64,000 nt of DNA from Bacteroidaceae bacterium (GTDB lineage Bacteria; Bacteroidota; Bacteroidia; Bacteroidales; Bacteroidaceae), in the NCBI GenBank assembly GCA_017557635.1, contig JAFYYH010000016.1, positions 124,001 to 188,000 on the forward strand, given 5' to 3'. The notes under the pieces were generated by a model. It was given only the letters and a program-made list of their open reading frames with translations, was not told the origin of the DNA and did no database searches. The translations under genes were made by a program, and so were the position numbers. Within the stretch, counting starts at the first letter, position 1; every line of letters starts with the position of its first letter. Positions 1 through 64,000 of the stretch are shown here, one piece after another.

Positions 1-815
1 CTGGCAGTACATCACTTCCCGTAACATCGGTTGAAGGTTTGCAGGCAGGTCAGAAGATTGGTATTGATTTGGGAGGCAAGTATGAGGAGGTGACATTGAC
101 CAAAGTTGGAACTCCCGGTACCCAGACCGTTATGGTTGGCCCGGCCAAGGCAGGTGACAAGACCCTGAATCTTGAGGTCACAGCCAACCTTAGTGAAGGT
201 ATGGAGATAACCATAGGTACCGGTCAGAGAAAGGAGGTGCGCAAAGTCACAAAGGTGGTCAAGGTGTCACAGGCTCCGGCACCCAGGCGTGGTTTCGGAC
301 AGCAGTCACAGCCTCATGAGCCTGGTGTTGTGGAGATTGACAAGCCGCTTACAATTGACCAGATTGCAGGTGTCGATGTATGGGCATTCGGCACTGGAAT
401 AGAGTTTACACCCGCACTGAGGTATGACCATATGAGCGGTGATGCCATATCGGCTCCGGCTGCTCCGCTGGCTCAGGACGGCAGTTACAGCTATACATAT
501 TCAACAAGGGCAGGCGCCATTGCACTATATCACGGCGATGTTGTTGTTGATGCTGTTATTTACGGCTCCAAGCAGAGCAACTCAAGCGCCAACGGCACAA
601 TATGCAGGCCTGATTTGGCTGTGCTGGAAGGTGAGCAGACCCAGGGAGGATGCCTTGCTGAGGTTCCGCAGATACGTGCGCCGCGCGGAATGAATCAGGG
701 CGCGGCTCCGACATATTCGCTTGTGAGGTTCCCGGACGGTAACGACCGTGATGCTCTCTGTGAGATTGCATACACGTCAAAAGTTACTCCCGGTGCTTCC
801 AATGCAATGGAATGA
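1..815 (+). CDS. C-terminal part of a secreted carbohydrate-active or surface protein (5' end outside window)
   Basis: The reading frame (codons in phase with base 3) is open to the left edge, so this is the last ~270 residues of a longer protein. A region at the start (GLQAGQKIGIDLGG, then VTLTKVGTPGTQT) resembles the short insert seen in some Bacteroidota rhamnosidase and arabinosidase-type enzymes. The last ~170 residues end in LVRFPDGND...TPGASN, which resembles the end of lamin-tail domains. No catalytic residues can be assigned. It precedes the M15 peptidase gene by 11 nt and is probably co-transcribed with it. The enzyme class is inference only; the coding frame itself is clear. Confidence 0.7.
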   Translation, partial: GSTSLPVTSVEGLQAGQKIGIDLGGKYEEVTLTKVGTPGTQTVMVGPAKAGDKTLNLEVTANLSEGMEITIGTGQRKEVRKVTKVVKVSQAPAPRRGFGQQSQPHEPGVVEIDKPLTIDQIAGVDVWAFGTGIEFTPALRYDHMSGDAISAPAAPLAQDGSYSYTYSTRAGAIALYHGDVVVDAVIYGSKQSNSSANGTICRPDLAVLEGEQTQGGCLAEVPQIRAPRGMNQGAAPTYSLVRFPDGNDRDALCEIAYTSKVTPGASNAME

Positions 816-826
816 TATAATTGATA

Positions 827-1540
827 ATGAGGAAATTAAAAGGACTGTTTATTATTCTGTCGGTAATTCTTGCCATGGCCTGTAAGGAAGAACAGGTCAT
901 CGAGTACACCTTTGAACCCGGTGACATTGTGCCTGAAGAGGTACTGGACACTTTGAATATTGACAGATATTTTACAATCAGCGAGATTCCAGATACCATA
1001 TTCGAGTTCATGCAGGGGCGATCCTATAAGGAGGATTGCCTTATTCCGCGCAGTGACTTGCGCTATCTGATCATACTGCACCGCAATATGGACGGCCAGG
1101 CCGTAGTGGGTGAACTGGTGGTGAACAAGGAGATATCGGACGATATCCTTGCAATCATGCATGATCTCTACGATCTGTACTATCCGATAGAGCAGGTTCG
1201 TCTTGTGGACTACTATGAGGGCGATGATGAGCTCTCAATGGCGGCCAATAACTCATCGGCCTTTAACTGGCGTCCTTTGACCGGCTCTACGACAAAGATT
1301 TCAAGACATGCCATGGGAATGGCTATCGATATCAATCCGCTGTATAATCCTTATTATAAGTTCCATCGTGGCGTGGAGACTATCAAGCCCGAGGAGGGTG
1401 AGCCGTATGTGGACCGCATGTGGGAGTTCCCGTACAGCATTGAGGAGGATGATGTCTGCTACAACCTCTTCATGGAGCGTGGTTTCAAGTGGGGCGGCGA
1501 CTGGCGTTCGCTCAAAGATTACCAACATTTTGAAAAATAG
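827..1540 (+). CDS. M15-family D-Ala-D-Ala carboxypeptidase-like lipoprotein
   Basis: Predicted zinc peptidase (VanY/M15C type) acting on peptidoglycan stem peptides in the periplasm. The 237-residue protein starts with a lipoprotein signal ending LAMAC (Cys19). The zinc-site signature is visible: SRHAMGMAIDIN (His161, Asp168) and the C-terminal GFKWGGDWRSLKDYQHFE with His234. The ATG at 827 is chosen over the upstream TTG at 821 because it gives a standard lipoprotein signal. The gene is 11 nt downstream of the preceding reading frame. Substrate is inferred from the family. Confidence 0.85.
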   Translation: MRKLKGLFIILSVILAMACKEEQVIEYTFEPGDIVPEEVLDTLNIDRYFTISEIPDTIFEFMQGRSYKEDCLIPRSDLRYLIILHRNMDGQAVVGELVVNKEISDDILAIMHDLYDLYYPIEQVRLVDYYEGDDELSMAANNSSAFNWRPLTGSTTKISRHAMGMAIDINPLYNPYYKFHRGVETIKPEEGEPYVDRMWEFPYSIEEDDVCYNLFMERGFKWGGDWRSLKDYQHFEK

Positions 1541-1543
1541 TTG

Positions 1544-1551
1544 TATCTTTG
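1544..1551 (+). promoter_or_regulatory. -7 box TATCTTTG for yhhQ-queF
   Basis: Exact match to the Bacteroidota -7 consensus TAnnTTTG, starting 4 nt after the M15 peptidase stop codon. Transcription would begin near 1558, giving a leader of roughly 57 nt before the yhhQ start at 1615. Confidence 0.65.
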
Positions 1552-1580
1552 CAGCGAGTTACGGTGAAGTGTGCCGTAGC

Positions 1581-1610
1581 AAGTGTGCTTGGAACCACTA
1601 TAAAAACAAG
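1581..1610 (+). promoter_or_regulatory. candidate preQ1 class I-type riboswitch (H-type pseudoknot)
   Basis: The leader can fold as P1 AGTG (1582-1585) with CACT (1596-1599), and P2 CTTG (1588-1591) with CAAG (1607-1610), joined by the A-rich tail ATAAAAA. A cytosine (1595) lies just before the 3' strand of P1, where the ligand-pairing C lies in preQ1-I aptamers. The tail ends 4 nt before the yhhQ ATG, so ligand binding could mask the start. The downstream genes are preQ1-related, which fits. P1 is only 4 bp, and the match is by architecture rather than by strict sequence consensus. Confidence 0.45.
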
Positions 1611-1614
1611 TAAA

Positions 1615-2328
1615 ATGACTCAAAAATCAAATTCTGCAGGACAGCAGGGGCTGTCCGTTACGTTTGTGGTATTGGCAGTAACCTTCTGTGTCTGCCTCAT
1701 TACATCAAATCTTTTTGTGCCAAGGCTTTGGCGGGTAGGGAACACATGGATGCAGCTTTCAGGTGCTGTTGTGATTTTCCCCATATCGTACATAATCAAT
1801 GACCTGCTGACCGAGGTTTACGGTTACCGCAAGGCCATGAAGGTTATCTGGATGGGCTTTGCCATGAGTGCATTCGTGGCACTTGCCGCAGGTCTGGTAA
1901 GTATCCTGCCTTCTCCCATTGATCCTGAAAACCAGGCCGTGGCTGACAGTTTCAATCATCTGTTCGGACTTATTCCGCGTACAACGGCCGCTTCACTTCT
2001 GGCATTCATACTGGGCTCACACATGAACGCATGGGTGCTCTCAAAGATGAAGATTGCAACCAAGGGTAAGGGTTTTGGCTGGCGTGCGGTTGTATCTAGC
2101 GTGGCCGGTGAACTGTCAGACTCCATCATTTTTTACCCGCTGGCATTCTTGGGCGCCATGCCTGTCAAGACAATCCTGTCAATCATTGTGACTCAGGTTA
2201 CCGTAAAGACTCTTTATGAGATCGTAATCCTGCCGGTTACAGCACTCATATCAAAGAAACTCAAGCAGAGAGAGGGCATCGACACATTTGATATCGATGT
2301 CAAGTACAACCCCTTTAAACTGAAATAA
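1615..2328 (+). CDS. yhhQ: queuosine precursor transporter (YhhQ/ECF-like family)
   Basis: Predicted inner-membrane importer of a queuosine precursor (preQ0, preQ1 or queuine). The 237-residue protein has about six hydrophobic segments and family hallmarks: [20 protein letters not shown] near residues 60-80 and [14 protein letters not shown] around 165-180. ATG at 1615 is used because the longer upstream frame would run through the promoter and leader. It is 2 nt ahead of queF, so transport and reduction of the precursor are encoded together. Which deazaguanine it carries cannot be read from the sequence. Confidence 0.9.
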
Positions 2329-2330
2329 TC

Positions 2331-2792
2331 ATGTCTGAAGACAGAAAGCAGGAGGGCCTGACCGCCCTTGGTGGCAAGACCACATATTCAAATACATACA
2401 ATCCCGATGTACTGGAGGCTTTTGAGAACCTGAATCAGGAGAATGACTACTGGGTTCGCTTTAACTGCCCTGAGTTCACCACTCTTTGCCCTATAACAGG
2501 ACAGCCGGACTTTGCTGAGATCCGCATCAGTTACATCCCTGATGTTAAGATGGTTGAGAGCAAGTCACTAAAACTCTATTTGCACAGTTTCCGTAATCAC
2601 GGCGGGTTCCATGAGGATTGCGTGAACCGTATTATGAAGGATCTTATCAAACTGATGGATCCTAAATATATTGAGGTTACCGGACTGTTTGTTCCGCGCG
2701 GCGGCATTTCAATATACCCCTACGCTAATTACGGACGTAAGGGTACCAAGTATGAGGCTCTGGCCGAACAGCGTATGGCCACTCACGAGTGA
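2331..2792 (+). CDS. queF: NADPH-dependent 7-cyano-7-deazaguanine reductase
   Basis: Reduces preQ0 to preQ1 in queuosine tRNA modification. This is the short, type I form at 153 residues. Catalytic Cys53 lies in [14 protein letters not shown] with Asp60 behind it, and the NADPH-binding signature ESKSLKLY starts at residue 76. HGGFHED follows at 90-96, supplying the conserved His/Glu region. Translation probably couples to yhhQ (2-nt gap). The stop codon is 2 nt from the stop of the convergent trkH. Confidence 0.96.
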
Positions 2793-2794
2793 GT

Positions 2795-4240
2795 TTAGCG
2801 CCTGCGGAAAGCAAGAATCAAGGGATATATTTCCAATCGGCCGGCAAGCATAAGCACTATGCTTGTCAATTTGATGCCTTCGGGCATGCCGGAATAGTTT
2901 CCAAACGAACTTACATCACCGAATCCCGGTCCTACATTACCCATGCAGGCAATGGCGGCCGATATGCCCGAACGCAGGTCCATGCCGGCGGTGGTATTGA
3001 TTAACATGCCTAAGAATATCATGATGAAATACATCATTACGAATACAGCTGCCTGATTAATCTCAACCGGTTTGCGTAGTCTTCCTTCTACTCGGTTGCG
3101 TGTAATAAGCAGTGGGTCTCTAAGTTGATGAAGGTTGAGACGCACCTCTTTGCCTATCAGTACAATACGGTCAATCTTTATTCCACCTGATGTGGATCCT
3201 GCACATCCGCATATTACGGAGCATATTATCAGGATTCCTATACAGAAATCGGGCCAGACATTGGTATCGGCCGTGGCGAATCCGGTCGTGGTGGCTATGG
3301 AAACGGTCTGGAACACTGCTTCACGGAATGATTCATGGGTGGTGTCGCACAGATGGTTGATCCTGAGGCTTAAGGTGATGAACAGCGTAGCAATGGCCAA
3401 CAATACAATGAAAACCCTGAACACCTCGGACTTGAGGATGTAATAGCGTTTGCGTCGGCCCGGAATAATTGTGGAGTAGAGCAGGGTGAAGTTTACGGCT
3501 CCTGACAGCATGGATAGTATCAGAACCGTCTCAATGACAGGGTTGTCAAAAAAGGCTATACTGCTGTTCTTGTTGCTGAATCCGCAGGTGCTACAGGCGG
3601 ACATAGCATGGAGCAGGGCATCGAACCAATCCATTCCGGCCATCTTGAGGCAGAAGAATGATATGAGCGTTATTGCGGTGTAAGTAATCAGCATCATCCG
3701 TACGAATCCGCGTTTTCCACCTTTGAAATACTCTCTGGCCAGACTTGATGTCTCGGAGCTAACCAGTATGACCTGTCCGTTGCGGTCATCGGGAATGGCC
3801 AGAGTGATAAGAAGCACTACTCCGATTCCGCCAATCCAGGCCGATGCTATCCTCCAGAACTGCATTCCTGCAGGAAGAGCCTCGATATCGTTCAGTATCG
3901 ATGCTCCAGTGGTGGTGAATCCGGACATACTCTCAAACAGCGAATTGACGAAGGTGAATTCGCCGCCGTAAAGATAGTAAGGCAGGGCACCGAACAGCCA
4001 GGCTGTTAGCCAGGCCATTAGGACTATGGTGTAACCCTCGTTCGTATAGATGTAATTAACAGGCTTAGTGTAGATTACAGCCAAAAGACCACAGATGAAT
4101 GCCGAAAGGCCGCCGATAGCAAGAGGCCAGAAACTGTTGTCTGACGGTGTGAACAATGCTATCAGGGCCGATATCAGGATAAGGACAGATACAATCAGTA
4201 GCGATATCCCGCAGTGCCGGAATATTACAAAAGGTCTCAT
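2795..4240 (-). CDS. trkH: TrkH-family potassium uptake membrane subunit
   Basis: Potassium-translocating subunit of a Trk/Ktr system in the inner membrane. The 481-residue protein has the repeated membrane-pore-membrane layout, with selectivity-loop segments such as SGFTTTGAS (~residue 108), SACSTCGFSNKNSS, ATTTGFATADTN and ACMGNVGPGFG. TrkH normally works with the cytosolic NAD-binding TrkA, which is not in this window. The start at 4240 gives a good first transmembrane helix. A -7 box (TAAATTCG on this strand) lies at 4260-4267. Confidence 0.92.
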   Translation of the reverse strand: MRPFVIFRHCGISLLIVSVLILISALIALFTPSDNSFWPLAIGGLSAFICGLLAVIYTKPVNYIYTNEGYTIVLMAWLTAWLFGALPYYLYGGEFTFVNSLFESMSGFTTTGASILNDIEALPAGMQFWRIASAWIGGIGVVLLITLAIPDDRNGQVILVSSETSSLAREYFKGGKRGFVRMMLITYTAITLISFFCLKMAGMDWFDALLHAMSACSTCGFSNKNSSIAFFDNPVIETVLILSMLSGAVNFTLLYSTIIPGRRKRYYILKSEVFRVFIVLLAIATLFITLSLRINHLCDTTHESFREAVFQTVSIATTTGFATADTNVWPDFCIGILIICSVICGCAGSTSGGIKIDRIVLIGKEVRLNLHQLRDPLLITRNRVEGRLRKPVEINQAAVFVMMYFIMIFLGMLINTTAGMDLRSGISAAIACMGNVGPGFGDVSSFGNYSGMPEGIKLTSIVLMLAGRLEIYPLILAFRRR

Positions 4241-4259
4241 ATGTAGGCAACGGCTGCCG

Positions 4260-4267
4260 CGAATTTA
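4260..4267 (-). promoter_or_regulatory. -7 box TAAATTCG for trkH
   Basis: One-mismatch version of TAnnTTTG, 19 nt upstream of the trkH start. It sits 10 nt from the oppositely directed box at 4278-4285, so the two promoters overlap back to back. Confidence 0.4.
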
Positions 4268-4277
4268 CACAAAATTG

Positions 4278-4285
4278 TATCTTTG
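4278..4285 (+). promoter_or_regulatory. -7 box TATCTTTG for the ProX-type deacylase
   Basis: Exact -7 consensus ending only 4 nt before the ATG at 4290. Initiation about 4-8 nt past the box would make the mRNA start at or within the start codon, implying a leaderless message. Confidence 0.6.
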
Positions 4286-4289
4286 CGGT

Positions 4290-4874
4290 ATGACAAAAAC
4301 AGAATTTGTACTTAATTGGCTTGAAAGCCACGAAATAGAGTACCAGGTACACTATCATCCGCCGTTGCCTACCATTGAGGAGGCGCTGGCTTACTGGAAG
4401 ACCATTGACTCAACTCACTGCAAGAACCTGTTTTTCCGTAACCATAAGGGCAACCGCCATTATATGGCCAGTTTTGAATGCCACAAGAACCTGGACATAC
4501 ACGGGCTGGAGCATATTGTAAGGCAGGGTAAGCTGAGTTTTGCCAGTCCCGAACGTATGGACCGATGCCTGGGCGTTGCTCCCGGATCTGTCTGCGCATA
4601 CGGCCTCATAAACGATATGAATCTGGCAGAGCATCCCGCAATACTGAATCCTGACGGTTCACGTGACTTTGGCTGGGTAAAGGAGGGTGTGAACCCCAAA
4701 GAACTTTTTGACAACGGTCACCGCGTAAAGTACTTCCTTGACGCCGACCTCAAGACCGCAGAGCGCGTATCATTCCATCCCTGCGAGAACACCGCCAGCG
4801 TAGTGGTATCGAACGCCGGCTTCCTTCGCTTCCTTGAAATCTGGGGCGGCGAAGTTGAGTGGATTACTGTTTGA
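4290..4874 (+). CDS. prolyl-tRNA editing deacylase (YbaK/ProX family)
   Basis: Predicted free-standing trans-editing enzyme that hydrolyses mischarged Ala-tRNA(Pro) or related species. The 194-residue protein is one YbaK/aaRS-associated domain with LESHEIEYQVHYHPP at the N terminus, the lysine-containing KNLFFRNHKGNRHY (~47-60), and GVAPGSVCAYGLIND (~95-109). The start at 4290 is preferred to upstream in-frame codons because the -7 box sits directly before it and the N terminus then matches the family. The 3' end overlaps the convergent GntR gene by 11 nt. The exact substrate is inference. Confidence 0.88.
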   Translation: MTKTEFVLNWLESHEIEYQVHYHPPLPTIEEALAYWKTIDSTHCKNLFFRNHKGNRHYMASFECHKNLDIHGLEHIVRQGKLSFASPERMDRCLGVAPGSVCAYGLINDMNLAEHPAILNPDGSRDFGWVKEGVNPKELFDNGHRVKYFLDADLKTAERVSFHPCENTASVVVSNAGFLRFLEIWGGEVEWITV

Positions 4875-5226
4875 GGTATTTGCGGTACATCTCGGCAAGC
4901 TCATCGGGAGTGACGCCAAGGGTGCGGGCGGTCTCGAAGAACTCGGTGGCCTGAGATGAGATGAATGCCTCGCGGCGGCGTGCCAGAATGGTCTGGACGG
5001 CATCATCGGCCACAAAATAACCCAGTCCGCGTTTCATATCCAGGATACCCCACGACTGCAGGGTGTCATACGAGCGCATCACCGTATTCAGGTTTACCTC
5101 AATCATCACTGCGTATTCCCTTACTGACGGAACTCTGGCGCCGGGAGCGTATGTCCCGGCCAGAATCTCATCAGATATGCGCTCTGCTATCTGAAGGTAT
5201 ATGCTTTGTCTCTCCTTGAATATCAT
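4864..5226 (-). CDS. GntR-family (YtrA-type) transcriptional repressor
   Basis: A 120-residue protein that is little more than a winged-helix domain: YLQIAERISDEILAGTYAPGARVPSVREYA (about 10-39), then NLNTVMRSYDTLQSWGIL. The short C-terminal tail lacks a ligand domain, as in the YtrA subfamily, which usually controls an adjacent ABC transporter. It is the last gene of the ABC operon and overlaps the permease gene by 4 nt (ATGA). The 22-bp palindrome at 6884-6905 is its likely operator. Confidence 0.9.
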   Translation of the reverse strand: MIFKERQSIYLQIAERISDEILAGTYAPGARVPSVREYAVMIEVNLNTVMRSYDTLQSWGILDMKRGLGYFVADDAVQTILARRREAFISSQATEFFETARTLGVTPDELAEMYRKYLKQ

Positions 5227-5960
5227 GCTTTTGCGTAACGGCTTCTTCTGATGGATAGAATCAGGTCGTGCACGAAAACAAATGCGGCTATGACCGGAAT
5301 CACAACATAAGGTATAAGGTTGTCGGGTTTGAAACCTACGTCTAACAACATTCTAAGTAACATGTACATTATGTAGGCATGCCAGAAGGGCTTTGCGCGG
5401 TTGAAAGAGGTATTGCTTTCGCTCCCGATGAGGATTGGTAATGCGGTGAAAAAGAAGAATACCATCAAATAATATAACCACAAAGGTACGTTGCCGGGAA
5501 AAAATTCCAGCAGAAAGAAATCACTCATCCTTAAGAGGCATTGGCTCAGACCCATAGTCTGGTCATATGGAGTCTCAATCCATATCAGACAGTCAATTGC
5601 GTAAATTGCAAAGAAAAACACTATAGTTCTCCATACAAATGACAGCACGGTAATGAATATATATTTCTCAAATGCCGACGCCGGAAGCAAGTTCCATTGT
5701 TCATACCTTTCCTTATTGGAGGTCAGCCTGAATACGGGTGTTGACAGGAATGTGATGTATGCAAACTGATACACTCGGGTTACGACAACTCTTGCCGTGT
5801 CAAACTCCAACCTCTTGGCCAGTTCGGTGATTAATACTATAACCAGAAAAAAAGACATTGCAACAATTAAGTTATAAGCATAGACGTCATTTCTCCTGTT
5901 GATTCCTGTTCCGATAAGTCCCAGGAATCTCTCCATGTTGAATATGTTGCTTCTTTTCAT
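5223..5960 (-). CDS. ABC transporter membrane protein (unrecognised family)
   Basis: A 245-residue integral membrane protein with about six hydrophobic segments (for example YAYNLIVAMSFFLVIVLI near 28-45 and LWLYYLMVFFFFTALPILI near 160-178). It lies between an ABC ATPase gene (10-nt gap) and a YtrA-type regulator (4-nt overlap), so it is almost certainly the permease partner of that ATPase. The substrate is unknown; such operons often respond to cell-envelope stress or antibiotics, but nothing here proves that. Confidence 0.75.
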   Translation of the reverse strand: MKRSNIFNMERFLGLIGTGINRRNDVYAYNLIVAMSFFLVIVLITELAKRLEFDTARVVVTRVYQFAYITFLSTPVFRLTSNKERYEQWNLLPASAFEKYIFITVLSFVWRTIVFFFAIYAIDCLIWIETPYDQTMGLSQCLLRMSDFFLLEFFPGNVPLWLYYLMVFFFFTALPILIGSESNTSFNRAKPFWHAYIMYMLLRMLLDVGFKPDNLIPYVVIPVIAAFVFVHDLILSIRRSRYAKA

Positions 5961-5970
5961 AATGGTTCAA

Positions 5971-6852
5971 TTAAAAAAGTGCGTTGATCTTCTTGCTGTC
6001 ATCCAGGACTGCCTCATACAGCAGCTCATAATCTATCTCACTGTCAATGCCCGATGTGTTGGGCAGTATCAGGCGGTTGCCGTAGGCCGATGACATGGAA
6101 TATAGGGCATTCTGTTTGTCGGTTTCCTTATCGGCCTCCACGAATGAAAGAACACGGCCGGTTTCATTTACCGAGTGGTCAAACGCCACCTTGCGGTTGT
6201 TCAGGATGACTATGTGGTCAAGCAGGGAACTTATTTCGTTGATATGGTGGGTGGATATGATGATTGTCCTGTCATCGGTCATATTTGAGGCAATCAGTTT
6301 GCGCAGTGTCCTCATGGCTGTGATGTCCAGACCGTTTGTGGGCTCGTCAAGGATTATGTGGGATGCGTTCGATGCAAAGGCATAACTCAGGTATGTCATC
6401 TTTTTCTGTCCTAAAGACAACCTGTCCAGGTACTCACTGTAATTGATATGAAACATCTCAACACACTCGTTGAAGCATTCCATGCTGAAGTCGGGATAAT
6501 ACAGGGAGAGTTTCTTGGCGAATTTGTCTACGCGGATATGCAGGGTGGGGGTTGTGTCGATTGCGTAGAATATTTTGGAGGTCATATCCGGATTTCCGTT
6601 GGATAACGGCATTCCGTCCAGGAATACTTTTTTCTTGGAAGGCCTCCATATCAGACCGCTTATGCAGTTAAGGAGAGTGGTCTTACCGGCACCGTTACGG
6701 CCTATCAGACCATATACTTTTCCCGACTCGAATTTGAGGCTGATATTGCGGAGTACAATCTCGGGTGAGTCGTAATCATTAGAGTGTTCGAATATTTCCG
6801 GGGTATTGGCGGGATTGCTGTAACCTACGGTTAAATTTTTAACTTCAATCAT
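5971..6852 (-). CDS. ABC transporter ATP-binding protein
   Basis: Nucleotide-binding subunit of the exporter encoded with the downstream permease. Walker A GRNGAGKTT is at 51-59, the ABC signature LSLGQ at 145-149, and Walker B HIILDE ending in Glu170, followed by PTNGLD and the switch His in STHHINE. The 293-residue length includes a C-terminal extension of about 60 residues with no motif I recognise. First gene of a three-gene leftward operon; its promoter and candidate operator lie at 6884-6915. Confidence 0.93.
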   Translation of the reverse strand: MIEVKNLTVGYSNPANTPEIFEHSNDYDSPEIVLRNISLKFESGKVYGLIGRNGAGKTTLLNCISGLIWRPSKKKVFLDGMPLSNGNPDMTSKIFYAIDTTPTLHIRVDKFAKKLSLYYPDFSMECFNECVEMFHINYSEYLDRLSLGQKKMTYLSYAFASNASHIILDEPTNGLDITAMRTLRKLIASNMTDDRTIIISTHHINEISSLLDHIVILNNRKVAFDHSVNETGRVLSFVEADKETDKQNALYSMSSAYGNRLILPNTSGIDSEIDYELLYEAVLDDSKKINALF

Positions 6853-6883
6853 TGTATAGTACTGTTGTTTTTGTCGTCTAATG

Positions 6884-6905
6884 GTGTCATATTAATCTAT
6901 GACAC
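6884..6905. promoter_or_regulatory. candidate GntR/YtrA operator, perfect 8-bp inverted repeat
   Basis: GTGTCATA, six bases, TATGACAC: a perfect palindrome two bases downstream of the leftward -7 box, covering the expected transcription start of the ABC-GntR operon. YtrA-type repressors bind similar GTG-flanked palindromes, so autoregulation by the operon's own GntR protein is the simplest reading. Confidence 0.6.
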
Positions 6906-6907
6906 TG

Positions 6908-6915
6908 CAAATGTA
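6908..6915 (-). promoter_or_regulatory. -7 box TACATTTG for the ABC-GntR operon
   Basis: Exact -7 consensus on the minus strand, 55 nt upstream of the ATPase start and next to the 22-bp palindrome. Confidence 0.6.
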
Positions 6916-6966
6916 AAGCAGAAAAAAATACCCTCCAAATTTTTCCGAGAATTTTTTTGAAATGCG

Positions 6967-6974
6967 TATTTTTG
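6967..6974 (+). promoter_or_regulatory. -7 box TATTTTTG for umuDC
   Basis: Exact -7 consensus ending 7 nt before the umuD ATG, implying a very short or absent leader. No obvious LexA-type palindrome was found around it. Confidence 0.55.
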
Positions 6975-6981
6975 TATCACT

Positions 6982-7428
6982 ATGGATGAGGTGGAATTAC
7001 TGTCAGCCGATCTGACTCACACGCTTAGTCTTCCGTTTGCCAACGGGGGTATCAGGGCGGGATTTCCCAGCCCTGCGCAGGACTATCTGGAGGAGGCTCT
7101 TGATCTTAACAAGGAGCTGATCAATAATCCTATGGCCACATTTTACGGCCGCGTAAAGGGTGATTCCATGATTGATGCGGGCGTGGAGAGCGGCGATATC
7201 CTGGTGATAGACCGATCCATAGAGCCCGAGAGCGGTGACATGATCGTGGGCTATCTGGACGGTGAGTTCACGCTCAAGTATGTGGACCTGTCGCTTAAGG
7301 ATACCGGCGTCATCTGGCTGGTGCCCGCCAACAGCAGTTATCCGCGTATCAAAATTACTCCTGAGCGTGACTTCAGGATTTGGGGTGTAGTCAGTTACAC
7401 CATTAAGAAAAGGATTAATCACATCTGA
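6982..7428 (+). CDS. umuD: UmuD-like translesion polymerase subunit / S24 autopeptidase
   Basis: A 148-residue LexA-fold protein. The catalytic dyad is Ser62 (in [10 protein letters not shown]) and Lys99 (in EFTLKYV); the expected self-cleavage site is Ala26-Gly27 in RAGFPSP. It lacks a DNA-binding domain, so it is UmuD rather than LexA. After RecA-stimulated cleavage it would join UmuC to form an error-prone polymerase. It precedes umuC by 10 nt. The -7 box lies 7 nt before the ATG. Confidence 0.93.
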
Positions 7429-7438
7429 TATTTGCGCC

Positions 7439-8734
7439 ATGTACGCCATTATTGACTGTGACAACTGCTTTGTCAGTTGCGAACGCGTGTTCCGGCCTGA
7501 CCTTGAGGGCAAGCCGGTCGTGGTGTTGAGCAATAATGACGGTTGTGTGGTGGCCCGCAGCAACGAGGCCAAGAAACTGGGCATAAAGGAGGGTACACCT
7601 TATTTCAAGCTGGCCGATGAGTTCCCGGGCGTAAAGATCGAGGCGCTCTCCAGCAACTACACACTGTATGGAGACATATCGGCCCGCATCATGGCCATAA
7701 TACGTATGTATGCCCCGCAGGTTGAGGTCTATTCAATTGACGAGGCGTTCTGCAACCTGACCGGTATGGAGCAGACGCATGACCTCAAGAAGTGGGGTGA
7801 GGAGCTGTCGGCCCGCATACTCAAATGGGTGGGTATGCCGGTTAGTATAGGCATTGCTCCAACCAAGACGCTGGCCAAGGTCGCAAGCCGATACGCAAAG
7901 ATGTATGCGGGCTACAACAAATGCTGCGTGATAGACAATGAAGACAAGCGCCGCAAGGCTCTGGCCGGTCTTCCGCCCGAGAAGATATGGGGTATAGGCC
8001 GTGCATACGAGGCCAAATTAAAGTTTTATGGCTGCAAAACCGCCCTTGATGTGGCCGATAAGCCCGAAGGATGGATCCGCATGCTGTTCCCGCTGCCTTT
8101 TGAGAACACCTGGCGTGAACTGAACGGGGTAAGCTGCATTGAGAATATCGTGGCCGACACCAAGAAGAGCATCTGTACCAGCCGTAGTTTCCCGGGCATG
8201 ATAACGGACCGCGAGTCACTGCGCACACACATATCAAACTACGCCTGCCGCTGCGCCGAGAAACTGCGCCGTCAGCATACCGTCTGCAACATAGTGACCG
8301 TTTTCATTGCCACCAACTGGTTCCGCAAGGACCTGGAGTGGTATCAGGGCATGATAAACGTAACACTGCATACCGCATCAAGTTCAACCACTGATCTGGT
8401 GGCGGCGGCATCGGGCGCGATGGACCGTATTTTCCGCGAGGGACTCAGTTACAAGCGCGCCGGCGTGATTGTATCGGGCATAACACCTGACAGCGCTGTG
8501 CAGTTGGATCTGTTCCTGAGTGACGAGGAGCGCCGCAAACGTCTGGACAGCATATCACGTACTGCCGACAGCATAAACCGTCGCATGGGAACCGAGACTT
8601 TGGTGCTTGCGGCCCAGCAGTATCCTGCCGACCCGAAAACAGGAAAGGCACCCCATTTCAAGGATGCCATTCTCCATAATCTGCGTACTCCCTGTTACAC
8701 CACCAACCTCCACGACATCATCAGCGTAAAATAG
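7439..8734 (+). CDS. umuC: Y-family DNA polymerase V catalytic subunit
   Basis: Error-prone lesion-bypass polymerase. The 431-residue protein starts [18 protein letters not shown] with the first metal-binding Asp, then [15 protein letters not shown], and the catalytic SIDEAF around residue 100. The little-finger region follows at about 240-350 and a C-terminal DUF4113-like tail, [15 protein letters not shown]. Operon with umuD. The last 14 nt overlap the 3' end of the convergent DUF3298 lipoprotein gene. Confidence 0.96.
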
Positions 8735-9503
8735 CGCGGATTTCGTCGTTGGCTACGGAGAGGGTGGTTATGCCTGTAGAGTAGGGCGCAATATCGTACT
8801 GGTTGTATATGAAATCTATTGTGTCCTGGCGGATTTCAAAGTTCTCTGACACATACATCGGCTCATTGCTGAAATAGCCGTGCTCGTCAAGCTCGTCACG
8901 GCTGCTGCATTCGGCGTACTCAAGCAGTTTCTTCTCCAGAACCGGAATCAGAACCTTTTCATAACCGGGTTTGAAATAGTTGTCAAGCGTAACTACGCTG
9001 CCGTCCTCCAGGCGGTAGTTGCGGCAGGTAATGAATGTGCCGCCGTGAGCACCGCCGGTGTACTGATACAACTTTATAAAGTGGCCGATGATATCGCGGT
9101 TGTTTCCGTAATGGACTTCTGTTTCTATTATGTATTCATAGTCGATGTCGCGCGGCTCAAAACCTTCCTCCTTGGCAAACCGGATCTCCTCCTTGTTCTC
9201 CTCCTTGAAAAGTTCAATTATGGAGTCGATGAAAGTGATCATTGCTCCGCGAACATCGGTAGTACGTTTGTCAAACAGGTAGTACGATATATCCACGTTG
9301 AAGGCATCGGCAAAAACCGTATCGGTACCCTGAGCCTTGAGGACGTTCAAATCAAAAACACATGAAGGATGATCCTTGCCATGAGTATACGGCAAAGTCT
9401 CCTTAAACCTCACATACTGAAAAGCATACTTATCACCCTTCTCGCTGCAAGCCACTGTAGCAGCCAGAATGCCCAGGACTATCAATAATCTGAAACGTTT
9501 CAT
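8721..9503 (-). CDS. DUF3298/DUF4163-type lipoprotein
   Basis: A 260-residue exported lipoprotein (signal ending TVAC, Cys19) with the RsiV-like layout: an N-terminal DUF4163-like half ([22 protein letters not shown] near 130-150) and a DUF3298 half ([19 protein letters not shown] to the C terminus). Members are envelope proteins of largely unknown function; RsiV itself binds lysozyme, but no sigma factor gene is adjacent here. Its ATG shares one base with the stop codon of the small ORF upstream, suggesting translational coupling. Confidence 0.8.
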
Positions 9504-9652
9504 TACTCGGCTGTTTTCTCCTCAGATCCCTTATTCTCCTCTTCCTTGTGCTTGATATAATAATCACCAATACCTTTCTGCTGGAAATTGAAACGTCTCT
9601 TTGCGCCAAGGTCACGCATCTGATTTGCAAAATGTAATTTGTTCCACAACAT
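9503..9652 (-). CDS. small basic protein, 49 aa (possible)
   Basis: Starts at ATG 9652 (MLWNKLHF) and ends in TAATG, overlapping the start of the DUF3298 lipoprotein gene. The protein is Lys/Arg-rich in the middle (LGAKRRFNFQQKG) and has an acidic tail. A longer in-frame start at 9730 would extend it into the intergenic region, which looks non-coding. It shows a faint match to the oppositely oriented 48-aa ORF at 9770. I do not recognise a family. Confidence 0.45.
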   Translation of the reverse strand: MLWNKLHFANQMRDLGAKRRFNFQQKGIGDYYIKHKEEENKGSEEKTAE

Positions 9653-9718
9653 GGCAATAATGTTTAAGTGTATACGCAATAATACGCATAAATAATCAAA
9701 CATCAAAGGATTATTATG

Positions 9719-9726
9719 TATATTTG
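9719..9726 (+). promoter_or_regulatory. -7 box TATATTTG upstream of the small rightward ORF
   Basis: Exact -7 consensus, 43 nt before the ATG of the 48-aa ORF, in the otherwise AT-rich spacer between the two divergent small ORFs. Confidence 0.45.
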
Positions 9727-9769
9727 CCATATATGCTTATGAAAATAACCTTTTTAAATCCATCTCAAT

Positions 9770-9916
9770 ATGTCACTTTGGAATCTTAGTAAAGACATCA
9801 AGATCTTGGGCAAACCCAAGAGAAACTTCTATTTTCATGATAAATGTGTTCTTAGTAAGGATCAACCCAGAAACTTAGCTGAACTCAAGGCACAAAAGGA
9901 AAACAAAGAGAAATAA
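9770..9916 (+). CDS. small basic protein, 48 aa (possible)
   Basis: MSLWNLSKDIKILGKPKR, then NFYFHDKCVL and a Lys/Glu-rich C terminus. It has its own -7 box upstream and codon use more AT-rich than its neighbours (AGA, TTA, AAA). It lines up loosely with the divergent 49-aa ORF: both begin LWN near the start, then LG followed by KR.F.F or K-R-x-F-x-F. An upstream 16-codon ORF (9739) could act as a leader. No family recognised; it could be a degraded gene end. Confidence 0.4.
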   Translation: MSLWNLSKDIKILGKPKRNFYFHDKCVLSKDQPRNLAELKAQKENKEK

Positions 9917-9952
9917 ATCGCCTCAACCTTTTGCTTTATTCCGATTAATTAC

Positions 9953-9960
9953 TACCTTTG
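9953..9960 (+). promoter_or_regulatory. tRNA-His promoter (TTG, 19 nt, TACCTTTG)
   Basis: -33 TTG at 9931-9933 and exact -7 box TACCTTTG at 9953-9960, with 19 nt between. The precursor leader would contain the hairpin AACCGG/CCGGTT at 9969-9984, just before the tRNA. Confidence 0.65.
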
Positions 9961-9990
9961 CACCGCTTTAACCGGAACACCGGTTTATAT

Positions 9991-10068
9991 GGTGCCCGTA
10001 GTTCAGTTGGTTAGAGCGTCAGATTGTGGTTCTGAATGTCGTGGGTTCGAGTCCCACCGGGCACCCCA
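9991..10068 (+). tRNA. tRNA-His (GTG)
   Basis: Full cloverleaf: acceptor GTGCCCG (9992-9998) pairs with CGGGCAC (10058-10064). The anticodon arm CAGATTGTGGTTCTG carries anticodon GTG, and the T arm spans 10041-10057. G at 9991 opposite C at 10065 is the extra G-1:C73 pair diagnostic of tRNA-His. CCA follows in the genome at 10066-10068. Confidence 0.97.
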
Positions 10069-10074
10069 AAAAGA

Positions 10075-10106
10075 AAAATAGAGGTCAAATCGACCTCTAT
10101 TTTTTT
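10075..10106. terminator. bidirectional intrinsic terminator
   Basis: AATAGAGGTC (10077-10086) pairs with GACCTCTATT (10092-10101) around a 5-nt loop, with flanking A and T runs. It serves tRNA-His on the plus strand and the lipoprotein gene ending at 10124 on the minus strand. Confidence 0.85.
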
Positions 10107-10123
10107 GTGTCCGTTAGAATTGT

Positions 10124-10618
10124 TCAGTTCAGCTTCTTGTCTGTGAATCTGAAGGTGCTGCCCTCGTGTTTGGCGCCGTTCAGTTTCCAGGAACGTTTGA
10201 CTGTGATCTTGGATTCGTTGTGATCTGAGCAGTGGTAGTGGATCACGTCTGTGGTGCCGTCGGGCCAGTTCAGGGTGATATCCTCATCCATGTCTTTTGC
10301 ACCGTCTATCTCACCGAAACAAAGCTTGTACTGACGGGGTGAGGCTGTGGTGTCAATGGCCTGTGTGTACAGTCCGTACATCTGGGCCAGATATGCTTTG
10401 GTGTGCATGGGGCCGTCCTGAACGGTGTAGGTCTCACCCTGGAAGGTAAGTGTCATGCCCGGCATATCAGGGCTGATGATAGAATTGCCCAGGGGGTCTG
10501 TTGCATAGATTTCGATATTGACCGGAGACCAGTCAACAATCTTACCGTAGTTGTCTTTCTCACATCCGCACAGAAAGGCGCTGGCCAGTGCGGTAATTGC
10601 AAATAAGGCTTTCTTCAT
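10124..10618 (-). CDS. hypothetical lipoprotein
   Basis: A 164-residue exported lipoprotein (MKKALFAITALASAFLCGC, lipid Cys19). An alternative ATG lies two codons upstream at 10624. The mature part looks beta-rich, with ITLNWPDGTTDVIHYHCSDH and a C terminus KLNGAKHEGSTFRF, but I recognise no named domain. It stands alone, with a shared terminator downstream and the divergent AGCS symporter upstream. Confidence 0.75.
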   Translation of the reverse strand: MKKALFAITALASAFLCGCEKDNYGKIVDWSPVNIEIYATDPLGNSIISPDMPGMTLTFQGETYTVQDGPMHTKAYLAQMYGLYTQAIDTTASPRQYKLCFGEIDGAKDMDEDITLNWPDGTTDVIHYHCSDHNESKITVKRSWKLNGAKHEGSTFRFTDKKLN

Positions 10619-10701
10619 AGACATATTGATTAAAAAGTATGCTGCAAATATAAATGAATGACATCATAATTCAAACAAATTTTGTGTTACTTTGCAAATC
10701 A

Positions 10702-12078
10702 ATGAATAACGTAGTATCTACAATCAATAATATTGTATGGAACCCGGGTCTGGTTGTGTTGTTGCTGCTGGCCGGGTTCTATTTTTCTATCCGCACCCGT
10801 ATGGTGCAGGTAAGGTGTTTCGGTCTGATGTTTCGCTCTCTTTTTGGCAAGCGTAAAGGCACGGAACAGGGTATATCATCATTTGAGGCATTCTGCATTG
10901 CACTTTCGGGCCGTGTGGGAACCGGTAATATAGTAGGTGTAGCCACTGCAATTGCCTTTGGCGGTCCCGGAGCTGTGTTCTGGATGTGGGTGGTTGCTTT
11001 TTTGGGAGCATCGACCGCTTTTGTTGAGTCCACATTGTCGCAGATGTACAAGTTTCCCCATTCAAGCGGATATCGCGGCGGACCGTTCAGTTTCATAGAG
11101 GATGGATTAAAACTGCGCTGGCTGGGAATACTGTTTGCCATAGTGACAATAGTTGCCTGCGCTTTCTGCCTGACGATGGTTCAGTCAAACGGCGTCTCAA
11201 TGGCTATAAAGAACTCATTCCCAGTACCTACTTGGGTATCAGGTGTGGCATTGGCAATAGTGCTTGGCATAGTTGTTATAGGTGGTGTTAAGCGTATTGC
11301 AAGGGTTGCATCAATCGTGACTCCTTTCATGGCTTTAGGATATATTGCACTGTCACTGGTTGTTGTGGCATTCCACATAAAGGAGGTTCCGGCAGTGCTG
11401 GGTGATATATTTACAAGCGCGTTCGGCCTTAATCCCGTATGCGGCGGTATCATAGGCTCCACAATAGCAATGGGCGTAAAGAGAGGCATATTCTCAAATG
11501 AGGCAGGCCAGGGTACAGGCGCAATCGTATCGGCAGCGGCCGATGTTCCTTACCCCGCTCAGCAGGGTCTTGCCCAGTCATTCTCGGTATATGTGGATAC
11601 GCTGTTTGTATGCACCGCTACAGCTCTGATGATACTTACATCGGGTACCTATAATGTCATTGATTCATCAACAGGCGAGTTGCTGCTTGCCAATGCTCCC
11701 GAACTTGGAAACAACTATGCAGGTTTCACCCAGAGTGCAGTGGACAGCGTATTCTCAGGGTTTGGCAGCCAGTTTGTATCGGTCGCAATGGTATTCTTTG
11801 TGTTCAGCACAATCATGGCATATTACTTCTATGCCGAGTCCAGTATCATCTACCTGTTCAAGGGTAAGAATGCCCGTAGGGAGAAGTTTATGATCCGCAT
11901 CCTGCAGGTTGTGATGATGGTGTCAGTGGTAATCGGCGCCGTTTATGAGGCCGATGTGGCCTGGCAGTTCGGTGACATAGGCGTAGGTATCATGGCATGG
12001 TTCACCGTGATAGCAATCCTGATTCTCTGCCCGAAAGCAATCCAGGCTCTCAAGGAATTCGAAAAAATCAAGAAGTGA
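10702..12078 (+). CDS. alanine/glycine:cation symporter (AGCS family)
   Basis: Sodium-coupled amino-acid importer of the inner membrane. Family motifs are clear: ALSGRVGTGNIVGVATAIAF near residue 70, FVESTLSQMYK, and GVKRGIFSNEAGQGTGAI around 270. About ten transmembrane segments in 458 residues. The ATG at 10702 (MNNVVSTINN) is preferred to 10654 because family members start this way. A box TTACTTTG (10687-10694) ends 7 nt before it. The stop is immediately adjacent to the convergent channel gene. Alanine versus glycine preference is not readable. Confidence 0.92.
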   Translation: MNNVVSTINNIVWNPGLVVLLLLAGFYFSIRTRMVQVRCFGLMFRSLFGKRKGTEQGISSFEAFCIALSGRVGTGNIVGVATAIAFGGPGAVFWMWVVAFLGASTAFVESTLSQMYKFPHSSGYRGGPFSFIEDGLKLRWLGILFAIVTIVACAFCLTMVQSNGVSMAIKNSFPVPTWVSGVALAIVLGIVVIGGVKRIARVASIVTPFMALGYIALSLVVVAFHIKEVPAVLGDIFTSAFGLNPVCGGIIGSTIAMGVKRGIFSNEAGQGTGAIVSAAADVPYPAQQGLAQSFSVYVDTLFVCTATALMILTSGTYNVIDSSTGELLLANAPELGNNYAGFTQSAVDSVFSGFGSQFVSVAMVFFVFSTIMAYYFYAESSIIYLFKGKNARREKFMIRILQVVMMVSVVIGAVYEADVAWQFGDIGVGIMAWFTVIAILILCPKAIQALKEFEKIKK

Positions 12079-12945
12079 TTACAGGCGCTCGCCGCAGTGC
12101 TTGCAGTAGTTGGCGTTGAGGTCCGTCTTTTCGTTACAGCGCGGGCATCGGCCGTCCTTACCTTTCTTTTTAGTGGTGTCAATCATGGTGGCCGATACGA
12201 TACCGGTGGGAACGGCAATGATTGTGTAACCTAAGATCATCACAATTCCCGACAGGAACTTTCCGAATGCCGTGACGGGCGTAATGTCGCCATAGCCTAC
12301 TGTGGTAAGGGTGACTATAGCCCAATAGATGCTTGTGGGTATGCTGGTGAACCTGGTGCCGGGTGTGCCGCTCTCCACGATATACATGATGGTACCTAAG
12401 ATGCATACCAGGACTACCACGAACATGAAATAGACCAGTATCTTGTTAAGGCTCTTGCGTATACTCTCCAGCAGGAGGTATCCCTCATTGAGGAATGTGA
12501 ACAGCTTGAGTACCCTGAAGATGCGGAACAGTCGGAATGTACGCATAAGTGCAAGGTATCTGAGTGGCGGGAAGAATACGCTGAGCAATTGGGGCACAGT
12601 GGCCAAAAAATCAATTATACCGAAGAAACTGAGAACGTATTCGCGTTTGACTGGTGAGCAATAGACTCTGAGTATGTACTCAATTGCGAACAGTATACTC
12701 AATACATATTCAAGGACAATAATCGCGGCCTTAAGTATTCCGGCACCGTTCAACTCAAGATGGATGAGCGCCTGAAACGAAAAGTCATCGACCTTGACCA
12801 CACTCTCCAATGATGCCATTACGATACATAGCGCAATGGCAATCATTATGGTTATGTCAACGGGTTTTGACAAAGGATCCGTTCCTTCAAACAGGATTCT
12901 GTGCAGTCTTTCCTTGTCCTTGATTATGGATATGAGTTTCTTCAT
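12079..12945 (-). CDS. voltage-gated potassium channel with C-terminal zinc ribbon
   Basis: A 288-residue six-helix (S1-S6) ion channel. S4 carries four arginines every third residue (R135, R138, R141, R144 in RTFRLFRIFRVLK). The pore filter TVGYGD is at 215-220, so it is potassium-selective. After S6 comes a short linker and a zinc ribbon with CPRC (267/270) and CKHC (281/284). KvAP-like channels respond to membrane voltage; the zinc ribbon could bind metal or protein, which is inference. Convergent with the AGCS gene with no spacer. Confidence 0.93.
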   Translation of the reverse strand: MKKLISIIKDKERLHRILFEGTDPLSKPVDITIMIAIALCIVMASLESVVKVDDFSFQALIHLELNGAGILKAAIIVLEYVLSILFAIEYILRVYCSPVKREYVLSFFGIIDFLATVPQLLSVFFPPLRYLALMRTFRLFRIFRVLKLFTFLNEGYLLLESIRKSLNKILVYFMFVVVLVCILGTIMYIVESGTPGTRFTSIPTSIYWAIVTLTTVGYGDITPVTAFGKFLSGIVMILGYTIIAVPTGIVSATMIDTTKKKGKDGRCPRCNEKTDLNANYCKHCGERL

Positions 12946-12959
12946 CTCTCAATTCTCAA

Positions 12960-15050
12960 TTACTTATATGGGTCCTTAGAACCGGGTTTCCATGTGCAGC
13001 CATTAGCCAGGATGGGGTAGACTACAGACGGGAAGCAGAGGCTCTGGTAGATTGTATACTCGTTGTTCTGATAGTTGTCGAGAACATCAATGTAAGCACG
13101 CTCACGGGGAGTGGTGTTACGGCTGATAGTCGGATAACTGGGATAGTTGCGAACGTAGTTGCCGGCACCGAATACCAGGATACCCGGACGCGGACCCCAG
13201 CCCTGCTCAATGGTATAGGCCGATTCGCGGTCATGCGGCCAGCATACCTGGTTGAATCCAAGTGTGGTCATGTAGCACTTGCCAAGCGGATTCAGGCCAA
13301 GCGCGTAGTCCATCATCTGGCTTACAGCGTCGATGTAATCCTGATTGCCGGTGAGTTTCCACATAAGCACGATGGGGAATGTGTACTGACCCTGTGCCAC
13401 GTTGCTGCCCCACCAATTCACGTTCATGGGTGCGCCGTTGGGGTAGGCATTCTGAGCGAATGCATCCAACTGCTTATCAACTGTAGCCTGCAGGATATCC
13501 TTGAATGCCTTAACGGTGGCGGGATCGGTCTTATCGGCCGGTGCCAGTATGTAACTGAAGAAATATGAGGTGAGCCAGCCGCGCTCTGCGAATATCTCGG
13601 AACCCTGGTTGTAGGTGGTGAGAATCTGCTCGGCATCCTTTGCGTGGGCCTTGATGTACTCATGGCACTGGGCATTGCCGGTCATGAGGTACTTCTCAAC
13701 GTTATAGTACATCTGGAATGATGCCGGCATCTCACGGTTACGCTCTCCATAAACCCTTACTGATGCGCTGTATGCAAGTTCTGCACGCTCTACGTACTCC
13801 TTGCTCTTGGCCTCGTCATAGGGCTTGATTATGCGGGCAAAGTGATAGAACAGGCCCGATGCCCATGATGAAGTGCGCGGATCAAGTGACTCTGAACCGA
13901 ACAGATGGTCCTCAAAGTCATAAGTGGTGAAGGGTGAGTAGCCGTTGGTCTCGGTACCCCATGGAATCTGTCCGTCCTCCTCCTGGAAGTACTTCCAGAA
14001 CATTGTGCCCCATTCGGCCTCGTCAAGGATATCGGGTATTCCGTTGCCCTTACCCAGGATGTTGAACTGCTCGTCGAACTTGTCGGGGATGTTGAACTGG
14101 TCATCTGTAAAGAGGTCGGGGAATGCCTCGAATGTGGTGAGCAGTGTGCTGGGCACGTCCATGTGGTAGGTACGGCGGTCAGCATCGCCTGCGTCGTGGT
14201 AACCGCCCCATGCCTGGATGGTGGGCTCGGTTCCCTTTACGACCAAACGGGCCTCGGCAATACGGTCATAGGTCTGATAGATAGTCTCGTGGCAGCGCTT
14301 GGTGCGGTAACTGAAGTCTGAGTAGGGCTCAATGATCTGGATACCGCAACGCTGGTTGAAGAGTGAACGGAAACTGATGTATGAGAGTTTCTGTGAGAAC
14401 TGGCCGCCTACGCCGAAGGGGTAGGATGAGCCGTAGCCGTCAACTACGATCTTGTAGGGACCGCCCTCAGGAACCTGTGAGAGGTCGATGCGGTATACAT
14501 AGTCGCCCGATGACTGGTCCTGGCCGATCTCCTTCAACTGACCTGAGCAGACCTTCTTGCCTATCTTGTTTTTCTTGAACTGATATACGGTGTAACCCGG
14601 CAGATCACCTTCAATCTTCTTTACGCCGCCGTCACCCAGATAGATGGCAAAATTGGCAAAGCGCTTTGTTGAGAGGGCGCTGTATGCAACCTGATTGGTC
14701 TTGATGGCCTCGCAGTAGATCTTCTTGGGATCGAACTTAAAGCTGTATGAACCGTAGGGAGTCTCAATGCTGTACTTCTGGCCGCTCTTGAGAGTGGGTA
14801 CGGTCAGGTAGATGAAGTGGTCGCACTGATCGGCAGCGGCGGCAACGCGGTTTACAGCCAGAACCTGGGTTCCGTTGACTTTCCACTGTGCGGGATCGGA
14901 GATATCGACCTCATTTACATCAAGGGTGTCGCTGATGTAGAACAGCTCAATGACGTTGTTGGAAGCGGTACGGATCTCCTGAAAGGTTAGTTTGGCGCTT
15001 GCTGAGAGAGTCATCAGCATAGCAAGTGATAAGGTTACAAAGGATTTCAT
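12960..15050 (-). CDS. GH9 endoglucanase, secreted
   Basis: Cellulase-type glycoside hydrolase that cleaves beta-1,4-glucan (cellulose, mixed-linkage glucan or xyloglucan backbones). The 696-residue protein has a signal peptide (about 1-19), an N-terminal immunoglobulin-like CelD_N domain (roughly 20-110), and an (alpha/alpha)6 catalytic domain. Asp residues lie in HDAGDAD (about 285-291) and the general acid Glu664 in NNEYTIYQS. No dockerin, carbohydrate-binding module or sorting tail is visible. ATG 15050 is used; 15056 is GTG. A 33-bp palindrome overlaps the promoter. Confidence 0.93.
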   Translation of the reverse strand: MKSFVTLSLAMLMTLSASAKLTFQEIRTASNNVIELFYISDTLDVNEVDISDPAQWKVNGTQVLAVNRVAAAADQCDHFIYLTVPTLKSGQKYSIETPYGSYSFKFDPKKIYCEAIKTNQVAYSALSTKRFANFAIYLGDGGVKKIEGDLPGYTVYQFKKNKIGKKVCSGQLKEIGQDQSSGDYVYRIDLSQVPEGGPYKIVVDGYGSSYPFGVGGQFSQKLSYISFRSLFNQRCGIQIIEPYSDFSYRTKRCHETIYQTYDRIAEARLVVKGTEPTIQAWGGYHDAGDADRRTYHMDVPSTLLTTFEAFPDLFTDDQFNIPDKFDEQFNILGKGNGIPDILDEAEWGTMFWKYFQEEDGQIPWGTETNGYSPFTTYDFEDHLFGSESLDPRTSSWASGLFYHFARIIKPYDEAKSKEYVERAELAYSASVRVYGERNREMPASFQMYYNVEKYLMTGNAQCHEYIKAHAKDAEQILTTYNQGSEIFAERGWLTSYFFSYILAPADKTDPATVKAFKDILQATVDKQLDAFAQNAYPNGAPMNVNWWGSNVAQGQYTFPIVLMWKLTGNQDYIDAVSQMMDYALGLNPLGKCYMTTLGFNQVCWPHDRESAYTIEQGWGPRPGILVFGAGNYVRNYPSYPTISRNTTPRERAYIDVLDNYQNNEYTIYQSLCFPSVVYPILANGCTWKPGSKDPYK

Positions 15051-15056
15051 AAGCAC

Positions 15057-15089
15057 TAATTGTTATCAGTAGCGCAAAGATAACAATTA
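15057..15089. promoter_or_regulatory. 33-bp palindrome over the GH9 promoter (candidate operator)
   Basis: TAATTGTTATC (15057-15067) and GATAACAATTA (15079-15089) are perfect 11-bp inverted arms around an 11-nt spacer. The -7 box TATCTTTG (15075-15082, minus strand) straddles the arm/spacer edge, so a symmetric regulator bound here would cover the transcription start. It lies exactly between the capA stop and the GH9 start. No T run follows, so a terminator is unlikely. Confidence 0.5.
15075..15082 (-). promoter_or_regulatory. -7 box TATCTTTG for GH9
   Basis: Exact -7 consensus on the minus strand, 24 nt before the GH9 ATG and inside the palindromic element. Confidence 0.6.
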
Positions 15090-15090
15090 T

Positions 15091-16047
15091 TTATTCGGGT
15101 ACTACAACAAACCTGGGACGTTGAGTGTGGTTGGGGTGAATGTCGTAACGGATCATCCTTGTATCCAGAATGTTTTTCTTCAGGTAGAGTGTCACTGCAA
15201 GGCCGTTGTAGGTGTTGGGCGCACTCATGTTTGATATGTAGTTGCCCAGTGACCAGACGGTAAGATGGCGGATTGGACGGTTACGGTAGTCTGGCAGGGT
15301 GCGTACGGGCTGTACCACATGGGGATGACTGCCTATGATATGGTCCACGCCGTGGGCGTAGAGCCAGTCTTCAAGCTTTTTTTGCTGAGCGTCGGGCTGG
15401 AGCATATACTCCGTTCCCCAGTGCATACAGGCTATGATGCAGTCGACATTCAGTTCCCTTGCACGGACCAGATCATTCTTTATGACAGTTGTGTCTATGT
15501 AATTTACTATGCAGGGCGGGGCAACCGGAATTCCGTTGGTGTCATAGGTGTAATTGAGCAGGGCTATGCGTAAGCCGTTATGCTCAATCAAATACGGGTA
15601 GAGGGAATCCCTTTCGGCCTGGTTGCGGTATGTGCCCAAATGTTTGATTCCCAGACTGTCAAGAACGTCAAGGGTGCGCACAAGGCCGCGGGTGCGGGTA
15701 TCCATGCAGTGGTTGTTGGCTGTCAGGAAGATGTCGAAGCCGGCATCGCGGACCGCCTCGGCATAAGCATCGGGCGAGCAGAACTGCGGATAGCCGGTGT
15801 AGGGTGCTCCGCCAAGCGTGGTCTCAAAGTTGCAGACAGCAATATCGGCTGCCTCAATCTCAGGGGTTACCTGAGTGAAACAGCCGCTATAGTTATATGT
15901 ACCGTCGGACCCGAACGCCGCGTCAAGCTGGGCCTTATGCTGCATGATATCTCCTGCAAAATAGAGGGAGATACTGTCAGGGGTTTGGGCCGATGCTCCT
16001 AGCGTGCATACCAGCCATATCCCGATGAATATGGCAGACCTGGTCAC
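15091..16047 (-). CDS. CapA-family metallophosphatase-like exported protein
   Basis: A 318-residue protein of the PGA_cap (poly-gamma-glutamate synthesis CapA) family. Signal peptide MTRSAIFIGIWLVCTLGASAQ, then SLYFAGDIMQHKAQ with the first metal ligand, CNFETTLGG, LTANNHCMD, CIIACMHWGTEY and GSHPHVVQP. The fold is a calcineurin-like phosphoesterase; real substrates of isolated CapA homologues are unclear, and no capBC genes are here. The start is a GTG 3 nt after the folD stop, so it is co-transcribed with folD and ffh. Confidence 0.88.
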   Translation of the reverse strand: MTRSAIFIGIWLVCTLGASAQTPDSISLYFAGDIMQHKAQLDAAFGSDGTYNYSGCFTQVTPEIEAADIAVCNFETTLGGAPYTGYPQFCSPDAYAEAVRDAGFDIFLTANNHCMDTRTRGLVRTLDVLDSLGIKHLGTYRNQAERDSLYPYLIEHNGLRIALLNYTYDTNGIPVAPPCIVNYIDTTVIKNDLVRARELNVDCIIACMHWGTEYMLQPDAQQKKLEDWLYAHGVDHIIGSHPHVVQPVRTLPDYRNRPIRHLTVWSLGNYISNMSAPNTYNGLAVTLYLKKNILDTRMIRYDIHPNHTQRPRFVVVPE

Positions 16048-16050
16048 GGT

Positions 16051-16932
16051 TTATTCGTAGATGCACTTCTGACCTGCAAGCAGGGTGTTCTTCATAAGCG
16101 AGCAGATGGTCATGGGACCTACGCCGCCGGGAACGGGAGTGATGAAACTGCACTTGGGAGCAACCTCGTCAAACTGAACGTCACCGCACAGACGGAATCC
16201 GCTCTTCTTGGTTGCATCGGGAACGCGGGTGGTACCTACGTCGATGATTACGGCGCCCTCCTTGACCATATCGGCCTTTACGAAACCGGGCTGGCCCAGA
16301 GCTGCTACGATGATATCGGCCTGGAGGCACTCCTCCTTGATGCCCACGGTGTGACTGTGGCAAACGGTTACGGTGCAGTCACCGGGGTTGGACTTCTGCA
16401 TGAGCAGGCTGGCCATTGGCTTGCCTACGATATTGCTGCGGCCCAGTACTACGGCCTTCTTGCCGCGGGTTTCGATGTTGTAGCGCTTAAGCAGCTCCAT
16501 GATACCGTTGGGGGTGGCTGAGATGAAGCAGGGCAGACCTATGCTCATGCGGCCTACGTTGATGGGGTGGAATCCGTCCACGTCCTTGCGGTAGTCAATG
16601 GCTTCGATTACGTGCTGCTCGTTGATGTGCTTGGGCAGGGGGAGCTGAACGATGAATCCGTCAACATCGGGGTCGTTGTTGAGTTCGGCAACCTTTGCCA
16701 GAAGTACATCCTCAGTGATGTCACTCTCAAAGCGGATAAGTGTTGACTTGAAACCGCATACCTCGCATGCCTTTACCTTGGCTGCAACGTATGTCTCGGA
16801 ACCTCCGTCATGACCAACCAGAATGGCGGCCAGATGGGGACGTTTTTCACCTCTCTCTACCATTGCGGCTACCTGTGCCGCAATCTCCTGCTTAACCTGT
16901 TCGGCTACTGCTTTTCCGTCGATTAACTGCAT
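16051..16932 (-). CDS. folD: bifunctional methylenetetrahydrofolate dehydrogenase/cyclohydrolase
   Basis: Interconverts methylene-, methenyl- and 10-formyl-tetrahydrofolate in the cytosol. The 293-residue protein has the family signatures [15 protein letters not shown] (about 42-56), VQLPLPKHI (about 95), [14 protein letters not shown] (about 169-182, NADP binding) and [14 protein letters not shown] near the C terminus. It is 12 nt downstream of ffh and 3 nt upstream of capA. Confidence 0.97.
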
Positions 16933-16944
16933 ATGCTGTAATGT

Positions 16945-18273
16945 TTATCTTCTCATCATTCCACCCAGGTTGGGGAGTTTGGCGCCGGCCACGTTCTTCA
17001 TCATCTTACGGGTCTGCTCAAACTGCTTGATCATGCGGCTTACCTCCTGGAGTGACTGACCGCTGCCCTTGGCTATGCGGTTCTTACGTGACTGGCTCTT
17101 CTCAAGGAGTTCAGGATTGGCGCGCTCGGCGGGGGTCATGGAATGGATCATGGCCTCGATACCCTTGAATGCGTCATCGTTGATGTCAATATCCTTGAGT
17201 GCCTTGCCTACGCCGGGAATCATGCCCATCAGATCCTTGACATTACCCATCTTCTTGATCTGACCTATCTGCTCCAGGAAATCATCGTAGTCAAACTTTC
17301 CCTTGCCCATCTTCTTCTGGAGGCGTTTGGCCTGCTCGGCATCAAACTGCTCCTGGGCGCGCTCCACGAATGATACGATATCACCCATGCCGAGTATGCG
17401 GTCGGCCATGCGCTCGGGATGGAATACGTCAAAGGCATCCATCTTCTCGCCGGTACCTACAAACTTGATGGGTTTGTCAACTACGGTACGTATGGAGAGG
17501 GCGGCACCACCGCGGGTGTCACCGTCAAGTTTTGTCAGAATCACGCCGCTGAAGTCCAGACGCTCGTTAAACTCCTTTGCGGTGTTTACGGCATCCTGGC
17601 CGGTCATTGAATCTACTACGAAGAGTATCTCGTTGGGTGTGACAGCCTCCTTGATCGCAGTAATCTCCTGCATCATCATCTCGTCGATGGCCAGACGGCC
17701 GGCGGTATCGATGATGACTACGTCATAACCCTTGGCGCGGGCCTCCTTTATGGCGTTCTGTGCTATCTCAACAGGCTTGTTGTTGCCTTCCTCGGTATAA
17801 ACGGTTACGCCAATCTGCTCACCAAGAACCTTCAACTGGTCAATGGCTGCGGGACGGTAAACGTCGCAGGCAGCAAGCAGGGGCTTCTTGGCGCGTTTGG
17901 TCTTGAGGAGGTTAGCCAGCTTGGCACTGAAGGTGGTCTTACCGGAACCTTGCAGACCGGCCATCAGGATGACGGCGGGATGTCCCTTTATGTCAATGTC
18001 AACGGCCTCGCCGCCCATCAGGGTTGCCAGCTCGTCATGAACCACCTTGACCATCAGCTGGCCGGGGCGGACAGATGTGAGCACGTTCATGCCCAGGGCC
18101 TTCTCCTTTACGGTATCGGTGAACTGCTTTGCGACCTTGTAGTTGACATCGGCGTCGAGCAGGGCCTTGCGTACGTCCTTGAGGGTTTCGGCGACGTTGA
18201 CTTCGGTGATCTTACCTTCACCTTTCAGTATCTTAAGTGACCTTTCAAGTCTTTCTGATAGATTTTCAAACAT
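16945..18273 (-). CDS. ffh: signal recognition particle GTPase Ffh
   Basis: Protein subunit of SRP that targets nascent membrane proteins to the translocon. It has 442 residues: N domain (1-90); G domain with P loop GLQGSGKTTFSAKL (about 108-121), DTAGRL and TKLDGD; then a methionine-rich M domain (about 320-442) that binds 4.5S RNA and signal peptides, including GSGQSLQEVSRMIKQF. First gene of ffh-folD-capA. A -7 box TAACTTTG lies at 18294-18301. Confidence 0.97.
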   Translation of the reverse strand: MFENLSERLERSLKILKGEGKITEVNVAETLKDVRKALLDADVNYKVAKQFTDTVKEKALGMNVLTSVRPGQLMVKVVHDELATLMGGEAVDIDIKGHPAVILMAGLQGSGKTTFSAKLANLLKTKRAKKPLLAACDVYRPAAIDQLKVLGEQIGVTVYTEEGNNKPVEIAQNAIKEARAKGYDVVIIDTAGRLAIDEMMMQEITAIKEAVTPNEILFVVDSMTGQDAVNTAKEFNERLDFSGVILTKLDGDTRGGAALSIRTVVDKPIKFVGTGEKMDAFDVFHPERMADRILGMGDIVSFVERAQEQFDAEQAKRLQKKMGKGKFDYDDFLEQIGQIKKMGNVKDLMGMIPGVGKALKDIDINDDAFKGIEAMIHSMTPAERANPELLEKSQSRKNRIAKGSGQSLQEVSRMIKQFEQTRKMMKNVAGAKLPNLGGMMRR

Positions 18274-18293
18274 TGAATTCTAATTTGAGACTG

Positions 18294-18301
18294 CAAAGTT
18301 A
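18294..18301 (-). promoter_or_regulatory. -7 box TAACTTTG for ffh-folD-capA
   Basis: Exact consensus on the minus strand, 20 nt upstream of the ffh ATG. Just upstream lies a 13-bp palindrome CTGCAATTTGCAG (18310-18322), between the promoter and the inverted-repeat element. Confidence 0.6.
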
Positions 18302-18325
18302 GCAAAAAACTGCAATTTGCAGCCA

Positions 18326-18404
18326 TGGGGACGGTTCTCTTTGGCAAGTGCTTTTGTAGGCGACAGTCGCTTAATTATGTACTTGCCAAAGAGAACCGTC
18401 CCCA
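18326..18404. repeat. REPIN-like inverted repeat element, copy 1
   Basis: Perfect 24-bp inverted arms, 18326-18349 and 18381-18404, containing GGGGACGGTTCTCTTTGG. In the right arm the core is enclosed by a small hairpin, CTTGCCA outside and TGGCAAG inside; the left arm keeps only GCCA/TGGC. The interior holds a small palindrome GCGACAGTCGC. It sits between the malQ stop and the ffh promoter. It shares its core with the elements near 40.3 and 57.2 kb. It has no coding capacity and would need an outside transposase to move. Confidence 0.85.
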
Positions 18405-18420
18405 GTGGCAAGTCGCTGAC

Positions 18421-20538
18421 TTATCTGCCAGACAAGTAGAGCATCTGACGTATTTCGTCATTGAATTTGCGGGCTTTGAGCAGTTTTTCTATTGTGAGGT
18501 GCATGCGGTAGCGCCAGTAGTTGTTGGAATCGGCCGGAACGTTGATGCGTTCTGATGCGGGATCCTTATAGCGGAGCATGGTGCTCATGGAGAGCCAGTC
18601 CTGTAGCGGGAATATTGCCAGCATTGAAGGTGATGCCAGGTGGGCCGATATCACACTGGTGCATGCAGCCACTGTTGCCTGCTTGGCGGTTATAACGGGG
18701 TTGGGCTCCATCTCATCCTCAATCCAGGCACGCAGGACGCTCATGTCATGGGTCGATGTGGTGCATACCGACATGTAAGGGTAGGTTGAGGGGTCCGATA
18801 CGCTCACACCCATGTTCTTGGGCATGCGCTGTACCTCGAGGGCGATGATGCGCAGACGGTCCATAACCTCCGGAACGCAGGCGGGAATCATACCCAGGTC
18901 CTCACCGCATACAAGCATATCGGTTGCCTCAATCAGAGCCGGGAGTTTGGACATTGCAACGTCACTCCAGAACTTGTTGTTACGGCTGTAGTAGAAGTCG
19001 TCATGGATACGGCGGAATGCATCTTTCTCACTGTCCGCCAGGGCCTTGAACATATCTGTATCAAAGGCCTCTATACGGGGATGGTAGGTGCCGGGACGGT
19101 GGGTGTCCTCAAGGAACAGGACATCGGTCTCAGGCTGACCTTCGGGTGCCTTGGCATGTAGGGCGGGGTTGAACGGGAAGCCCTTGTCCCACAGCTCCTG
19201 CGGGGTGTAGGTAAGGGCGGGATTGAAGCGTCCCATGAGTCCGCTGTTATATTCCAGAGGAACCTCCCAGATACGGAAGAATCCCAACAGATGATCAATG
19301 CGGTAGGCGTCAAAGTAATCGGCCATTTTGCGGAAACGCTCTACGAACCATGCATATCCGTCACGGGCCATATTCTCCCAGTTGTAAGTGGGCATTCCCC
19401 ATTTCTGGCCATCCTTGGCAAAGGCATCGGGCGGTGCACCGGCCTGGCAGTCGGTATGGAAAAGTTCGGGATGTATCCATACGTCACAACTGTGACGGTT
19501 TACTCCGATGGGTATGTCGCCCTTCAGGAGTATACCTTTTTTATTGGCATATTTCTTGACATCTGTCAGCTGCTTGTCCAGGTGGAACTGTATGAAGTAA
19601 TGCTTGCGGATTTCGCGGTAACGGTCATTGCCGGGAGCGCAGTATCTGTCAAGCAGGGCGGGGGTGTACTCGGACTCTTTCCACTGGCTGAAATCGGCCG
19701 TGCCGTACTTGTCACGGAGGTAACAGTAAAGGGCGTATGGCTCAAGCCAGCTGCGGTTGGCACTGAAGAACTTCTGGAACTCGCGGCTCTTGCAGCATCG
19801 GTCACCCAAGGATGTGTATAGGCGGTCCAGATATTCGCTTTTGAGCCTGAATACGCGCTCGTAGTCAATGGCCGTGAGGGCGTTGAGTTCCCTGCGTTCC
19901 TTGCGGACGTGTGCCATGAACTTGCGGTCGTCAACGGTGCCGATAAGTTCCAGGTCCAGATATATGGGGTTGAGTGCGAACGATGAGTTAGCGCTGTAGG
20001 GATATGAGTCGCGCCAGGTTCCGGTCATTGTGGTGTCATTGACAGGAAGGGTCTGTATGATGCTCTGGCCCGTGGCTGCGGCCCAGTCAACGAGCAGTTT
20101 CAGATCAGTGAACTGACCAATTCCGAAATCCCTCTCCGTACGGAGTGAGAATACCGGGATTGCCGTTCCTGCTCCTTTCCAGCGGGGGCGGTTGTTATGA
20201 TGAACGTACGGAAGCGCAACGGTTCGCTGCTCTATGCTCTGTCCGCCGTAATCCTTCCAACGGTCCGACAATACCAGACGTTTGGCGCGGGTGTAGGGGA
20301 TGGAGTGGAGCGAGCCCTCCTCCCGACGGGTTATGTTGCCGTCAATCTGGACGACATAGCAGTAGGTTATGTCACCCGCAGCGATATCGTCATCGTCTAT
20401 CTCATAGTCGGTGAACCATGTCCCAGCGCCGTTGTTGGCCATATCCAGGATCAACTGAGAACCGTCACTCATGTTAAGGCAAAGGAAAAGGTTCTCACCC
20501 CAGCGGGTTATGTACTCTATCTGAAAGTGTATCGTCAT
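18421..20538 (-). CDS. malQ: 4-alpha-glucanotransferase (GH77)
   Basis: Amylomaltase that transfers maltosyl and longer alpha-1,4-glucan units in maltodextrin or glycogen metabolism. An N-terminal starch-binding-like domain (about 1-110, ITRWGENLFLCLN) precedes the GH77 barrel. Catalytic signatures: DAYRIDHLLGFFRIWEVP (nucleophile Asp), LVCGEDLGMIP (acid/base Glu) and STHDMSVLRAW (stabilising Asp). The 705 residues are shorter than the ~890-residue Bacteroides enzymes I recall, consistent with one rather than two N-terminal starch-binding domains. Confidence 0.95.
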   Translation of the reverse strand: MTIHFQIEYITRWGENLFLCLNMSDGSQLILDMANNGAGTWFTDYEIDDDDIAAGDITYCYVVQIDGNITRREEGSLHSIPYTRAKRLVLSDRWKDYGGQSIEQRTVALPYVHHNNRPRWKGAGTAIPVFSLRTERDFGIGQFTDLKLLVDWAAATGQSIIQTLPVNDTTMTGTWRDSYPYSANSSFALNPIYLDLELIGTVDDRKFMAHVRKERRELNALTAIDYERVFRLKSEYLDRLYTSLGDRCCKSREFQKFFSANRSWLEPYALYCYLRDKYGTADFSQWKESEYTPALLDRYCAPGNDRYREIRKHYFIQFHLDKQLTDVKKYANKKGILLKGDIPIGVNRHSCDVWIHPELFHTDCQAGAPPDAFAKDGQKWGMPTYNWENMARDGYAWFVERFRKMADYFDAYRIDHLLGFFRIWEVPLEYNSGLMGRFNPALTYTPQELWDKGFPFNPALHAKAPEGQPETDVLFLEDTHRPGTYHPRIEAFDTDMFKALADSEKDAFRRIHDDFYYSRNNKFWSDVAMSKLPALIEATDMLVCGEDLGMIPACVPEVMDRLRIIALEVQRMPKNMGVSVSDPSTYPYMSVCTTSTHDMSVLRAWIEDEMEPNPVITAKQATVAACTSVISAHLASPSMLAIFPLQDWLSMSTMLRYKDPASERINVPADSNNYWRYRMHLTIEKLLKARKFNDEIRQMLYLSGR

Positions 20539-20656
20539 CGGACCACGAAAAAGAATGCTCTACAAAAGTATAATAAGGTTTTCAACCGTTCCCGTAAAGT
20601 TATTAACAATTACCAAAAAAGCGCAGTAATTTCTTTTACATTTTTATACGCGAAAT

Positions 20657-20664
20657 TATTTTTG
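20657..20664 (+). promoter_or_regulatory. -7 box TATTTTTG for the nucleobase uptake operon
   Basis: Exact consensus, 52 nt upstream of the uracil permease ATG. I looked for a purine riboswitch in the leader and saw none. Confidence 0.5.
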
Positions 20665-20716
20665 CTAACACGTTAAAACAGAATTAAACATTTCATAACC
20701 AAAACAATTATCAATC

Positions 20717-22105
20717 ATGGAGTTAAAACAGGAGGGCATCTACGATGCCAGTACCCTTGGTGGTGGTAAAATGTTCGTACTGGGATGTCAGCACATGTTC
20801 GCTATGTTCGGTGCTACGGTTCTGGTTCCGCTTCTCACCGGTCTGTCAGTTTCGGCCACTCTGCTGTTTGCAGGTATCGGCACACTGATTTTCCATTTGT
20901 TTACTAAGATGAAAGTTCCTGCATTCCTGGGTTCTTCATTCGCATTCCTGGGTGGTTATGCCGCCGTTAAGGAGTTCGGTGTAGGTCTTGGTCTGACAGA
21001 AAGCGTTGCTCTTACTTACGCCTGCATCGGCGTATTCTGCGCAGGTCTGCTCTACTTTGTACTGGCCGCCCTGTTCAAGTTCTACGGTGTTCGCCGCACA
21101 ATGCGTTTCTTCCCGCCCGTAGTAACAGGTCCTATCATCATTTCAATCGGTCTTATCCTGTCATCAAGCGCCATCAACAACTGCCAGAGCAACTGGTGGA
21201 TTGCTCTTCTTGCCATTGTTATCATCGTAGTATGCAACATCTTCGGTAAGGGCATGATCAAGATTATCCCCATTATCCTGGGTGTTATCGGTTCATATAT
21301 CGTTGCTGCTTGCTTCGGCCAGGTTGATTTCTCTGCCGTTAAGGAAGCCGCATGGTTCGGAATGCCTTTCGCATGGGAGAACACTGCTTTCTCAGTACTG
21401 CAGAACCCTGACTGGTCATTTGTATGGACTGCAATCATCGCAATCGTGCCTATCGCTTTTGCAACCATGATTGAGCATATCGGTGACGTATGCGCCATCT
21501 CATCAACCTGCAACCGTAACTTCATTGCCGATCCCGGTCTGCACCGCACTCTTATGGGTGACGGCTGCGCTACCGCTCTGGCTGCCCTGTTCGGTGCTCC
21601 CGCCAATACAACATACGGTGAGAATACAGGCGTGCTCAACCTGACAAAGGTATTTGATCCCAAGGTTGTACGCATTGCAGCTTGTCTGGCTATCGTATTC
21701 TCATTCTGCCCCAAGTTCGCCCAGATCATCTACGCTATGCCTACCGCAACTGTAGGTGGTGTATCTCTGGTACTTTACGGTATGATTTCAGCAGTCGGTG
21801 TACGTAACCTGGTTGAGAACAAGGTTGACTTTACAAACAACCGCAACGTCCTGATTGCAGCTTTGATCCTGGTTCTTGCAATCGGTATCAACTTCGGTCC
21901 CGGCAGCATTACCTTCGGTAAGATTTCTCTGTCAGGTCTGGCAGTTGCCGCTCTGGTAGGTATCATCCTGAATGCAGTTCTTCCCGGTAACGACTTCCAC
22001 TTTACAAGCGAGTATGCAAGCGGTAAGCGTGCTACGGCTGAGGGTCAGGATCTGCCCGAGGAGTTCAAGAAGCCTCTGCATGACGATCCCAAGTACAACG
22101 GTTAA
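20717..22105 (+). CDS. uraA: uracil/xanthine permease (NCS2 family)
   Basis: Proton-coupled nucleobase importer of the inner membrane. The 462-residue protein has 12-14 hydrophobic segments and the NCS2 signature region NTTYGENTGVLNLTKVFDPK (around residue 297), typical of uracil-specific members, plus the conserved PAFLGSSFAFLGGY near 73. First gene of a three-gene operon with a Tsx-like outer-membrane protein and a purine permease. Uracil preference is inferred from the signature. Confidence 0.9.
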   Translation: MELKQEGIYDASTLGGGKMFVLGCQHMFAMFGATVLVPLLTGLSVSATLLFAGIGTLIFHLFTKMKVPAFLGSSFAFLGGYAAVKEFGVGLGLTESVALTYACIGVFCAGLLYFVLAALFKFYGVRRTMRFFPPVVTGPIIISIGLILSSSAINNCQSNWWIALLAIVIIVVCNIFGKGMIKIIPIILGVIGSYIVAACFGQVDFSAVKEAAWFGMPFAWENTAFSVLQNPDWSFVWTAIIAIVPIAFATMIEHIGDVCAISSTCNRNFIADPGLHRTLMGDGCATALAALFGAPANTTYGENTGVLNLTKVFDPKVVRIAACLAIVFSFCPKFAQIIYAMPTATVGGVSLVLYGMISAVGVRNLVENKVDFTNNRNVLIAALILVLAIGINFGPGSITFGKISLSGLAVAALVGIILNAVLPGNDFHFTSEYASGKRATAEGQDLPEEFKKPLHDDPKYNG

Positions 22106-22144
22106 CTTATTAACTCATTATATTAACTAAATCAAGTTTTTAGT

Positions 22145-22897
22145 ATGAAAAAATTTGTTGCATTTGCAGGTTTCGCCCTGCTGTCAGTAGGTGCATTCGC
22201 ACAGACAAACTTACAGGTATTCTATGACCTTGGTAAGGACAGGCAGTATGTTACCACTACTCTTGAGATGTTCAAGGGCGATGATTGGGGTAGCACATTC
22301 TTCTTTGTTGACTATGACTATTACAACAAGAAGTTCCGTGATGAGGAAGTTGGAGGTATTAAGATTCATCCGGACACATATGGTGCCAGGGCTTTCGGCA
22401 GTTATTTTGAGATTGCACGTTCACTCAATTTCTGGCAGGAGTCTGCTCTGGGTGCTCTGAGTGCACATGTTGAGTTCAATGCAGGCGTTGGTTTCGGCAG
22501 CCGCAACTGGTTGTTCGGTGCTGAGTATTTCCTGCACAATGATGATTTTTCAAATACTTTCACCATTGAACTCCTTTACAAGACTTTCAAGGGTTCAGAG
22601 AGCCATCTGCCTCTTCAGCTGACATTCGTATGGGGTATGAACAACCTGTTCGGTGTCGAAGGCCTGAACTTCTCAGGTTTTGCTGATCTGTGGGGCGAGA
22701 ACGGTCCCTATGCTGACAAGGATCTCCGCGAGAAGTCTCTTACTTTCATTTCAGAGCCTCAGCTTTGGTATAACGTAGGTTCACTCTTCGGCTGCCCCAA
22801 CTTCAATGTAGGTACCGAGGTTGAGCTGAGCAACAACTTTGCAGGAAACGAGGGATTCATGGTTAATCCTTGCGTCGGTGTCAAGTGGGCATTCTAA
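22145..22897 (+). CDS. DUF5020 outer-membrane protein, Tsx-like
   Basis: A 250-residue beta-barrel-type protein with signal peptide (about 1-19) and a terminal aromatic VGVKWAF, as in outer-membrane barrels. It begins TNLQVFYDLGKDRQYVTTTLEMF after cleavage, and the length and start resemble Tsx nucleoside channels. It lies 39 nt after one nucleobase permease and 30 nt before another, so it probably lets nucleobases or nucleosides cross the outer membrane. The transport role is inference. Confidence 0.8.
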   Translation: MKKFVAFAGFALLSVGAFAQTNLQVFYDLGKDRQYVTTTLEMFKGDDWGSTFFFVDYDYYNKKFRDEEVGGIKIHPDTYGARAFGSYFEIARSLNFWQESALGALSAHVEFNAGVGFGSRNWLFGAEYFLHNDDFSNTFTIELLYKTFKGSESHLPLQLTFVWGMNNLFGVEGLNFSGFADLWGENGPYADKDLREKSLTFISEPQLWYNVGSLFGCPNFNVGTEVELSNNFAGNEGFMVNPCVGVKWAF

Positions 22898-22927
22898 AAT
22901 AAGGTTTAACTATAATTCATTACAATT

Positions 22928-24229
22928 ATGTCATTCCTGAAAGTTTTAGGTTTTGATCCCGCCAAGCACAATGTCAAGACTGAGATTGTAGCCGGTATCA
23001 CCACTTTCCTGACAATGGCCTATATCCTTGCTGTTAACCCCGATATTTTCGGTGCACTGGAGGGTATGGGTATGCCTAAGGGCGCAGTCTTCACTGCAAC
23101 CGCTCTGGCTGCTATTGTAGGTACTCTGGTAATGTCTCTCTATGCTAAGAAGCCTTATGCCCTGGCTCCCGGTCTGGGTCTGAACGCATTCTTTGTATAC
23201 ACCGTATGTCTGACTATGGGTTACAGTTGGCAGTTCGCATTGACAGCTGTACTTATTGAGGGTATCATATTTATCATCCTTACTCTTACAAATGTTCGTG
23301 AGGCCATCATCAATGCTATCCCCAAGGCTATGAAGAGTGCAGTATCAGCCGGTATCGGTCTGTTCATTGCATTCATCGGCCTTGTAAATGCTGGAATCAT
23401 CGTTGATGACGGCGGTACAATCATCTCTCTGGGTACCATTACCAGCGGTCCGGCTCTGCTGGCCATCGTAGGTCTGGTTATCACATCAGTGATGATGATC
23501 CTCAAGGTTCCCGGCGCAATGCTGATAGGTATCATTGTTACCGCTATCATAGGTATTCCGTTTGGCATTACCAAGTTTGACGGCGTTGTAAGCAGCGTGC
23601 CTTCAGTTGCTCCCATTTTCTGCAAGTTCGAGTTCCATAACATTCTTTCTTGGGACATGCTTATCGTAGTGTTCACATTCCTCTTCATTGATATGTTCGA
23701 TACCATCGGTACTGTAATCGGCGTATCAAAGAAGGCAAATGCAATAAATCCTGACGGTACTATTCCCGGTGTAAAGAAGGTTCTTATGGCCGATGCAGTA
23801 GCCACCGTATGGGGCGCTATTTGCGGAACCAGCACAACTACCACATACGTTGAGAGCGCATCGGGTGTAGCAGAGGGTGGCCGTACCGGTTTGACATCAT
23901 TCACCGTTGCTATCTGCTTTGCAATTGCACTGTTCTTTGCTCCGGTATTCCTTGCAATTCCGTCAGCAGCAACTGCTCCTGCTCTTATTCTGGTAGGTGT
24001 AATGATGATGTCTTCAATCCTGGATGTTGACTTCAATGATTTCTCAGAGTGCATTCCTGCATACATCTGCATGATTGTAATGCCTTTGGCTTACAGCATC
24101 TCTGACGGTATCATGCTGGGTATGATTTCATTCGTTGTTCTGAACGCCCTGACCGGCAAGTTCAAGAAGATCAGCGTTATGATGTGGATACTGGCAGTTC
24201 TGTTCATACTACGTTACATACTACTGTAA
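22928..24229 (+). CDS. adenine/guanine/hypoxanthine permease (AzgA family)
   Basis: Purine importer, 433 residues with about 12-14 transmembrane segments. AzgA hallmarks: TEIVAGITTFLTMAYILAVN near 18-37, APGLGLNAFF near 78, and TSTTTTYVESASGVAEGGRTG around 300-320. Last gene of the nucleobase operon; a strong terminator follows at 24248. Which purine it carries cannot be determined here. Confidence 0.93.
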   Translation: MSFLKVLGFDPAKHNVKTEIVAGITTFLTMAYILAVNPDIFGALEGMGMPKGAVFTATALAAIVGTLVMSLYAKKPYALAPGLGLNAFFVYTVCLTMGYSWQFALTAVLIEGIIFIILTLTNVREAIINAIPKAMKSAVSAGIGLFIAFIGLVNAGIIVDDGGTIISLGTITSGPALLAIVGLVITSVMMILKVPGAMLIGIIVTAIIGIPFGITKFDGVVSSVPSVAPIFCKFEFHNILSWDMLIVVFTFLFIDMFDTIGTVIGVSKKANAINPDGTIPGVKKVLMADAVATVWGAICGTSTTTTYVESASGVAEGGRTGLTSFTVAICFAIALFFAPVFLAIPSAATAPALILVGVMMMSSILDVDFNDFSECIPAYICMIVMPLAYSISDGIMLGMISFVVLNALTGKFKKISVMMWILAVLFILRYILL

Positions 24230-24247
24230 ATAAGATGACAGAAAGAT

Positions 24248-24285
24248 TAAGGGCGGTTCCGTTTGGAGCCGCCCTTATTATTTTG
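24248..24285 (+). terminator. intrinsic terminator after the nucleobase operon
   Basis: 13-bp stem (TAAGGGCGGTTCC with GGAGCCGCCCTTA, one G-T pair) and a GTTT loop, followed by TTATTTTG. The loop side CGGTTCCGTTTGG is identical to 13 nt of the inverted-repeat core near 40.3 and 57.2 kb. Confidence 0.85.
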
Positions 24286-24296
24286 TGACTAGTCTG

Positions 24297-25388
24297 TCAC
24301 TCTATCGTGAGCACTGCACCGGTTGTGGTGTCAAAGGTGATCTTGGTATCGGCCATCTTTCCCATAATGGATGATGAGATGGTCTCTACGTTTCCAAACT
24401 GGGCAATCTGAATCTCCTGCTCAAGGAATGTGGTGCGGTTGTTGTAAATCCTGAGTGCGGCACGTCCCGGCAGACGGTAGTAAAGAAATGATGCCTCCTT
24501 CTTGGATTTTGAAGACTGCAGTTTCTTCTGCTGGTCCGGGTCTATGGTGTAGTTGTCAGACATCTTGCGGTCTGTAAGGTCTATCCATACGGGCTCGCCG
24601 GCCAGATTGTCAATGGGGAGCACGCCAAGTTTGGATGAGAATCGGAACAGAACCTGCTTGTTGAGGGCCTCATCAGGAGTTACGTTGATGGTGAATGTAA
24701 CATCCTCAGTCTCGTTGGTGCCGTTAAAGAGGGTCAGCAGCGCTGTCTCCTGAGCTGTGAGTGACTCGAGCATGAACTTGAGCGATTCGCCGTCAGTGGG
24801 CACGAAATCGGCCTGACCGCGGGTTATGTTGTTGCGGCTCTCACGTATGTTGTAAATCTCCTTGGCGGTGAGTTCGGCCATCTTGGCGGTGGAACTTGCC
24901 ATAAGGATCTCCTCGGTCATATACTCCTGCGGGTTGACCTTCTTTACCTGTTTGGGTGAGGGTGTCTGAACGTTCTGTGCAGGCTGTTCTTTCCTGCGTA
25001 CGTTTACGGCCGATATCACTCCGTCGTTGGTGAGTTCAAAGTAGGGGCGGTTGCCTTTGGCTGGGAATGCCAATGTATAGAGGTTCTCCTTGTCGGGAAC
25101 TCCTGAGGTGGATATCTTTACGTCCGATATTGACCAAACCTCCTCTGCCTTGTCCTTGACATCGCTCAGACGAAGGTAACGCTCTGCATAACGTGAGAAC
25201 TCTCCCGGTTTGAAGGTCTGCTTCTGGGCTGTCACGGTTACGGTGATCATGGTCTTGGGGAGCCAGTAGGAGACACCGTCCTGTGTCACTCCCGGCTGAT
25301 AGGCTGATGACAGTCCTTGTGATGATACGGTAACAACCGATAACAGCAGCCCTGCGGTAAGGGCCATTTTCCTGATATTCATAGTCAT
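24297..25388 (-). CDS. DUF4831 family protein, secreted
   Basis: A 363-residue exported protein of the Bacteroidota DUF4831 family. The signal peptide spans about 1-24, followed by VSYWLPKTMITVTVTAQKQTFKPGEFSRYAERYL and, centrally, TNEDVTFTINVTPDE-type strands (TNETEDVTFTINVTPDE near 230). Function unknown. The ATG overlaps the nnrD stop (ATGA), so it is translationally coupled to nnrD, though no functional link is evident. Confidence 0.85.
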   Translation of the reverse strand: MTMNIRKMALTAGLLLSVVTVSSQGLSSAYQPGVTQDGVSYWLPKTMITVTVTAQKQTFKPGEFSRYAERYLRLSDVKDKAEEVWSISDVKISTSGVPDKENLYTLAFPAKGNRPYFELTNDGVISAVNVRRKEQPAQNVQTPSPKQVKKVNPQEYMTEEILMASSTAKMAELTAKEIYNIRESRNNITRGQADFVPTDGESLKFMLESLTAQETALLTLFNGTNETEDVTFTINVTPDEALNKQVLFRFSSKLGVLPIDNLAGEPVWIDLTDRKMSDNYTIDPDQQKKLQSSKSKKEASFLYYRLPGRAALRIYNNRTTFLEQEIQIAQFGNVETISSSIMGKMADTKITFDTTTGAVLTIE

Positions 25389-26230
25389 AATGTTTCTGTC
25401 ATTTGTAACCAGGCTGCAGGAAGTGAATCGGCAATGTCGGCCGATGTCATGGCCGTCATGCTTAAGCGGCGTGCCGCAATGTCTCCTGCAAGTCCGTGCA
25501 TATATACTGCAATAAAGGCGGCTTCATCATGGTTGTAACCCTGTGCGAGTAGGGCCAGAACCATTCCTGTCAGCACATCACCTGAGCCTCCTGTGGCCAT
25601 GCCGGGATTGCCGGTAGTGTTCACATAGAGTGTTCCTGCAGGTGATACGGTAACGGTGGGCGCACCTTTTACTACAACCGTAATGTTATTCTCTGCTGCA
25701 AGCCGGATGGCTTTGTCAATCATATCCTGGGGATCACTGAAATCACCTGTCAGGCGCCTGAGTTCACCGGGGTGGGGCGTGAATACCGAACCTGCGGGGA
25801 CATACTCAAGCAGATACCTGCTTTGGGATATGATGTTGAGTGCATCGGCATCCAGAACCATAGGATATGAGGCGCTCTTGAGGAGTTTCTCAAGTATGGC
25901 AGTCTGTGATTCGCCTTTGCCAAGTCCGGGACCTGCACCAACGGCATTGTATCGGCTCAGATCTGTATTGGCGTACAGGTCATCGGCGGGGATTGTCATG
26001 GCCTCGGGTACCGATATCTGCAGGATGTCATTGTTGCATGACGGAGAGCAGACGGTGAGCAGGCCTATTCCTGAGCGCAGGCAGCCTCTTGCAGAGAGTA
26101 CCGCCGCACCGGCCATTCCCAGACTGCCTGCATAGAGCAGCGCATGACCGAAATCACCCTTGTGAGCCTTGGGATCACGCGGCCTGATGAGGGATTTTAC
26201 ATAGTCCTGACCTACGGTTACTTTATCCAT
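25385..26230 (-). CDS. nnrD: ADP-dependent NAD(P)H-hydrate dehydratase
   Basis: Repairs hydrated NADH and NADPH using ADP. The 281-residue protein corresponds only to the ribokinase-like C-terminal (YjeF_C) domain: HKGDFGHALLYAGSLGMAGA (about 20-39), GPGLGKGE, FTPHPGELRRLTG, and the catalytic NPGMATGGSGDVLTGM. The epimerase (YjeF_N) half that is fused in many bacteria is absent here and not encoded next to it. A -7 box TACATTTG lies at 26251-26258. Confidence 0.93.
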   Translation of the reverse strand: MDKVTVGQDYVKSLIRPRDPKAHKGDFGHALLYAGSLGMAGAAVLSARGCLRSGIGLLTVCSPSCNNDILQISVPEAMTIPADDLYANTDLSRYNAVGAGPGLGKGESQTAILEKLLKSASYPMVLDADALNIISQSRYLLEYVPAGSVFTPHPGELRRLTGDFSDPQDMIDKAIRLAAENNITVVVKGAPTVTVSPAGTLYVNTTGNPGMATGGSGDVLTGMVLALLAQGYNHDEAAFIAVYMHGLAGDIAARRLSMTAMTSADIADSLPAAWLQMTETL

Positions 26231-26250
26231 AGTTTGGCAATTGCACTTGG

Positions 26251-26258
26251 CAAATGTA
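26251..26258 (-). promoter_or_regulatory. -7 box TACATTTG for nnrD
   Basis: Exact consensus on the minus strand, 20 nt before the nnrD start and divergent from the hpt promoter. Confidence 0.55.
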
Positions 26259-26311
26259 CGCTTATTTTGTTAAAAATGGACATAGTCACTGTATTGGAGT
26301 GCATTTTTGAG

Positions 26312-26319
26312 TATATTCG
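26312..26319 (+). promoter_or_regulatory. -7 box TATATTCG for hpt-adk-obg
   Basis: One-mismatch -7 box, 22 nt before the hpt ATG. Confidence 0.4.
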
Positions 26320-26341
26320 CATAATAAAAAATCAAGACAGT

Positions 26342-26881
26342 ATGGGACACATTCAGGTAAAGGACAGAGAGTTTGAGGTCTTTCTTAAAGAGGAGGATAT
26401 CCAGAAGGAGATAAAGCGAGTAGCCGCTGAGATAAACCGTGATTATGTTGGCAAGGAACCGCTGTTCCTGTGCATTCTCAACGGCTCTTTCATGTTTGCC
26501 GCAGACCTGCTCAAGGATGTGAACATACCCTGTAACGTTTCTTTCGTGAAAGTCTCATCATATCAGGGAACTGACACTACCGGTAAGGTAAAGGAACTGA
26601 TGGGACTCCAGGAGGATGTTGAGGGTCGCCACATTATCATAGTCGAGGATATCGTGGATACCGGTTACACCATGCGTGACGTGCTGGATTCACTTGCCGA
26701 GAAGAAAGCCGCATCGGTTCAGGTATGCGCCCTGCTGTGCAAGCCCGACAAACTGAAGGTGGACATCAACCTCAAGTATCTGGCTATGAATATTCCCAAC
26801 GGTTTTATTGTAGGTTACGGACTGGATTATGACGGATTCGGCCGTAACTCACGTGATATTTATAAGATTGTAAAGGAATAA
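26342..26881 (+). CDS. hpt: hypoxanthine phosphoribosyltransferase
   Basis: Salvages hypoxanthine/guanine with PRPP to IMP/GMP. It has 179 residues. The PRPP-binding motif HIIIVEDIVDTGYT lies near 98-111, FLCILNGSFMFAADL near 42-56, and PNGFIVGYGLDY near the C terminus binds the base. ATG 26342 gives the correct family length; the upstream frame extension runs through the nnrD promoter region. Starts the conserved hpt-adk-obg cluster, and pairs logically with the purine permease at 22.9 kb. Confidence 0.96.
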   Translation: MGHIQVKDREFEVFLKEEDIQKEIKRVAAEINRDYVGKEPLFLCILNGSFMFAADLLKDVNIPCNVSFVKVSSYQGTDTTGKVKELMGLQEDVEGRHIIIVEDIVDTGYTMRDVLDSLAEKKAASVQVCALLCKPDKLKVDINLKYLAMNIPNGFIVGYGLDYDGFGRNSRDIYKIVKE

Positions 26882-26892
26882 TTGTATTTGGA

Positions 26893-27462
26893 ATGGACAA
26901 CATCGTAATCTTTGGAGCCCCCGGTTCAGGTAAGGGGACATACAGTGCTGCCCTTGTTGAAAAATTCGGTTATAACCACATCTCAACGGGTGATGTGCTC
27001 CGTGCTGAAATCAGGGAGGGCTCGGAACTCGGCAGGATAGCCGAAGGTTATATTGAAAAAGGACAACTCATACCTGATGATCTGATCATTGACATGCTCG
27101 CCAGCGTCTATGACACCATGCGTGACGGTCCCGGAGTGATATTCGACGGGTTTCCCCGCACCATTGTTCAGGCCAAGGCCCTCAAGGAGATGCTTCATGA
27201 GCGTGGCGAAAAGATATCGGTTACACTCAACCTCATAGTAAGTGAGGAAATACTCATGCAACGTCTGTTGAACCGTGCCAAGGTAGAGGGCAGGTCCGAT
27301 GACAATGAGGAGACCATCAAAAAACGTTTCAACGTTTACTATACCCAGACACATCCCCTGATTGAATGGTTCAAGAAGGAAGGGGTGTTGTCAGAATTCA
27401 CCTTTAAGGGTGACAAGGATCTGATGATCAAGGAAATAATAGAGAAGGTGGAGTCAATCTGA
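26893..27462 (+). CDS. adk: adenylate kinase
   Basis: Catalyses ATP + AMP to 2 ADP. The 189-residue short form lacks the zinc-finger LID. Signatures: P loop GAPGSGKGTYS (about 7-17), STGDVLRAEI (AMP-binding), and VIFDGFPRTIVQAKAL (about 82-97). Eleven nt after hpt and 21 nt before obg, in the usual Bacteroidota order. Confidence 0.97.
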   Translation: MDNIVIFGAPGSGKGTYSAALVEKFGYNHISTGDVLRAEIREGSELGRIAEGYIEKGQLIPDDLIIDMLASVYDTMRDGPGVIFDGFPRTIVQAKALKEMLHERGEKISVTLNLIVSEEILMQRLLNRAKVEGRSDDNEETIKKRFNVYYTQTHPLIEWFKKEGVLSEFTFKGDKDLMIKEIIEKVESI

Positions 27463-27483
27463 TTCCACTTTACATTTGTATAT

Positions 27484-28653
27484 ATGGCAGAATCGAATTT
27501 TGTAGACTACGTAAAGATCTTTTGCAGGTCAGGCAAGGGCGGTCGCGGCTCGGCCCATCTGCGTCATGACAAATACATTCCCAACGGCGGTCCCGACGGA
27601 GGTGACGGCGGTAAGGGCGGAAGCGTTATCCTAAAGGGTAACCGCAACTACTGGACACTGCTGCATCTGCGCTATGAGCGCCACGCATTCGCTGAGAACG
27701 GCGGAAACGGCGGCAGCAACAAATGCTTCGGCAAGGACGGCAATGACGTTATCATTGAGGTGCCTTGCGGAACTGTTGCCTATGATGCCGAGACAGGCGA
27801 GTATCTTTGCGACATAACCGATGACGGTCAGGAAGTGGTTCTGCTCAAGGGTGGCCGCGGAGGCCTTGGAAACTGGCATTTCCGTACCGCCACACGTCAG
27901 GCGCCCCGCTTTGCACAGCCGGGTGAGCCCGCCCAGGAACTTATGGTTGTCCTGGAACTTAAACTGCTGGCCGATGTAGGTCTGGTGGGATTCCCCAATG
28001 CAGGCAAATCCACACTGCTGTCAGCAATATCGGCCGCAAAACCCAAGATTGCAAACTATCCGTTCACTACACTTGAGCCCAATCTGGGCATCGTCTCATA
28101 CCGCGAAGGCAAATCATTCGTAATGGCCGATATTCCCGGTATAATTGAGGGTGCCAGCGAGGGTAAAGGTCTGGGACTCCGTTTCCTGCGTCACATTGAG
28201 CGCAACTCTCTGCTGCTGTTCATGGTTCCCGGTGATACCGATGACATTAAGCGCGAGTATGAGATCCTGCTCAATGAACTGGCACAGTTCAACCCCGAGA
28301 TGCTTGACAAGCAGCGTGTGCTGGCCATCACCAAGTGTGACCTTATAGATGAAGAACTCATGTCAATGCTGGAGCCCAATCTTCCGGCCGATATCCCTCA
28401 TGTGTTCATATCGGGCGTAAGCGGACTGGGACTGCAGCAGCTTAAGGATATCCTTTGGAAGGAACTCAACAGCGAAAGCAATAAACTTGACGCCACCTGG
28501 AAGACCGAGCATATCGTTCACCGTTCAAAGGATGCAGGTGAACTGCACAGCGAACTGGTGGCTGCCGGAGCTGACTTTGAATTTGATTTTGATGACCTGC
28601 CCGATGATGAACTTGACGATGATTTGGAGGAGGTTGAGGTCGAACTGGATTAA
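27484..28653 (+). CDS. obg: ribosome-associated GTPase Obg/CgtA
   Basis: Essential GTPase acting in 50S assembly and stress control. The 389-residue protein has a glycine-rich Obg fold (about 1-160: [47 protein letters not shown]). The G domain follows with G1 [12 protein letters not shown] (about 167-178), G3 [10 protein letters not shown], and G4 TKCD (about 280). The acidic C-terminal tail is rich in Asp/Glu ([20 protein letters not shown]), as in many Obg proteins. Confidence 0.97.
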
Positions 28654-28790
28654 AAAACGCTTTTTCAAAAAATATTTTTTAAAAAAAGTTCTTTTCCGTT
28701 TTAACTTTCATTTTTACGGCTTATATGATAGTTGTATGAATTTGTTTTGACAATTCACCTTTTACTAATTAATAACTAAAACAAACAACA

Positions 28791-29444
28791 ATGAAAAAGA
28801 TGTTTTTGGCAGCTGCCCTTCTGGCAGTAGTATCTCTGGCCAACGCTCAGGCTCCGGCCAACGCTCCTTACGGAGTTAAGTCAGGTGTTATCACCATGTC
28901 TATGGATATGATGGGTAACGAGATGATCACTGAGACCTATTTTGATGACTACGGTCTGAAGACCGCTCAGGTATCAGAAGGTGGTTTCATGGGTGGCGAA
29001 GGCAAGACCCGCACAATTACAGATAAGGACGGCGCTCAGATCCGCATCAACGATGCTGAGAAGACCGCTACCAAGTTCCCTGCTGGTGGCATGGGTATGG
29101 GCTTTGGCGGTGGCAACCGTGCTCAGATCAACTGGAACAACCTGACCGACCAGGTTAAGAAGGAGAACAACATTAAGGAAGTAGGTAAGGAGACCATCGC
29201 CGGTAAGGAGTGCACAAAGTACACCATGACCGTTGATATGATGGGCAACCAGTCAGAGCAGACCGTTTGGATCTACAAAGGCATCCAGCTTAAGAACGAG
29301 ATGACTTCTGATTTCGGTACCTTCGGCCAGACCTGCAAGAAGTTCGAGGAGAAGGCAGTTGACGCTGCTATGTTCGAGGTTCCCGCTGGTGTAAAGGTTG
29401 AGGAATTTGACATGAGCCAGTTCGGTGGCTTTGGTGGTTTCTAA
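28791..29444 (+). CDS. hypothetical secreted protein with DMMGN repeat
   Basis: A 217-residue periplasmic or secreted protein (signal peptide about 1-19, cleaved after ANA/Q). Two halves share a motif: ITMSMDMMGNEMITETYFDD (about 34-53) and YTMTVDMMGNQSEQTVWIYK (about 145-164), suggesting internal duplication. A Gly/Met-rich linker (GGMGMGFGGGNR) and a Phe/Gly-rich C terminus (FGGFGGF) flank them. It may belong to the DUF4412-type lipoprotein-like group, but I am not certain. An intrinsic terminator follows immediately. Confidence 0.8.
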   Translation: MKKMFLAAALLAVVSLANAQAPANAPYGVKSGVITMSMDMMGNEMITETYFDDYGLKTAQVSEGGFMGGEGKTRTITDKDGAQIRINDAEKTATKFPAGGMGMGFGGGNRAQINWNNLTDQVKKENNIKEVGKETIAGKECTKYTMTVDMMGNQSEQTVWIYKGIQLKNEMTSDFGTFGQTCKKFEEKAVDAAMFEVPAGVKVEEFDMSQFGGFGGF

Positions 29445-29461
29445 TCTGAAATAACCAATAG

Positions 29462-29492
29462 AAAAGGGTCGCAGTTTTGCGACCCTTTTTTT
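29462..29492. terminator. bidirectional intrinsic terminator
   Basis: AAAAGGGTCGCA (29462-29473) pairs perfectly with TGCGACCCTTTT (29478-29489) around GTTT, with T and A runs on either side. It ends the secreted-protein gene rightward and the tmRNA leftward. Confidence 0.88.
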
Positions 29493-29497
29493 GTTCG

Positions 29498-29890
29498 TGG
29501 AGCTGGAGGGAGTCGAACCCTCGTCCAAACGGGGAAACCATATGCTTTCTACAGGCTTATCTCTACTTGGATTTTCGAGTTATGACTTGGATAGAGCTAC
29601 CGGGCCATAACCTTATCTTCTAAAATTTCATCCCTGACGCGAAGCCGAAAGGAACTATCCCCGATTTGACTGCACCACCGTATCGACGAGCTTCGGAGCA
29701 AGAGCTTCCGGGTGATGTCTTGTCACAATACCTTGTATCGTGATTAAGCAGATCTACTGTACTTCGATCAAGCAGCAAGAGCAAAGTTGTTGTTGCCAGA
29801 TAATTGTTGACGTTCTTTTTATAGTGCGGACCGACAGAGCACTGCCTGCTTACATACCATTCCTGCCCGCTGTCAAAGCCAAACAGCCCC
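29498..29890 (-). ncRNA. ssrA: transfer-messenger RNA (tmRNA)
   Basis: One-piece tmRNA that rescues stalled ribosomes. The 5' end GGGGCTGTTTGGCTTTGACAG (from 29890) pairs with the 3' end CAGCTCC plus A at 29498. The T-arm GGGTTCGACTCCC lies near the 3' end; CCA is not encoded. Its tag reading frame is at 29797-29768 (minus strand): GNNNFALAA and stop TGA, following the alanine added by the charged tmRNA. This resembles the GE-NYALAA tags of Bacteroides but has Phe instead of Tyr. A weak -7 box TAATTTCG lies near 29921-29928. Confidence 0.95.
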
Positions 29891-29942
29891 TGAGTATGTA
29901 ATGGAATATCTGTTCCGGCTGCGAAATTATAAAAAGTTTCCC

Positions 29943-29950
29943 TATTTTTG
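29943..29950 (+). promoter_or_regulatory. -7 box TATTTTTG for the HD hydrolase
   Basis: Exact consensus, 8 nt before the ATG at 29959; implies a leaderless or nearly leaderless mRNA. Confidence 0.5.
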
Positions 29951-29958
29951 AAGTGCTT

Positions 29959-30594
29959 ATGGATAAATCGCTGGTGGAGTATGTTGAGGGGCGGATCATT
30001 CCTATGTATGATGGGTTTGATGCGGGGCATGGACGGGAGCATGTGAATGCTGTCGCCCAGGAGGCTTTGCGTCTGGCTACGTTTTATGATGTGAATGAGG
30101 AGATGGTTTATGCTGCGGCGGCTTATCATGATACGGGGTTGTGCGTTGACCGAAAGACACATCACCTGGAGTCAGGCAGGATCATAAGGGAGGATAGGGA
30201 ACTTGACCGATGGTTCACCCCTGATCAGATTGAGGTGATTGCCCAGGCTGCCGAGGATCACAGGGCGTCATCGGACCATGAGCCCAGAACCATATACGGA
30301 AAGATTATTGCCGAGGCAGACCGCCAGATCATTCCTGAAAGTATCATCCTGCGTACGGTACAGTACGGATTCAAACACTATCCGGAATTTGACAAGGAGG
30401 GCCATTGGGCACGTACCTGTGAGCATATGGCCGAGAAATATGATGAGGGCGGATATCTGAAACTGTGGATTCCGGAGTCACGCAATGCCCTGGGACTGGC
30501 TGAACTGCGTGCCATTATACATGAAAAAAGCCGCCTCAGAGCGATGTTTGAAGCGGCTTATTCGGAATGCGTTGACCATCAGGGTCTGAAATAG
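29959..30594 (+). CDS. HD-domain phosphohydrolase
   Basis: A 211-residue single-domain HD protein. Metal ligands: His in AGHGREHVNAV (about 26), HD in AAAYHDTGL (about 58), further His in EDHRASSDHEP (about 104) and Asp in IAEADRQI. Substrate (nucleotide or phosphorylated compound) is unknown. ATG 29959 is favoured over the GTG at 29953. The last 16 nt overlap the 3' end of the convergent CotH-like gene. Confidence 0.85.
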   Translation: MDKSLVEYVEGRIIPMYDGFDAGHGREHVNAVAQEALRLATFYDVNEEMVYAAAAYHDTGLCVDRKTHHLESGRIIREDRELDRWFTPDQIEVIAQAAEDHRASSDHEPRTIYGKIIAEADRQIIPESIILRTVQYGFKHYPEFDKEGHWARTCEHMAEKYDEGGYLKLWIPESRNALGLAELRAIIHEKSRLRAMFEAAYSECVDHQGLK

Positions 30595-33410
30595 AACTTG
30601 CGTCCGTTCTTTATGTACAGTTGACCCGGCTGAGGATCGTCAACGGGTTGTCCAAGCAGATTGTAGATTCTCTCATTCTTAGGCGTGCTGAGCAGTGCCT
30701 TTATTCCTGATATTATCTGCCTGTCCTTTATGTCGTAACTGTTATACCTGTTGGATTTGCCGATGGTGGGGCGGTTCATGACGTATGAGACGTGTCCTCC
30801 GTCCGGATAGAGTCCGACACTCTGGAAAGCCGTATGCTTACGGTAGATAAGAGTATCGGCCCATGATTTGTTCTGTGCGGTCAGTACCACTACACCTCCG
30901 TCCTTGTTGTCGAGTTTGAAGGGTGCGTGAAGTTGTGATCCTTCCTCCTTGTCACACCATATGACCAGGTATCCGTAAGGCTGGATGACGGTGCCGGAGG
31001 GAATGGTCCATTTTTCAGGATCTGAGAGTTTGTCCGACAGGTACATGCCACCTACGTCAACTCTGTTCGAGGTGGCGTTGTAGAGCTCAATCCAGTCATG
31101 TTTCTTGAAAGACTCGTTTACGAATACGCTGTTATCGGCACATACCTCGTTGATTCTGATGGGACGCTGAATCTTTTTCTCGGTGGTGAAATAAGCAGTT
31201 ACGTATAATTCATTGGTCTGGAGGTCAAATACAGAATCTGTCGATATGAGCTCGTCATCTAAGTTTTTCCATCCTACGAAGGTGTAGTTGCTCGGTGCTT
31301 TTGCTGTGACCTTGGCAGGAAGGATTATCTGTCCCGAGAACTTGTTGGTTGGGATGTCCAGACCGTTCAGGCTCAAAGTGGCTTTGGATATGTTTGAAGC
31401 AACGACTCTTGATACCTGTTTTGCGCCGTTGAGCCTTGCGTGAGACCAGTTGAGCAACTGGGTGGTCCTGTTGGTCTTGTAGGAGCTGTTGGTGAGCGTG
31501 TTGATGATCAGGTTGGCATCGGATGCGGGTGATTCGTTGTTGAATGCCATCTCCTGTGAGGCCCTGTTGGAGAGCTCGTTGACAACAGATTTGACACGGT
31601 CGGGGGTGAAGACCCAGTTTGCAACTATGGTGTAGCAGTCTATGAACAACTTGCGGAATTCACTGTTCTTGAGCATGTTGTGGAAGACTGTAACCATTGC
31701 GGATTTGTAACCGCCCTCAGGATAATACTCCTGTGAGTCAAATGCGGTGAAAGGATTTATGTCGGTGGCCTGACCTACAGATCCGAATGAGTGGTCAAGG
31801 TCAAAGACAACAAAACGGAACCTGCCGTCATCCTTGTGACGGAACACCTTGATGTTGTTTCTTGGCCAGTCCTCGTTGCCCAGGTAGAATTCAACTGCCA
31901 TGTAGTAGGCGAACTCCTCTACATCTACAATCTCACAGATACGTTGGTATGACTGGCTCTGCGAGGCGTACTCTGACAGACGTACCCATTCGTCCCATCC
32001 GTCACGGCTACCTTCGGTCAGGGTGAAACCGCCGCCGCCGTTATTGTGGTCTATCTTGAAGCAGTCAACTTCATCCTCGTCAAAACCGTAGTTGGAGTAG
32101 GCGTAATCCTTGTTGTTAGGCTCGCGTATGTTTGTTATTCCTTTGTATACGCCGTTGACATAATGATGTACAGGCTGATATGACTGACAGTCGATGTTGA
32201 TTCCGGAACGCTGAATGATAACCTGAAGGGCGGCGTCCTTGAGGCGTGCCTGGAAACTGTTTCCGCCGCTTCGGAACTTGAGTGACTGGTACTTGTTGTA
32301 CGGCTTGTCGCTGAACGGAGTGAAGGGGAAATAGTTGTCGTAGCCGAACTTCTTCTTTGCCTTGATCTTGAAGGGGTGCGGATTGTAAGCGCGGCTGTAT
32401 CGGCCCGAAGGGGTGATTTCGGCTTCCTGGCTCAAAATGAGGGTGCCGTCGGTATTGAATATCTCAATGTTGACGGAACGGTCCCAGTCACGGTTCCAGT
32501 TGCACAGGTCGGTCTGTCCGTTGCCTGCTTTTCCGTTCGGACCTGTTGACCACATTCCGTATTCAGAAGTGTAGAGACCCCTGTCATCAGTTACTATGGA
32601 TACGATGGGCACACCGTAACTGTTGGAAGTGTTGATAAAGGAGCGTGTGGTTACGGGGCTGGGAAGCATGCCGTCCTTGAACAGACGGAAACGGTAGATT
32701 TTTGTGTCGTTTACCGTGAAGCTGCCGTTGCTTGTCTGGGAACTGACATTCCAGGGGGCTGGAGCGGAACCGTCCAGTGTGTAATAGAGTGTGGCACCCT
32801 GAGGTATGGTGACACTGAAACTGAACTGTCCCGTGAAGAGTTTGGATTGTACGCTGACCGCAGGAGCGGGTATCTGTTCCGATGCGTACCTGCCGGTGTT
32901 GTTTGTGGTACCGGGAGTGGGGTAGCCAGTCATGCTCCAGGTGCTACCGCCGTCGGTGGTACGAGCGTATGACAATCGGGCGGGAATGGTGTTGTAGCGG
33001 ACTTTGCAGACCTCATTTCCGTTTTTGTCGGAGAGTATGACAATACCTCCTTCATAATCCGGGCTGAACTCGATCTGATCCAGGCAGTAGTCATCCTGAT
33101 GGCCGAACCAGAGGGTCAGATAACTCTTGGCTCTGACAATTCTGGAGCGGTTACCCAACGGACACTGCTTTAAGTTGGTGGAATCCTTACTCAGGTACCA
33201 GCCTGTTATGTCTATGTCCTGCGAGGATGTGTTGTAGAGCTCAATCCAACTGCCGTAATTCATGGAGGGGTCCAGATATACGTCAATATTGGCCGGCATT
33301 ATCTCATTAATGACCAAAGCCGACTCCGGAGCCGGGTCGGCTTTAATATTGGTTTGAGGTATTGCTGCTGCAGTCAGGAGCAGCAGTTTGTACAAACTCC
33401 TGCCTTTCAT
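30579..33410 (-). CDS. secreted lamin-tail / CotH-type surface protein
   Basis: A 943-residue exported protein, signal peptide about 1-25. Domain order: lamin-tail domain (about 30-150, INEIMPANIDVYLDP, WIELYNTSSQDIDITGWYL); chitobiase-C-like strands (about 185-260, ATLYYTLDGSAPAP); CotH kinase-like core (about 280-640, NNIKVFRHKDDGRFRFVVFDLDHSFG); InlB-type B repeat (about 690-750, YTFVGWKN); second lamin-tail domain (about 755-870). The tail ERIYNLLGQPVDDPQPGQLY resembles type IX-like sorting tails. Its role on the surface is unknown. Convergent overlap with the HD gene. Confidence 0.85.
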   Translation of the reverse strand: MKGRSLYKLLLLTAAAIPQTNIKADPAPESALVINEIMPANIDVYLDPSMNYGSWIELYNTSSQDIDITGWYLSKDSTNLKQCPLGNRSRIVRAKSYLTLWFGHQDDYCLDQIEFSPDYEGGIVILSDKNGNEVCKVRYNTIPARLSYARTTDGGSTWSMTGYPTPGTTNNTGRYASEQIPAPAVSVQSKLFTGQFSFSVTIPQGATLYYTLDGSAPAPWNVSSQTSNGSFTVNDTKIYRFRLFKDGMLPSPVTTRSFINTSNSYGVPIVSIVTDDRGLYTSEYGMWSTGPNGKAGNGQTDLCNWNRDWDRSVNIEIFNTDGTLILSQEAEITPSGRYSRAYNPHPFKIKAKKKFGYDNYFPFTPFSDKPYNKYQSLKFRSGGNSFQARLKDAALQVIIQRSGINIDCQSYQPVHHYVNGVYKGITNIREPNNKDYAYSNYGFDEDEVDCFKIDHNNGGGGFTLTEGSRDGWDEWVRLSEYASQSQSYQRICEIVDVEEFAYYMAVEFYLGNEDWPRNNIKVFRHKDDGRFRFVVFDLDHSFGSVGQATDINPFTAFDSQEYYPEGGYKSAMVTVFHNMLKNSEFRKLFIDCYTIVANWVFTPDRVKSVVNELSNRASQEMAFNNESPASDANLIINTLTNSSYKTNRTTQLLNWSHARLNGAKQVSRVVASNISKATLSLNGLDIPTNKFSGQIILPAKVTAKAPSNYTFVGWKNLDDELISTDSVFDLQTNELYVTAYFTTEKKIQRPIRINEVCADNSVFVNESFKKHDWIELYNATSNRVDVGGMYLSDKLSDPEKWTIPSGTVIQPYGYLVIWCDKEEGSQLHAPFKLDNKDGGVVVLTAQNKSWADTLIYRKHTAFQSVGLYPDGGHVSYVMNRPTIGKSNRYNSYDIKDRQIISGIKALLSTPKNERIYNLLGQPVDDPQPGQLYIKNGRKFYFRP

Positions 33411-33422
33411 ATCCTCTGGTTG

Positions 33423-34955
33423 TTAGCGTGCGTAGTTGACGGCGCGTGTCTCGCGGATGACAGTGATCTTAACCTGACCGGGATAGGTCATCTCGTTCTG
33501 GATCTTCTGTGCAATCTCGGCCGAGAGCTGCTCTGTCTGCTTGTCGTCGATCTTATCGGCTCCAACTATTACGCGGAGTTCACGACCGGCCTGGATGGCG
33601 TAGGTCTTGGTTACGCCGGGATAGGAGAGGGCAATCTTCTCAAGGTCGTTCAGACGCTTGATGTATGCCTCGACAATCTCGCGGCGGGCACCGGGACGTG
33701 CACCTGAAATGGCGTCGCAGATCTGTACGATAGGTGCTATGAGGCTGGTCATCTCACACTCCTCATGGTGGGCACCGATGGCGTTGCAGATATCGGGCTT
33801 CTCCTTATACTTCTCGGCCAGGTGCATACCGTACTCGGCGTGTGCCATCTCGGTCTCCTCATCGGGCACCTTACCTATATCATGAAGCAGACCTGCACGT
33901 TTTGCCTTCTTGGGGTTGAGACCCAGTTCTGCAGCCATTACGGCGCAGAGGTTTGCGGTCTCACGTGCATGCTGCAACAGGTTCTGACCGTATGATGAAC
34001 GGTATTTCATCTTACCGATAAGACGTATGAGCTCGGGGTGCAGACCGTGGATACCCAGGTCAATGGTGGTGCGCTTACCGGTCTCGATGATCTCATCCTC
34101 AACCTGCTTCTGTACCTTGGCTACAACCTCCTCGATACGGGCGGGGTGGATACGGCCGTCGGCTACCAGCTGGTGCAGAGCCAGACGGGCAATCTCACGG
34201 CGTACGGGATCAAATGCTGAGATGACGATAGCCTCGGGGGTGTCATCAACCACGATCTCAACGCCGCAAGCGGCCTCGATTGCGCGGATGTTACGTCCCT
34301 CACGGCCGATGATACGGCCCTTCATCTCATCATTCTCAATGTGGAATACGGTTACTGAATTCTCGATTGCGGTTTCAGTACCGATGCGCTGTATGGTCTG
34401 GATAACGATCTTCTTGGCTTCCTTGCTGGCGGTCATCTTGGCGTCATCCATAATCTCGTTGATGTATGATGCAGCCTCGGTTTTGGCCTCCTCCTTGAGT
34501 GATTCTACCAGGCGGTTCTTGGCTTCCTCGGCTGAAAGACCGCTTATTACCTCAAGTTTCTCGCGCTCCTGCATCTGGAGTTTCTCGAGTTCTTCCTTTT
34601 TACCTTCAATTACTGACATCTGGGCCTCGAGGTTCTCACGAACGGCATCGGCCTCCTGATGTTTGCGCTGCAGGTCACCCTGGCGCTGATTGAGCTGCAT
34701 CTCTTTCTGACGCAGACGGTTCTCGTTCTGCTGGAGTTTCTGGTCGCGGATCTGGACCTCTTTCTCAAGTTCAGCCTTTTTATTGAGGAACTTCTCCTTA
34801 ACTTCAAGCAGTTTGTCACGTTTGATGGCTTCTGCCTGGTTCTCAGCCTCTTCCAGACGAATCTGGACTTTCTTATTTAATCTGCTGTTGGAGAGGATGT
34901 ACGCAATCACTGCGCCAACCATCAGTCCAACAAATGCTGAAATAATGTATAACAT
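33423..34955 (-). CDS. rny: ribonuclease Y
   Basis: Membrane-anchored endoribonuclease starting mRNA decay. 510 residues: one N-terminal transmembrane helix (about 1-20), a long charged coiled coil (about 25-190), a KH domain (about 200-265, [21 protein letters not shown]) and a catalytic HD domain ([18 protein letters not shown] around 345-362). It is the last gene of the leftward zapB-like/zapA/rny group. The 116-nt spacer upstream contains a structured RNA element. Confidence 0.96.
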
Positions 34956-34985
34956 AGTCTATCTCCCGTTATGTTGTATATATAA

Positions 34986-35046
34986 TACGCACTGACCTGC
35001 TACGGAAAGGTTGGGAGACCACCTTTCTGACAGGAAAGTGCGCGTA
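34986..35046 (-). ncRNA. rod-like structured RNA between zapA and rny (6S-like by synteny?)
   Basis: On the minus strand the sequence folds as an extended hairpin. TACG and CACT at the 5' end pair with AGTGCGTA at the 3' end (2-nt bulge); then CCTG with CAGG; then GAAAGGT with ACCTTTC around an 8-10-nt loop. It lies between zapA and rny. In many bacteria the 6S RNA gene sits next to zapA, so a short 6S-type RNA or an rny leader/attenuator are both possible. No promoter is clear. The fold is visible; identity is speculative. Confidence 0.4.
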
Positions 35047-35071
35047 AACCTCGTTTTGAAATGTTTGGAAT

Positions 35072-35392
35072 TTACTCCTGATCGGGAGACAGCATGTTCA
35101 GGTAGGAATCCAGTTCCTTGTCCATCTGCTGTATCTTCTCTTTATACGGAGCCGTATCATTGAAGTCCTCCAACATGACGTTCACCATTGCGATATGCAC
35201 GGCGGCCATCACGTAGTATTTTTCTTCACTCAACTGCGGGAAATGCTCGCGGTAACGGTTGAGTTTATCATTGATACGTCTGGCAGCTTCACGGTACAGC
35301 CTCTCATCCTTTCTGCGGATGGTCAGAGGGTAGTACGTTCCGCCTACCATCAGTTTGATTTCAAACAATTCATCCATTGCCTCTTCTGCCAT
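35072..35392 (-). CDS. zapA: cell division protein ZapA
   Basis: Small FtsZ-associated protein promoting Z-ring bundling. It has 106 residues: an N-terminal beta/alpha head (LFEIKLMVGGTYYPLTIRRKDERLYREAA, about 6-34) and a C-terminal coiled coil. The head motif and size match ZapA. Three nt downstream of a coiled-coil gene in the same operon. Confidence 0.9.
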   Translation of the reverse strand: MAEEAMDELFEIKLMVGGTYYPLTIRRKDERLYREAARRINDKLNRYREHFPQLSEEKYYVMAAVHIAMVNVMLEDFNDTAPYKEKIQQMDKELDSYLNMLSPDQE

Positions 35393-35395
35393 AGC

Positions 35396-35689
35396 TTACA
35401 CGTTTAACAGTTTAATGCAATGGTCTATCTCGCGCACCAGTCCTGATACCCTGCGTTTGGTGTCATCAATGTCGTGACCCGAAACTTCAAGGACTTTAGA
35501 CCGTTTCAAATTCTGATATGATTCCTTGAGGCTGGCAAGCTGCTCTTTCAACTGCCTGATTTCCTCATCCTTGGCCTCTATCTGGCCCTGGAGCTCGGAA
35601 TTGTTGCTCTTGACAGTATCATAGAGATCAACCAGTTTCCTGATTTTCCCCTCGAACTGCTCAATCAGTCTGGAATCGTCCTCAGTCAT
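35396..35689 (-). CDS. small coiled-coil protein upstream of zapA
   Basis: A 97-residue, mostly helical, highly charged protein: IEQFEGKIRKLVDLYDTVKSN, then a heptad-rich stretch to about residue 65, and a C-terminal VSGLVREIDHCIKLLNV. The position directly before zapA (3-nt gap) and the coiled-coil nature suggest a ZapB-like division partner. The assignment rests on context; sequence alone would not identify it. Confidence 0.75.
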   Translation of the reverse strand: MTEDDSRLIEQFEGKIRKLVDLYDTVKSNNSELQGQIEAKDEEIRQLKEQLASLKESYQNLKRSKVLEVSGHDIDDTKRRVSGLVREIDHCIKLLNV

Positions 35690-35719
35690 ATTCTGATTAA
35701 AATATCAGTATTTGAAGCA

Positions 35720-35727
35720 CAAATATA
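35720..35727 (-). promoter_or_regulatory. -7 box TATATTTG for the zapA operon
   Basis: Exact consensus on the minus strand, 30 nt before the coiled-coil gene start. Confidence 0.55.
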
Positions 35728-35737
35728 GTCAAATAAT

Positions 35738-35770
35738 ATAAAAAGCGCCAATGGAAAGGCCGCTTTTTTA
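35738..35770 (-). terminator. intrinsic terminator of the gene ending at 35768
   Basis: Read leftward: AAAAAAGCGGCC, 8-nt loop, GGCGCTTTTT. The stem overlaps the last codons and leads straight into the zapA-operon promoter. Confidence 0.7.
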
Positions 35771-36421
35771 TCTGTTTCTCAGCATTTCGCGGGCTGCCTC
35801 CAGATCCTCTTTCTTGCGGGGTTCCTTCTTGGCCAGAATGAGTGTGTTGAATGCATATTCACTCATCCACTTCTCGCTGAATCCAAGGTGCTGCTGATAC
35901 TGGCGGATGCTGAATACGGTCTTGTAACTGGCCTCGTCCTTCCATGAGTTGTTGGTCATGATCTTGTGGACGGCATCCTCAGTCATGGTACGCAGGGCAC
36001 CACGCATAAAAGAAGGTACGCGGAACTTCCACTTGAGGATGGTTCCGACCTGCATCATGAGGTCTGAGCTGAATCCCTGGAACTGGAACATAAAGGGCTG
36101 GAGCAGATTTACGTTGCGGCAGTTCTTGCGGATGCAGGTGTCAATCTCCTTGAAGAAATCATCCGATATGCCGTACATCTGTCCCATCATCTTCTTGCAG
36201 CGGTTTTTCTCCGCAACACCAAGTTTGTTTCCTTGGGTCTGTATCTTGAGACCACGCTTGAAAGTGGCCAGGTCGGGGAGCATGTTTATGTTGGTAATAC
36301 CCAGGTTTCCTGCTATTTCAGCCTGCAGGTAAACGCGGATAAGAGTCATAAAGTCCTCCATTCCACCGACGTTTTCCACCTCGTCTGTCTTCTTGCCGAA
36401 TAGGTTCTTGAAAAAGCCCAT
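35768..36421 (-). CDS. hypothetical protein
   Basis: A 217-residue, predicted cytosolic, mainly helical protein starting MGFFKNLFGKKTDEVEN. It contains a Lys/Arg- and Met-rich middle (KNRCKKMMGQMYGISDDFF, about 85-103) and ends KKEDLEAAREMLRNR. I recognise no domain. Alone in its transcription unit, divergent from gapA, with a minus-strand -7 box TACTTTCG at 36479-36486 and its own terminator. Confidence 0.8.
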   Translation of the reverse strand: MGFFKNLFGKKTDEVENVGGMEDFMTLIRVYLQAEIAGNLGITNINMLPDLATFKRGLKIQTQGNKLGVAEKNRCKKMMGQMYGISDDFFKEIDTCIRKNCRNVNLLQPFMFQFQGFSSDLMMQVGTILKWKFRVPSFMRGALRTMTEDAVHKIMTNNSWKDEASYKTVFSIRQYQQHLGFSEKWMSEYAFNTLILAKKEPRKKEDLEAAREMLRNR

Positions 36422-36478
36422 ATTTTTTCTTCCTTTAATCTTAAATTGTTTTAACCTTATTACTTTCGTAATTGTGCG

Positions 36479-36486
36479 CGAAAGTA
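36479..36486 (-). promoter_or_regulatory. -7 box TACTTTCG for the hypothetical gene
   Basis: One-mismatch -7 box on the minus strand, 57 nt before the start at 36421; a back-to-back neighbour of the gapA promoter. Confidence 0.35.
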
Positions 36487-36498
36487 AAAAGAATTTCT

Positions 36499-36506
36499 TA
36501 ATTTTG
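36499..36506 (+). promoter_or_regulatory. -7 box TAATTTTG for gapA
   Basis: Exact TAnnTTTG match, 59 nt before the gapA ATG. Confidence 0.55.
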
Positions 36507-36538
36507 CGCCGTTTTTAGAGAGAAAGAGAATTTTTTGA

Positions 36539-37564
<1,026 letters not shown>

Positions 37565-37586
37565 TTATACCAACTCTTTATAAAGA

Positions 37587-37617
37587 AATCCTCGCAGAAA
37601 TGCGGGGATTTTTTTTT
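37587..37617 (+). terminator. gapA intrinsic terminator
   Basis: AATCCTCGCA/TGCGGGGATT stem with a GAAA tetraloop and a run of T residues through 37617. Its last T is also the first base of the miaA -7 box. Confidence 0.85.
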
Positions 37618-37624
37618 ACCTTCG
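37617..37624 (+). promoter_or_regulatory. -7 box TACCTTCG for miaA
   Basis: One-mismatch -7 box, 8 nt before the miaA ATG, touching the gapA terminator. Confidence 0.4.
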
Positions 37625-37632
37625 CCTAGTCT

Positions 37633-38553
37633 ATGCAGAATTTTGACCTGATAACCATACTTGGACCTACCGCCTGCGGCAAGACAAAACTCGCAGTGGC
37701 GCTTGCCGACCGTATAGGAGGTGAGATACTGAGTGCTGACAGCCGTCAGGTGTACAGGGGTATGGATATCGGCACAGGGAAGGATCTGGCTGATTATGAG
37801 ATTAACGGTCACAGGATTCCTTATCACCTGATTGACATTGCCGAGCCGGGAAGCAAATACAATGTGTATGAGTTTCAGGGGGATTTCCTCAAGGCGTACA
37901 AGGATGTTGTGTCACGCGGTGTCCGGCCCATAATGTGTGGCGGAACCGGCCTTTATCTGGAATCGGTCCTCAGAGGGTACAGGCTTATCCCTGTTCCGGA
38001 GAATCCAGAACTGCGTAAGTCACTGGAGGACAAGTCTCTGGCGGAGCTGACGGAGATACTCAAGGGCTACAAGACTCTGCATAACACTACCGATGTCGAT
38101 ACCTGCAAGCGTGCCATCCGTGCCATCGAGATTGAGGAGTGCTACCGTAACACTCCGGTCGAGGCGGGTGCGTTTCCTGAACTCAGGAGCCTGAACATAG
38201 GTGTAGACATAAGCCGTGACATGAGGCGTGAACTTATAAGCAGCCGCCTTGAGAAACGACTTCAGGAAGGTATGATAGATGAGATCAAAGGCCTGTTGGA
38301 CAGAGGAATACCGGCCGAGGACCTCATCTATTACGGACTTGAATACAAGTATGTCACACTGTATGTGACAGGACAGTTGGAATATAAATATCTGCTTCAG
38401 GAACTGGAGGTTGCCATACACCAGTTCGCTAAGAGGCAGATGACATGGTTCCGTGGTATGGAACGTCGCGGCATACATATCGAGTGGATTCCGTTTGAGT
38501 GGAGTACCGACGATAAGGTTAACCGCATAACTGAACTAATGCAGAAAAAATGA
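37633..38553 (+). CDS. miaA: tRNA dimethylallyltransferase
   Basis: Adds the isopentenyl group to A37 of tRNAs reading UNN codons. 306 residues. P loop ILGPTACGKTKLA (about 9-21), SADSRQVYRGMDIGTGK (about 36-52), GGTGLYLESVLRG (about 103-115) and, near the C terminus, QFAKRQMTWFRGMERR. Starts an operon with a lipid kinase (4-nt ATGA overlap) and kdsA. The start is very close to its promoter. Confidence 0.97.
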   Translation: MQNFDLITILGPTACGKTKLAVALADRIGGEILSADSRQVYRGMDIGTGKDLADYEINGHRIPYHLIDIAEPGSKYNVYEFQGDFLKAYKDVVSRGVRPIMCGGTGLYLESVLRGYRLIPVPENPELRKSLEDKSLAELTEILKGYKTLHNTTDVDTCKRAIRAIEIEECYRNTPVEAGAFPELRSLNIGVDISRDMRRELISSRLEKRLQEGMIDEIKGLLDRGIPAEDLIYYGLEYKYVTLYVTGQLEYKYLLQELEVAIHQFAKRQMTWFRGMERRGIHIEWIPFEWSTDDKVNRITELMQKK

Positions 38554-39476
38554 TGACCGTTGAAGAAGAGAGATGGGGAATAGTATATGTACCCCGTGCA
38601 GGTGTAAGCAATACACTCAAGAGGTGGGAGCAGATAAGAGAGTATCTGGAGTTCCGCAAGGTCAAGTATGACGTAGTGCAGTCCGAGGGCGAAGGCTCCA
38701 TCGAGCGCATTACCCGTATGCTTATCGACAGCGGCCACAAGACGATTGTGGTCGTGGGTGGTGACGAGGCTCTTAACGATGCCATCAATGCCATTATGTT
38801 CTCTCCCCGTGAAGTTCGCCAGAACCTCACTTTCGGTATTGTGCCCAACGGTATCGGTAATGACTTTGCCAGTTTCTGGGGTCTTGAGGTGGACAACTAC
38901 AAGAAGGCCATTCACAGCATTATCGAGCATCGGACCAAAAAGATTGACGTGGGATACTGCTCGTTCCAGGAGGACGGCAGCGAGCGCGTACGTTATTTCC
39001 TTATGGCTGTGAACGTTGGCCTGGGTGCTCAGGCTATCCGCCTGTCGGATATCTGTAAGCGTTTCGGCCGTAAGAACCCTGCATATCTGATTGCAATCTT
39101 CAGCCTGTTCAAGGAGCGCAAGCAGTACAAGATGCGTATCAAGGTGAACAGTGAGGAGATCAACGACAAGATAATGACCATCTGTATAGGTAACTCACGC
39201 GGTTACGGTATGACTCCGAGCGCTGTGCCTTACAACGGATGGCTGGACCTTTCGGTAGTTTACAGGCCTAAGTTCTGGCAGACCATACGCGGTCTGTACA
39301 TGATCCTGCACGGTAAGTTCCTGAACCATGAGCAGGTTCGTCCTTACCGTACCAAACAGATTGAGATTATGCAGGCCGACGGTACCCTGACATGTATTGA
39401 CGGCCGTACGCTGAATCATACATTCCCGCTCAAGGTGTCACTTGAGCCGGCAGTTATCAACTTTATAATTCCCTGA
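38550..39476 (+). CDS. diacylglycerol/lipid kinase family protein (YegS-like)
   Basis: A 308-residue DAGK-catalytic-domain protein, probably phosphorylating diacylglycerol or another lipid at the inner membrane surface. Motifs: VVVGGDEALNDAINAIM (about 68-84; usually GGDGT in the family, here GGDEA), FGIVPNGIGNDFA (about 95-107) and a C-terminal CIDGRTL. The changed GGDG motif makes the activity less certain. Overlaps miaA by 4 nt and precedes kdsA by 4 nt. Confidence 0.85.
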   Translation: MMTVEEERWGIVYVPRAGVSNTLKRWEQIREYLEFRKVKYDVVQSEGEGSIERITRMLIDSGHKTIVVVGGDEALNDAINAIMFSPREVRQNLTFGIVPNGIGNDFASFWGLEVDNYKKAIHSIIEHRTKKIDVGYCSFQEDGSERVRYFLMAVNVGLGAQAIRLSDICKRFGRKNPAYLIAIFSLFKERKQYKMRIKVNSEEINDKIMTICIGNSRGYGMTPSAVPYNGWLDLSVVYRPKFWQTIRGLYMILHGKFLNHEQVRPYRTKQIEIMQADGTLTCIDGRTLNHTFPLKVSLEPAVINFIIP

Positions 39477-39480
39477 TAAG

Positions 39481-40272
39481 ATGGCACTTTTTAAGGATTC
39501 AAAGAACTTTTTCCTGTTGGCAGGTCCTTGCGTGATAGAAGGCGAGGAGATGGCCATGCGCATTGCTGAGAAGTGTGTCGATATTACCTCACGCCTGGGT
39601 ATTCCCTATGCGTTCAAGGGCTCTTTCAAGAAAGCCAACCGCTCACGCATAGATTCATTCACCGGAATCGGTGACGAGAAGGCACTCAAGATACTGGCCC
39701 GCGTACGCAGCGAGTTCGGTATTCCCGTAGTGACCGATATCCATCGCGAGGAAGATGCTGTCATGGCAGCGGAATATGTTGATATCCTGCAGATTCCGGC
39801 ATTCCTGTGCCGTCAGACAGACCTTCTGGTGGCTGCTGCCCGTACAGGCAAGACCGTAAACATAAAGAAGGGACAGTTCCTGGCTCCTGAGGCCATGCAG
39901 TTTGCAGCTCAGAAAGTTGCTGATGCAGGAAATAAGAATATCATGCTCACAGAGCGCGGCAGTACATTCGGATATCAGGATCTGGTGGTTGATTTCCGCG
40001 GCATCCCCGAAATGCAGCAGTTCGGATATCCTGTAGTTGTGGATTGCACCCATTCACTGCAGCGTCCCAACCAGACCAGCGGCGTTACCGGCGGTCAGCC
40101 CGAACTTATAGAGACTATTTCAAAGGCAGCCGTAGCGGTAGGAGCCGACGGACTCTTCATGGAGACTCATGAGAATCCCTCTCAGGCCAAGAGTGACGGA
40201 GCCAACATGCTTCCGCTTGACCTGCTTGAAGGGTTGCTTACAAAACTGGTGCGTATCCGCGCCGCTCTCTGA
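39481..40272 (+). CDS. kdsA: 3-deoxy-8-phosphooctulonate synthase
   Basis: Condenses phosphoenolpyruvate with arabinose-5-phosphate to KDO-8-phosphate for lipopolysaccharide. 263 residues. LAGPCVIEGEEMAMRIAE (about 13-30), FKGSFKKANRSRIDSF (about 47-62), CRQTDLLVAAA, DCTHSLQRPN and METHENPSQAKSDGANM with metal and substrate ligands. Last gene of miaA-kinase-kdsA; its stop codon lies within the extended arm of the inverted-repeat element that follows. Confidence 0.97.
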   Translation: MALFKDSKNFFLLAGPCVIEGEEMAMRIAEKCVDITSRLGIPYAFKGSFKKANRSRIDSFTGIGDEKALKILARVRSEFGIPVVTDIHREEDAVMAAEYVDILQIPAFLCRQTDLLVAAARTGKTVNIKKGQFLAPEAMQFAAQKVADAGNKNIMLTERGSTFGYQDLVVDFRGIPEMQQFGYPVVVDCTHSLQRPNQTSGVTGGQPELIETISKAAVAVGADGLFMETHENPSQAKSDGANMLPLDLLEGLLTKLVRIRAAL

Positions 40273-40413
40273 AAGCAGTACCATTGGGGACGGTTCCGTT
40301 TGGTATCGTTTTATAATTAAATACAAAAAGAACAGCGACTTACAATTAAGCCGCTGTTTCTTGTTTAGCAAAACGATACCAAACGGAACCGTCCCCAATG
40401 GTACTGTTTTCAG
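40269..40413. repeat. REPIN-like inverted repeat element, copy 2
   Basis: Perfect 37-bp inverted arms at 40276-40312 and 40370-40406, containing GGGGACGGTTCCGTTTGG. They extend outward (one mismatch) through the kdsA and serS stop codons, CTGAAA(G/A)CAG. Each arm has its own hairpin: outer GTACCA pairs with inner TGGTAT. Inside is a further hairpin AACAGCG-CTT/AAG-CGCTGTT (40331-40358) with flanking A and T runs, able to end transcription from both convergent genes. Confidence 0.88.
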
Positions 40414-41729
40414 TCGATAATTTCGAATCCTGTGTAAGGAACCAGCGCCTTTGGAATCTTGATTCCCTTGTCGGTCTGGTTGTTCTCCAGCAGTGCTGCA
40501 ACTATGCGGGGCAGTGCAAGTGCTGAGCCGTTCAGTGTGTGGCAGAGTTCGGCTTTCTTCTCGCCGGCCTTGCGGTAGCGGCACTTCAGACGGTTGGCCT
40601 GATATGTATCGAAGTTTGATACTGATGAAACCTCAAGCCAGCGGTGCTGTGCCTCAGAGTAAACCTCAAAGTCATAGCAGATGGCTGAAGTGAAGCTCTG
40701 GTCACCGCCGCAAAGACGCAGAATGCGGTAGGGGAGTTCCAGCTTCTGGAGCAGGCCCTCTACGTGAGCAAGCATCTCCTTGTGGCTCTCGGCAGAATGC
40801 TCGGGAGTATCGATACGAACAATCTCAATCTTTGAGAACTCATGCAGACGGTTCAGACCGCGTACATCCTTTCCGTATGAACCGGCCTCGCGACGGAAGC
40901 ACTCTGTGTAAGCGCAGTTCTTGATGGGGAGTTGCTTCTCATCCAGAATAACGTCACGGTAGATGTTGGTTACGGGAACCTCGGCGGTAGGAATCAGATA
41001 GAGGTCATCAACCTCGCAGTGGTACATCTGGCCCTCCTTGTCGGGAAGCTGGCCTGTGCCGTAACCTGATGCCTGGTTGACAACTGTGGGAGGCATGATC
41101 TCAGTGTATCCTGCCTTGTTGGCCTCGGCCAGGAAGAAGTTGATGAGAGCACGCTGCAGCTGTGCACCTTTTCCTATATATACGGGGAAGCCTGCGCCTG
41201 TGATCTTTACGCCAAGGTCAAAATCAATCAGGTTGTACTTCTTGGCAAGTTCCCAGTGGGGAACCTTGGCCTCGCCGTTCTCGGGGTTGCATGTCCAGTT
41301 GCCTACTGTATCCTGTCCGATTACGCACTCCTTGAGGTTTGACTTAACCACCCAGTTGTCCTCGGCGCATGTGCCTTCGGGAACCTCAGGGTAGGGAATG
41401 TTGGGGATGGTGCACAGGAGAGCGGTCAGATCATTCTCTGCCTGCTCCTTCTTTGACTCCAGTTCTGTTGCTGCAGCCTTGAGCTCTGCAACCTTGGCCT
41501 TGGCCTGTTCGGCCTCCTCCTTGTTGCCGGCCTTCATAGCCTGTCCGATCTTGGCGGCAAGCACCTTGCCTTCGGCAAGATTGTTGTCCAACTGTGCCTG
41601 GGCCTTCTTTCTGTCGTCATTCAGCTTTATAGCCTGGGCAATTGCCTCCTCTGCATTCTTGAAATGCTTCTTCTTCAGACCTGCAATAACGAGATCGGTC
41701 TGTTCTGTGATCTGTTTGAGTGTGAGCAT
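40410..41729 (-). CDS. serS: seryl-tRNA synthetase
   Basis: Charges tRNA-Ser; 439 residues. The N-terminal antiparallel coiled-coil arm (about 25-110) contacts tRNA. The class II catalytic core has motif 2 CFRREAGSYGKDVRGLNRLHEF (about 277-298) and motif 3 LNGSALALPRIVAALLENNQ (about 400-419), plus EVSSVSNFDTYQANR. Convergent with kdsA, sharing the inverted-repeat element; downstream of the L27 terminator. Confidence 0.97.
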   Translation of the reverse strand: MLTLKQITEQTDLVIAGLKKKHFKNAEEAIAQAIKLNDDRKKAQAQLDNNLAEGKVLAAKIGQAMKAGNKEEAEQAKAKVAELKAAATELESKKEQAENDLTALLCTIPNIPYPEVPEGTCAEDNWVVKSNLKECVIGQDTVGNWTCNPENGEAKVPHWELAKKYNLIDFDLGVKITGAGFPVYIGKGAQLQRALINFFLAEANKAGYTEIMPPTVVNQASGYGTGQLPDKEGQMYHCEVDDLYLIPTAEVPVTNIYRDVILDEKQLPIKNCAYTECFRREAGSYGKDVRGLNRLHEFSKIEIVRIDTPEHSAESHKEMLAHVEGLLQKLELPYRILRLCGGDQSFTSAICYDFEVYSEAQHRWLEVSSVSNFDTYQANRLKCRYRKAGEKKAELCHTLNGSALALPRIVAALLENNQTDKGIKIPKALVPYTGFEIID

Positions 41730-41751
41730 CGGAAATTTTTAATCTTTAAAT

Positions 41752-41784
41752 AAAAAAGGCCCACAGAATAAGTGAGCCTCTTTT
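41752..41784 (-). terminator. terminator of the rplU-rpmA operon
   Basis: Read leftward: AAAAGAGGCTCAC, 7-nt loop, GTGGGCCTTTTTT, with two non-Watson-Crick positions, followed by T residues. Confidence 0.75.
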
Positions 41785-41799
41785 AAGTTGTTTGGTTTA

Positions 41800-42072
41800 T
41801 CAGGCCTCAGCTTTCTCCTCTACGGGGATTACTGAAACATAACTTCTGTCCTTGCGGCCTTTCTTGAACTGAACAACACCGTCAACGAGTGCGAACAGAG
41901 TGTGGTCTTTACCCATACCGATGTTCTCGCCCGGATTGTGCTGTGTACCGCGCTGACGTACTATAATGTTACCTGCTTTTGCATACTGTCCACCCCAAAT
42001 CTTAACGCCCAGACGTTTGCTGGCAGACTCACGGCCGTTCTTAGAACTACCTACACCTTTTTTATGTGCCAT
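41800..42072 (-). CDS. rpmA: ribosomal protein bL27
   Basis: Large-subunit protein near the peptidyl transferase centre. 90 residues beginning [20 protein letters not shown], then [22 protein letters not shown] and [13 protein letters not shown]. Nineteen nt downstream of rplU, the usual order. No N-terminal extension requiring the Prp cleavage seen in Firmicutes. Confidence 0.98.
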
Positions 42073-42091
42073 TTCTTTCTAGTTTTTAGGG

Positions 42092-42409
42092 TTATGCTAC
42101 TACTTCCTTAACCAGAAGCTCTGTGAACTGCTGGCGGTGACCGTTCAGCTTACGGTAACCTTTTCTTCTTCTCTTGTGGAATACAAGAACCTTGTCACCC
42201 TTTACGAGCGGGGTCTTGACCTCACATACTACCTTTGCGCCCTTAACGGTAGGAGCACCTACGGTGACCTTTCCGTCCTTGTCGGCGAGAAGGATCTTCT
42301 CGAACTCTACGCTTGCACCGGCCTCAACGTCCTGAATGTGGTGCACGAACAGCTTCATTCCCTGTTCAATCTTGAACTGCTGTCCCTGAATTTCAGCAAT
42401 AACGTACAT
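42092..42409 (-). CDS. rplU: ribosomal protein bL21
   Basis: 105-residue large-subunit protein: [37 protein letters not shown], and C-terminal [18 protein letters not shown], the bL21 signature. First gene of rplU-rpmA. Its leader (42410-42490) is about 80 nt and contains pairable segments (GAGGT with ACCTC), so a regulatory leader is possible but unproven. Confidence 0.98.
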
Positions 42410-42496
42410 TAAATCTTGCTTTTATTCGTTTCTCCGTGAGGTGGTCGGCACTCTGCTGCTGACACTTCTCTGACCTCTGCGGCACTTAATCGGGCG

Positions 42497-42504
42497 CAAA
42501 ATTA
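42497..42504 (-). promoter_or_regulatory. -7 box TAATTTTG for rplU-rpmA
   Basis: Exact consensus on the minus strand, 87 nt upstream of rplU; transcription would start near 42490, giving the long leader. Confidence 0.55.
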
Positions 42505-42608
42505 GTACTTTGCACCGTCATGGCAAAATATTTTGGTTGTTTTTTTATATTAAACAAGGAGTGATTCCAGTTAGTTTCAAAACTGATGCGTTTATCAATT
42601 AAAAAACC

Positions 42609-42616
42609 TTATATTT
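42609..42616 (+). promoter_or_regulatory. -7 box TATATTTG for the lipoprotein at 42654
   Basis: Exact consensus, 37 nt before the ATG. Confidence 0.55.
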
Positions 42617-42653
42617 GCCGAAAATAACTCAAAACTTCACACCAATTAGTCTT

Positions 42654-43448
42654 ATGAAAAGATTTCTTTTTTTTCTCGCAGCAGCATCCTTAGTTGCATT
42701 TACATCATGTGATGAGACAAACCAGGATAATATTGAAGATGCATCAAACGGTGCAGGCAGTGTATACGGTACATGGGTGAACGATCTGGCTCATGAATCA
42801 GAAGACGTACTGGTTATCAATGAAAACGGAACCGGTTCACTTCATAGGGAAGATTTTACTTTTACCTATGACGGTAAACTGGATTCTATCCATATCTGTA
42901 ATGTCTACGGTGAGGGTCATGAGGAGATAACTTCATACAAAGTAACATTCCTTGGAGACATAATGACATGGTCATATACCGAGGAGAACGGTTACGTTTC
43001 TTATGAGATATGGTACAAAGAGGGCGGAAACTTCAGTCGTAAGGTTGCCGACGGCAGATATGACCTGTTCACAGACGCATCGGCCGATGATACAATGGCT
43101 GTTTATATCTTCAATGGCAACAAAGTTGATCTCTACATCATTGCATGGGGTGAGCATCTTTCAGGAACCTTTACTCATGAGAACGGTGTACTGACAATGA
43201 ATTTTACAGAAGGAAAATGCCTGAGTTCAGAGCCTGATCACCTTTCATGGTTTGCTCCAGGTCTGGATCCTGAAACTCTTGAGCCCTATGCCGGGTATGA
43301 GTGGTATGACATGAAAACTCTTGATGATTGGACCGCGCAGCGATATAATGGCGATAAGCAAATGTTCGGTAAGGTGACATTTGTACTCGCCAGTGAAACA
43401 GAAGGTTACGGAAGCGCAGGCCGCTCCGGCAAGATCAAAAAGCACTAA
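42654..43448 (+). CDS. hypothetical lipoprotein, lipocalin-like
   Basis: A 264-residue exported lipoprotein (MKRFLFFLAAASLVAFTSC, lipid Cys19). The mature part starts GSVYGTWVNDLAHESEDVLVINENGTG, a pattern seen in lipocalin-like Bacteroidota lipoproteins, and continues with beta-strand-rich sequence. ATG 42654 is used; the upstream in-frame ATG at 42615 overlaps the -7 box. It stands alone, its stop 3 nt from the convergent MFS stop. Function unknown. Confidence 0.75.
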   Translation: MKRFLFFLAAASLVAFTSCDETNQDNIEDASNGAGSVYGTWVNDLAHESEDVLVINENGTGSLHREDFTFTYDGKLDSIHICNVYGEGHEEITSYKVTFLGDIMTWSYTEENGYVSYEIWYKEGGNFSRKVADGRYDLFTDASADDTMAVYIFNGNKVDLYIIAWGEHLSGTFTHENGVLTMNFTEGKCLSSEPDHLSWFAPGLDPETLEPYAGYEWYDMKTLDDWTAQRYNGDKQMFGKVTFVLASETEGYGSAGRSGKIKKH

Positions 43449-43451
43449 TAT

Positions 43452-44627
43452 TTATCTCAGCTTGTGAGTCTCGAAGTGGCGGCGGATCTGCAGGAAGTAG
43501 AACGCCACTCCGAAGGCATTGACTATCCAGGCGGTCCAGAAGGCGCTGTGGTAACCCCAGAATTCGCTGAAAAGACCGCCTATTAGTACGCCCAGACCTA
43601 CGCCTGCATCCCATGAGGTCAGAATCGATGAGTTGGCGGTGCCTCGCTGTGAGTGTTCGGCCAGATTGATGAACATGGTCTGGAATGCGGGATACATATG
43701 ACCGTTTCCAAGGCCGATGATCAGGGCGGCGCCGTAATAGCCGATAGGGTTGTGGACGGCGGCAAAAAGCAGATAGCCGAATATGGATACGCACATGCCC
43801 ATGGTGGCGTTGCGGGATACCTTTCCGTCACGCAGATGGCGTGCTCCGGTGAGTCGTGAAAGTATGAGGCCGATGGCGCAAAGACCGAAAAAAAGTCCCG
43901 TTCCACCGGTGATTCCGAGCTCTTCCTTGCCGTAAATGGCAACGTATGTGGAGAGCACTCCGTAACTGAATGCGAAGCTTGCAATTCCTATTGCCTCGCG
44001 CCAGCCTTCAATCAGAAAGAAGCGGTCCAGTGAGAGAACTTTCTTTTCCGGAACGAAATCACGCCTGGGCAGACGGATTGATAATTCAAGCAGGAGTCCT
44101 ATGAGTGAAGCGGCAAGTGACACCCAGAACAGGGCCTTGTAACTGCCGTTGAATGCTCCTAAAAGCACTATTGCAAGTGCCGGGCCCAGTGCCATGGCAA
44201 GATTGTTGCTCAGTCCGTAATAGCCGATGGCCTCACCGCGGCGGGAGGAGGGAACAACATCAATGGCAACCGTACTGGCTGCTACCGTGGTTGCTCCGAA
44301 CGGGGCGCCGTGCAGGGTGCGGAATATGGCGAATGCGGCAAGCGATCCGGCTACTATATATCCCAAAAAGATGCTGAAGAACAGTGCGCCGCATATTACC
44401 AGTACCGTCTTACGCGGAAAACTGTCAACCATGTATCCGCTGAACGGACGGATGACGAGAGCCATTATGGTATAGCCGGTGAGGACCATTCCTATGGTGT
44501 CCTTGGTGGCTCCGAATGTCTCGTTAAGATACAGCGGCAGCAGTGGAACGATGAGCATAAAAGAGAAATGGACCAGAAAATTCACGGTCCATATCTTTAT
44601 GTAGTTTGCGTTCCAGAGTTTATCCAC
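43452..44627 (-). CDS. MFS transporter (drug/sugar efflux type)
   Basis: A 391-residue 12-helix major facilitator. VDKLWNANYIKIWTVNFL at the N terminus, GATKDTIGMVLTGYTIMALVIRPFSGYMVD for helices 1-2, and the loop GARHLRDGKVSRNA before helix 8. The start is probably the GTG at 44627, overlapping the metH stop (GTGGATAA); a longer frame from 44663 would overlap metH by 44 nt and lacks family support. Last gene of the leftward ftsK-to-MFS run. Substrate unknown. Confidence 0.85.
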   Translation of the reverse strand: MDKLWNANYIKIWTVNFLVHFSFMLIVPLLPLYLNETFGATKDTIGMVLTGYTIMALVIRPFSGYMVDSFPRKTVLVICGALFFSIFLGYIVAGSLAAFAIFRTLHGAPFGATTVAASTVAIDVVPSSRRGEAIGYYGLSNNLAMALGPALAIVLLGAFNGSYKALFWVSLAASLIGLLLELSIRLPRRDFVPEKKVLSLDRFFLIEGWREAIGIASFAFSYGVLSTYVAIYGKEELGITGGTGLFFGLCAIGLILSRLTGARHLRDGKVSRNATMGMCVSIFGYLLFAAVHNPIGYYGAALIIGLGNGHMYPAFQTMFINLAEHSQRGTANSSILTSWDAGVGLGVLIGGLFSEFWGYHSAFWTAWIVNAFGVAFYFLQIRRHFETHKLR

Positions 44628-46965
44628 AGATCTGCTGCAAAATGTGAGCGGTTTCCAAGGCATCCTTGGAGTAGTATGTGGCGCCGATGGCCGATGCTAT
44701 ATCGGGAGTCATGACTGCACCGCCTACGATGATGGGGCAGGTTATGCCGTTTGCACGAAGGTGCTCAATGGTCTCCTTCATTGAATCGACCGTGGTGGTC
44801 ATGAGCGCGCTGAGTCCTACTGCATCGGGTTTCTCGTTCTGTGCGGCCTCAAGAACAGTCTCCTTGGGTACATCCTTACCTAGGTCGGTTACGGTGAATC
44901 CGTGACTCTGAACTACAACCTTGACAATGTTCTTGCCTATGTCGTGGACATCGCCCTTGACGGTTGCAATGACCAGGTGTCCCTTGGCTGCCTCGGTATC
45001 AGCGCTGCTGAACTGCTCGGAGATTACTGCGAACGCCAGTTTTGCGGCCTCGGCTGAACGTATCAGCTGCGGCATGAATACCTCGTTGCGCGCAAATTTG
45101 GCACCTACATCACCCAGTGCGGGAATAAGTATCTCGTTGATGATACGGTCCTTACCCATATCGGGCAACTCACGCTCCAGGCAATCCTTGACGCGGTCCT
45201 TAAGACCTAACGATACGGCGTTGAAGAGGTTGTCAACAGTCTGTTCCTCGGCCGACTGGGTGTTGAAGTATATGAATCCGGCACAACCGGGGTCATTACC
45301 TGTGAGAGCCATTGATGCACGCACCGTGGCAACGGTATCATGATCCAGAGGGTTCATGATCGGCATGTCCAGACCTCCCATGAAGGCCATGGCCAGGAAG
45401 TTGCGGTTCAGTGTGCCGCGCTCGGGCAGACCGAATGATACGTTTGACAGACCTACAGTGGTGAGTACACCCAGTTCCTTAAGGGCCGACAGGGTGTTTA
45501 TGGTTATCTTGGCGTACTGTTGGTTGGAGGAGATGGCCATTACAAGTCCGTCAAATACCAGCAGACGGCGGTCAATGCCCATTTTCTCGGCACGCTCAAT
45601 GATACGTTTTGCTATGTCTATACGGGCCTCGGTGGTTTCAGGTACACCACGCTCGTCGAGCGGAAGGGTAACTGACGGGGCCTGATATTTTGCTATGATG
45701 GGCAGAAGGCGTGACATGGATTCCTCGGCTCCGTTTACGGAGTTGATCATGGGAACACCGTTGTACAGGCGGATGGCTGCCTGGATGGCATCGGGGTTGG
45801 ATGAGTCAAGCTGCAGCGGCAGGTCGCAGACCTCCTGAACTTTACGTACAGCCTGGCAGAGCAGGGCCTTCTCATCGGAGTTGGGTACACCGCAGTTCAG
45901 GTCCAGGAAATCGGCCCCGGCATCCTTCTGGGCGAGTGCCTCATGCTGCAGGTACTCGAAATTGCCCTCGGCAAGTGCTGCCTTGAGCTTTTTCTTACCG
46001 GTGGGGTTGAGTCGCTCACCGCAGATAAGACCTTTCTCCAGGCGGAGCATTATGGTCGATGAGCATATGTATGTGCCGTCGGGTTTGGATATTTCCGGTG
46101 CGGGCTGTCCCTTATAGACTGAAATGGCCTTGATGGTTGAGGGTGATGAACCGCAGCATCCTCCCAATATGGAGGCGCCTGCCTCGATGAGTTCCTTTCC
46201 TATCTTTACAAAGTCCTGGTCAGTCCAGTTATAGACTACCTGGCCGTCACGCATCTCGGGAAGACCCTTGTTAGGCTGGGCCAGGATGGGGCAGTTGGCG
46301 AAGGGTTTCATGCGGCGTACCACATCGACAACACCTGCGGGGTTGTTGGAGCAGTTGACTCCAAGTGCATCTACACCCAGCGAAGATAGGGTGAGCGATA
46401 CTATCTCAGGGGTTGAACCGGTGAGTGTGCGGCCCTGCTCATCAAAAGTCATTGAGGCGAAGATGGGCTTGCTGCATACGTCACGGATGGCCAGAATGGC
46501 TGCACGGAGTTCGTAAAGGTCACTGAAGGTCTCCAGCAGGTAACCGTCAACGCGGTCACATGTGTATTCTGCAACCTGGCGGTAGTTGTCGTAAGCCTGC
46601 TCAAAGGTGAACGGGCCGACAGGCTCCATAAGCTGGCCCGATGTGGAGACATCGAACATAACCATGGCGCGGTTGCCTACGGCTGTACGTGCGTTTTTTA
46701 TGGCTGCATCGGCAATCTCCTGCCAGGTATACTCCTGTGACTGCCACTTGACGGGGTTGAGCTCGAATGAGTTGCAGGTTATGTACTGTGCACCTGCCTC
46801 CAGATAGTCCGTGTGCATCTTCTGTACACGCTCCGGATTGGTGAGGTTGAGTACAGCCACACCGTTGTGTTTGGGCTTGCCGTCCTTGCCGGGCTCTTTG
46901 GGATGGGCATCGGCCAGGACTGTTCCCTGCGCTCCGTCAAATATCTGTATCTTGTCTATTATCAT
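44620..46965 (-). CDS. metH: cobalamin-dependent methionine synthase, short form
   Basis: Transfers the methyl group of methyltetrahydrofolate to homocysteine through cobalamin. 781 residues: homocysteine/zinc domain (about 1-290; GVNCS and GGCCGSSPSTI supply zinc cysteines), pterin-binding domain (about 310-560; GERLNPTGKKKLKAAL, DLNCGVP), cobalamin cap and Rossmann domain (about 570-781; DVHDIGKNIVKVV, then GLSALMTTTV). The ~330-residue AdoMet activation domain of E. coli MetH is absent. Nine nt downstream of metF, which makes its substrate. Confidence 0.95.
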   Translation of the reverse strand: MIIDKIQIFDGAQGTVLADAHPKEPGKDGKPKHNGVAVLNLTNPERVQKMHTDYLEAGAQYITCNSFELNPVKWQSQEYTWQEIADAAIKNARTAVGNRAMVMFDVSTSGQLMEPVGPFTFEQAYDNYRQVAEYTCDRVDGYLLETFSDLYELRAAILAIRDVCSKPIFASMTFDEQGRTLTGSTPEIVSLTLSSLGVDALGVNCSNNPAGVVDVVRRMKPFANCPILAQPNKGLPEMRDGQVVYNWTDQDFVKIGKELIEAGASILGGCCGSSPSTIKAISVYKGQPAPEISKPDGTYICSSTIMLRLEKGLICGERLNPTGKKKLKAALAEGNFEYLQHEALAQKDAGADFLDLNCGVPNSDEKALLCQAVRKVQEVCDLPLQLDSSNPDAIQAAIRLYNGVPMINSVNGAEESMSRLLPIIAKYQAPSVTLPLDERGVPETTEARIDIAKRIIERAEKMGIDRRLLVFDGLVMAISSNQQYAKITINTLSALKELGVLTTVGLSNVSFGLPERGTLNRNFLAMAFMGGLDMPIMNPLDHDTVATVRASMALTGNDPGCAGFIYFNTQSAEEQTVDNLFNAVSLGLKDRVKDCLERELPDMGKDRIINEILIPALGDVGAKFARNEVFMPQLIRSAEAAKLAFAVISEQFSSADTEAAKGHLVIATVKGDVHDIGKNIVKVVVQSHGFTVTDLGKDVPKETVLEAAQNEKPDAVGLSALMTTTVDSMKETIEHLRANGITCPIIVGGAVMTPDIASAIGATYYSKDALETAHILQQICG

Positions 46966-46974
46966 TCCTGTGTT

Positions 46975-47859
46975 TTATTTGAAGAAACCTGATGCGACAT
47001 AGCTGATGTTGTCCATAAGCTTGCTTATGAATCCGCTCTTGTTCATTGAGTAGATGTGGATTCCGTCAACATCATTGGCCATGAGGTCAAGTATCTGATA
47101 ACTGGTAAAGATAAGGCCGATCTCCTCGATGGCATCCTTGTCATCCTTGTACCGGTCAAACTGGTTGAGCAGCTTGAGAGGCACCTTGCAGCCGCTCATC
47201 TGGATCATACGGTTGATCTGGTTATAGTTGGTCACGGGCATGATTCCCGGTATTATGGGCACTGTTACACCGGCCTTGCGGGCTTTGAGAAGGAAGTGGT
47301 AGAACACCTCGTTGTCAAAGAAGAGCTGGGTGTTGAAGAACTCCATGCCGGCATCCTGCTTTACCTTGAGGAACTCGATGTCGGAGGTGATGCTCTCTGC
47401 CTCGGGATGCTTCTCGGGGTAGCAGGCACCGGCCATTCCGAACTTGCCGTCGTACTTGCTCTTTATGTATGAAGCCATGTCACTGGCGTGCTTGAAATCA
47501 GAGAATAGGGGGGCGTCGGCCTCCTTGGGTATGTCACCGCGCAGGGTCAGTATGTTCTGGACTCCGTAATTCTGGAGTTCGTCGCAAACGCTGTCAACCT
47601 TGCCACGTGTGGATGCTACGCAGGTGAGGTGGGCCAGAGGCTCTGATTTTGTGTTGTCCTTGATGGTTTTGGCTATCATGGCGGTGTTGCTCAGGGTGTT
47701 GCCCAGCGCTCCGTATGTTACGCTCATGAAGTCAGGTTCATAGCTTGCCAGTTTCTTTATGGTTTTGTCAATCAGGGTAAAGGTATCCTCTTCTCTCTTG
47801 GGAGGGAATATCTCAAAAGAGAGGGTCTTTTTCTTGGCAAGAATCTCAGAGATCTTCAT
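46975..47859 (-). CDS. metF: 5,10-methylenetetrahydrofolate reductase
   Basis: FAD enzyme producing methyltetrahydrofolate for MetH. 294 residues, TIM-barrel type: TLSFEIFPPKREEDTF (about 13-28), MSVTYGALGNT, HLTCVAST, NILTLRGDIPKE (about 98-109), and GACYPEKHPEAES. Between trxB and metH in the same leftward operon. Confidence 0.97.
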   Translation of the reverse strand: MKISEILAKKKTLSFEIFPPKREEDTFTLIDKTIKKLASYEPDFMSVTYGALGNTLSNTAMIAKTIKDNTKSEPLAHLTCVASTRGKVDSVCDELQNYGVQNILTLRGDIPKEADAPLFSDFKHASDMASYIKSKYDGKFGMAGACYPEKHPEAESITSDIEFLKVKQDAGMEFFNTQLFFDNEVFYHFLLKARKAGVTVPIIPGIMPVTNYNQINRMIQMSGCKVPLKLLNQFDRYKDDKDAIEEIGLIFTSYQILDLMANDVDGIHIYSMNKSGFISKLMDNISYVASGFFK

Positions 47860-47876
47860 TTCTAAATTATTGGATG

Positions 47877-48806
47877 TTATTTGTTTAAGAACTTTTCTGC
47901 TTCAATGGCGGCCTTGCATCCGCTGGCGGCGGCGCAGATGGCCTGACGGTAAACGGGATCGGCCACATCACCTGCGGCGAATACGCCGGGCACGTTGGTC
48001 ACGGGTGTTCCGTTTACGGTCTTGATGTATCCGTTCTCATCGGTCTCAATCCAAGGCTTGAATACGTCTGAATTGGGCTTGTGGCCGATGGCCAGGAAGA
48101 AACCGTCGATGGCGCGCTCGTAGTGCTCCTCGGTGGGCAGGCCAAGGTCCTTGACCAGTTTTACGCCCTGAACCTTGCTCTCGCCGGTAAGGCCTTCGGC
48201 ATTGTGGCCGAAGAGTACCTCGATCTTGGGGTTCTCAAGCACACGTTTCTGCATTATGTCGCTGGCACGCAGGTAGTTCTTGCGTACAATCAGATAGACC
48301 TTCTCGGCCAGGGTGGAGAGGTAGCTGGCCTCCTCACAAGCGGTATCTCCACCGCCTACAACTGCTACGACCTTCTTGCGGAAGAAGAATCCGTCACAGG
48401 TGGCGCAGGCGCTTACTCCGCGTCCGGCATATTTCTTCTCATCCTCAAGACCTAAATATTTGGCCGATGCACCCGTCGATATGATGACGGTGTCTGCCTG
48501 CAGCTGTGTGCCGTCATCGATTGTGACGGTGTAGGGGGCCGATCCGAAATCAACGGCTGTAACAATGCCCATGCGGATATCGGCGCCGAATCTCTGGGCC
48601 TGAGCACGCATATCCTCCATCATGTCGTAGCCGCTTACTCCCTGCGGATAGCCGGGGAAGTTCTCGACGACGGTGGTGGTTATGAGCTGACCGCCTGACT
48701 GCGGGCCCTCATAGAGGACGGGGCTCAGGTTGGCACGTGAAGCATAGATAGATGCGGTGAATCCGGCGGGACCGGAACCGATGATAAGGCATTTTACTCT
48801 TTCCAT
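47877..48806 (-). CDS. trxB: thioredoxin reductase
   Basis: NADPH/FAD enzyme reducing thioredoxin. 309 residues: FAD motif IIGSGPAGFTASIYASRA (about 8-25), redox-active ACATCDG (about 135-141), NADPH motif VVGGGDTACEEASYL (about 153-167), and the FAD-binding GVFAAGDVADPVYRQ near the C terminus. Between lolA (14-nt gap) and metF (17-nt gap). Confidence 0.97.
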   Translation of the reverse strand: MERVKCLIIGSGPAGFTASIYASRANLSPVLYEGPQSGGQLITTTVVENFPGYPQGVSGYDMMEDMRAQAQRFGADIRMGIVTAVDFGSAPYTVTIDDGTQLQADTVIISTGASAKYLGLEDEKKYAGRGVSACATCDGFFFRKKVVAVVGGGDTACEEASYLSTLAEKVYLIVRKNYLRASDIMQKRVLENPKIEVLFGHNAEGLTGESKVQGVKLVKDLGLPTEEHYERAIDGFFLAIGHKPNSDVFKPWIETDENGYIKTVNGTPVTNVPGVFAAGDVADPVYRQAICAAASGCKAAIEAEKFLNK

Positions 48807-48820
48807 ATTGTGTTTTGTTT

Positions 48821-49450
48821 TTATCTCAAATCAATAATCTCGGCATCCTTGTAGTCACTGACGGGGCAGGTGAATGTCTTCTTGTCAAAGGTCTGTCCGG
48901 CTTTGTAGTCAGTTACAAGTATCCTGGCCGATATGTTTCCAAGCTCCTCGGCGAATGTGATGCTGAGTGTCTTGAATACCAGTGTGGCGGGGTCAACCTG
49001 AACGGTGACGCTGCGTATTCCCTCTACGCTGCGCTCGGCATTGGAGGCGGTGAGAGTGAATGTATCGGTCCCGTTTCCGCTTACGCTGAATCCCTGGTGC
49101 TTGCCAAGCAGGTTGATGATGTCATAACGGGCTTTTTCCTCGGGGGTGGGCTCGGTTATGTAAATCTCCTCGATTCCGTCGCCGAAATCCTTGCCGTTCC
49201 ACAGGGTCTTGCCGTCAAACCACATGGTGTTGTCATCCTCCTGGGCGTAGAAGCTGTTTCCGGACATCTTGAGTGTCAGGTCAATGCGGTCGGTGCCGTG
49301 CTCATACTTTATCTCTGCATCCAGAGTCATGGCAATACCGCCGTCCTTCTGGAGCTTGGAGACGGTTTTCTGCAGCAGTTTCTCGGCGCTGTTCTGTGCG
49401 GACAGCGGTAGGATGCATAATGAGAATATCAGGAGCAGGTATTTACGCAT
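48821..49450 (-). CDS. lolA: LolA-family outer-membrane lipoprotein carrier
   Basis: Predicted periplasmic lipoprotein chaperone. 209 residues with a signal peptide (MRKYLLLIFSLCILPLSAQ) and the LolA beta-barrel pattern, with KTVSKLQKDGGIAMTLDAEI near the mature N terminus and ARYDIINLLGKHQGF in the middle. ATG 49450 is used since it starts 2 nt after the ftsK stop (TGATAATG). Assignment is by family pattern and position downstream of ftsK, a common arrangement in this phylum. Confidence 0.8.
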   Translation of the reverse strand: MRKYLLLIFSLCILPLSAQNSAEKLLQKTVSKLQKDGGIAMTLDAEIKYEHGTDRIDLTLKMSGNSFYAQEDDNTMWFDGKTLWNGKDFGDGIEEIYITEPTPEEKARYDIINLLGKHQGFSVSGNGTDTFTLTASNAERSVEGIRSVTVQVDPATLVFKTLSITFAEELGNISARILVTDYKAGQTFDKKTFTCPVSDYKDAEIIDLR

Positions 49451-49452
49451 TA

Positions 49453-51858
49453 TCACAGCAGATTGTATGTTTCAAGGATACGGTCAAGCTGAACCTCATC
49501 AGTTACAAGTACGGGACGCGGCTTGCTGCCGTCGGCCTTGCCTACGATTCCGGTGGCCTCCAGCTGGTCCATAAGACGTCCGGCGCGGTTGTAGCCGATG
49601 GCGAACTTGCGCTGTATGAGTGATGTCGAGCCTGACTGGTTGACAACCACCAGACGTGCGGCCTCGGCGAACATGGGATCGAACTTGCCCATCTCTACGC
49701 CGCCTTCGATAGGTCCGCCCTCATTCTCGTCAACGTACTCGGGCAGCGGATATGCCTCGGTGTAACCTTGCTGACGGCTGATGTACTGGCAGATGGCGTT
49801 GACCTCGGGGGTATCGACGAATGCGCACTGTACACGTACGGGATCGCTGCCTGACAGGAACAGAAGGTCACCGCGGCCGATAAGCTGGTTGGCGCCCGGA
49901 CGGTCCAGAATGGTGCGGGAGTCAATCATTGAACTTACGCGGAATGCCATACGGGCCGGGAAGTTGGCCTTGATGGTACCGGTTATGATGTTCGTGGTAG
50001 GACGCTGTGTTGCGATGATCATGTGCATACCTACGGCACGTGCCTTCTGGGCGATACGTGCTATAGGCATCTCGATATCCTTGCCGGCGGTCATGATAAG
50101 GTCACCGAACTCATCGATTACAACTACGATGTAGGGCAGGTAACGGTGTCCCTTCTCGGGATTGAGCCTGCGGTCCTTGAACAGGTTGTTGTACTCGATA
50201 ACCGAGCGTACGTTGGCCTCCTTGAGGAGCTCGTATCGGTTGTCCATCTCAATGCAGAGTGACTTGAGGGTATGGATTACCTTGGTGGTATCGGTGATGA
50301 TGGCATCGGTCTCATCGGGCATCTTGGCCAGGAAGTGCTTGATGATGGGGGCGTAGATGCTGAACTCTACCATCTTGGGGTCAACCATTACCAGCTTGAG
50401 CTCTGCGGGATGTTTCTTGTAGAGCAGTGAGGTGATAACGGCGTTCAGACCGACTGACTTACCCTGACCGGTGGCACCGGCAACAAGCAGGTGAGGCATC
50501 TTGGCCAGGTCGAACATGAAGACCTCATTGGTGATGGTGCGGCCCAGGGCTACGGGAAGTTCCATCTTGCTCTCGGCGAATTTCTTGCTGTTGAGGATGG
50601 ACTCCATGGATACCATGACGGGCTTGGCGTTAGGTACCTCGATACCTATGGTTCCCTTGCCGGGGATAGGTGCGATGATACGGATGCCCAGGGCGGCAAG
50701 GCTCAGGGCTATGTCGGCCTCAAGGTTACGTATCTTTGAAATACGTACGCCTGCGGCGGGAGTGATCTCGTAAAGGGTGATGGTGGGACCTACGGTTGCG
50801 TTGATGGTCTCAATCTCGATGCCGAAGTCAAGCAGAACCTTGATGATACGGTTCTTGTTGGCCTCCTGCTCGCGCTCGTCAATGGCGGGGGCGTCATTGT
50901 CATAGTGCTTGAGCAGGTCAAGGGTGGGGAACTTGTAGTGTGACAGGTCCAGACGCGGGTCATACGGCTCCTGGATCTTACCCTCGGCTTTTTCGTCACC
51001 CTCGGCTGCAGTGATGGTCATGGTTATGTCTTCGGCCGGAGTCTCGGGCTTCTCGGCGGCTGCGGGTTTGGCAGGCTTCTTTTCCGGCTTGGGTTCCTCC
51101 TCTACGGGCTGGAAATCTGGTGCCGGTGCATAGGGGTTGTCATCGGCCTCATCTTCCTGCTCATTGAAGGTCTCCTCATCGGCCGTTTCCTGGACATCGG
51201 CCTCCGTATCGGCCTCACTCTCATGCTTGCGTATGCCGTTTTTCATGCGGTCGGCACCGTCACGGATAACCTGTATGGTGCGGCGTGTCAGATATACGCA
51301 ATAGATGAGCATGGTAAGCAGAAGCACCAGTACAAGACCGGGTATTCCTATGTAGCCCTTGAGCATCAGTGTCAGGTTCATTCCGTGGCTTCCGCCGGGA
51401 ACGATGAATGAGGTCTGCATCATGGGTGAGAGCACCAGCTGCAGGAATACGGAACACCATACCATGAGGAAAGCGCAGCTTACGAACCAGCGGAACAGCC
51501 TTACATGGGTAATGCGCATCATGTTGAGGCCGCAGACGGTCAGGAATACGGGTATGAGTATGGAGGAAAATCCGAACCATCCGTTTACGATGGATTCCGA
51601 CATTCGGGCGCCCAGCAGTCCGGTGCTGTTTTCAATCTCCTGTGTACCGCTCAGGACGGCACTCTGGTCAGTACCTCCGGTGAAGAGGAACGAGATGTAT
51701 GCTATCACAAAGAAAACGGCTATGATGGTAAGCACGGCTCCGCTCACAAAGAGGAATGTCTCGTTGCGGAATGTGTCTGATATGCTGTTTAGATTGAACC
51801 TTATTTCCGGTTTCTGTGTCCCTGTGCGGGGTTTTGCTTCTTTCCCTTTGAGTCCCAT
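49453..51858 (-). CDS. ftsK: DNA translocase FtsK
   Basis: Septal DNA pump coordinating chromosome dimer resolution and division. 801 residues: four N-terminal transmembrane helices (about 28-190), an acidic/proline linker (about 200-290), FtsK alpha and RecA-like beta domains with Walker A VAGATGQGKSVGLN (about 465-478) and Walker B VVVIDEFGDL, and a C-terminal winged-helix gamma domain (GSTSLIQRKFAIGYNRAGRL) that reads KOPS sequences. First gene of the ftsK-lolA-trxB-metF-metH-MFS run; -7 box TAACTTTG at 51883-51890. Confidence 0.97.
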   Translation of the reverse strand: MGLKGKEAKPRTGTQKPEIRFNLNSISDTFRNETFLFVSGAVLTIIAVFFVIAYISFLFTGGTDQSAVLSGTQEIENSTGLLGARMSESIVNGWFGFSSILIPVFLTVCGLNMMRITHVRLFRWFVSCAFLMVWCSVFLQLVLSPMMQTSFIVPGGSHGMNLTLMLKGYIGIPGLVLVLLLTMLIYCVYLTRRTIQVIRDGADRMKNGIRKHESEADTEADVQETADEETFNEQEDEADDNPYAPAPDFQPVEEEPKPEKKPAKPAAAEKPETPAEDITMTITAAEGDEKAEGKIQEPYDPRLDLSHYKFPTLDLLKHYDNDAPAIDEREQEANKNRIIKVLLDFGIEIETINATVGPTITLYEITPAAGVRISKIRNLEADIALSLAALGIRIIAPIPGKGTIGIEVPNAKPVMVSMESILNSKKFAESKMELPVALGRTITNEVFMFDLAKMPHLLVAGATGQGKSVGLNAVITSLLYKKHPAELKLVMVDPKMVEFSIYAPIIKHFLAKMPDETDAIITDTTKVIHTLKSLCIEMDNRYELLKEANVRSVIEYNNLFKDRRLNPEKGHRYLPYIVVVIDEFGDLIMTAGKDIEMPIARIAQKARAVGMHMIIATQRPTTNIITGTIKANFPARMAFRVSSMIDSRTILDRPGANQLIGRGDLLFLSGSDPVRVQCAFVDTPEVNAICQYISRQQGYTEAYPLPEYVDENEGGPIEGGVEMGKFDPMFAEAARLVVVNQSGSTSLIQRKFAIGYNRAGRLMDQLEATGIVGKADGSKPRPVLVTDEVQLDRILETYNLL

Positions 51859-51882
51859 ACTACTATCTGCAGTTATAGGTTA

Positions 51883-51890
51883 CAAAGTTA
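51883..51890 (-). promoter_or_regulatory. -7 box TAACTTTG for the ftsK operon
   Basis: Exact consensus on the minus strand, 24 nt before the ftsK start. It is the only clear promoter upstream of the six-gene leftward run. Confidence 0.6.
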
Positions 51891-51933
51891 ATAATAAAAG
51901 AACAAAAAGGGCGCGTTATAGCGGAAAAAGGAG

Positions 51934-51941
51934 TAATTTCG
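51934..51941 (+). promoter_or_regulatory. -7 box TAATTTCG for the DUF5063 operon
   Basis: One-mismatch -7 box, 19 nt before the ATG at 51961, divergent from ftsK. Confidence 0.4.
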
Positions 51942-51960
51942 CAGTCGAAAACGTGAGTTT

Positions 51961-52497
51961 ATGAAATCATCAGCGGCATTTGACAAAAATACGGTCGAGT
52001 TCGTGACGGTGGCTGCCGAGTACTGCGCCTATCTGGAACAGATATTCGACAAGGAACCCGAGAGGGTTGTGGATGTACTCTGCAAACTTCTGCCACTTGT
52101 TTATCTCAAGGCAACCATGCTTCCTGAGGCTGAACCCGAGGGCTTGTACCTGGAGGAAAGCGTGACAGAGGCCGATTATGAGGAGATACGTACTCTTCTT
52201 GCTCAAAAGCTCGGTGAAAACGATGATTATCTGGAGGTGTTCGTGGAGGATATGAAATACAGCGACACCCCGGTACGCAAGTGCATTTCGGAGGATCTGG
52301 CCGATATCTATCAGGCGCTCCGCAATTTCGTGCAGTCCTATCGCAGCGGTCTGGATGAGGTTATGACCGAGGCCGTGGCTGTATGTGCAGAAGGATTCCG
52401 CACCTATTGGGGCCAGACACTTGCAAACACCCTGCGTGCCGTGCATAACGTCAGATTCAATTCTGACCTGGAAATTGATAATTCTTTTTATGATTGA
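51961..52497 (+). CDS. DUF5063 family protein
   Basis: A 178-residue, acidic, helical cytosolic protein found next to RNase D-like genes in Bacteroidota. Visible segments: FDKNTVEFVTVAAEYCAYLEQ (about 6-26), LLPLVYLKATMLPE (about 43-56), and RNFVQSYRSGLDEVM (about 121-135). Function unknown. The following exonuclease gene overlaps its 3' end by 8 nt (ATGATTGA), so the two are co-translated and may work together. Confidence 0.85.
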   Translation: MKSSAAFDKNTVEFVTVAAEYCAYLEQIFDKEPERVVDVLCKLLPLVYLKATMLPEAEPEGLYLEESVTEADYEEIRTLLAQKLGENDDYLEVFVEDMKYSDTPVRKCISEDLADIYQALRNFVQSYRSGLDEVMTEAVAVCAEGFRTYWGQTLANTLRAVHNVRFNSDLEIDNSFYD

Positions 52498-53131
52498 ACT
52501 GCCCAACAAGATAGAAAAGTCATATCTGGCCGACAAACCCAGAGTCGTGTTTGACGGTATAATAGAGGAAATAGATACGGAGGAAAAGGCTCAAAAGGCC
52601 ATTGAAACGCTTTCAAAAGAGAGCGTTGTGGGTTTTGATACCGAAACCAGACCCTCATTTACCAGAGGCGTAGCGCATAAGATTGCCCTGCTTCAGCTTT
52701 CGACGGACAAATACGGTTATCTGTTCCGTCTCAACAAGATGGGCATTCCGGACTGTGTAGCTGAATTTCTGTCAAACCCCGATATTATAAAGGTGGGAAT
52801 ATCCATCAAGGATGATTTCCATTCAATGTCAAGCCGCCGCAAGTTCACTCCCGCCGGTTTTGTGGAATTGCAGGAATTATGCGGTGAAATGGGTATTGAG
52901 GAGAAGGGACTGCAGAAACTCTATTGCCTGCTGTTTAACGAGAGGATATCAAAGAACCAGCAGCTCAGCAATTGGGAAATAGACAGTCTGACTGAGAGTC
53001 AGCGCCAGTATGCGGCCATTGACGCGTGGGCTTGTCTCAGGATTTATCACTATATTTCGGAACTCAAACGTACCGGCGATTACAGAATAATCAGGAAAGA
53101 TGCAGAAGAGTGTAATACTGAAGAGAGGTAA
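52490..53131 (+). CDS. RNase D-like 3'-5' exonuclease
   Basis: A 213-residue DEDDy-type exonuclease domain. Exo I VVGFDTETRPSF (Asp/Glu metal ligands, about 45-56), Exo II region ISIKDDFHSM (about 104-113) and Exo III QRQYAAIDAWACLRIYHY (Tyr and Asp, about 181-198). It lacks HRDC domains, so it resembles the single-domain enzymes next to DUF5063. ATG 52490 is chosen because upstream codons would overlap DUF5063 further. Overlaps the next gene by 32 nt. Confidence 0.9.
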   Translation: MIELPNKIEKSYLADKPRVVFDGIIEEIDTEEKAQKAIETLSKESVVGFDTETRPSFTRGVAHKIALLQLSTDKYGYLFRLNKMGIPDCVAEFLSNPDIIKVGISIKDDFHSMSSRRKFTPAGFVELQELCGEMGIEEKGLQKLYCLLFNERISKNQQLSNWEIDSLTESQRQYAAIDAWACLRIYHYISELKRTGDYRIIRKDAEECNTEER

Positions 53132-54281
53132 GGAGGAATCGCTCCTGCGTTTCCACCCTTGGGTGTTCTCGGGTGCCATAGCCGATATCAAGGGCGAGCC
53201 CGATGAAGGTGACGTTGTGGATGTGTATACCCATGACGGCAAATGGATTGCCGTAGGTCATATCCAGGTGGGCAGTATTGCCGTACGCGTACTTTCCTTC
53301 AAGCAGGAAAAGATAGATGCAGACTTCTGGTTCAGACGTCTGAGCGTGGCTTTCGAGATGCGCAGTTCACTTGGCCTTACTGACCGTGAGGATCACAATA
53401 TATATCGTCTGGTACACGGAGAGGGTGACAATCTGCCCGGTCTGGTAATAGACGTATACGGCCATACCGCAGTACTGCAGGCCCATTCAGTCGGCATGCA
53501 CTGCAACCGCATGGATATAGCCCAGGCACTCATGCGCGTAATGGGTGACCGCATTAAGGGCATATACTACAAGTCAGAGACTACGCTTCCGTTCAAGGCC
53601 GATATCGACCGCGGAAACGGCTACATACTGGGAGGTCCTACCGATGACACTCCGCTGGAATACGGCATGAAGATGCCTGTGGATTGGATAAGCGGTCAGA
53701 AAACCGGTCTGTTCATTGATCAGCGTGAGAACCGTGCCCTGCTTGAGAGATATTCAAAGGGCCGTTCCGTTCTCAATATGTTCTGCTATACCGGAGGTTT
53801 CTCACTGGCTGCATTGAGAGGCGGTGCCAAACTGGTTCACTCTGTTGACAGTTCGGCCCGTGCAATTGAACTCACTGCAGGCGGAGTGGAGGATAATTTC
53901 CCCGGTGATACCCGTCATGCTGCATTTGCCGAGGATGCTTTCAAGTATCTGGAGCGCATGGATCCCATATATGACCTTATAATACTTGATCCGCCCGCAT
54001 TCGCAAAGCATAAGGATGCTCTCAAGCATGCATTGATAGGTTACCGCCGTCTCAACCAGAAGGCGATGGAGAAAATCAAGCCGGGCGGAATCCTGTTTAC
54101 ATTCTCATGTTCACAGGTTGTAAGCAAGGATCAGTTCCGTACCGCAGTATTCACTGCTGCGGCTCAGGCAGGACGCAGTGTGAAGATTCTTTATCAGCTT
54201 CATCAACCCGCAGATCATCCCATTAACATATTTCACCCCGAAGGAGAATACCTGAAAGGACTTGTCGTTTCAGTAGAGTAA
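53100..54281 (+). CDS. class I SAM-dependent rRNA methyltransferase (RlmI-like)
   Basis: Predicted 23S rRNA cytosine-5 methyltransferase. 393 residues: an N-terminal PUA domain (LKRGKEESLLRFHPWVFSGAI, about 7-27), an EEHEE-like linker, and a Rossmann methyltransferase domain with VLNMFCYTGGFSLAALRGGA (about 223-242), DSSARAIEL, DLIILDPPAFAKHKDALKHA and FTFSCSQVV carrying the catalytic cysteine. Last of three overlapping genes. The exact target base is inference. Confidence 0.92.
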   Translation: MQKSVILKRGKEESLLRFHPWVFSGAIADIKGEPDEGDVVDVYTHDGKWIAVGHIQVGSIAVRVLSFKQEKIDADFWFRRLSVAFEMRSSLGLTDREDHNIYRLVHGEGDNLPGLVIDVYGHTAVLQAHSVGMHCNRMDIAQALMRVMGDRIKGIYYKSETTLPFKADIDRGNGYILGGPTDDTPLEYGMKMPVDWISGQKTGLFIDQRENRALLERYSKGRSVLNMFCYTGGFSLAALRGGAKLVHSVDSSARAIELTAGGVEDNFPGDTRHAAFAEDAFKYLERMDPIYDLIILDPPAFAKHKDALKHALIGYRRLNQKAMEKIKPGGILFTFSCSQVVSKDQFRTAVFTAAAQAGRSVKILYQLHQPADHPINIFHPEGEYLKGLVVSVE

Positions 54282-54345
54282 TGTGAAATATTGTTAAATG
54301 TAGAGATTTTTATTCTGAATAAGAGTTGTATATAAATTAAAGACA

Positions 54346-54418
54346 TATCTTTGCTACGTGTTTTTCATGGTATTAGATTTAATTTGAAAGCGAGTTGTCG
54401 TGATGACAACTCGCTTTC
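54346..54418 (+). ncRNA. candidate small RNA (promoter plus hairpin)
   Basis: A TTG (54326-54328), 17 nt, TATCTTTG (54346-54353) promoter lies in the 200-nt gap. About 30 nt downstream is a perfect 14-bp hairpin, GAAAGCGAGTTGTC with GACAACTCGCTTTC (54386-54418). A transcript of about 60-70 nt would result. The T tail after the hairpin is poor, so it could instead be the terminator of the methyltransferase gene. No ORF explains the promoter. Confidence 0.3.
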
Positions 54419-54466
54419 TGCGTTTGTCAAAACGCGGAAAGCGAGAGATAAAATACCTTTTTTTCA

Positions 54467-54474
54467 TATCTTTG
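54467..54474 (+). promoter_or_regulatory. -7 box TATCTTTG for the bifunctional nuclease
   Basis: Exact consensus, 7 nt before the ATG at 54482; implies a leaderless or nearly leaderless mRNA. Confidence 0.6.
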
Positions 54475-54481
54475 TAGTGAT

Positions 54482-55075
54482 ATGAATGAGAAGAGGAAAA
54501 TCGAGATGATTGTGGGGGAGATTCTGAACCGGAAACCTTCGGATCTGGCCCTTATTGCGCTGCTCAAGGAGAAGAACGGTGAGGGAGAGGGGCTTCGTTG
54601 CCTGCCGGTTCTGGTGGGACCTCTTGAAGCTCAGGCCATTATAGTAAGTCTGTTCCGCCACAGAATACCGCATCCGGGTATCTATGACCTCTATTTGAAT
54701 ACACTCAAGCAGTTTGACGGTCATCTTGTTGAGGTTGACATATACAGGATAAGCGCCGGCATTTTCTACTCACATCTGTTCATTGAGCATGACGGAAACA
54801 CATCATTCATAACCTGCCGGACATCGGACGCCCTGGCACTGGCAGTGCGCAGCAATGTGCCTATTTACATAGAGGAGGATCTGCTTGAACGCAACTGTGT
54901 CCGCCTGCAGCCCGACGGCGCATATTCGCTTCCAATTACAACCGCAAGCACAAAGGTGCTCAAAGAGGCAATGGAACAGGCAATTGCCACCGAGAATTAT
55001 GAGTTTGCGGCACGTCTGCGTGACGAGATAAACAGCCGCGGACAGACCGATGAATCAGATATGGACTTAATTTGA
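54482..55075 (+). CDS. bifunctional nuclease family protein with UVR motif
   Basis: A 197-residue DUF151/BFN-domain protein (about 1-140: LPVLVGPLEAQAIIVSL, TSFITCRTSDALALAVRSNVPIYI) with a C-terminal UVR-type helix pair (MEQAIATENYEFAARLRDEI, about 160-179), which in UvrB/UvrC-type proteins mediates protein contacts. Plant and bacterial relatives have RNase/DNase activity; the physiological target here is unknown. It heads the run rsmE-truA-DUF3256. Confidence 0.9.
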   Translation: MNEKRKIEMIVGEILNRKPSDLALIALLKEKNGEGEGLRCLPVLVGPLEAQAIIVSLFRHRIPHPGIYDLYLNTLKQFDGHLVEVDIYRISAGIFYSHLFIEHDGNTSFITCRTSDALALAVRSNVPIYIEEDLLERNCVRLQPDGAYSLPITTASTKVLKEAMEQAIATENYEFAARLRDEINSRGQTDESDMDLI

Positions 55076-55081
55076 CAGCAT

Positions 55082-55783
55082 ATGTGGCTTTTCTATGCTC
55101 CCGACATACAGGATGAGATGCAGCTTCCCGAAGAGGAGGCAGGACACTGCATCCGCGTGCTACGCATGAAGGAGGGTGACCGTATCCGTCTGACCGATGG
55201 AAAGGGCGCTTTCTACGATGCGGTAATAAGTGCCGTGGCGGGGAAACGCTGTTTCGTGCATATTGAGAAGAAAGAGGTTCAGGAGCCTTTGTGGAGAGGA
55301 TATCTGCATATAGCCATGGCCCCGACGAAACTGATGGACCGCAATGAGTGGTTTCTGGAAAAGGCCGTAGAGATAGGTGTGGATGAGGTTACTTTCCTCA
55401 AGACCGATCATTCCGAGCGTGACGTGATAAAGATGGACCGCATAGAGAAGATAGCGGTATCGGCCATGAAGCAGTCACAGAAGGCTGCTCTCCCGGTGCT
55501 CAACGGCATGACATCACTGCGCAGTTTCATAGAGCGCGGTTTTGACGGTGACAAGTTCATTGCCCACTGTGAGCCGGGGGATAAGGTGCTGCTTCAGGAT
55601 GCTGTGGTTCCGGGGCATAACAGCCTTGTTCTGATAGGTCCTGAGGGCGATTTCAGCCCGGCGGAGATAGAGATGGCGCTTAAGGCCGGTTTCAAGCCGA
55701 TATCACTTGGACCGTCTCGCTTGCGTACTGAGACGGCTGCACTGGTTGCCGTACATATAATGAATCTGGCAGGACAGAAATGA
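55082..55783 (+). CDS. rsmE: 16S rRNA m3U1498 methyltransferase
   Basis: Methylates U1498 of 16S rRNA. 233 residues: N-terminal PUA-like barrel (GHCIRVLRMKEGDRIRLTDGKGAFYDAVI, about 22-50) and a SPOUT knot (C-terminal half) with LVLIGPEGDFSPAEIEMA and LGPSRLRTETAALVAVHI, the AdoMet-binding knot. Overlaps truA by 4 nt (ATGA). Confidence 0.96.
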   Translation: MWLFYAPDIQDEMQLPEEEAGHCIRVLRMKEGDRIRLTDGKGAFYDAVISAVAGKRCFVHIEKKEVQEPLWRGYLHIAMAPTKLMDRNEWFLEKAVEIGVDEVTFLKTDHSERDVIKMDRIEKIAVSAMKQSQKAALPVLNGMTSLRSFIERGFDGDKFIAHCEPGDKVLLQDAVVPGHNSLVLIGPEGDFSPAEIEMALKAGFKPISLGPSRLRTETAALVAVHIMNLAGQK

Positions 55784-56532
55784 GATACTTTGCCGACATG
55801 GAGTTTGACGGAACGGCGTACAGCGGATGGCAGATTCAGCCGCAGTCACCGTCTGTACAGCAGACGCTCGAGGAGGCGCTTGCGCTGTTTCTGCGTCAGA
55901 AAGTTGACGTGACAGGTGCCGGACGTACCGATGCCGGTGTCCATGCAGCCCAGATGATAGCCCATTTTGACCTTGACGAGCCTCAGGATCCGGATTGGAT
56001 GCTGCATAAGCTGAACGGAATACTGCCGCCTGACATAGCCGTCCACAGCATTTATCCTGTAAGGCCCGATGCTCACGCCCGCTTTGACGCGGTAGCCAGG
56101 ACATATAAATACTATGTGACCCTTGACAAGAGTGCGTTTCATAGGGAGTACTCGTGGTATCTTGTAAACGAGCCGGATTTCGGGCTGATGAACAGTGCTG
56201 CAGAACTGCTGCTTTCAACGGTGGATTTCACAAGTTTCAGCAAACTTCACACAGATACCAAGACTAATGACTGCCATGTAACCCGGGCGGAGTGGGAGAA
56301 ACTCCCTGACGGCCGTTGGGTGTTCACCATTACCGCCGACCGTTTCCTGCGTAATATGGTCCGTGCCATAGTGGGAACGCTGATGGAGGTGGGCCGTCAC
56401 AGAATGACTGTCAGTGAGTTCCAGTCAGTGATAGAAAAGAAGGACCGCTGTCAGGCCGGTGATTCCGCTCCCGCACAGGGCCTGTTCCTTTACAGAATAG
56501 AATATCCGGATGACATATATTTTAAATCATGA
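55780..56532 (+). CDS. truA: tRNA pseudouridine(38-40) synthase
   Basis: Makes pseudouridine at positions 38-40 of tRNA anticodon arms. 250 residues. MEFDGTAYSGWQIQPQSPSVQ (about 7-27), catalytic Asp in GAGRTDAGVHA (about 47-57), ARFDAVARTYKYYV (about 101-114), and RFLRNMVRAIVGTL near 189-202. Overlaps both neighbours by 4 nt, so rsmE-truA-DUF3256 form a tight unit. Confidence 0.97.
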   Translation: MRYFADMEFDGTAYSGWQIQPQSPSVQQTLEEALALFLRQKVDVTGAGRTDAGVHAAQMIAHFDLDEPQDPDWMLHKLNGILPPDIAVHSIYPVRPDAHARFDAVARTYKYYVTLDKSAFHREYSWYLVNEPDFGLMNSAAELLLSTVDFTSFSKLHTDTKTNDCHVTRAEWEKLPDGRWVFTITADRFLRNMVRAIVGTLMEVGRHRMTVSEFQSVIEKKDRCQAGDSAPAQGLFLYRIEYPDDIYFKS

Positions 56533-57152
56533 AGAGATTTGCAACCATAATCATACTGGCGCTTATGGCGACAGCCGGCAGGGCCGATAACCTGAGAACC
56601 CTGTTCATCACCATGCCGGACTCAATAACCCCTACGCTGACCAAAAGCGACCGCCTGGATTTCCTGGACTACATGGACAGCGGAATGAAAGCCCGCGTGC
56701 GTAACAAACTGGGCGGCGAGAGCGTGATGACCCGGTTTGAGGAGAATATGCTGAGCATTCAGACCTCCCAGTCTGGACGCATGGACATGCTGCTTCTTAA
56801 AAGGGGTAAGGATGAGAACCTGATATGCATAATCCGTACGGTAAATGCCAAATATGAGGATTCATGCCTCTCTTTCTTTACTGAGGATTGGAAATCTGTT
56901 CCGGCCGATGAACTGATAGAACTGCCGGTTATTGACGATTATCTTACCAAAGAGGCCCTCAAGAACGATTCATTGGACTATTTCAAGAAAATGTCCTTGC
57001 TCAGACTCCAGTCAATTGTCCCCGCAGACGGAGCCCTGGAATTCAGATACACATCACTTGATGATCTTGGTGAGGATGCTGACAAATACCGGGACTGGTT
57101 TAAACCGACGCCGTTGAGGTTTAACTGGAACGGCAAAATCTTCAAGCGCTGA
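56529..57152 (+). CDS. DUF3256 family protein
   Basis: A 207-residue exported protein (signal peptide about 1-19, MKRFATIIILALMATAGRA) of the Bacteroidales DUF3256 family. Mature N terminus: DNLRTLFITMPDSITPTLTK, then RLDFLDYMDSGMKARVRNKLGG. Function unknown. Translationally coupled to truA (ATGA). Its TGATGA end runs into the third inverted-repeat element. Confidence 0.85.
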   Translation: MKRFATIIILALMATAGRADNLRTLFITMPDSITPTLTKSDRLDFLDYMDSGMKARVRNKLGGESVMTRFEENMLSIQTSQSGRMDMLLLKRGKDENLICIIRTVNAKYEDSCLSFFTEDWKSVPADELIELPVIDDYLTKEALKNDSLDYFKKMSLLRLQSIVPADGALEFRYTSLDDLGEDADKYRDWFKPTPLRFNWNGKIFKR

Positions 57153-57156
57153 TGAG

Positions 57157-57283
57157 GTGATACCACTGGGGACGGTTCCGTTTGGTACTGTTTTGAAAAA
57201 TAAAAAGGTTCGGATGTTTGTCCGAACCTTTTGTTGCTTTTATAGAAAACAGTACCAAACGGAACCGTCCCCAGTGGTATCAC
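57157..57283. repeat. REPIN-like inverted repeat element, copy 3
   Basis: Perfect 38-bp inverted arms at 57157-57194 and 57246-57283 with core GGGGACGGTTCCGTTTGG; each arm hairpin pairs outer ATACCA with inner TGGTAC (one wobble). The interior holds a perfect 12-bp hairpin, AAAAGGTTCGGA/TCCGAACCTTTT (57203-57232), with flanking A and T runs: a bidirectional terminator. The right arm supplies the rpmE2 stop codon (TGA in GTGATACC). Confidence 0.88.
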
Positions 57284-57537
57284 TTGCCACCGCGGCTCTT
57301 TGCGTAACGGCTCATGAACTTGTCGACGCGACCAGCGGTATCGACCAGCTTTGACTTACCGGTGAAGAACGGGTGAGAAGTGTTAGAGATTTCAATCTTG
57401 ATAACGGGATAGGTCTGACCTTCAAATTCGATTGTTTCCTTGGTAGCGCAGGTAGAGCGTGACAGGAAGCAGTCGCCGTTAGACATGTCCTTGAATACTA
57501 CAGGACGATAGTTTTCGGGATGAATACCTTTTTTCAT
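57280..57537 (-). CDS. rpmE2: ribosomal protein bL31 type B
   Basis: 85-residue large-subunit protein: [31 protein letters not shown], and [25 protein letters not shown]. The type B form lacks the CxxC zinc-binding pair found in zinc-containing L31. Its stop codon lies in the inverted-repeat arm. -7 box at 57616-57623. Confidence 0.97.
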
Positions 57538-57615
57538 AACTTATTTTGTTTTTAATTACTCCATTTAGCGTCCGCCGGAATATAGGCGAAACATGATTAT
57601 GGGGGTTTCAGCGCG

Positions 57616-57623
57616 CAAAGATA
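57616..57623 (-). promoter_or_regulatory. -7 box TATCTTTG for rpmE2
   Basis: Exact consensus on the minus strand; leader of about 70 nt before the ATG at 57537. Confidence 0.6.
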
Positions 57624-57779
57624 CAACAAATTCCATTACGCCCAATCATTTTGCTGTTGTTTTTTGCTTTACAATCTGTTTTGCTTACTCCGGTATGCAA
57701 AAACGTGGGCTTCTACTTAAACTTTGTGAAACTGTGGATAACTTTTGATAGTATTATATAAAAATAGAGAGAAAGAGTG

Positions 57780-57787
57780 TAATTTCG
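57780..57787 (+). promoter_or_regulatory. -7 box TAATTTCG for fba
   Basis: One-mismatch -7 box, 51 nt before the fba start. Confidence 0.4.
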
Positions 57788-57838
57788 CGGCGTAAATCAA
57801 ATTAGAGCAAAATATTCACTAAATAAAACATCAAAACT

Positions 57839-58840
57839 ATGGTCAACTACAAAGATCTGGGTCTTGTTAACACCCGCGCAATGTTTGCCGCAGCCGTTAA
57901 GGGCGGATATGCTATTCCGGCATTCAATTTCAACACTATGGAGCAGATGCAGGCTATCGTACAGGCTGCTGTCGAGACCAAGTCTCCGGTTATCATGCAG
58001 GTATCAAAGGGTGCCCGCAACTACGCTAACGCCACCATCCTGCGTTACATGGCAGAGGGTGCTGTAGCATACGCCAAGGAACTGGGTTGCGCTCATCCTG
58101 AGATCGTTCTTCACCTTGATCACGGTGACAGCTTCGAGCTCTGCAAGGATTGCATCGACATGGGCTTCTCATCAGTTATGATTGACGGCTCTTCACTTCC
58201 TTATGAGGAGAATATCGCTCTTGCCAAGAAGGTTGTTGACTATGCACACAAGTATGATGTAACAGTTGAGGCTGAGCTGGGCGTTCTGGCAGGTGTAGAG
58301 GATGAGGTTTCATCGGCAGAGTCTCACTATACCAAGCCTGAGGAGGTTATCGATTTCGCTACCCGCACCGGTTGCGATTCACTGGCTATCTCAATAGGTA
58401 CATCTCACGGCGCACACAAGTTCACTCCCGAGCAGTGCACACTTGTAAACGGCGTTCTGGTTCCGCCTCCATTGGCATTCGATGTTCTGGCCGAGATTGA
58501 GAAGAAACTCCCCGGATTCCCCATCGTACTGCACGGATCTTCATCAGTTCCCATGGATGAGGTTAATACCATCAACAAGTACGGTGGTAAGCTTGAGGCT
58601 GCCATCGGTATTCCCGAGGAGCAGCTCCGCAAGGCTGCCAAGAGCGCTGTATGCAAGATCAACATCGACTCAGACTCACGTCTGGCTATGACCGCTGCCA
58701 TCCGTCAGCATCTGGCTGAGCACCCCGGAGACTTTGATCCCCGTCAGTATCTCAAGCCCGCCCGCGAGAACATGAAGAAGATGTACATCCACAAGATTGT
58801 AGAGGTACTCGGTTCAGACGGCAAGCTCTTGCAGAAGTAA
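57839..58840 (+). CDS. fba: class II fructose-bisphosphate aldolase
   Basis: Zinc-dependent glycolytic aldolase, 333 residues. YAIPAFNFNTMEQMQAIVQAA near 24-44, HLDHGDSFELCKDCIDMGF (zinc His, catalytic Asp; about 92-110), EAELGVLAGVEDEV, SLAISIGTSHGAHKF (about 181-195), LHGSSSVP (about 228-235) and NIDSDSRLA (phosphate binding). Codon bias suggests strong expression. Terminator at 58867. Confidence 0.96.
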   Translation: MVNYKDLGLVNTRAMFAAAVKGGYAIPAFNFNTMEQMQAIVQAAVETKSPVIMQVSKGARNYANATILRYMAEGAVAYAKELGCAHPEIVLHLDHGDSFELCKDCIDMGFSSVMIDGSSLPYEENIALAKKVVDYAHKYDVTVEAELGVLAGVEDEVSSAESHYTKPEEVIDFATRTGCDSLAISIGTSHGAHKFTPEQCTLVNGVLVPPPLAFDVLAEIEKKLPGFPIVLHGSSSVPMDEVNTINKYGGKLEAAIGIPEEQLRKAAKSAVCKINIDSDSRLAMTAAIRQHLAEHPGDFDPRQYLKPARENMKKMYIHKIVEVLGSDGKLLQK

Positions 58841-58866
58841 GACACACCATAAACACACATACATTG

Positions 58867-58904
58867 ATAATGGAGAGGACTGGTTCTTCTCCATTATTTT
58901 TTTT
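58867..58904 (+). terminator. fba intrinsic terminator
   Basis: ATAATGGAGA (58867-58876) pairs with TCTCCATTAT (58888-58897) around an 11-nt loop, followed by eight T residues. Confidence 0.85.
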
Positions 58905-58977
58905 GCTTCGGCTTAAATAAAATAAGGTTTGGACCATTCAAATTCCGAAAAATCATTAAGTTTGTAGGCTTATTGGC

Positions 58978-61824
58978 ATGTGTATGAAATTCCGTTTGTT
59001 ACATATTGTTCCCGTCTTTTTGGTCCTGACTCTGGCTTCATGTCAGAAGCAGGAGTACAAGACTCTTGAGGACGGTGTAATTGTAAACGTAAAACAGCCC
59101 GTCGAGGGTGGTCCGCAGAAGGTAAGGCTGACAGTTATGTCGGACCGTGTAATCCGTGTGTCGGCTACTCCTGACAAGGCTTTTCATGACCGTAACAGCC
59201 TCATCATTCTGCCTGAAGCCGCCAGAAAGACCGGATTTGCGGTCCGCAACAGCAAGGATGAGGTGGAACTGCAGACTGCCGGCCTCAGTGCCATAGTAAA
59301 CAAGAGCGACGGAAAAGTACGTTTTACCGATGCTGGCGGAAACAGGATATCGAACGAGTCACAGCCTGCAATGTTTACTCCGATAACAGTGGACGGCACA
59401 CACGGCTATTCTACAATCAACCGCTTTGACACTTCCGATGAAGAGGGTCTGTACGGACTCGGACAGCATCAGTCGGACCAGTGGAACTATAAAGGCCAGA
59501 ACGAGGAACTCTACCAGTACAATACCAAAATCAGTATTCCGTTCGTAATCTCATCAAACGGATACGGAATCCTTTGGGACTCATATTCTCAGGGCAGGTT
59601 CGGCAATACTGAGCCCTACCAGCAGCTTAACCGTCTCTTCAAACTCTATGACAAGGACGGAAACGAGGGCAGTCTGACAGGTACTTATTCGGGAATGCGA
59701 GGACGCTCTCAGGTAAGGCAGGAGGATTCAATCTATTTTGTTGATTCGGAGACGGTAAAGAATCTTCCCCGTCTGGGACAGAACGTGCTCTATGAGGGTG
59801 CTCTCGAGGCTCCCGAGTCAGGCACATATGATTTCATTCTCTACTACGCCGGTTACATCAGGGTGTTCCTGGGTGACGAGGAGGTCGTAAAGGAACGCTG
59901 GCGTACGGCATGGAACCCCAACTCATACAAGTTCAGTTTTGACATGGAGAAAGGCCGCAAATACGACCTTCGCATAGAGTGGCGGCCTGACGGCGGTACA
60001 TCTTACTGCGGACTGCGCGCATATGCTCCCATGGACAAGGAGGAGAAGGAGAGGCTGACCATGTGGAACGAGATGGTTCAGGAGTCCGACTACTACTTCA
60101 TATCGGGCGATAACATGGACGGTGTCATAAACGAACTCCATTGGCTGGTGGGTGGTCCCAACATGCTTCCCAAATGGGCTATGGGTTTCTGGCAGAGCCG
60201 TGAGCATTACCAGAACCAGAATGAGGTGGTACAGACTGTCCGTGAGTTCCGCCGCAGAGGCATCGGCCTGGATAATATCGTTCAGGACTGGAACTACTGG
60301 AAGGAGGACGAGTGGGGCTCACATGAGTTTGACAAGAGCCGATATCCCGATCCCAAGGGTATGATGGACCGTGTACATGGCATGAACGCCCATCTGATGA
60401 TATCTGTATGGCCCAAGTTCTACGCATCGACCGAGCATTACAAGGAATTTGACTCTCACGGCTGGATGTATACCCGTGCCGTCGAGGACAGTATACGTGA
60501 CTGGGTGGGTCCCGGTTACATCGGCTCATTCTATGACGCCTATGCCGAGGGCGCACGTGAACTCTTCTGGAACCAGCTCAAGGATCATCTTTACGGCTAC
60601 GGCATTGATGCCTGGTGGATGGATGCCAGTGAGCCCAACATACGTGATTGCGTGCCCATGGACTACTGGAAGGCCCTTTGCGGACCTACGGCGCTGGGGT
60701 CATCGACCGAGTACCTGATGGCTTACTCGCTTATGAATGCACAGGCCATTTACGAGGGTCTTATCAAGGAGGATTCAACCAAGCGCGTGTTCCAGCTGAC
60801 ACGTTCCGGATTTGCGGGACTGCAGCGTTACTCGACCGCTTCATGGAGCGGTGACATAGGTACACGCTGGGAGGATATGCGTTCACAGATAACTGCCGGA
60901 ATGAACTACTCGCTGTGCGGTAATCCCTATTGGACAATGGATATAGGCGGTTTCTGCGTTGAGAACCGATATGCCAACGCCCAGCGTTTCTATGACCGCT
61001 CACGTGTGGAGACTGCGGATCTCAAGGAGTGGCGTGAACTCCAGACCCGCTGGTACCAGTTCGGCACATTCTGCCCGCTTTACAGGGCTCACGGCCAGTT
61101 CCCGCTTCGTGAGGTTTGGAATATAGCCCCGGCTGACCATCCGGCTTACAAGTCAATCGTTTACTACAACAGGATGCGCTACCGCCTGATGCCTTACATC
61201 TACTCTCTGGCAGGTCAGGCCTATCTTTACAGCAGAACCATAATGCGTGGTCTGGTAATGGATTATTCCGATGATCCGGTTGCCGGTAATGTATCGGACC
61301 AGTATATGTTCGGTCCGTCGCTTATGGTGTGTCCTGTCTATGAGTACGGCGCTACATCAAGAGACGTATATCTTCCGGAAGGTAAGCTCTGGTATGATTA
61401 TTACACGGATTCCGTGTTTGCGGGAGGACAGACCGTCGTTGCCGATGCTCCTTACGAGCGTATCCCGTTGTTCGTGCCTTCTGGAGCCATTCTGGTTTCA
61501 GGCAACGATGTGAATTATGTTGATGAAAAACCGGCTGACGTACTCACCGTTGACTGTTATGCAGGCAGTGAGGGACGTTTCATGCTATATGAGGATGACG
61601 GTACCAGCAACGATTATAAAAACGGCAAATTCTCTGTGATACCGATATCGTTTACGGAGAATGAGCATGGCTTTGTTGTCACAATAGGCCTGCGTATGGG
61701 TACATACAAAGTGGCAGACAAGAGGAAGTTCAAAATACGCTATCATATGCCTGACAGGGTTGTGGAGGCGGAAATGGATTATACAGACGGACGTGCAACA
61801 CGTTACTATATGGCCGTGAGATAA
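58978..61824 (+). CDS. GH31 alpha-xylosidase lipoprotein with PA14 insert
   Basis: Releases alpha-xylosyl residues, probably from xyloglucan oligosaccharides. 948 residues; lipoprotein signal ends LTLASC (Cys22; an alternative ATG lies at 58984). N-terminal beta-sandwich (about 35-225) is interrupted by or followed by a PA14-like domain (about 235-350, ESGTYDFILYYAGYIRVFLGDEEV). The GH31 barrel has nucleophile Asp in DAWWMDASEPN (about 545) and acid/base Asp in YSTASWSGDIGTRWEDM. PA14-containing GH31 enzymes of this layout are alpha-xylosidases in Bacteroides. The xylB and xylA genes follow. Confidence 0.92.
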   Translation: MCMKFRLLHIVPVFLVLTLASCQKQEYKTLEDGVIVNVKQPVEGGPQKVRLTVMSDRVIRVSATPDKAFHDRNSLIILPEAARKTGFAVRNSKDEVELQTAGLSAIVNKSDGKVRFTDAGGNRISNESQPAMFTPITVDGTHGYSTINRFDTSDEEGLYGLGQHQSDQWNYKGQNEELYQYNTKISIPFVISSNGYGILWDSYSQGRFGNTEPYQQLNRLFKLYDKDGNEGSLTGTYSGMRGRSQVRQEDSIYFVDSETVKNLPRLGQNVLYEGALEAPESGTYDFILYYAGYIRVFLGDEEVVKERWRTAWNPNSYKFSFDMEKGRKYDLRIEWRPDGGTSYCGLRAYAPMDKEEKERLTMWNEMVQESDYYFISGDNMDGVINELHWLVGGPNMLPKWAMGFWQSREHYQNQNEVVQTVREFRRRGIGLDNIVQDWNYWKEDEWGSHEFDKSRYPDPKGMMDRVHGMNAHLMISVWPKFYASTEHYKEFDSHGWMYTRAVEDSIRDWVGPGYIGSFYDAYAEGARELFWNQLKDHLYGYGIDAWWMDASEPNIRDCVPMDYWKALCGPTALGSSTEYLMAYSLMNAQAIYEGLIKEDSTKRVFQLTRSGFAGLQRYSTASWSGDIGTRWEDMRSQITAGMNYSLCGNPYWTMDIGGFCVENRYANAQRFYDRSRVETADLKEWRELQTRWYQFGTFCPLYRAHGQFPLREVWNIAPADHPAYKSIVYYNRMRYRLMPYIYSLAGQAYLYSRTIMRGLVMDYSDDPVAGNVSDQYMFGPSLMVCPVYEYGATSRDVYLPEGKLWYDYYTDSVFAGGQTVVADAPYERIPLFVPSGAILVSGNDVNYVDEKPADVLTVDCYAGSEGRFMLYEDDGTSNDYKNGKFSVIPISFTENEHGFVVTIGLRMGTYKVADKRKFKIRYHMPDRVVEAEMDYTDGRATRYYMAVR

Positions 61825-61852
61825 TAACTTTAAAACAAACAATAATAAACTT

Positions 61853-63352
61853 ATGAAGAAGTATCTGTTAGGTTATGACATAGGCAGTTCCTCAGTGAAG
61901 GCCAGCCTGGTGTCAATTGAGACAGGAAAGAGTGTAGCATCAGCTTTCTATCCCGATTCAGAGGCCCCCATCAAGGCTCTCAATCCGGGTTGGGCTGAGC
62001 AGGAACCCGATGACTGGTGGACATACCTTAAGAACGTGACCGCCAAGGTCATGCAGATGTCAGGTGCCAAGGGTAACGAGATCGAGGCTATCGGTATCTC
62101 ATACCAGATGCACGGTCTTGTATGCGTTGACAAGAACGGCAAGGCTCTGCGTCCCGCAATCATCTGGTGTGACTCACGTGCCGTTCCTTACGGTGACAAG
62201 GCTTTCCGCGAGATAGGTAAGGGCCAGTGCCTGACCAACCTCCTGAACTCACCGGGTAACTTTACCGCCGCCAAGCTGGCATGGGTAAAGGAGAACGAGC
62301 CCAAGATCTATGAGAAGATTGATAAGATCATGCTTCCGGGTGACTACATCGCAATGCGTCTTACCGGAACCACCTGCACCACAGTATCTGGCCTTTCAGA
62401 GGGTATGATGTGGAACTTCAAGGAGAATGAGGTTGCAGACTTCCTGCTTGACTACTACGGTTTCAGCAAGTCTCTCATCCCCGAGATCCGTTCTACATTC
62501 TCAGAGCAGGGCCGAATCTCAATCGCCGCTGCCAAGGAACTGGGTATCGAGGCAGGTACTCCTGTCACATACCGTGCCGGTGACCAGCCTAACAATGCTC
62601 TCTCACTGAACGTATTTGAGCCGGGTGAGATTGCCGCAACAGCAGGTACATCAGGTGTTGTTTACGGTGTAAACGGTGCCGTAAACTTTGATCCGCAGTC
62701 AAGAGTAAACACATTCGCTCACGTTAACCATACCAACAAGCAGACCCGTCTGGGCGTACTGCTGTGCATCAACGGAACAGGTATCCTGAATGCATGGACA
62801 CGCCGTAACATCATGCTGGAGGGTCTTTCATACGGTGATATGAACAAGATTGCACAGAGCGTTCCCGTAGGTTGCGACGGTGTATCCGTTCTGCCGTTCG
62901 GTAACGGTGCAGAGCGTGTTCTGGGTAACCGCAACGTAGGCTGCAGCATCCACGGATTCAACTTCAACATACATAACCGTAACCACATGGCCCGCGCCGT
63001 GCAGGAGGGTATCGTATTCTCATTCAAGTACGGTATGGACGTAATGGTTGAGATGGGTATGGAGATCTCCAAGATCCACGCCGGTAATGCCAATATGTTC
63101 CTGAACCCCGTATTCCGTGAGACACTGGCCGGAATCACCGGTGCAACCATCGAACTCTATGATACTGACGGTTCTGTAGGTGCTGCCAAGGGTGCCGGTA
63201 TGGGTGCTGGCGTATACAAGGATCACAACGAGGCTTTCGCATCATTGGAGAAGATCAACGTCATCGAGCCGGACAAGAAACTTATCCCGCAGTACGAGGA
63301 GGCATACGCCCGTTGGAAGCGCATTCTCAACATGTACATCAACGAGTTCTGA
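61853..63352 (+). CDS. xylB: xylulokinase (FGGY family)
   Basis: Phosphorylates D-xylulose to xylulose-5-phosphate. 499 residues: N-terminal FGGY_N with YDIGSSSVKASLV (about 8-20), GISYQMHGLVCVD (about 83-95), WCDSRAVPY, and AGTSGVVYGVNGAV at the start of the C-terminal half (about 266-279). The MHGLV motif fits xylulokinases rather than glycerol kinases. Twenty-eight nt after the alpha-xylosidase gene. Confidence 0.95.
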   Translation: MKKYLLGYDIGSSSVKASLVSIETGKSVASAFYPDSEAPIKALNPGWAEQEPDDWWTYLKNVTAKVMQMSGAKGNEIEAIGISYQMHGLVCVDKNGKALRPAIIWCDSRAVPYGDKAFREIGKGQCLTNLLNSPGNFTAAKLAWVKENEPKIYEKIDKIMLPGDYIAMRLTGTTCTTVSGLSEGMMWNFKENEVADFLLDYYGFSKSLIPEIRSTFSEQGRISIAAAKELGIEAGTPVTYRAGDQPNNALSLNVFEPGEIAATAGTSGVVYGVNGAVNFDPQSRVNTFAHVNHTNKQTRLGVLLCINGTGILNAWTRRNIMLEGLSYGDMNKIAQSVPVGCDGVSVLPFGNGAERVLGNRNVGCSIHGFNFNIHNRNHMARAVQEGIVFSFKYGMDVMVEMGMEISKIHAGNANMFLNPVFRETLAGITGATIELYDTDGSVGAAKGAGMGAGVYKDHNEAFASLEKINVIEPDKKLIPQYEEAYARWKRILNMYINEF

Positions 63353-63400
63353 ACATCAAAAATAACGACCTAAAAAGGTTGCTAATTTGAATTATAAGTG

Positions 63401-63408
63401 TAACTTTG
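63401..63408 (+). promoter_or_regulatory. xylA promoter (TTG, 19 nt, TAACTTTG)
   Basis: -33 TTG at 63379-63381 and exact -7 box at 63401-63408; leader of about 60 nt before the xylA ATG. It gives xylA its own start in addition to any read-through from xylB. Confidence 0.6.
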
Positions 63409-63474
63409 CCTTTCGCGCACGGAAAGAGCGTTATATAGAGTATTTATTCACGTTTTATTAATAAAAAATCAATT

Positions 63475-64000
63475 ATGGCAAAAGAGTATTTTCCCGGATT
63501 GAAGAAGATCAAATTCGAGGGTAAGGACAGCAAGAACCCGATGGCTTTCCATTACTATGATGAGAACAAGGTTATCATGGGTAAGACCATGAAGGATTGG
63601 CTGCGCTTCGCAATGTGCTGGTGGCATACACTGTGCGCAGAGGGTGCTGATCAGTTTGGTGGTGGTACCAAGTCATTCCCTTGGATGGACGCTGATCCTC
63701 TTCAGACCGCTAAGAACAAGGTTGATGCAGGTTTCGAGTTGATGAACAAGCTTGGTATTTCATATTATTGCTTCCACGATGTTGACCTCATCTCAGAGGG
63801 CGCAAACGTAGCAGAGTATGAGAAGAACATGAAGGCTATCGTTGCTTACCTCAAGGAGAAGCAGAAAGAGGCCGGTGTCAAGCTGCTTTGGTCAACCGCT
63901 AACGTATTCGGTAACAAGCGTTACATGAACGGTGCTTCTACCAATCCTGATTTCGACGTTGTAGCTCGCGCTATCGTTCAGATTAAGAACGCTATCGACG
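63475..64000 (+). CDS. xylA: xylose isomerase (5' part, continues past window)
   Basis: Converts D-xylose to D-xylulose. The first 175 residues are present and open to the right edge: MAKEYFPGLKKIKFEGKDSK, then FAMCWWHTLCAEGADQFG (about 41-58), YCFHDVDLISEG with the catalytic His-Asp (about 101-112), and KLLWSTANVFGNKRYMNGA. These are the class II xylose isomerase signatures. Start ATG 63475. Confidence 0.96.
   Translation, partial: MAKEYFPGLKKIKFEGKDSKNPMAFHYYDENKVIMGKTMKDWLRFAMCWWHTLCAEGADQFGGGTKSFPWMDADPLQTAKNKVDAGFELMNKLGISYYCFHDVDLISEGANVAEYEKNMKAIVAYLKEKQKEAGVKLLWSTANVFGNKRYMNGASTNPDFDVVARAIVQIKNAID

Follow-up and report, generated by a model that had tools for sequence, protein, structure and literature searches.

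Whether REP-like repeats are parasites or useful RNA or DNA sites is a common matter of debate, and the three inverted repeats that lie between genes in the stretch of Bacteroidaceae DNA analysed here (64,000 nucleotides, hereafter the window) raise the question of what such elements are, which enzyme could disperse them and what they do at the ends of the genes that they adjoin. A preliminary description, made from the sequence of the window, took them for a REPIN-like family with a common core and covarying arms, like REP sequences mobilised by RAYT transposases, and either moved in trans or old.

Three inverted repeats between genes

All three repeats were found where the preliminary description had placed them, and they are intergenic as it had claimed, occupying the malQ/ffh gap (copy 1), the kdsA/serS gap (copy 2) and the gap between a DUF3256 gene and rpmE (copy 3) (Table 1). 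The core said to be common to them indeed occurs six times as an exact match within the window, twice in each element; with up to one mismatch allowed, the window holds seven matches against 0.88 expected, a number reached in none of 100 shuffles. Folding of the elements as RNA gave z values of -13.6 for copy 1, -15.7 for copy 2 and -16.4 for copy 3. Copies 2 and 3 occupy nearly the whole gap between their two convergent genes, and the sequence between their arms, far from being a neutral spacer, forms a terminator-like hairpin in both, so that each is a hairpin-terminator-hairpin composite; a scan of the interior of copy 1 revealed no such hairpin between its arms. The interior of copy 2 (AACAGCG..CGCTGTT) recurs, being found in five elements of the window's genome. 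Copy 1 belongs to a 77-bp class of four elements (18327-18403 in the window, and L061 2331, L078 2373 and L090 2361), with spacers arranged around GCGA..TCGC and interiors that, when scanned, contained no T-tract terminator.

Table 1. Features of the three elements, in positions of the window
Feature	Position	Strand	Description
Copy 1 (77-bp class)	18318..18411	.	two GGGGACGGTTCTCTTTGGCAAG arms flanking a GCGACAGTCGC spacer
malQ stop codon, neighbour of copy 1	18421-18423	-	
ffh, neighbour of copy 1		-	
Copy 2 left arm	40277..40312	+	hairpin GTACCA/TGGTAT enclosing the GGGGACGGTTC core; kdsA stop codon (40270-40272) 5 nt upstream
Copy 2 terminator-like hairpin	40331..40358	.	AACAGCG..CGCTGTT, T tracts on both strands
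Copy 2 right arm	40370..40405	-	preceded by 5 nt by the serS stop codon (40410-40412, minus strand)
Copy 3 left arm	57159..57194	+	7 nt after the stop codon of the DUF3256 gene (57150-57152)
Copy 3 terminator-like hairpin	57203..57232	.	AAAAGGTTCGGA..TCCGAACCTTTT, both strands; kept at the locus in 9 species
Copy 3 right arm	57246..57281	-	foot overlaps the stop codon TGA of rpmE (type B L31)
rpmE stop codon	57280..57282	-	within the foot of the hairpin stem, TGA-TACCACT-GGGG

Two other origins were discarded. A coding or rRNA repeat does not account for the elements, as nearly all copies lie between called genes and the only Rfam matches at gathering level in the window are a tmRNA gene (29495-29890, minus strand) and a tRNA gene (9992-10065, plus strand). 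Neither does chance account for the core, which stands far above the shuffles in the window and above a reversed-pattern control in the genome.

A genome-wide family of paired hairpins

The preliminary description had made its proposal depend on further copies in the genome, and these are abundant, since GGGGACGGTTC yielded 163 exact matches in the 2.44-Mb genome against one for the reversed pattern. Stretches fetched around all 163 cores resolved them into 60 inverted pairs (120 cores) and 43 singles; as in REPINs, the pairs exceed the singles and fold into one long hairpin. Pair lengths fall into classes of 46-48 bp (n=19), 55-56 bp (n=4), 77 bp (n=4, including copy 1), 87 bp (n=1), 101-102 bp (n=6), 104 bp (n=12), 105-123 bp (n=13, including copies 2 and 3) and 643 bp (n=1). 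In the single element of the last class (L055, 2353-2995) a called gene separates two cores that lie 643 bp from each other, one side being of the GGGGACGGTTCGCCGTCCCC type.

Covariation across the stem, proposed from the three copies of the window, proved to be real in the whole family, since 5 of 11 tested stem pairs scored above all 500 shuffles of the 163 arms and 80% of the cells at the seven central stem pairs paired in register, against 30, 30, 37 and 43% when the two sides were slid. The related claim that the arms are alike within one element stood for the GGTA-type long class (28 arm mismatches against 62.9 after re-pairing, 0/2000) and for the stem region of the 101-bp class (7 against 17.6, 3/2000), and fell for the 48-, 56- and 104-bp classes; in the 77-bp class an excess of own-arm identity was not clear. 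Homogenisation of the arms within an element was discarded as a general rule, since it holds in only two of six length classes. With respect to the foot of the hairpins, the classical REP sequence GT(A/G)G is not the one found: by eye, the feet are of the YRRTACC, GTGACAAA or (G)RGCC/GTGCC types, and no constant GTAG or GTGG was seen among the arms of this genome.

Transposase genes adjoining the hairpins

The search for a Y1 transposase gene flanked by the core, which the preliminary description had recommended, led to two Y1 (HUH-type) genes on contig C20, both flanked by hairpins. They are open frames of 265 amino acids, and the only two genes of the genome above the cut-off of Y1_Tnp (PF01797; 43.1 and 43.2 bits, cut-off 23). 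Both proteins carry the motifs NHVHLL (HUH) and YIHQNP with a catalytic-type Tyr; matches to a C-terminal helix-turn-helix appeared weak and all below cut-offs, and a search of the PDB found no sequence relative. Each gene adjoins hairpins of its own arm type, with 48-bp GGCACC-type pairs on either side of one and GGTAC-type hairpins on either side of the other, where the upstream hairpin is a composite with a terminator-like hairpin. An autonomous IS200/IS605 element, in which repeats and transposase move as a unit in near-identical copies, is not what we found here, the two genes being 64% identical to each other.

The idea of REPIN-like elements moved by a RAYT is therefore upheld as regards the hairpin arms and the Y1 transposases beside the same core, but the GTAG foot is missing and the scores against the NCBIfam RAYT equivalog NF047646 (59.3 and 58.5 bits) lie below the curated cut-off of 80. 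Given this foot and these scores, the TIRYT / subclass 2.1 branch appears the better fit for the enzymes than classical RAYTs, an assignment made by motifs. Likewise, of the suggestion that the elements are moved in trans or old, movement in trans would be broadly right, with the genes on another contig. The alternative of old elements left without an enzyme was discarded in view of the two open transposase genes on contig C20.

Many 48-bp pairs cluster within 20 kb around one of the transposase genes (G000:C20:217770-237520), and other short pairs crowd on small contigs (C7, C10). One element (L075, 2327-2436) has a terminator interior of the AACAGCG group between arms of the other transposase's type (TCTCTTTGGCACC), which amounts to an arm switch within the window's genome.

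Among 151 genomes sampled from the family, the core is present in 51, in most of them with one to four copies, numbers that the reversed control reaches too. Counts above five (163, 122, 20 and 14) are confined to four genomes, which all belong to this genus and each have a related transposase; a genome with five cores (G104) gave no transposase match. Inspected by eye, 11 of 14 transposase loci of relatives showed GGGGAC palindromes beside the gene, with stems that differ from locus to locus (e.g. GTACCA..TGGTA, GGGCAC..GTGCCC, CACACA..TGTGTG); GGGGAC was absent in two of the 14 (L100 and L128), and L110 has one without visible pairing. In eight named relatives the hairpins adjoin the transposase in three, lie 2.9 kb off in one and do not adjoin it in four, some of these cases being on short contigs. 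Another arm type occurs in a sister genome (G147; L152, L153, L154, L155, L159, L160) as minimal palindromes of 34 bp, GGGGACGGTTCTGTT(T/C)GCGAACAGAACCGTCCCC, with feet of the AACGCAAA type.

Placement of the hairpins at stop codons

With genes called by a simple codon-bias gene caller, 93 of the 163 cores have the end of a same-strand gene at most 30 nt before GGGG, against a mean of 18.2 and a maximum of 28 in 200 draws of random placement within the gaps. Distances from the stop to GGGG peak at exactly 4 nt (n=19, TGA-CAAA-GGGG) and, a second time, at exactly 7 nt (n=27, TGA or TAG-TACCATT-GGGG). Three other genomes have 11/20, 5/10 and 12/26 of their cores near a same-strand stop, where null fractions are 0.14, 0.05 and 0.13. 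The stop codons located 0-9 nt before GGGG are TGA in 38 cases, TAG in 12 and TAA in 6 (TAG/TGA 50/56), against 85 TGA, 27 TAG and 149 TAA for other genes in the fetched stretches (112/261; Fisher p 8.5e-11). Single cores have a stop at their 5' side in 18/43 and at their 3' side in 4/43. Long elements lie in gaps between convergent genes more often than short ones (21/32 versus 6/23, Fisher p 0.006), and for 18 of the 21 neither foot lies more than 9 nt from its stop codon; since the background gene gaps were drawn from stretches picked around copies, a biased sample of the genome, the argument from convergent gaps rests on this contrast between long and short elements. The preliminary description missed this placement at stop codons, as it did the enclosed terminator and the filling of the gap by copies 2 and 3.

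Terminator-like hairpins enclosed by the arms

By a terminator-like hairpin we mean one of -8 kcal/mol or better with a T tract behind it. In elements of 100 bp or more, such a hairpin is present in 28/31 cases on one strand, in 28/31 on the other, in 26/31 on both and in 30/31 on at least one, against 1/93 and 3/93 on the single strands and 0/93 on both in a control of three shuffles per element. The exceptions are a 101-bp element (L072) with none and four of the 31 with a hairpin on one strand only. In the shorter classes (23 pairs of 46-56 bp and four of 77 bp) no terminator-like hairpin was found. In an independent, simple terminator scan over 18.5 kb of the window, the top ranks went to the hairpins enclosed in copies 2 and 3; the scan gave no overall excess (18 found versus 17.4 in shuffles), and only its top three matches are informative.

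Grouping the interiors of long elements (54 elements, four genomes) gives 6, 7 or 17 groups at thresholds of 17, 20 and 24, and a lenient threshold puts 44 of the 54 in one cluster, giving one large and three small groups. As this grouping depends on the threshold, we give no count of independent captures beyond the statement that several interiors are unlike. To judge from their sequences, the long composites most likely act as bidirectional intrinsic terminators able to replace the native one.

Presence and absence at orthologous loci

At serS, where 24 of 30 loci were readable, six species carry GGGGAC-type hairpins, paired in five of them and with no fewer than four core types among them; the remaining readable loci have a plain GGCTCGC..GCGAGCC terminator in seven cases and neither in 11. 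At rpmE (30 loci), arms surround a GGTTCGGA or GGTCCGGA terminator in nine species, a count which takes in the degenerate L212, and 21 loci are without arms, several of them with an unlike terminator. In our reading of these loci, the rpmE stop is TGA in 9/9 with arms and in 4/21 without. The arms vary around an interior that is kept, being of the GGGGACGGTTCCG type in two species, GGGGACAGACCCC in one, GGGGTCAGACCCC on one or both sides in four, and degenerate in two. One locus (L217) has two different arm types, one arm each, and in G000 and G147, the two genomes whose transposase flank was also inspected, the arm type at rpmE is the type of that flank.

At aspS, where 27 of 30 loci were readable, eight species have a native GCCGCTTCTC..GAGCGG terminator after TAA, and in five others the stop is TGA and a single hairpin separates it from the native terminator. 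L238 has a hairpin on either side of the native terminator, and a convergent open frame whose coding score is weak ends farther on; the window's genome carries a 104-bp composite with an unlike terminator, plus a convergent gene. Hairpins are thus borne by 7/27 loci, leaving out L240 (a GGGGAC match that has no foot at the stop) and L230 (AGGGAC, degenerate), and the native terminator is kept in 6/7. The hairpin alleles are also without some bases that are present in the empty alleles. Since the pattern used for native terminators was loose, matching composite loci at rpmE and, spuriously, L250 at aspS, the states at rpmE and aspS were read from the loci directly. The orthologs form a series, from arm-free terminators through one hairpin between the stop and the native terminator to hairpin-terminator-hairpin composites.

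Probable spread of the composites

The twelve 104-bp elements are on average 79% identical inside (minimum 58%) and 96% in the 8-nt foot, with 27-30% identity in the 48-nt flanks. A query of 120 bases matched 16 of the genus's 37 genomes, in many cases through the arms alone. We read 21 long composites in two other species (G178 with 13, G171 with 8): a single one has both of its flanks in common with a 104-bp site of the window's genome, two more share one long flank and two further ones share a flank of just 120-135 bases. In G171, near-identical arms enclose several unlike interiors (L290, L292, L293, L295). On this sequence evidence, the 104-bp composite is to be regarded as having spread as a unit.

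It appears unlikely that the composites were instead built in place around a resident terminator and never moved, the repeated interiors being similar host terminators. Assembly in place would fit the hairpin, native terminator and hairpin of L238 at aspS, the single hairpin at that locus in five other species and the single arm type around unlike terminators in one genome (L288-L295), and constraint can make bacterial terminators alike. Against it, the 104-bp family keeps both spacer and hairpin at its 12 sites here and at 13 of the same length in another species, with unrelated flanks, and aspS in the window's genome has the 104-bp composite where other species carry an unlike native terminator.

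Proposed origin of the composites

We consider it probable that the repeats are non-autonomous hairpins dispersed on gene ends by a Y1 enzyme of the TIRYT / subclass 2.1 kind, and that the composites have spread as bidirectional terminator cassettes. Copy number, pairing, linkage to the transposase, placement at stop codons, the terminator-like hairpins of the interiors, presence and absence in orthologs and the occurrence of one composite at unrelated sites were observed directly. From these observations we infer the other parts of the proposal, namely movement by the transposase, the cut site, termination in the cell and the order of assembly. Most likely, the enzyme would recognise the GGGGAC hairpin as a single strand and insert it at gene ends, in which the GGGGAC loop motif is constant and the stem differs between transposase lineages. 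The hairpins lie just after stop codons, the coding strand being the one that reads GGGGAC, and often the stem foot is itself the stop codon (TGA or TAG), since the foot (YRR) can pair and at the same time read as a stop. Hairpins on either side of a terminator, usually between convergent genes, would then make up a hairpin-terminator-hairpin composite, and some composites may subsequently have moved on as a unit. Composites that work as terminators in place of the native one would be tolerable or useful at gene ends, and a selfish repeat seems in this way to have turned into a movable gene-ending cassette.

A more specific scenario, which we advance tentatively as a possible one, is that host terminators became cargo: the stop codon would have been replaced by a TGA or TAG of the stem, the terminator enclosed, the cassette made mobile and its arms rewritten in place so as to match the resident transposase, with the terminator kept. 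This rewriting is suggested by the GGGGACGGTTCCG, GGGGACAGACCCC and GGGGTCAGACCCC arms around one GGTTCGGA terminator at rpmE.

In E. coli, REPs close to stop codons are reported to affect mRNA stability or ribosomes. That the elements described here act mainly at this level and not on termination is improbable in our judgement, given that stop codons within the stem foot and long stems on folding as RNA would agree with such a role, but it would explain neither the additional T-tailed hairpin, which can be read from either side, nor the replacement of the native terminator; the role is, moreover, compatible with a terminator cassette. Also improbable is the explanation by ordinary REPINs, with arms that are a plain REP pair, an interior that is a loop without terminator role and a placement at gene ends left by purifying selection, since the terminator-free short and 77-bp pairs and the 43 single cores fit it, selection against insertion within genes would likewise drive elements to gene ends, and the placement of GTAG REPs between convergent or tandem genes with a TAG stop from the REP end is already published in the available part of PMC3733652, but a neutral loop should not give terminator-like hairpins in 30 of 31 long elements, nor does this explanation account for the convergent-gene bias of long over short elements, and random survival would not produce the exact 4- and 7-nt peaks or the shift from TAA.

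Relation to known repeats

The hairpins of this genome resemble E. coli REP/BIME in lying near the 3' ends of genes. We know of no separate intrinsic terminator enclosed between the arms of the E. coli elements. According to work cited in the available text of Quentin et al. 2018 (PMC6006769), REP/BIME hairpins near gene ends affect mRNA ends and transcription. With the REPINs of Bertels and Rainey 2011 (PMC3116915) our elements share inverted hairpin pairs with a spacer, an intergenic location, linkage to a Y1 gene and arms paired over their full length; those REPINs, however, are of the GTAG type, with a spacer constrained by length and pairing, and the accessible part of that paper makes no mention of a terminator.

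A closer likeness is that to TIRtrons. As set out in the available part of Di Nocera et al. 2013 (PMC3733652), where GTAG REP ends are also said often to supply a TAG stop, TIRYT genes are flanked by inverted repeats with a GGGGWSAS motif, some of which are repeated genome-wide as dimers or clusters. Here too a Y1 gene is flanked by inverted repeats; the motif, GGGG(A/T)(C/G)A(C/G), is matched in sister species by the GGGGACAG and GGGGTCAG types, but the core of the window's genome, GGGGACGG, is one base off it, the GGGGAC(G/A)G core fitting in sister species (GGGGACAG). More than 100 copies, a stop codon in the foot and an enclosed terminator also distinguish our family, features which that part of the paper does not describe for TIR elements. 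The available text of PMC6006769 places most TIRYTs in TnpA-REP subclass 2.1, characterised by NHVH and Y(I/V)H.NP motifs, long proteins and a C-terminal helix-turn-helix, and describes subclass 2.6 as the group of the Bacteroidetes, which has a YIH(Q/N)NP motif and hairpins that are atypical. The proteins studied here agree with subclass 2.1 in PNHVHLL, FQ and YIHQNP and gave weak helix-turn-helix matches, below cut-offs, at the C terminus, but the same text reports no REP-like sequences beside the gene in that subclass, and here they are abundant.

A literature search for terminator-bearing REPINs or MITEs returned, in the portions of the papers available, no recognisable description of an enclosed terminator, of composites or of an ortholog series. 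Relative to the literature so covered these three features appear new, and the REPIN-like family itself is of a known kind. The ortholog series, with none, one or two hairpins around the native terminator and a composite with a foreign one, offers a direct test of whether repeats take over gene-end functions, and such a takeover, if true, might account for their long persistence. It would also link TIRYT / subclass 2.1 enzymes, left without a REP-like partner in one survey, to a large dispersed hairpin family, and the composites are candidates for ready-made bidirectional terminators in Bacteroidales.

The arms may also enclose sequences of another kind. At L156 1588-1796 (G147) and L147 1513-1727 (G133), GGGGAC arms surround an insert of about 150 bp that looks mobile and has inverted ends of its own (AGAACTTTTGAGGTATCAGTATCTGAAAC..), and a piece resembling this insert adjoins one core of the window's genome, at L049.
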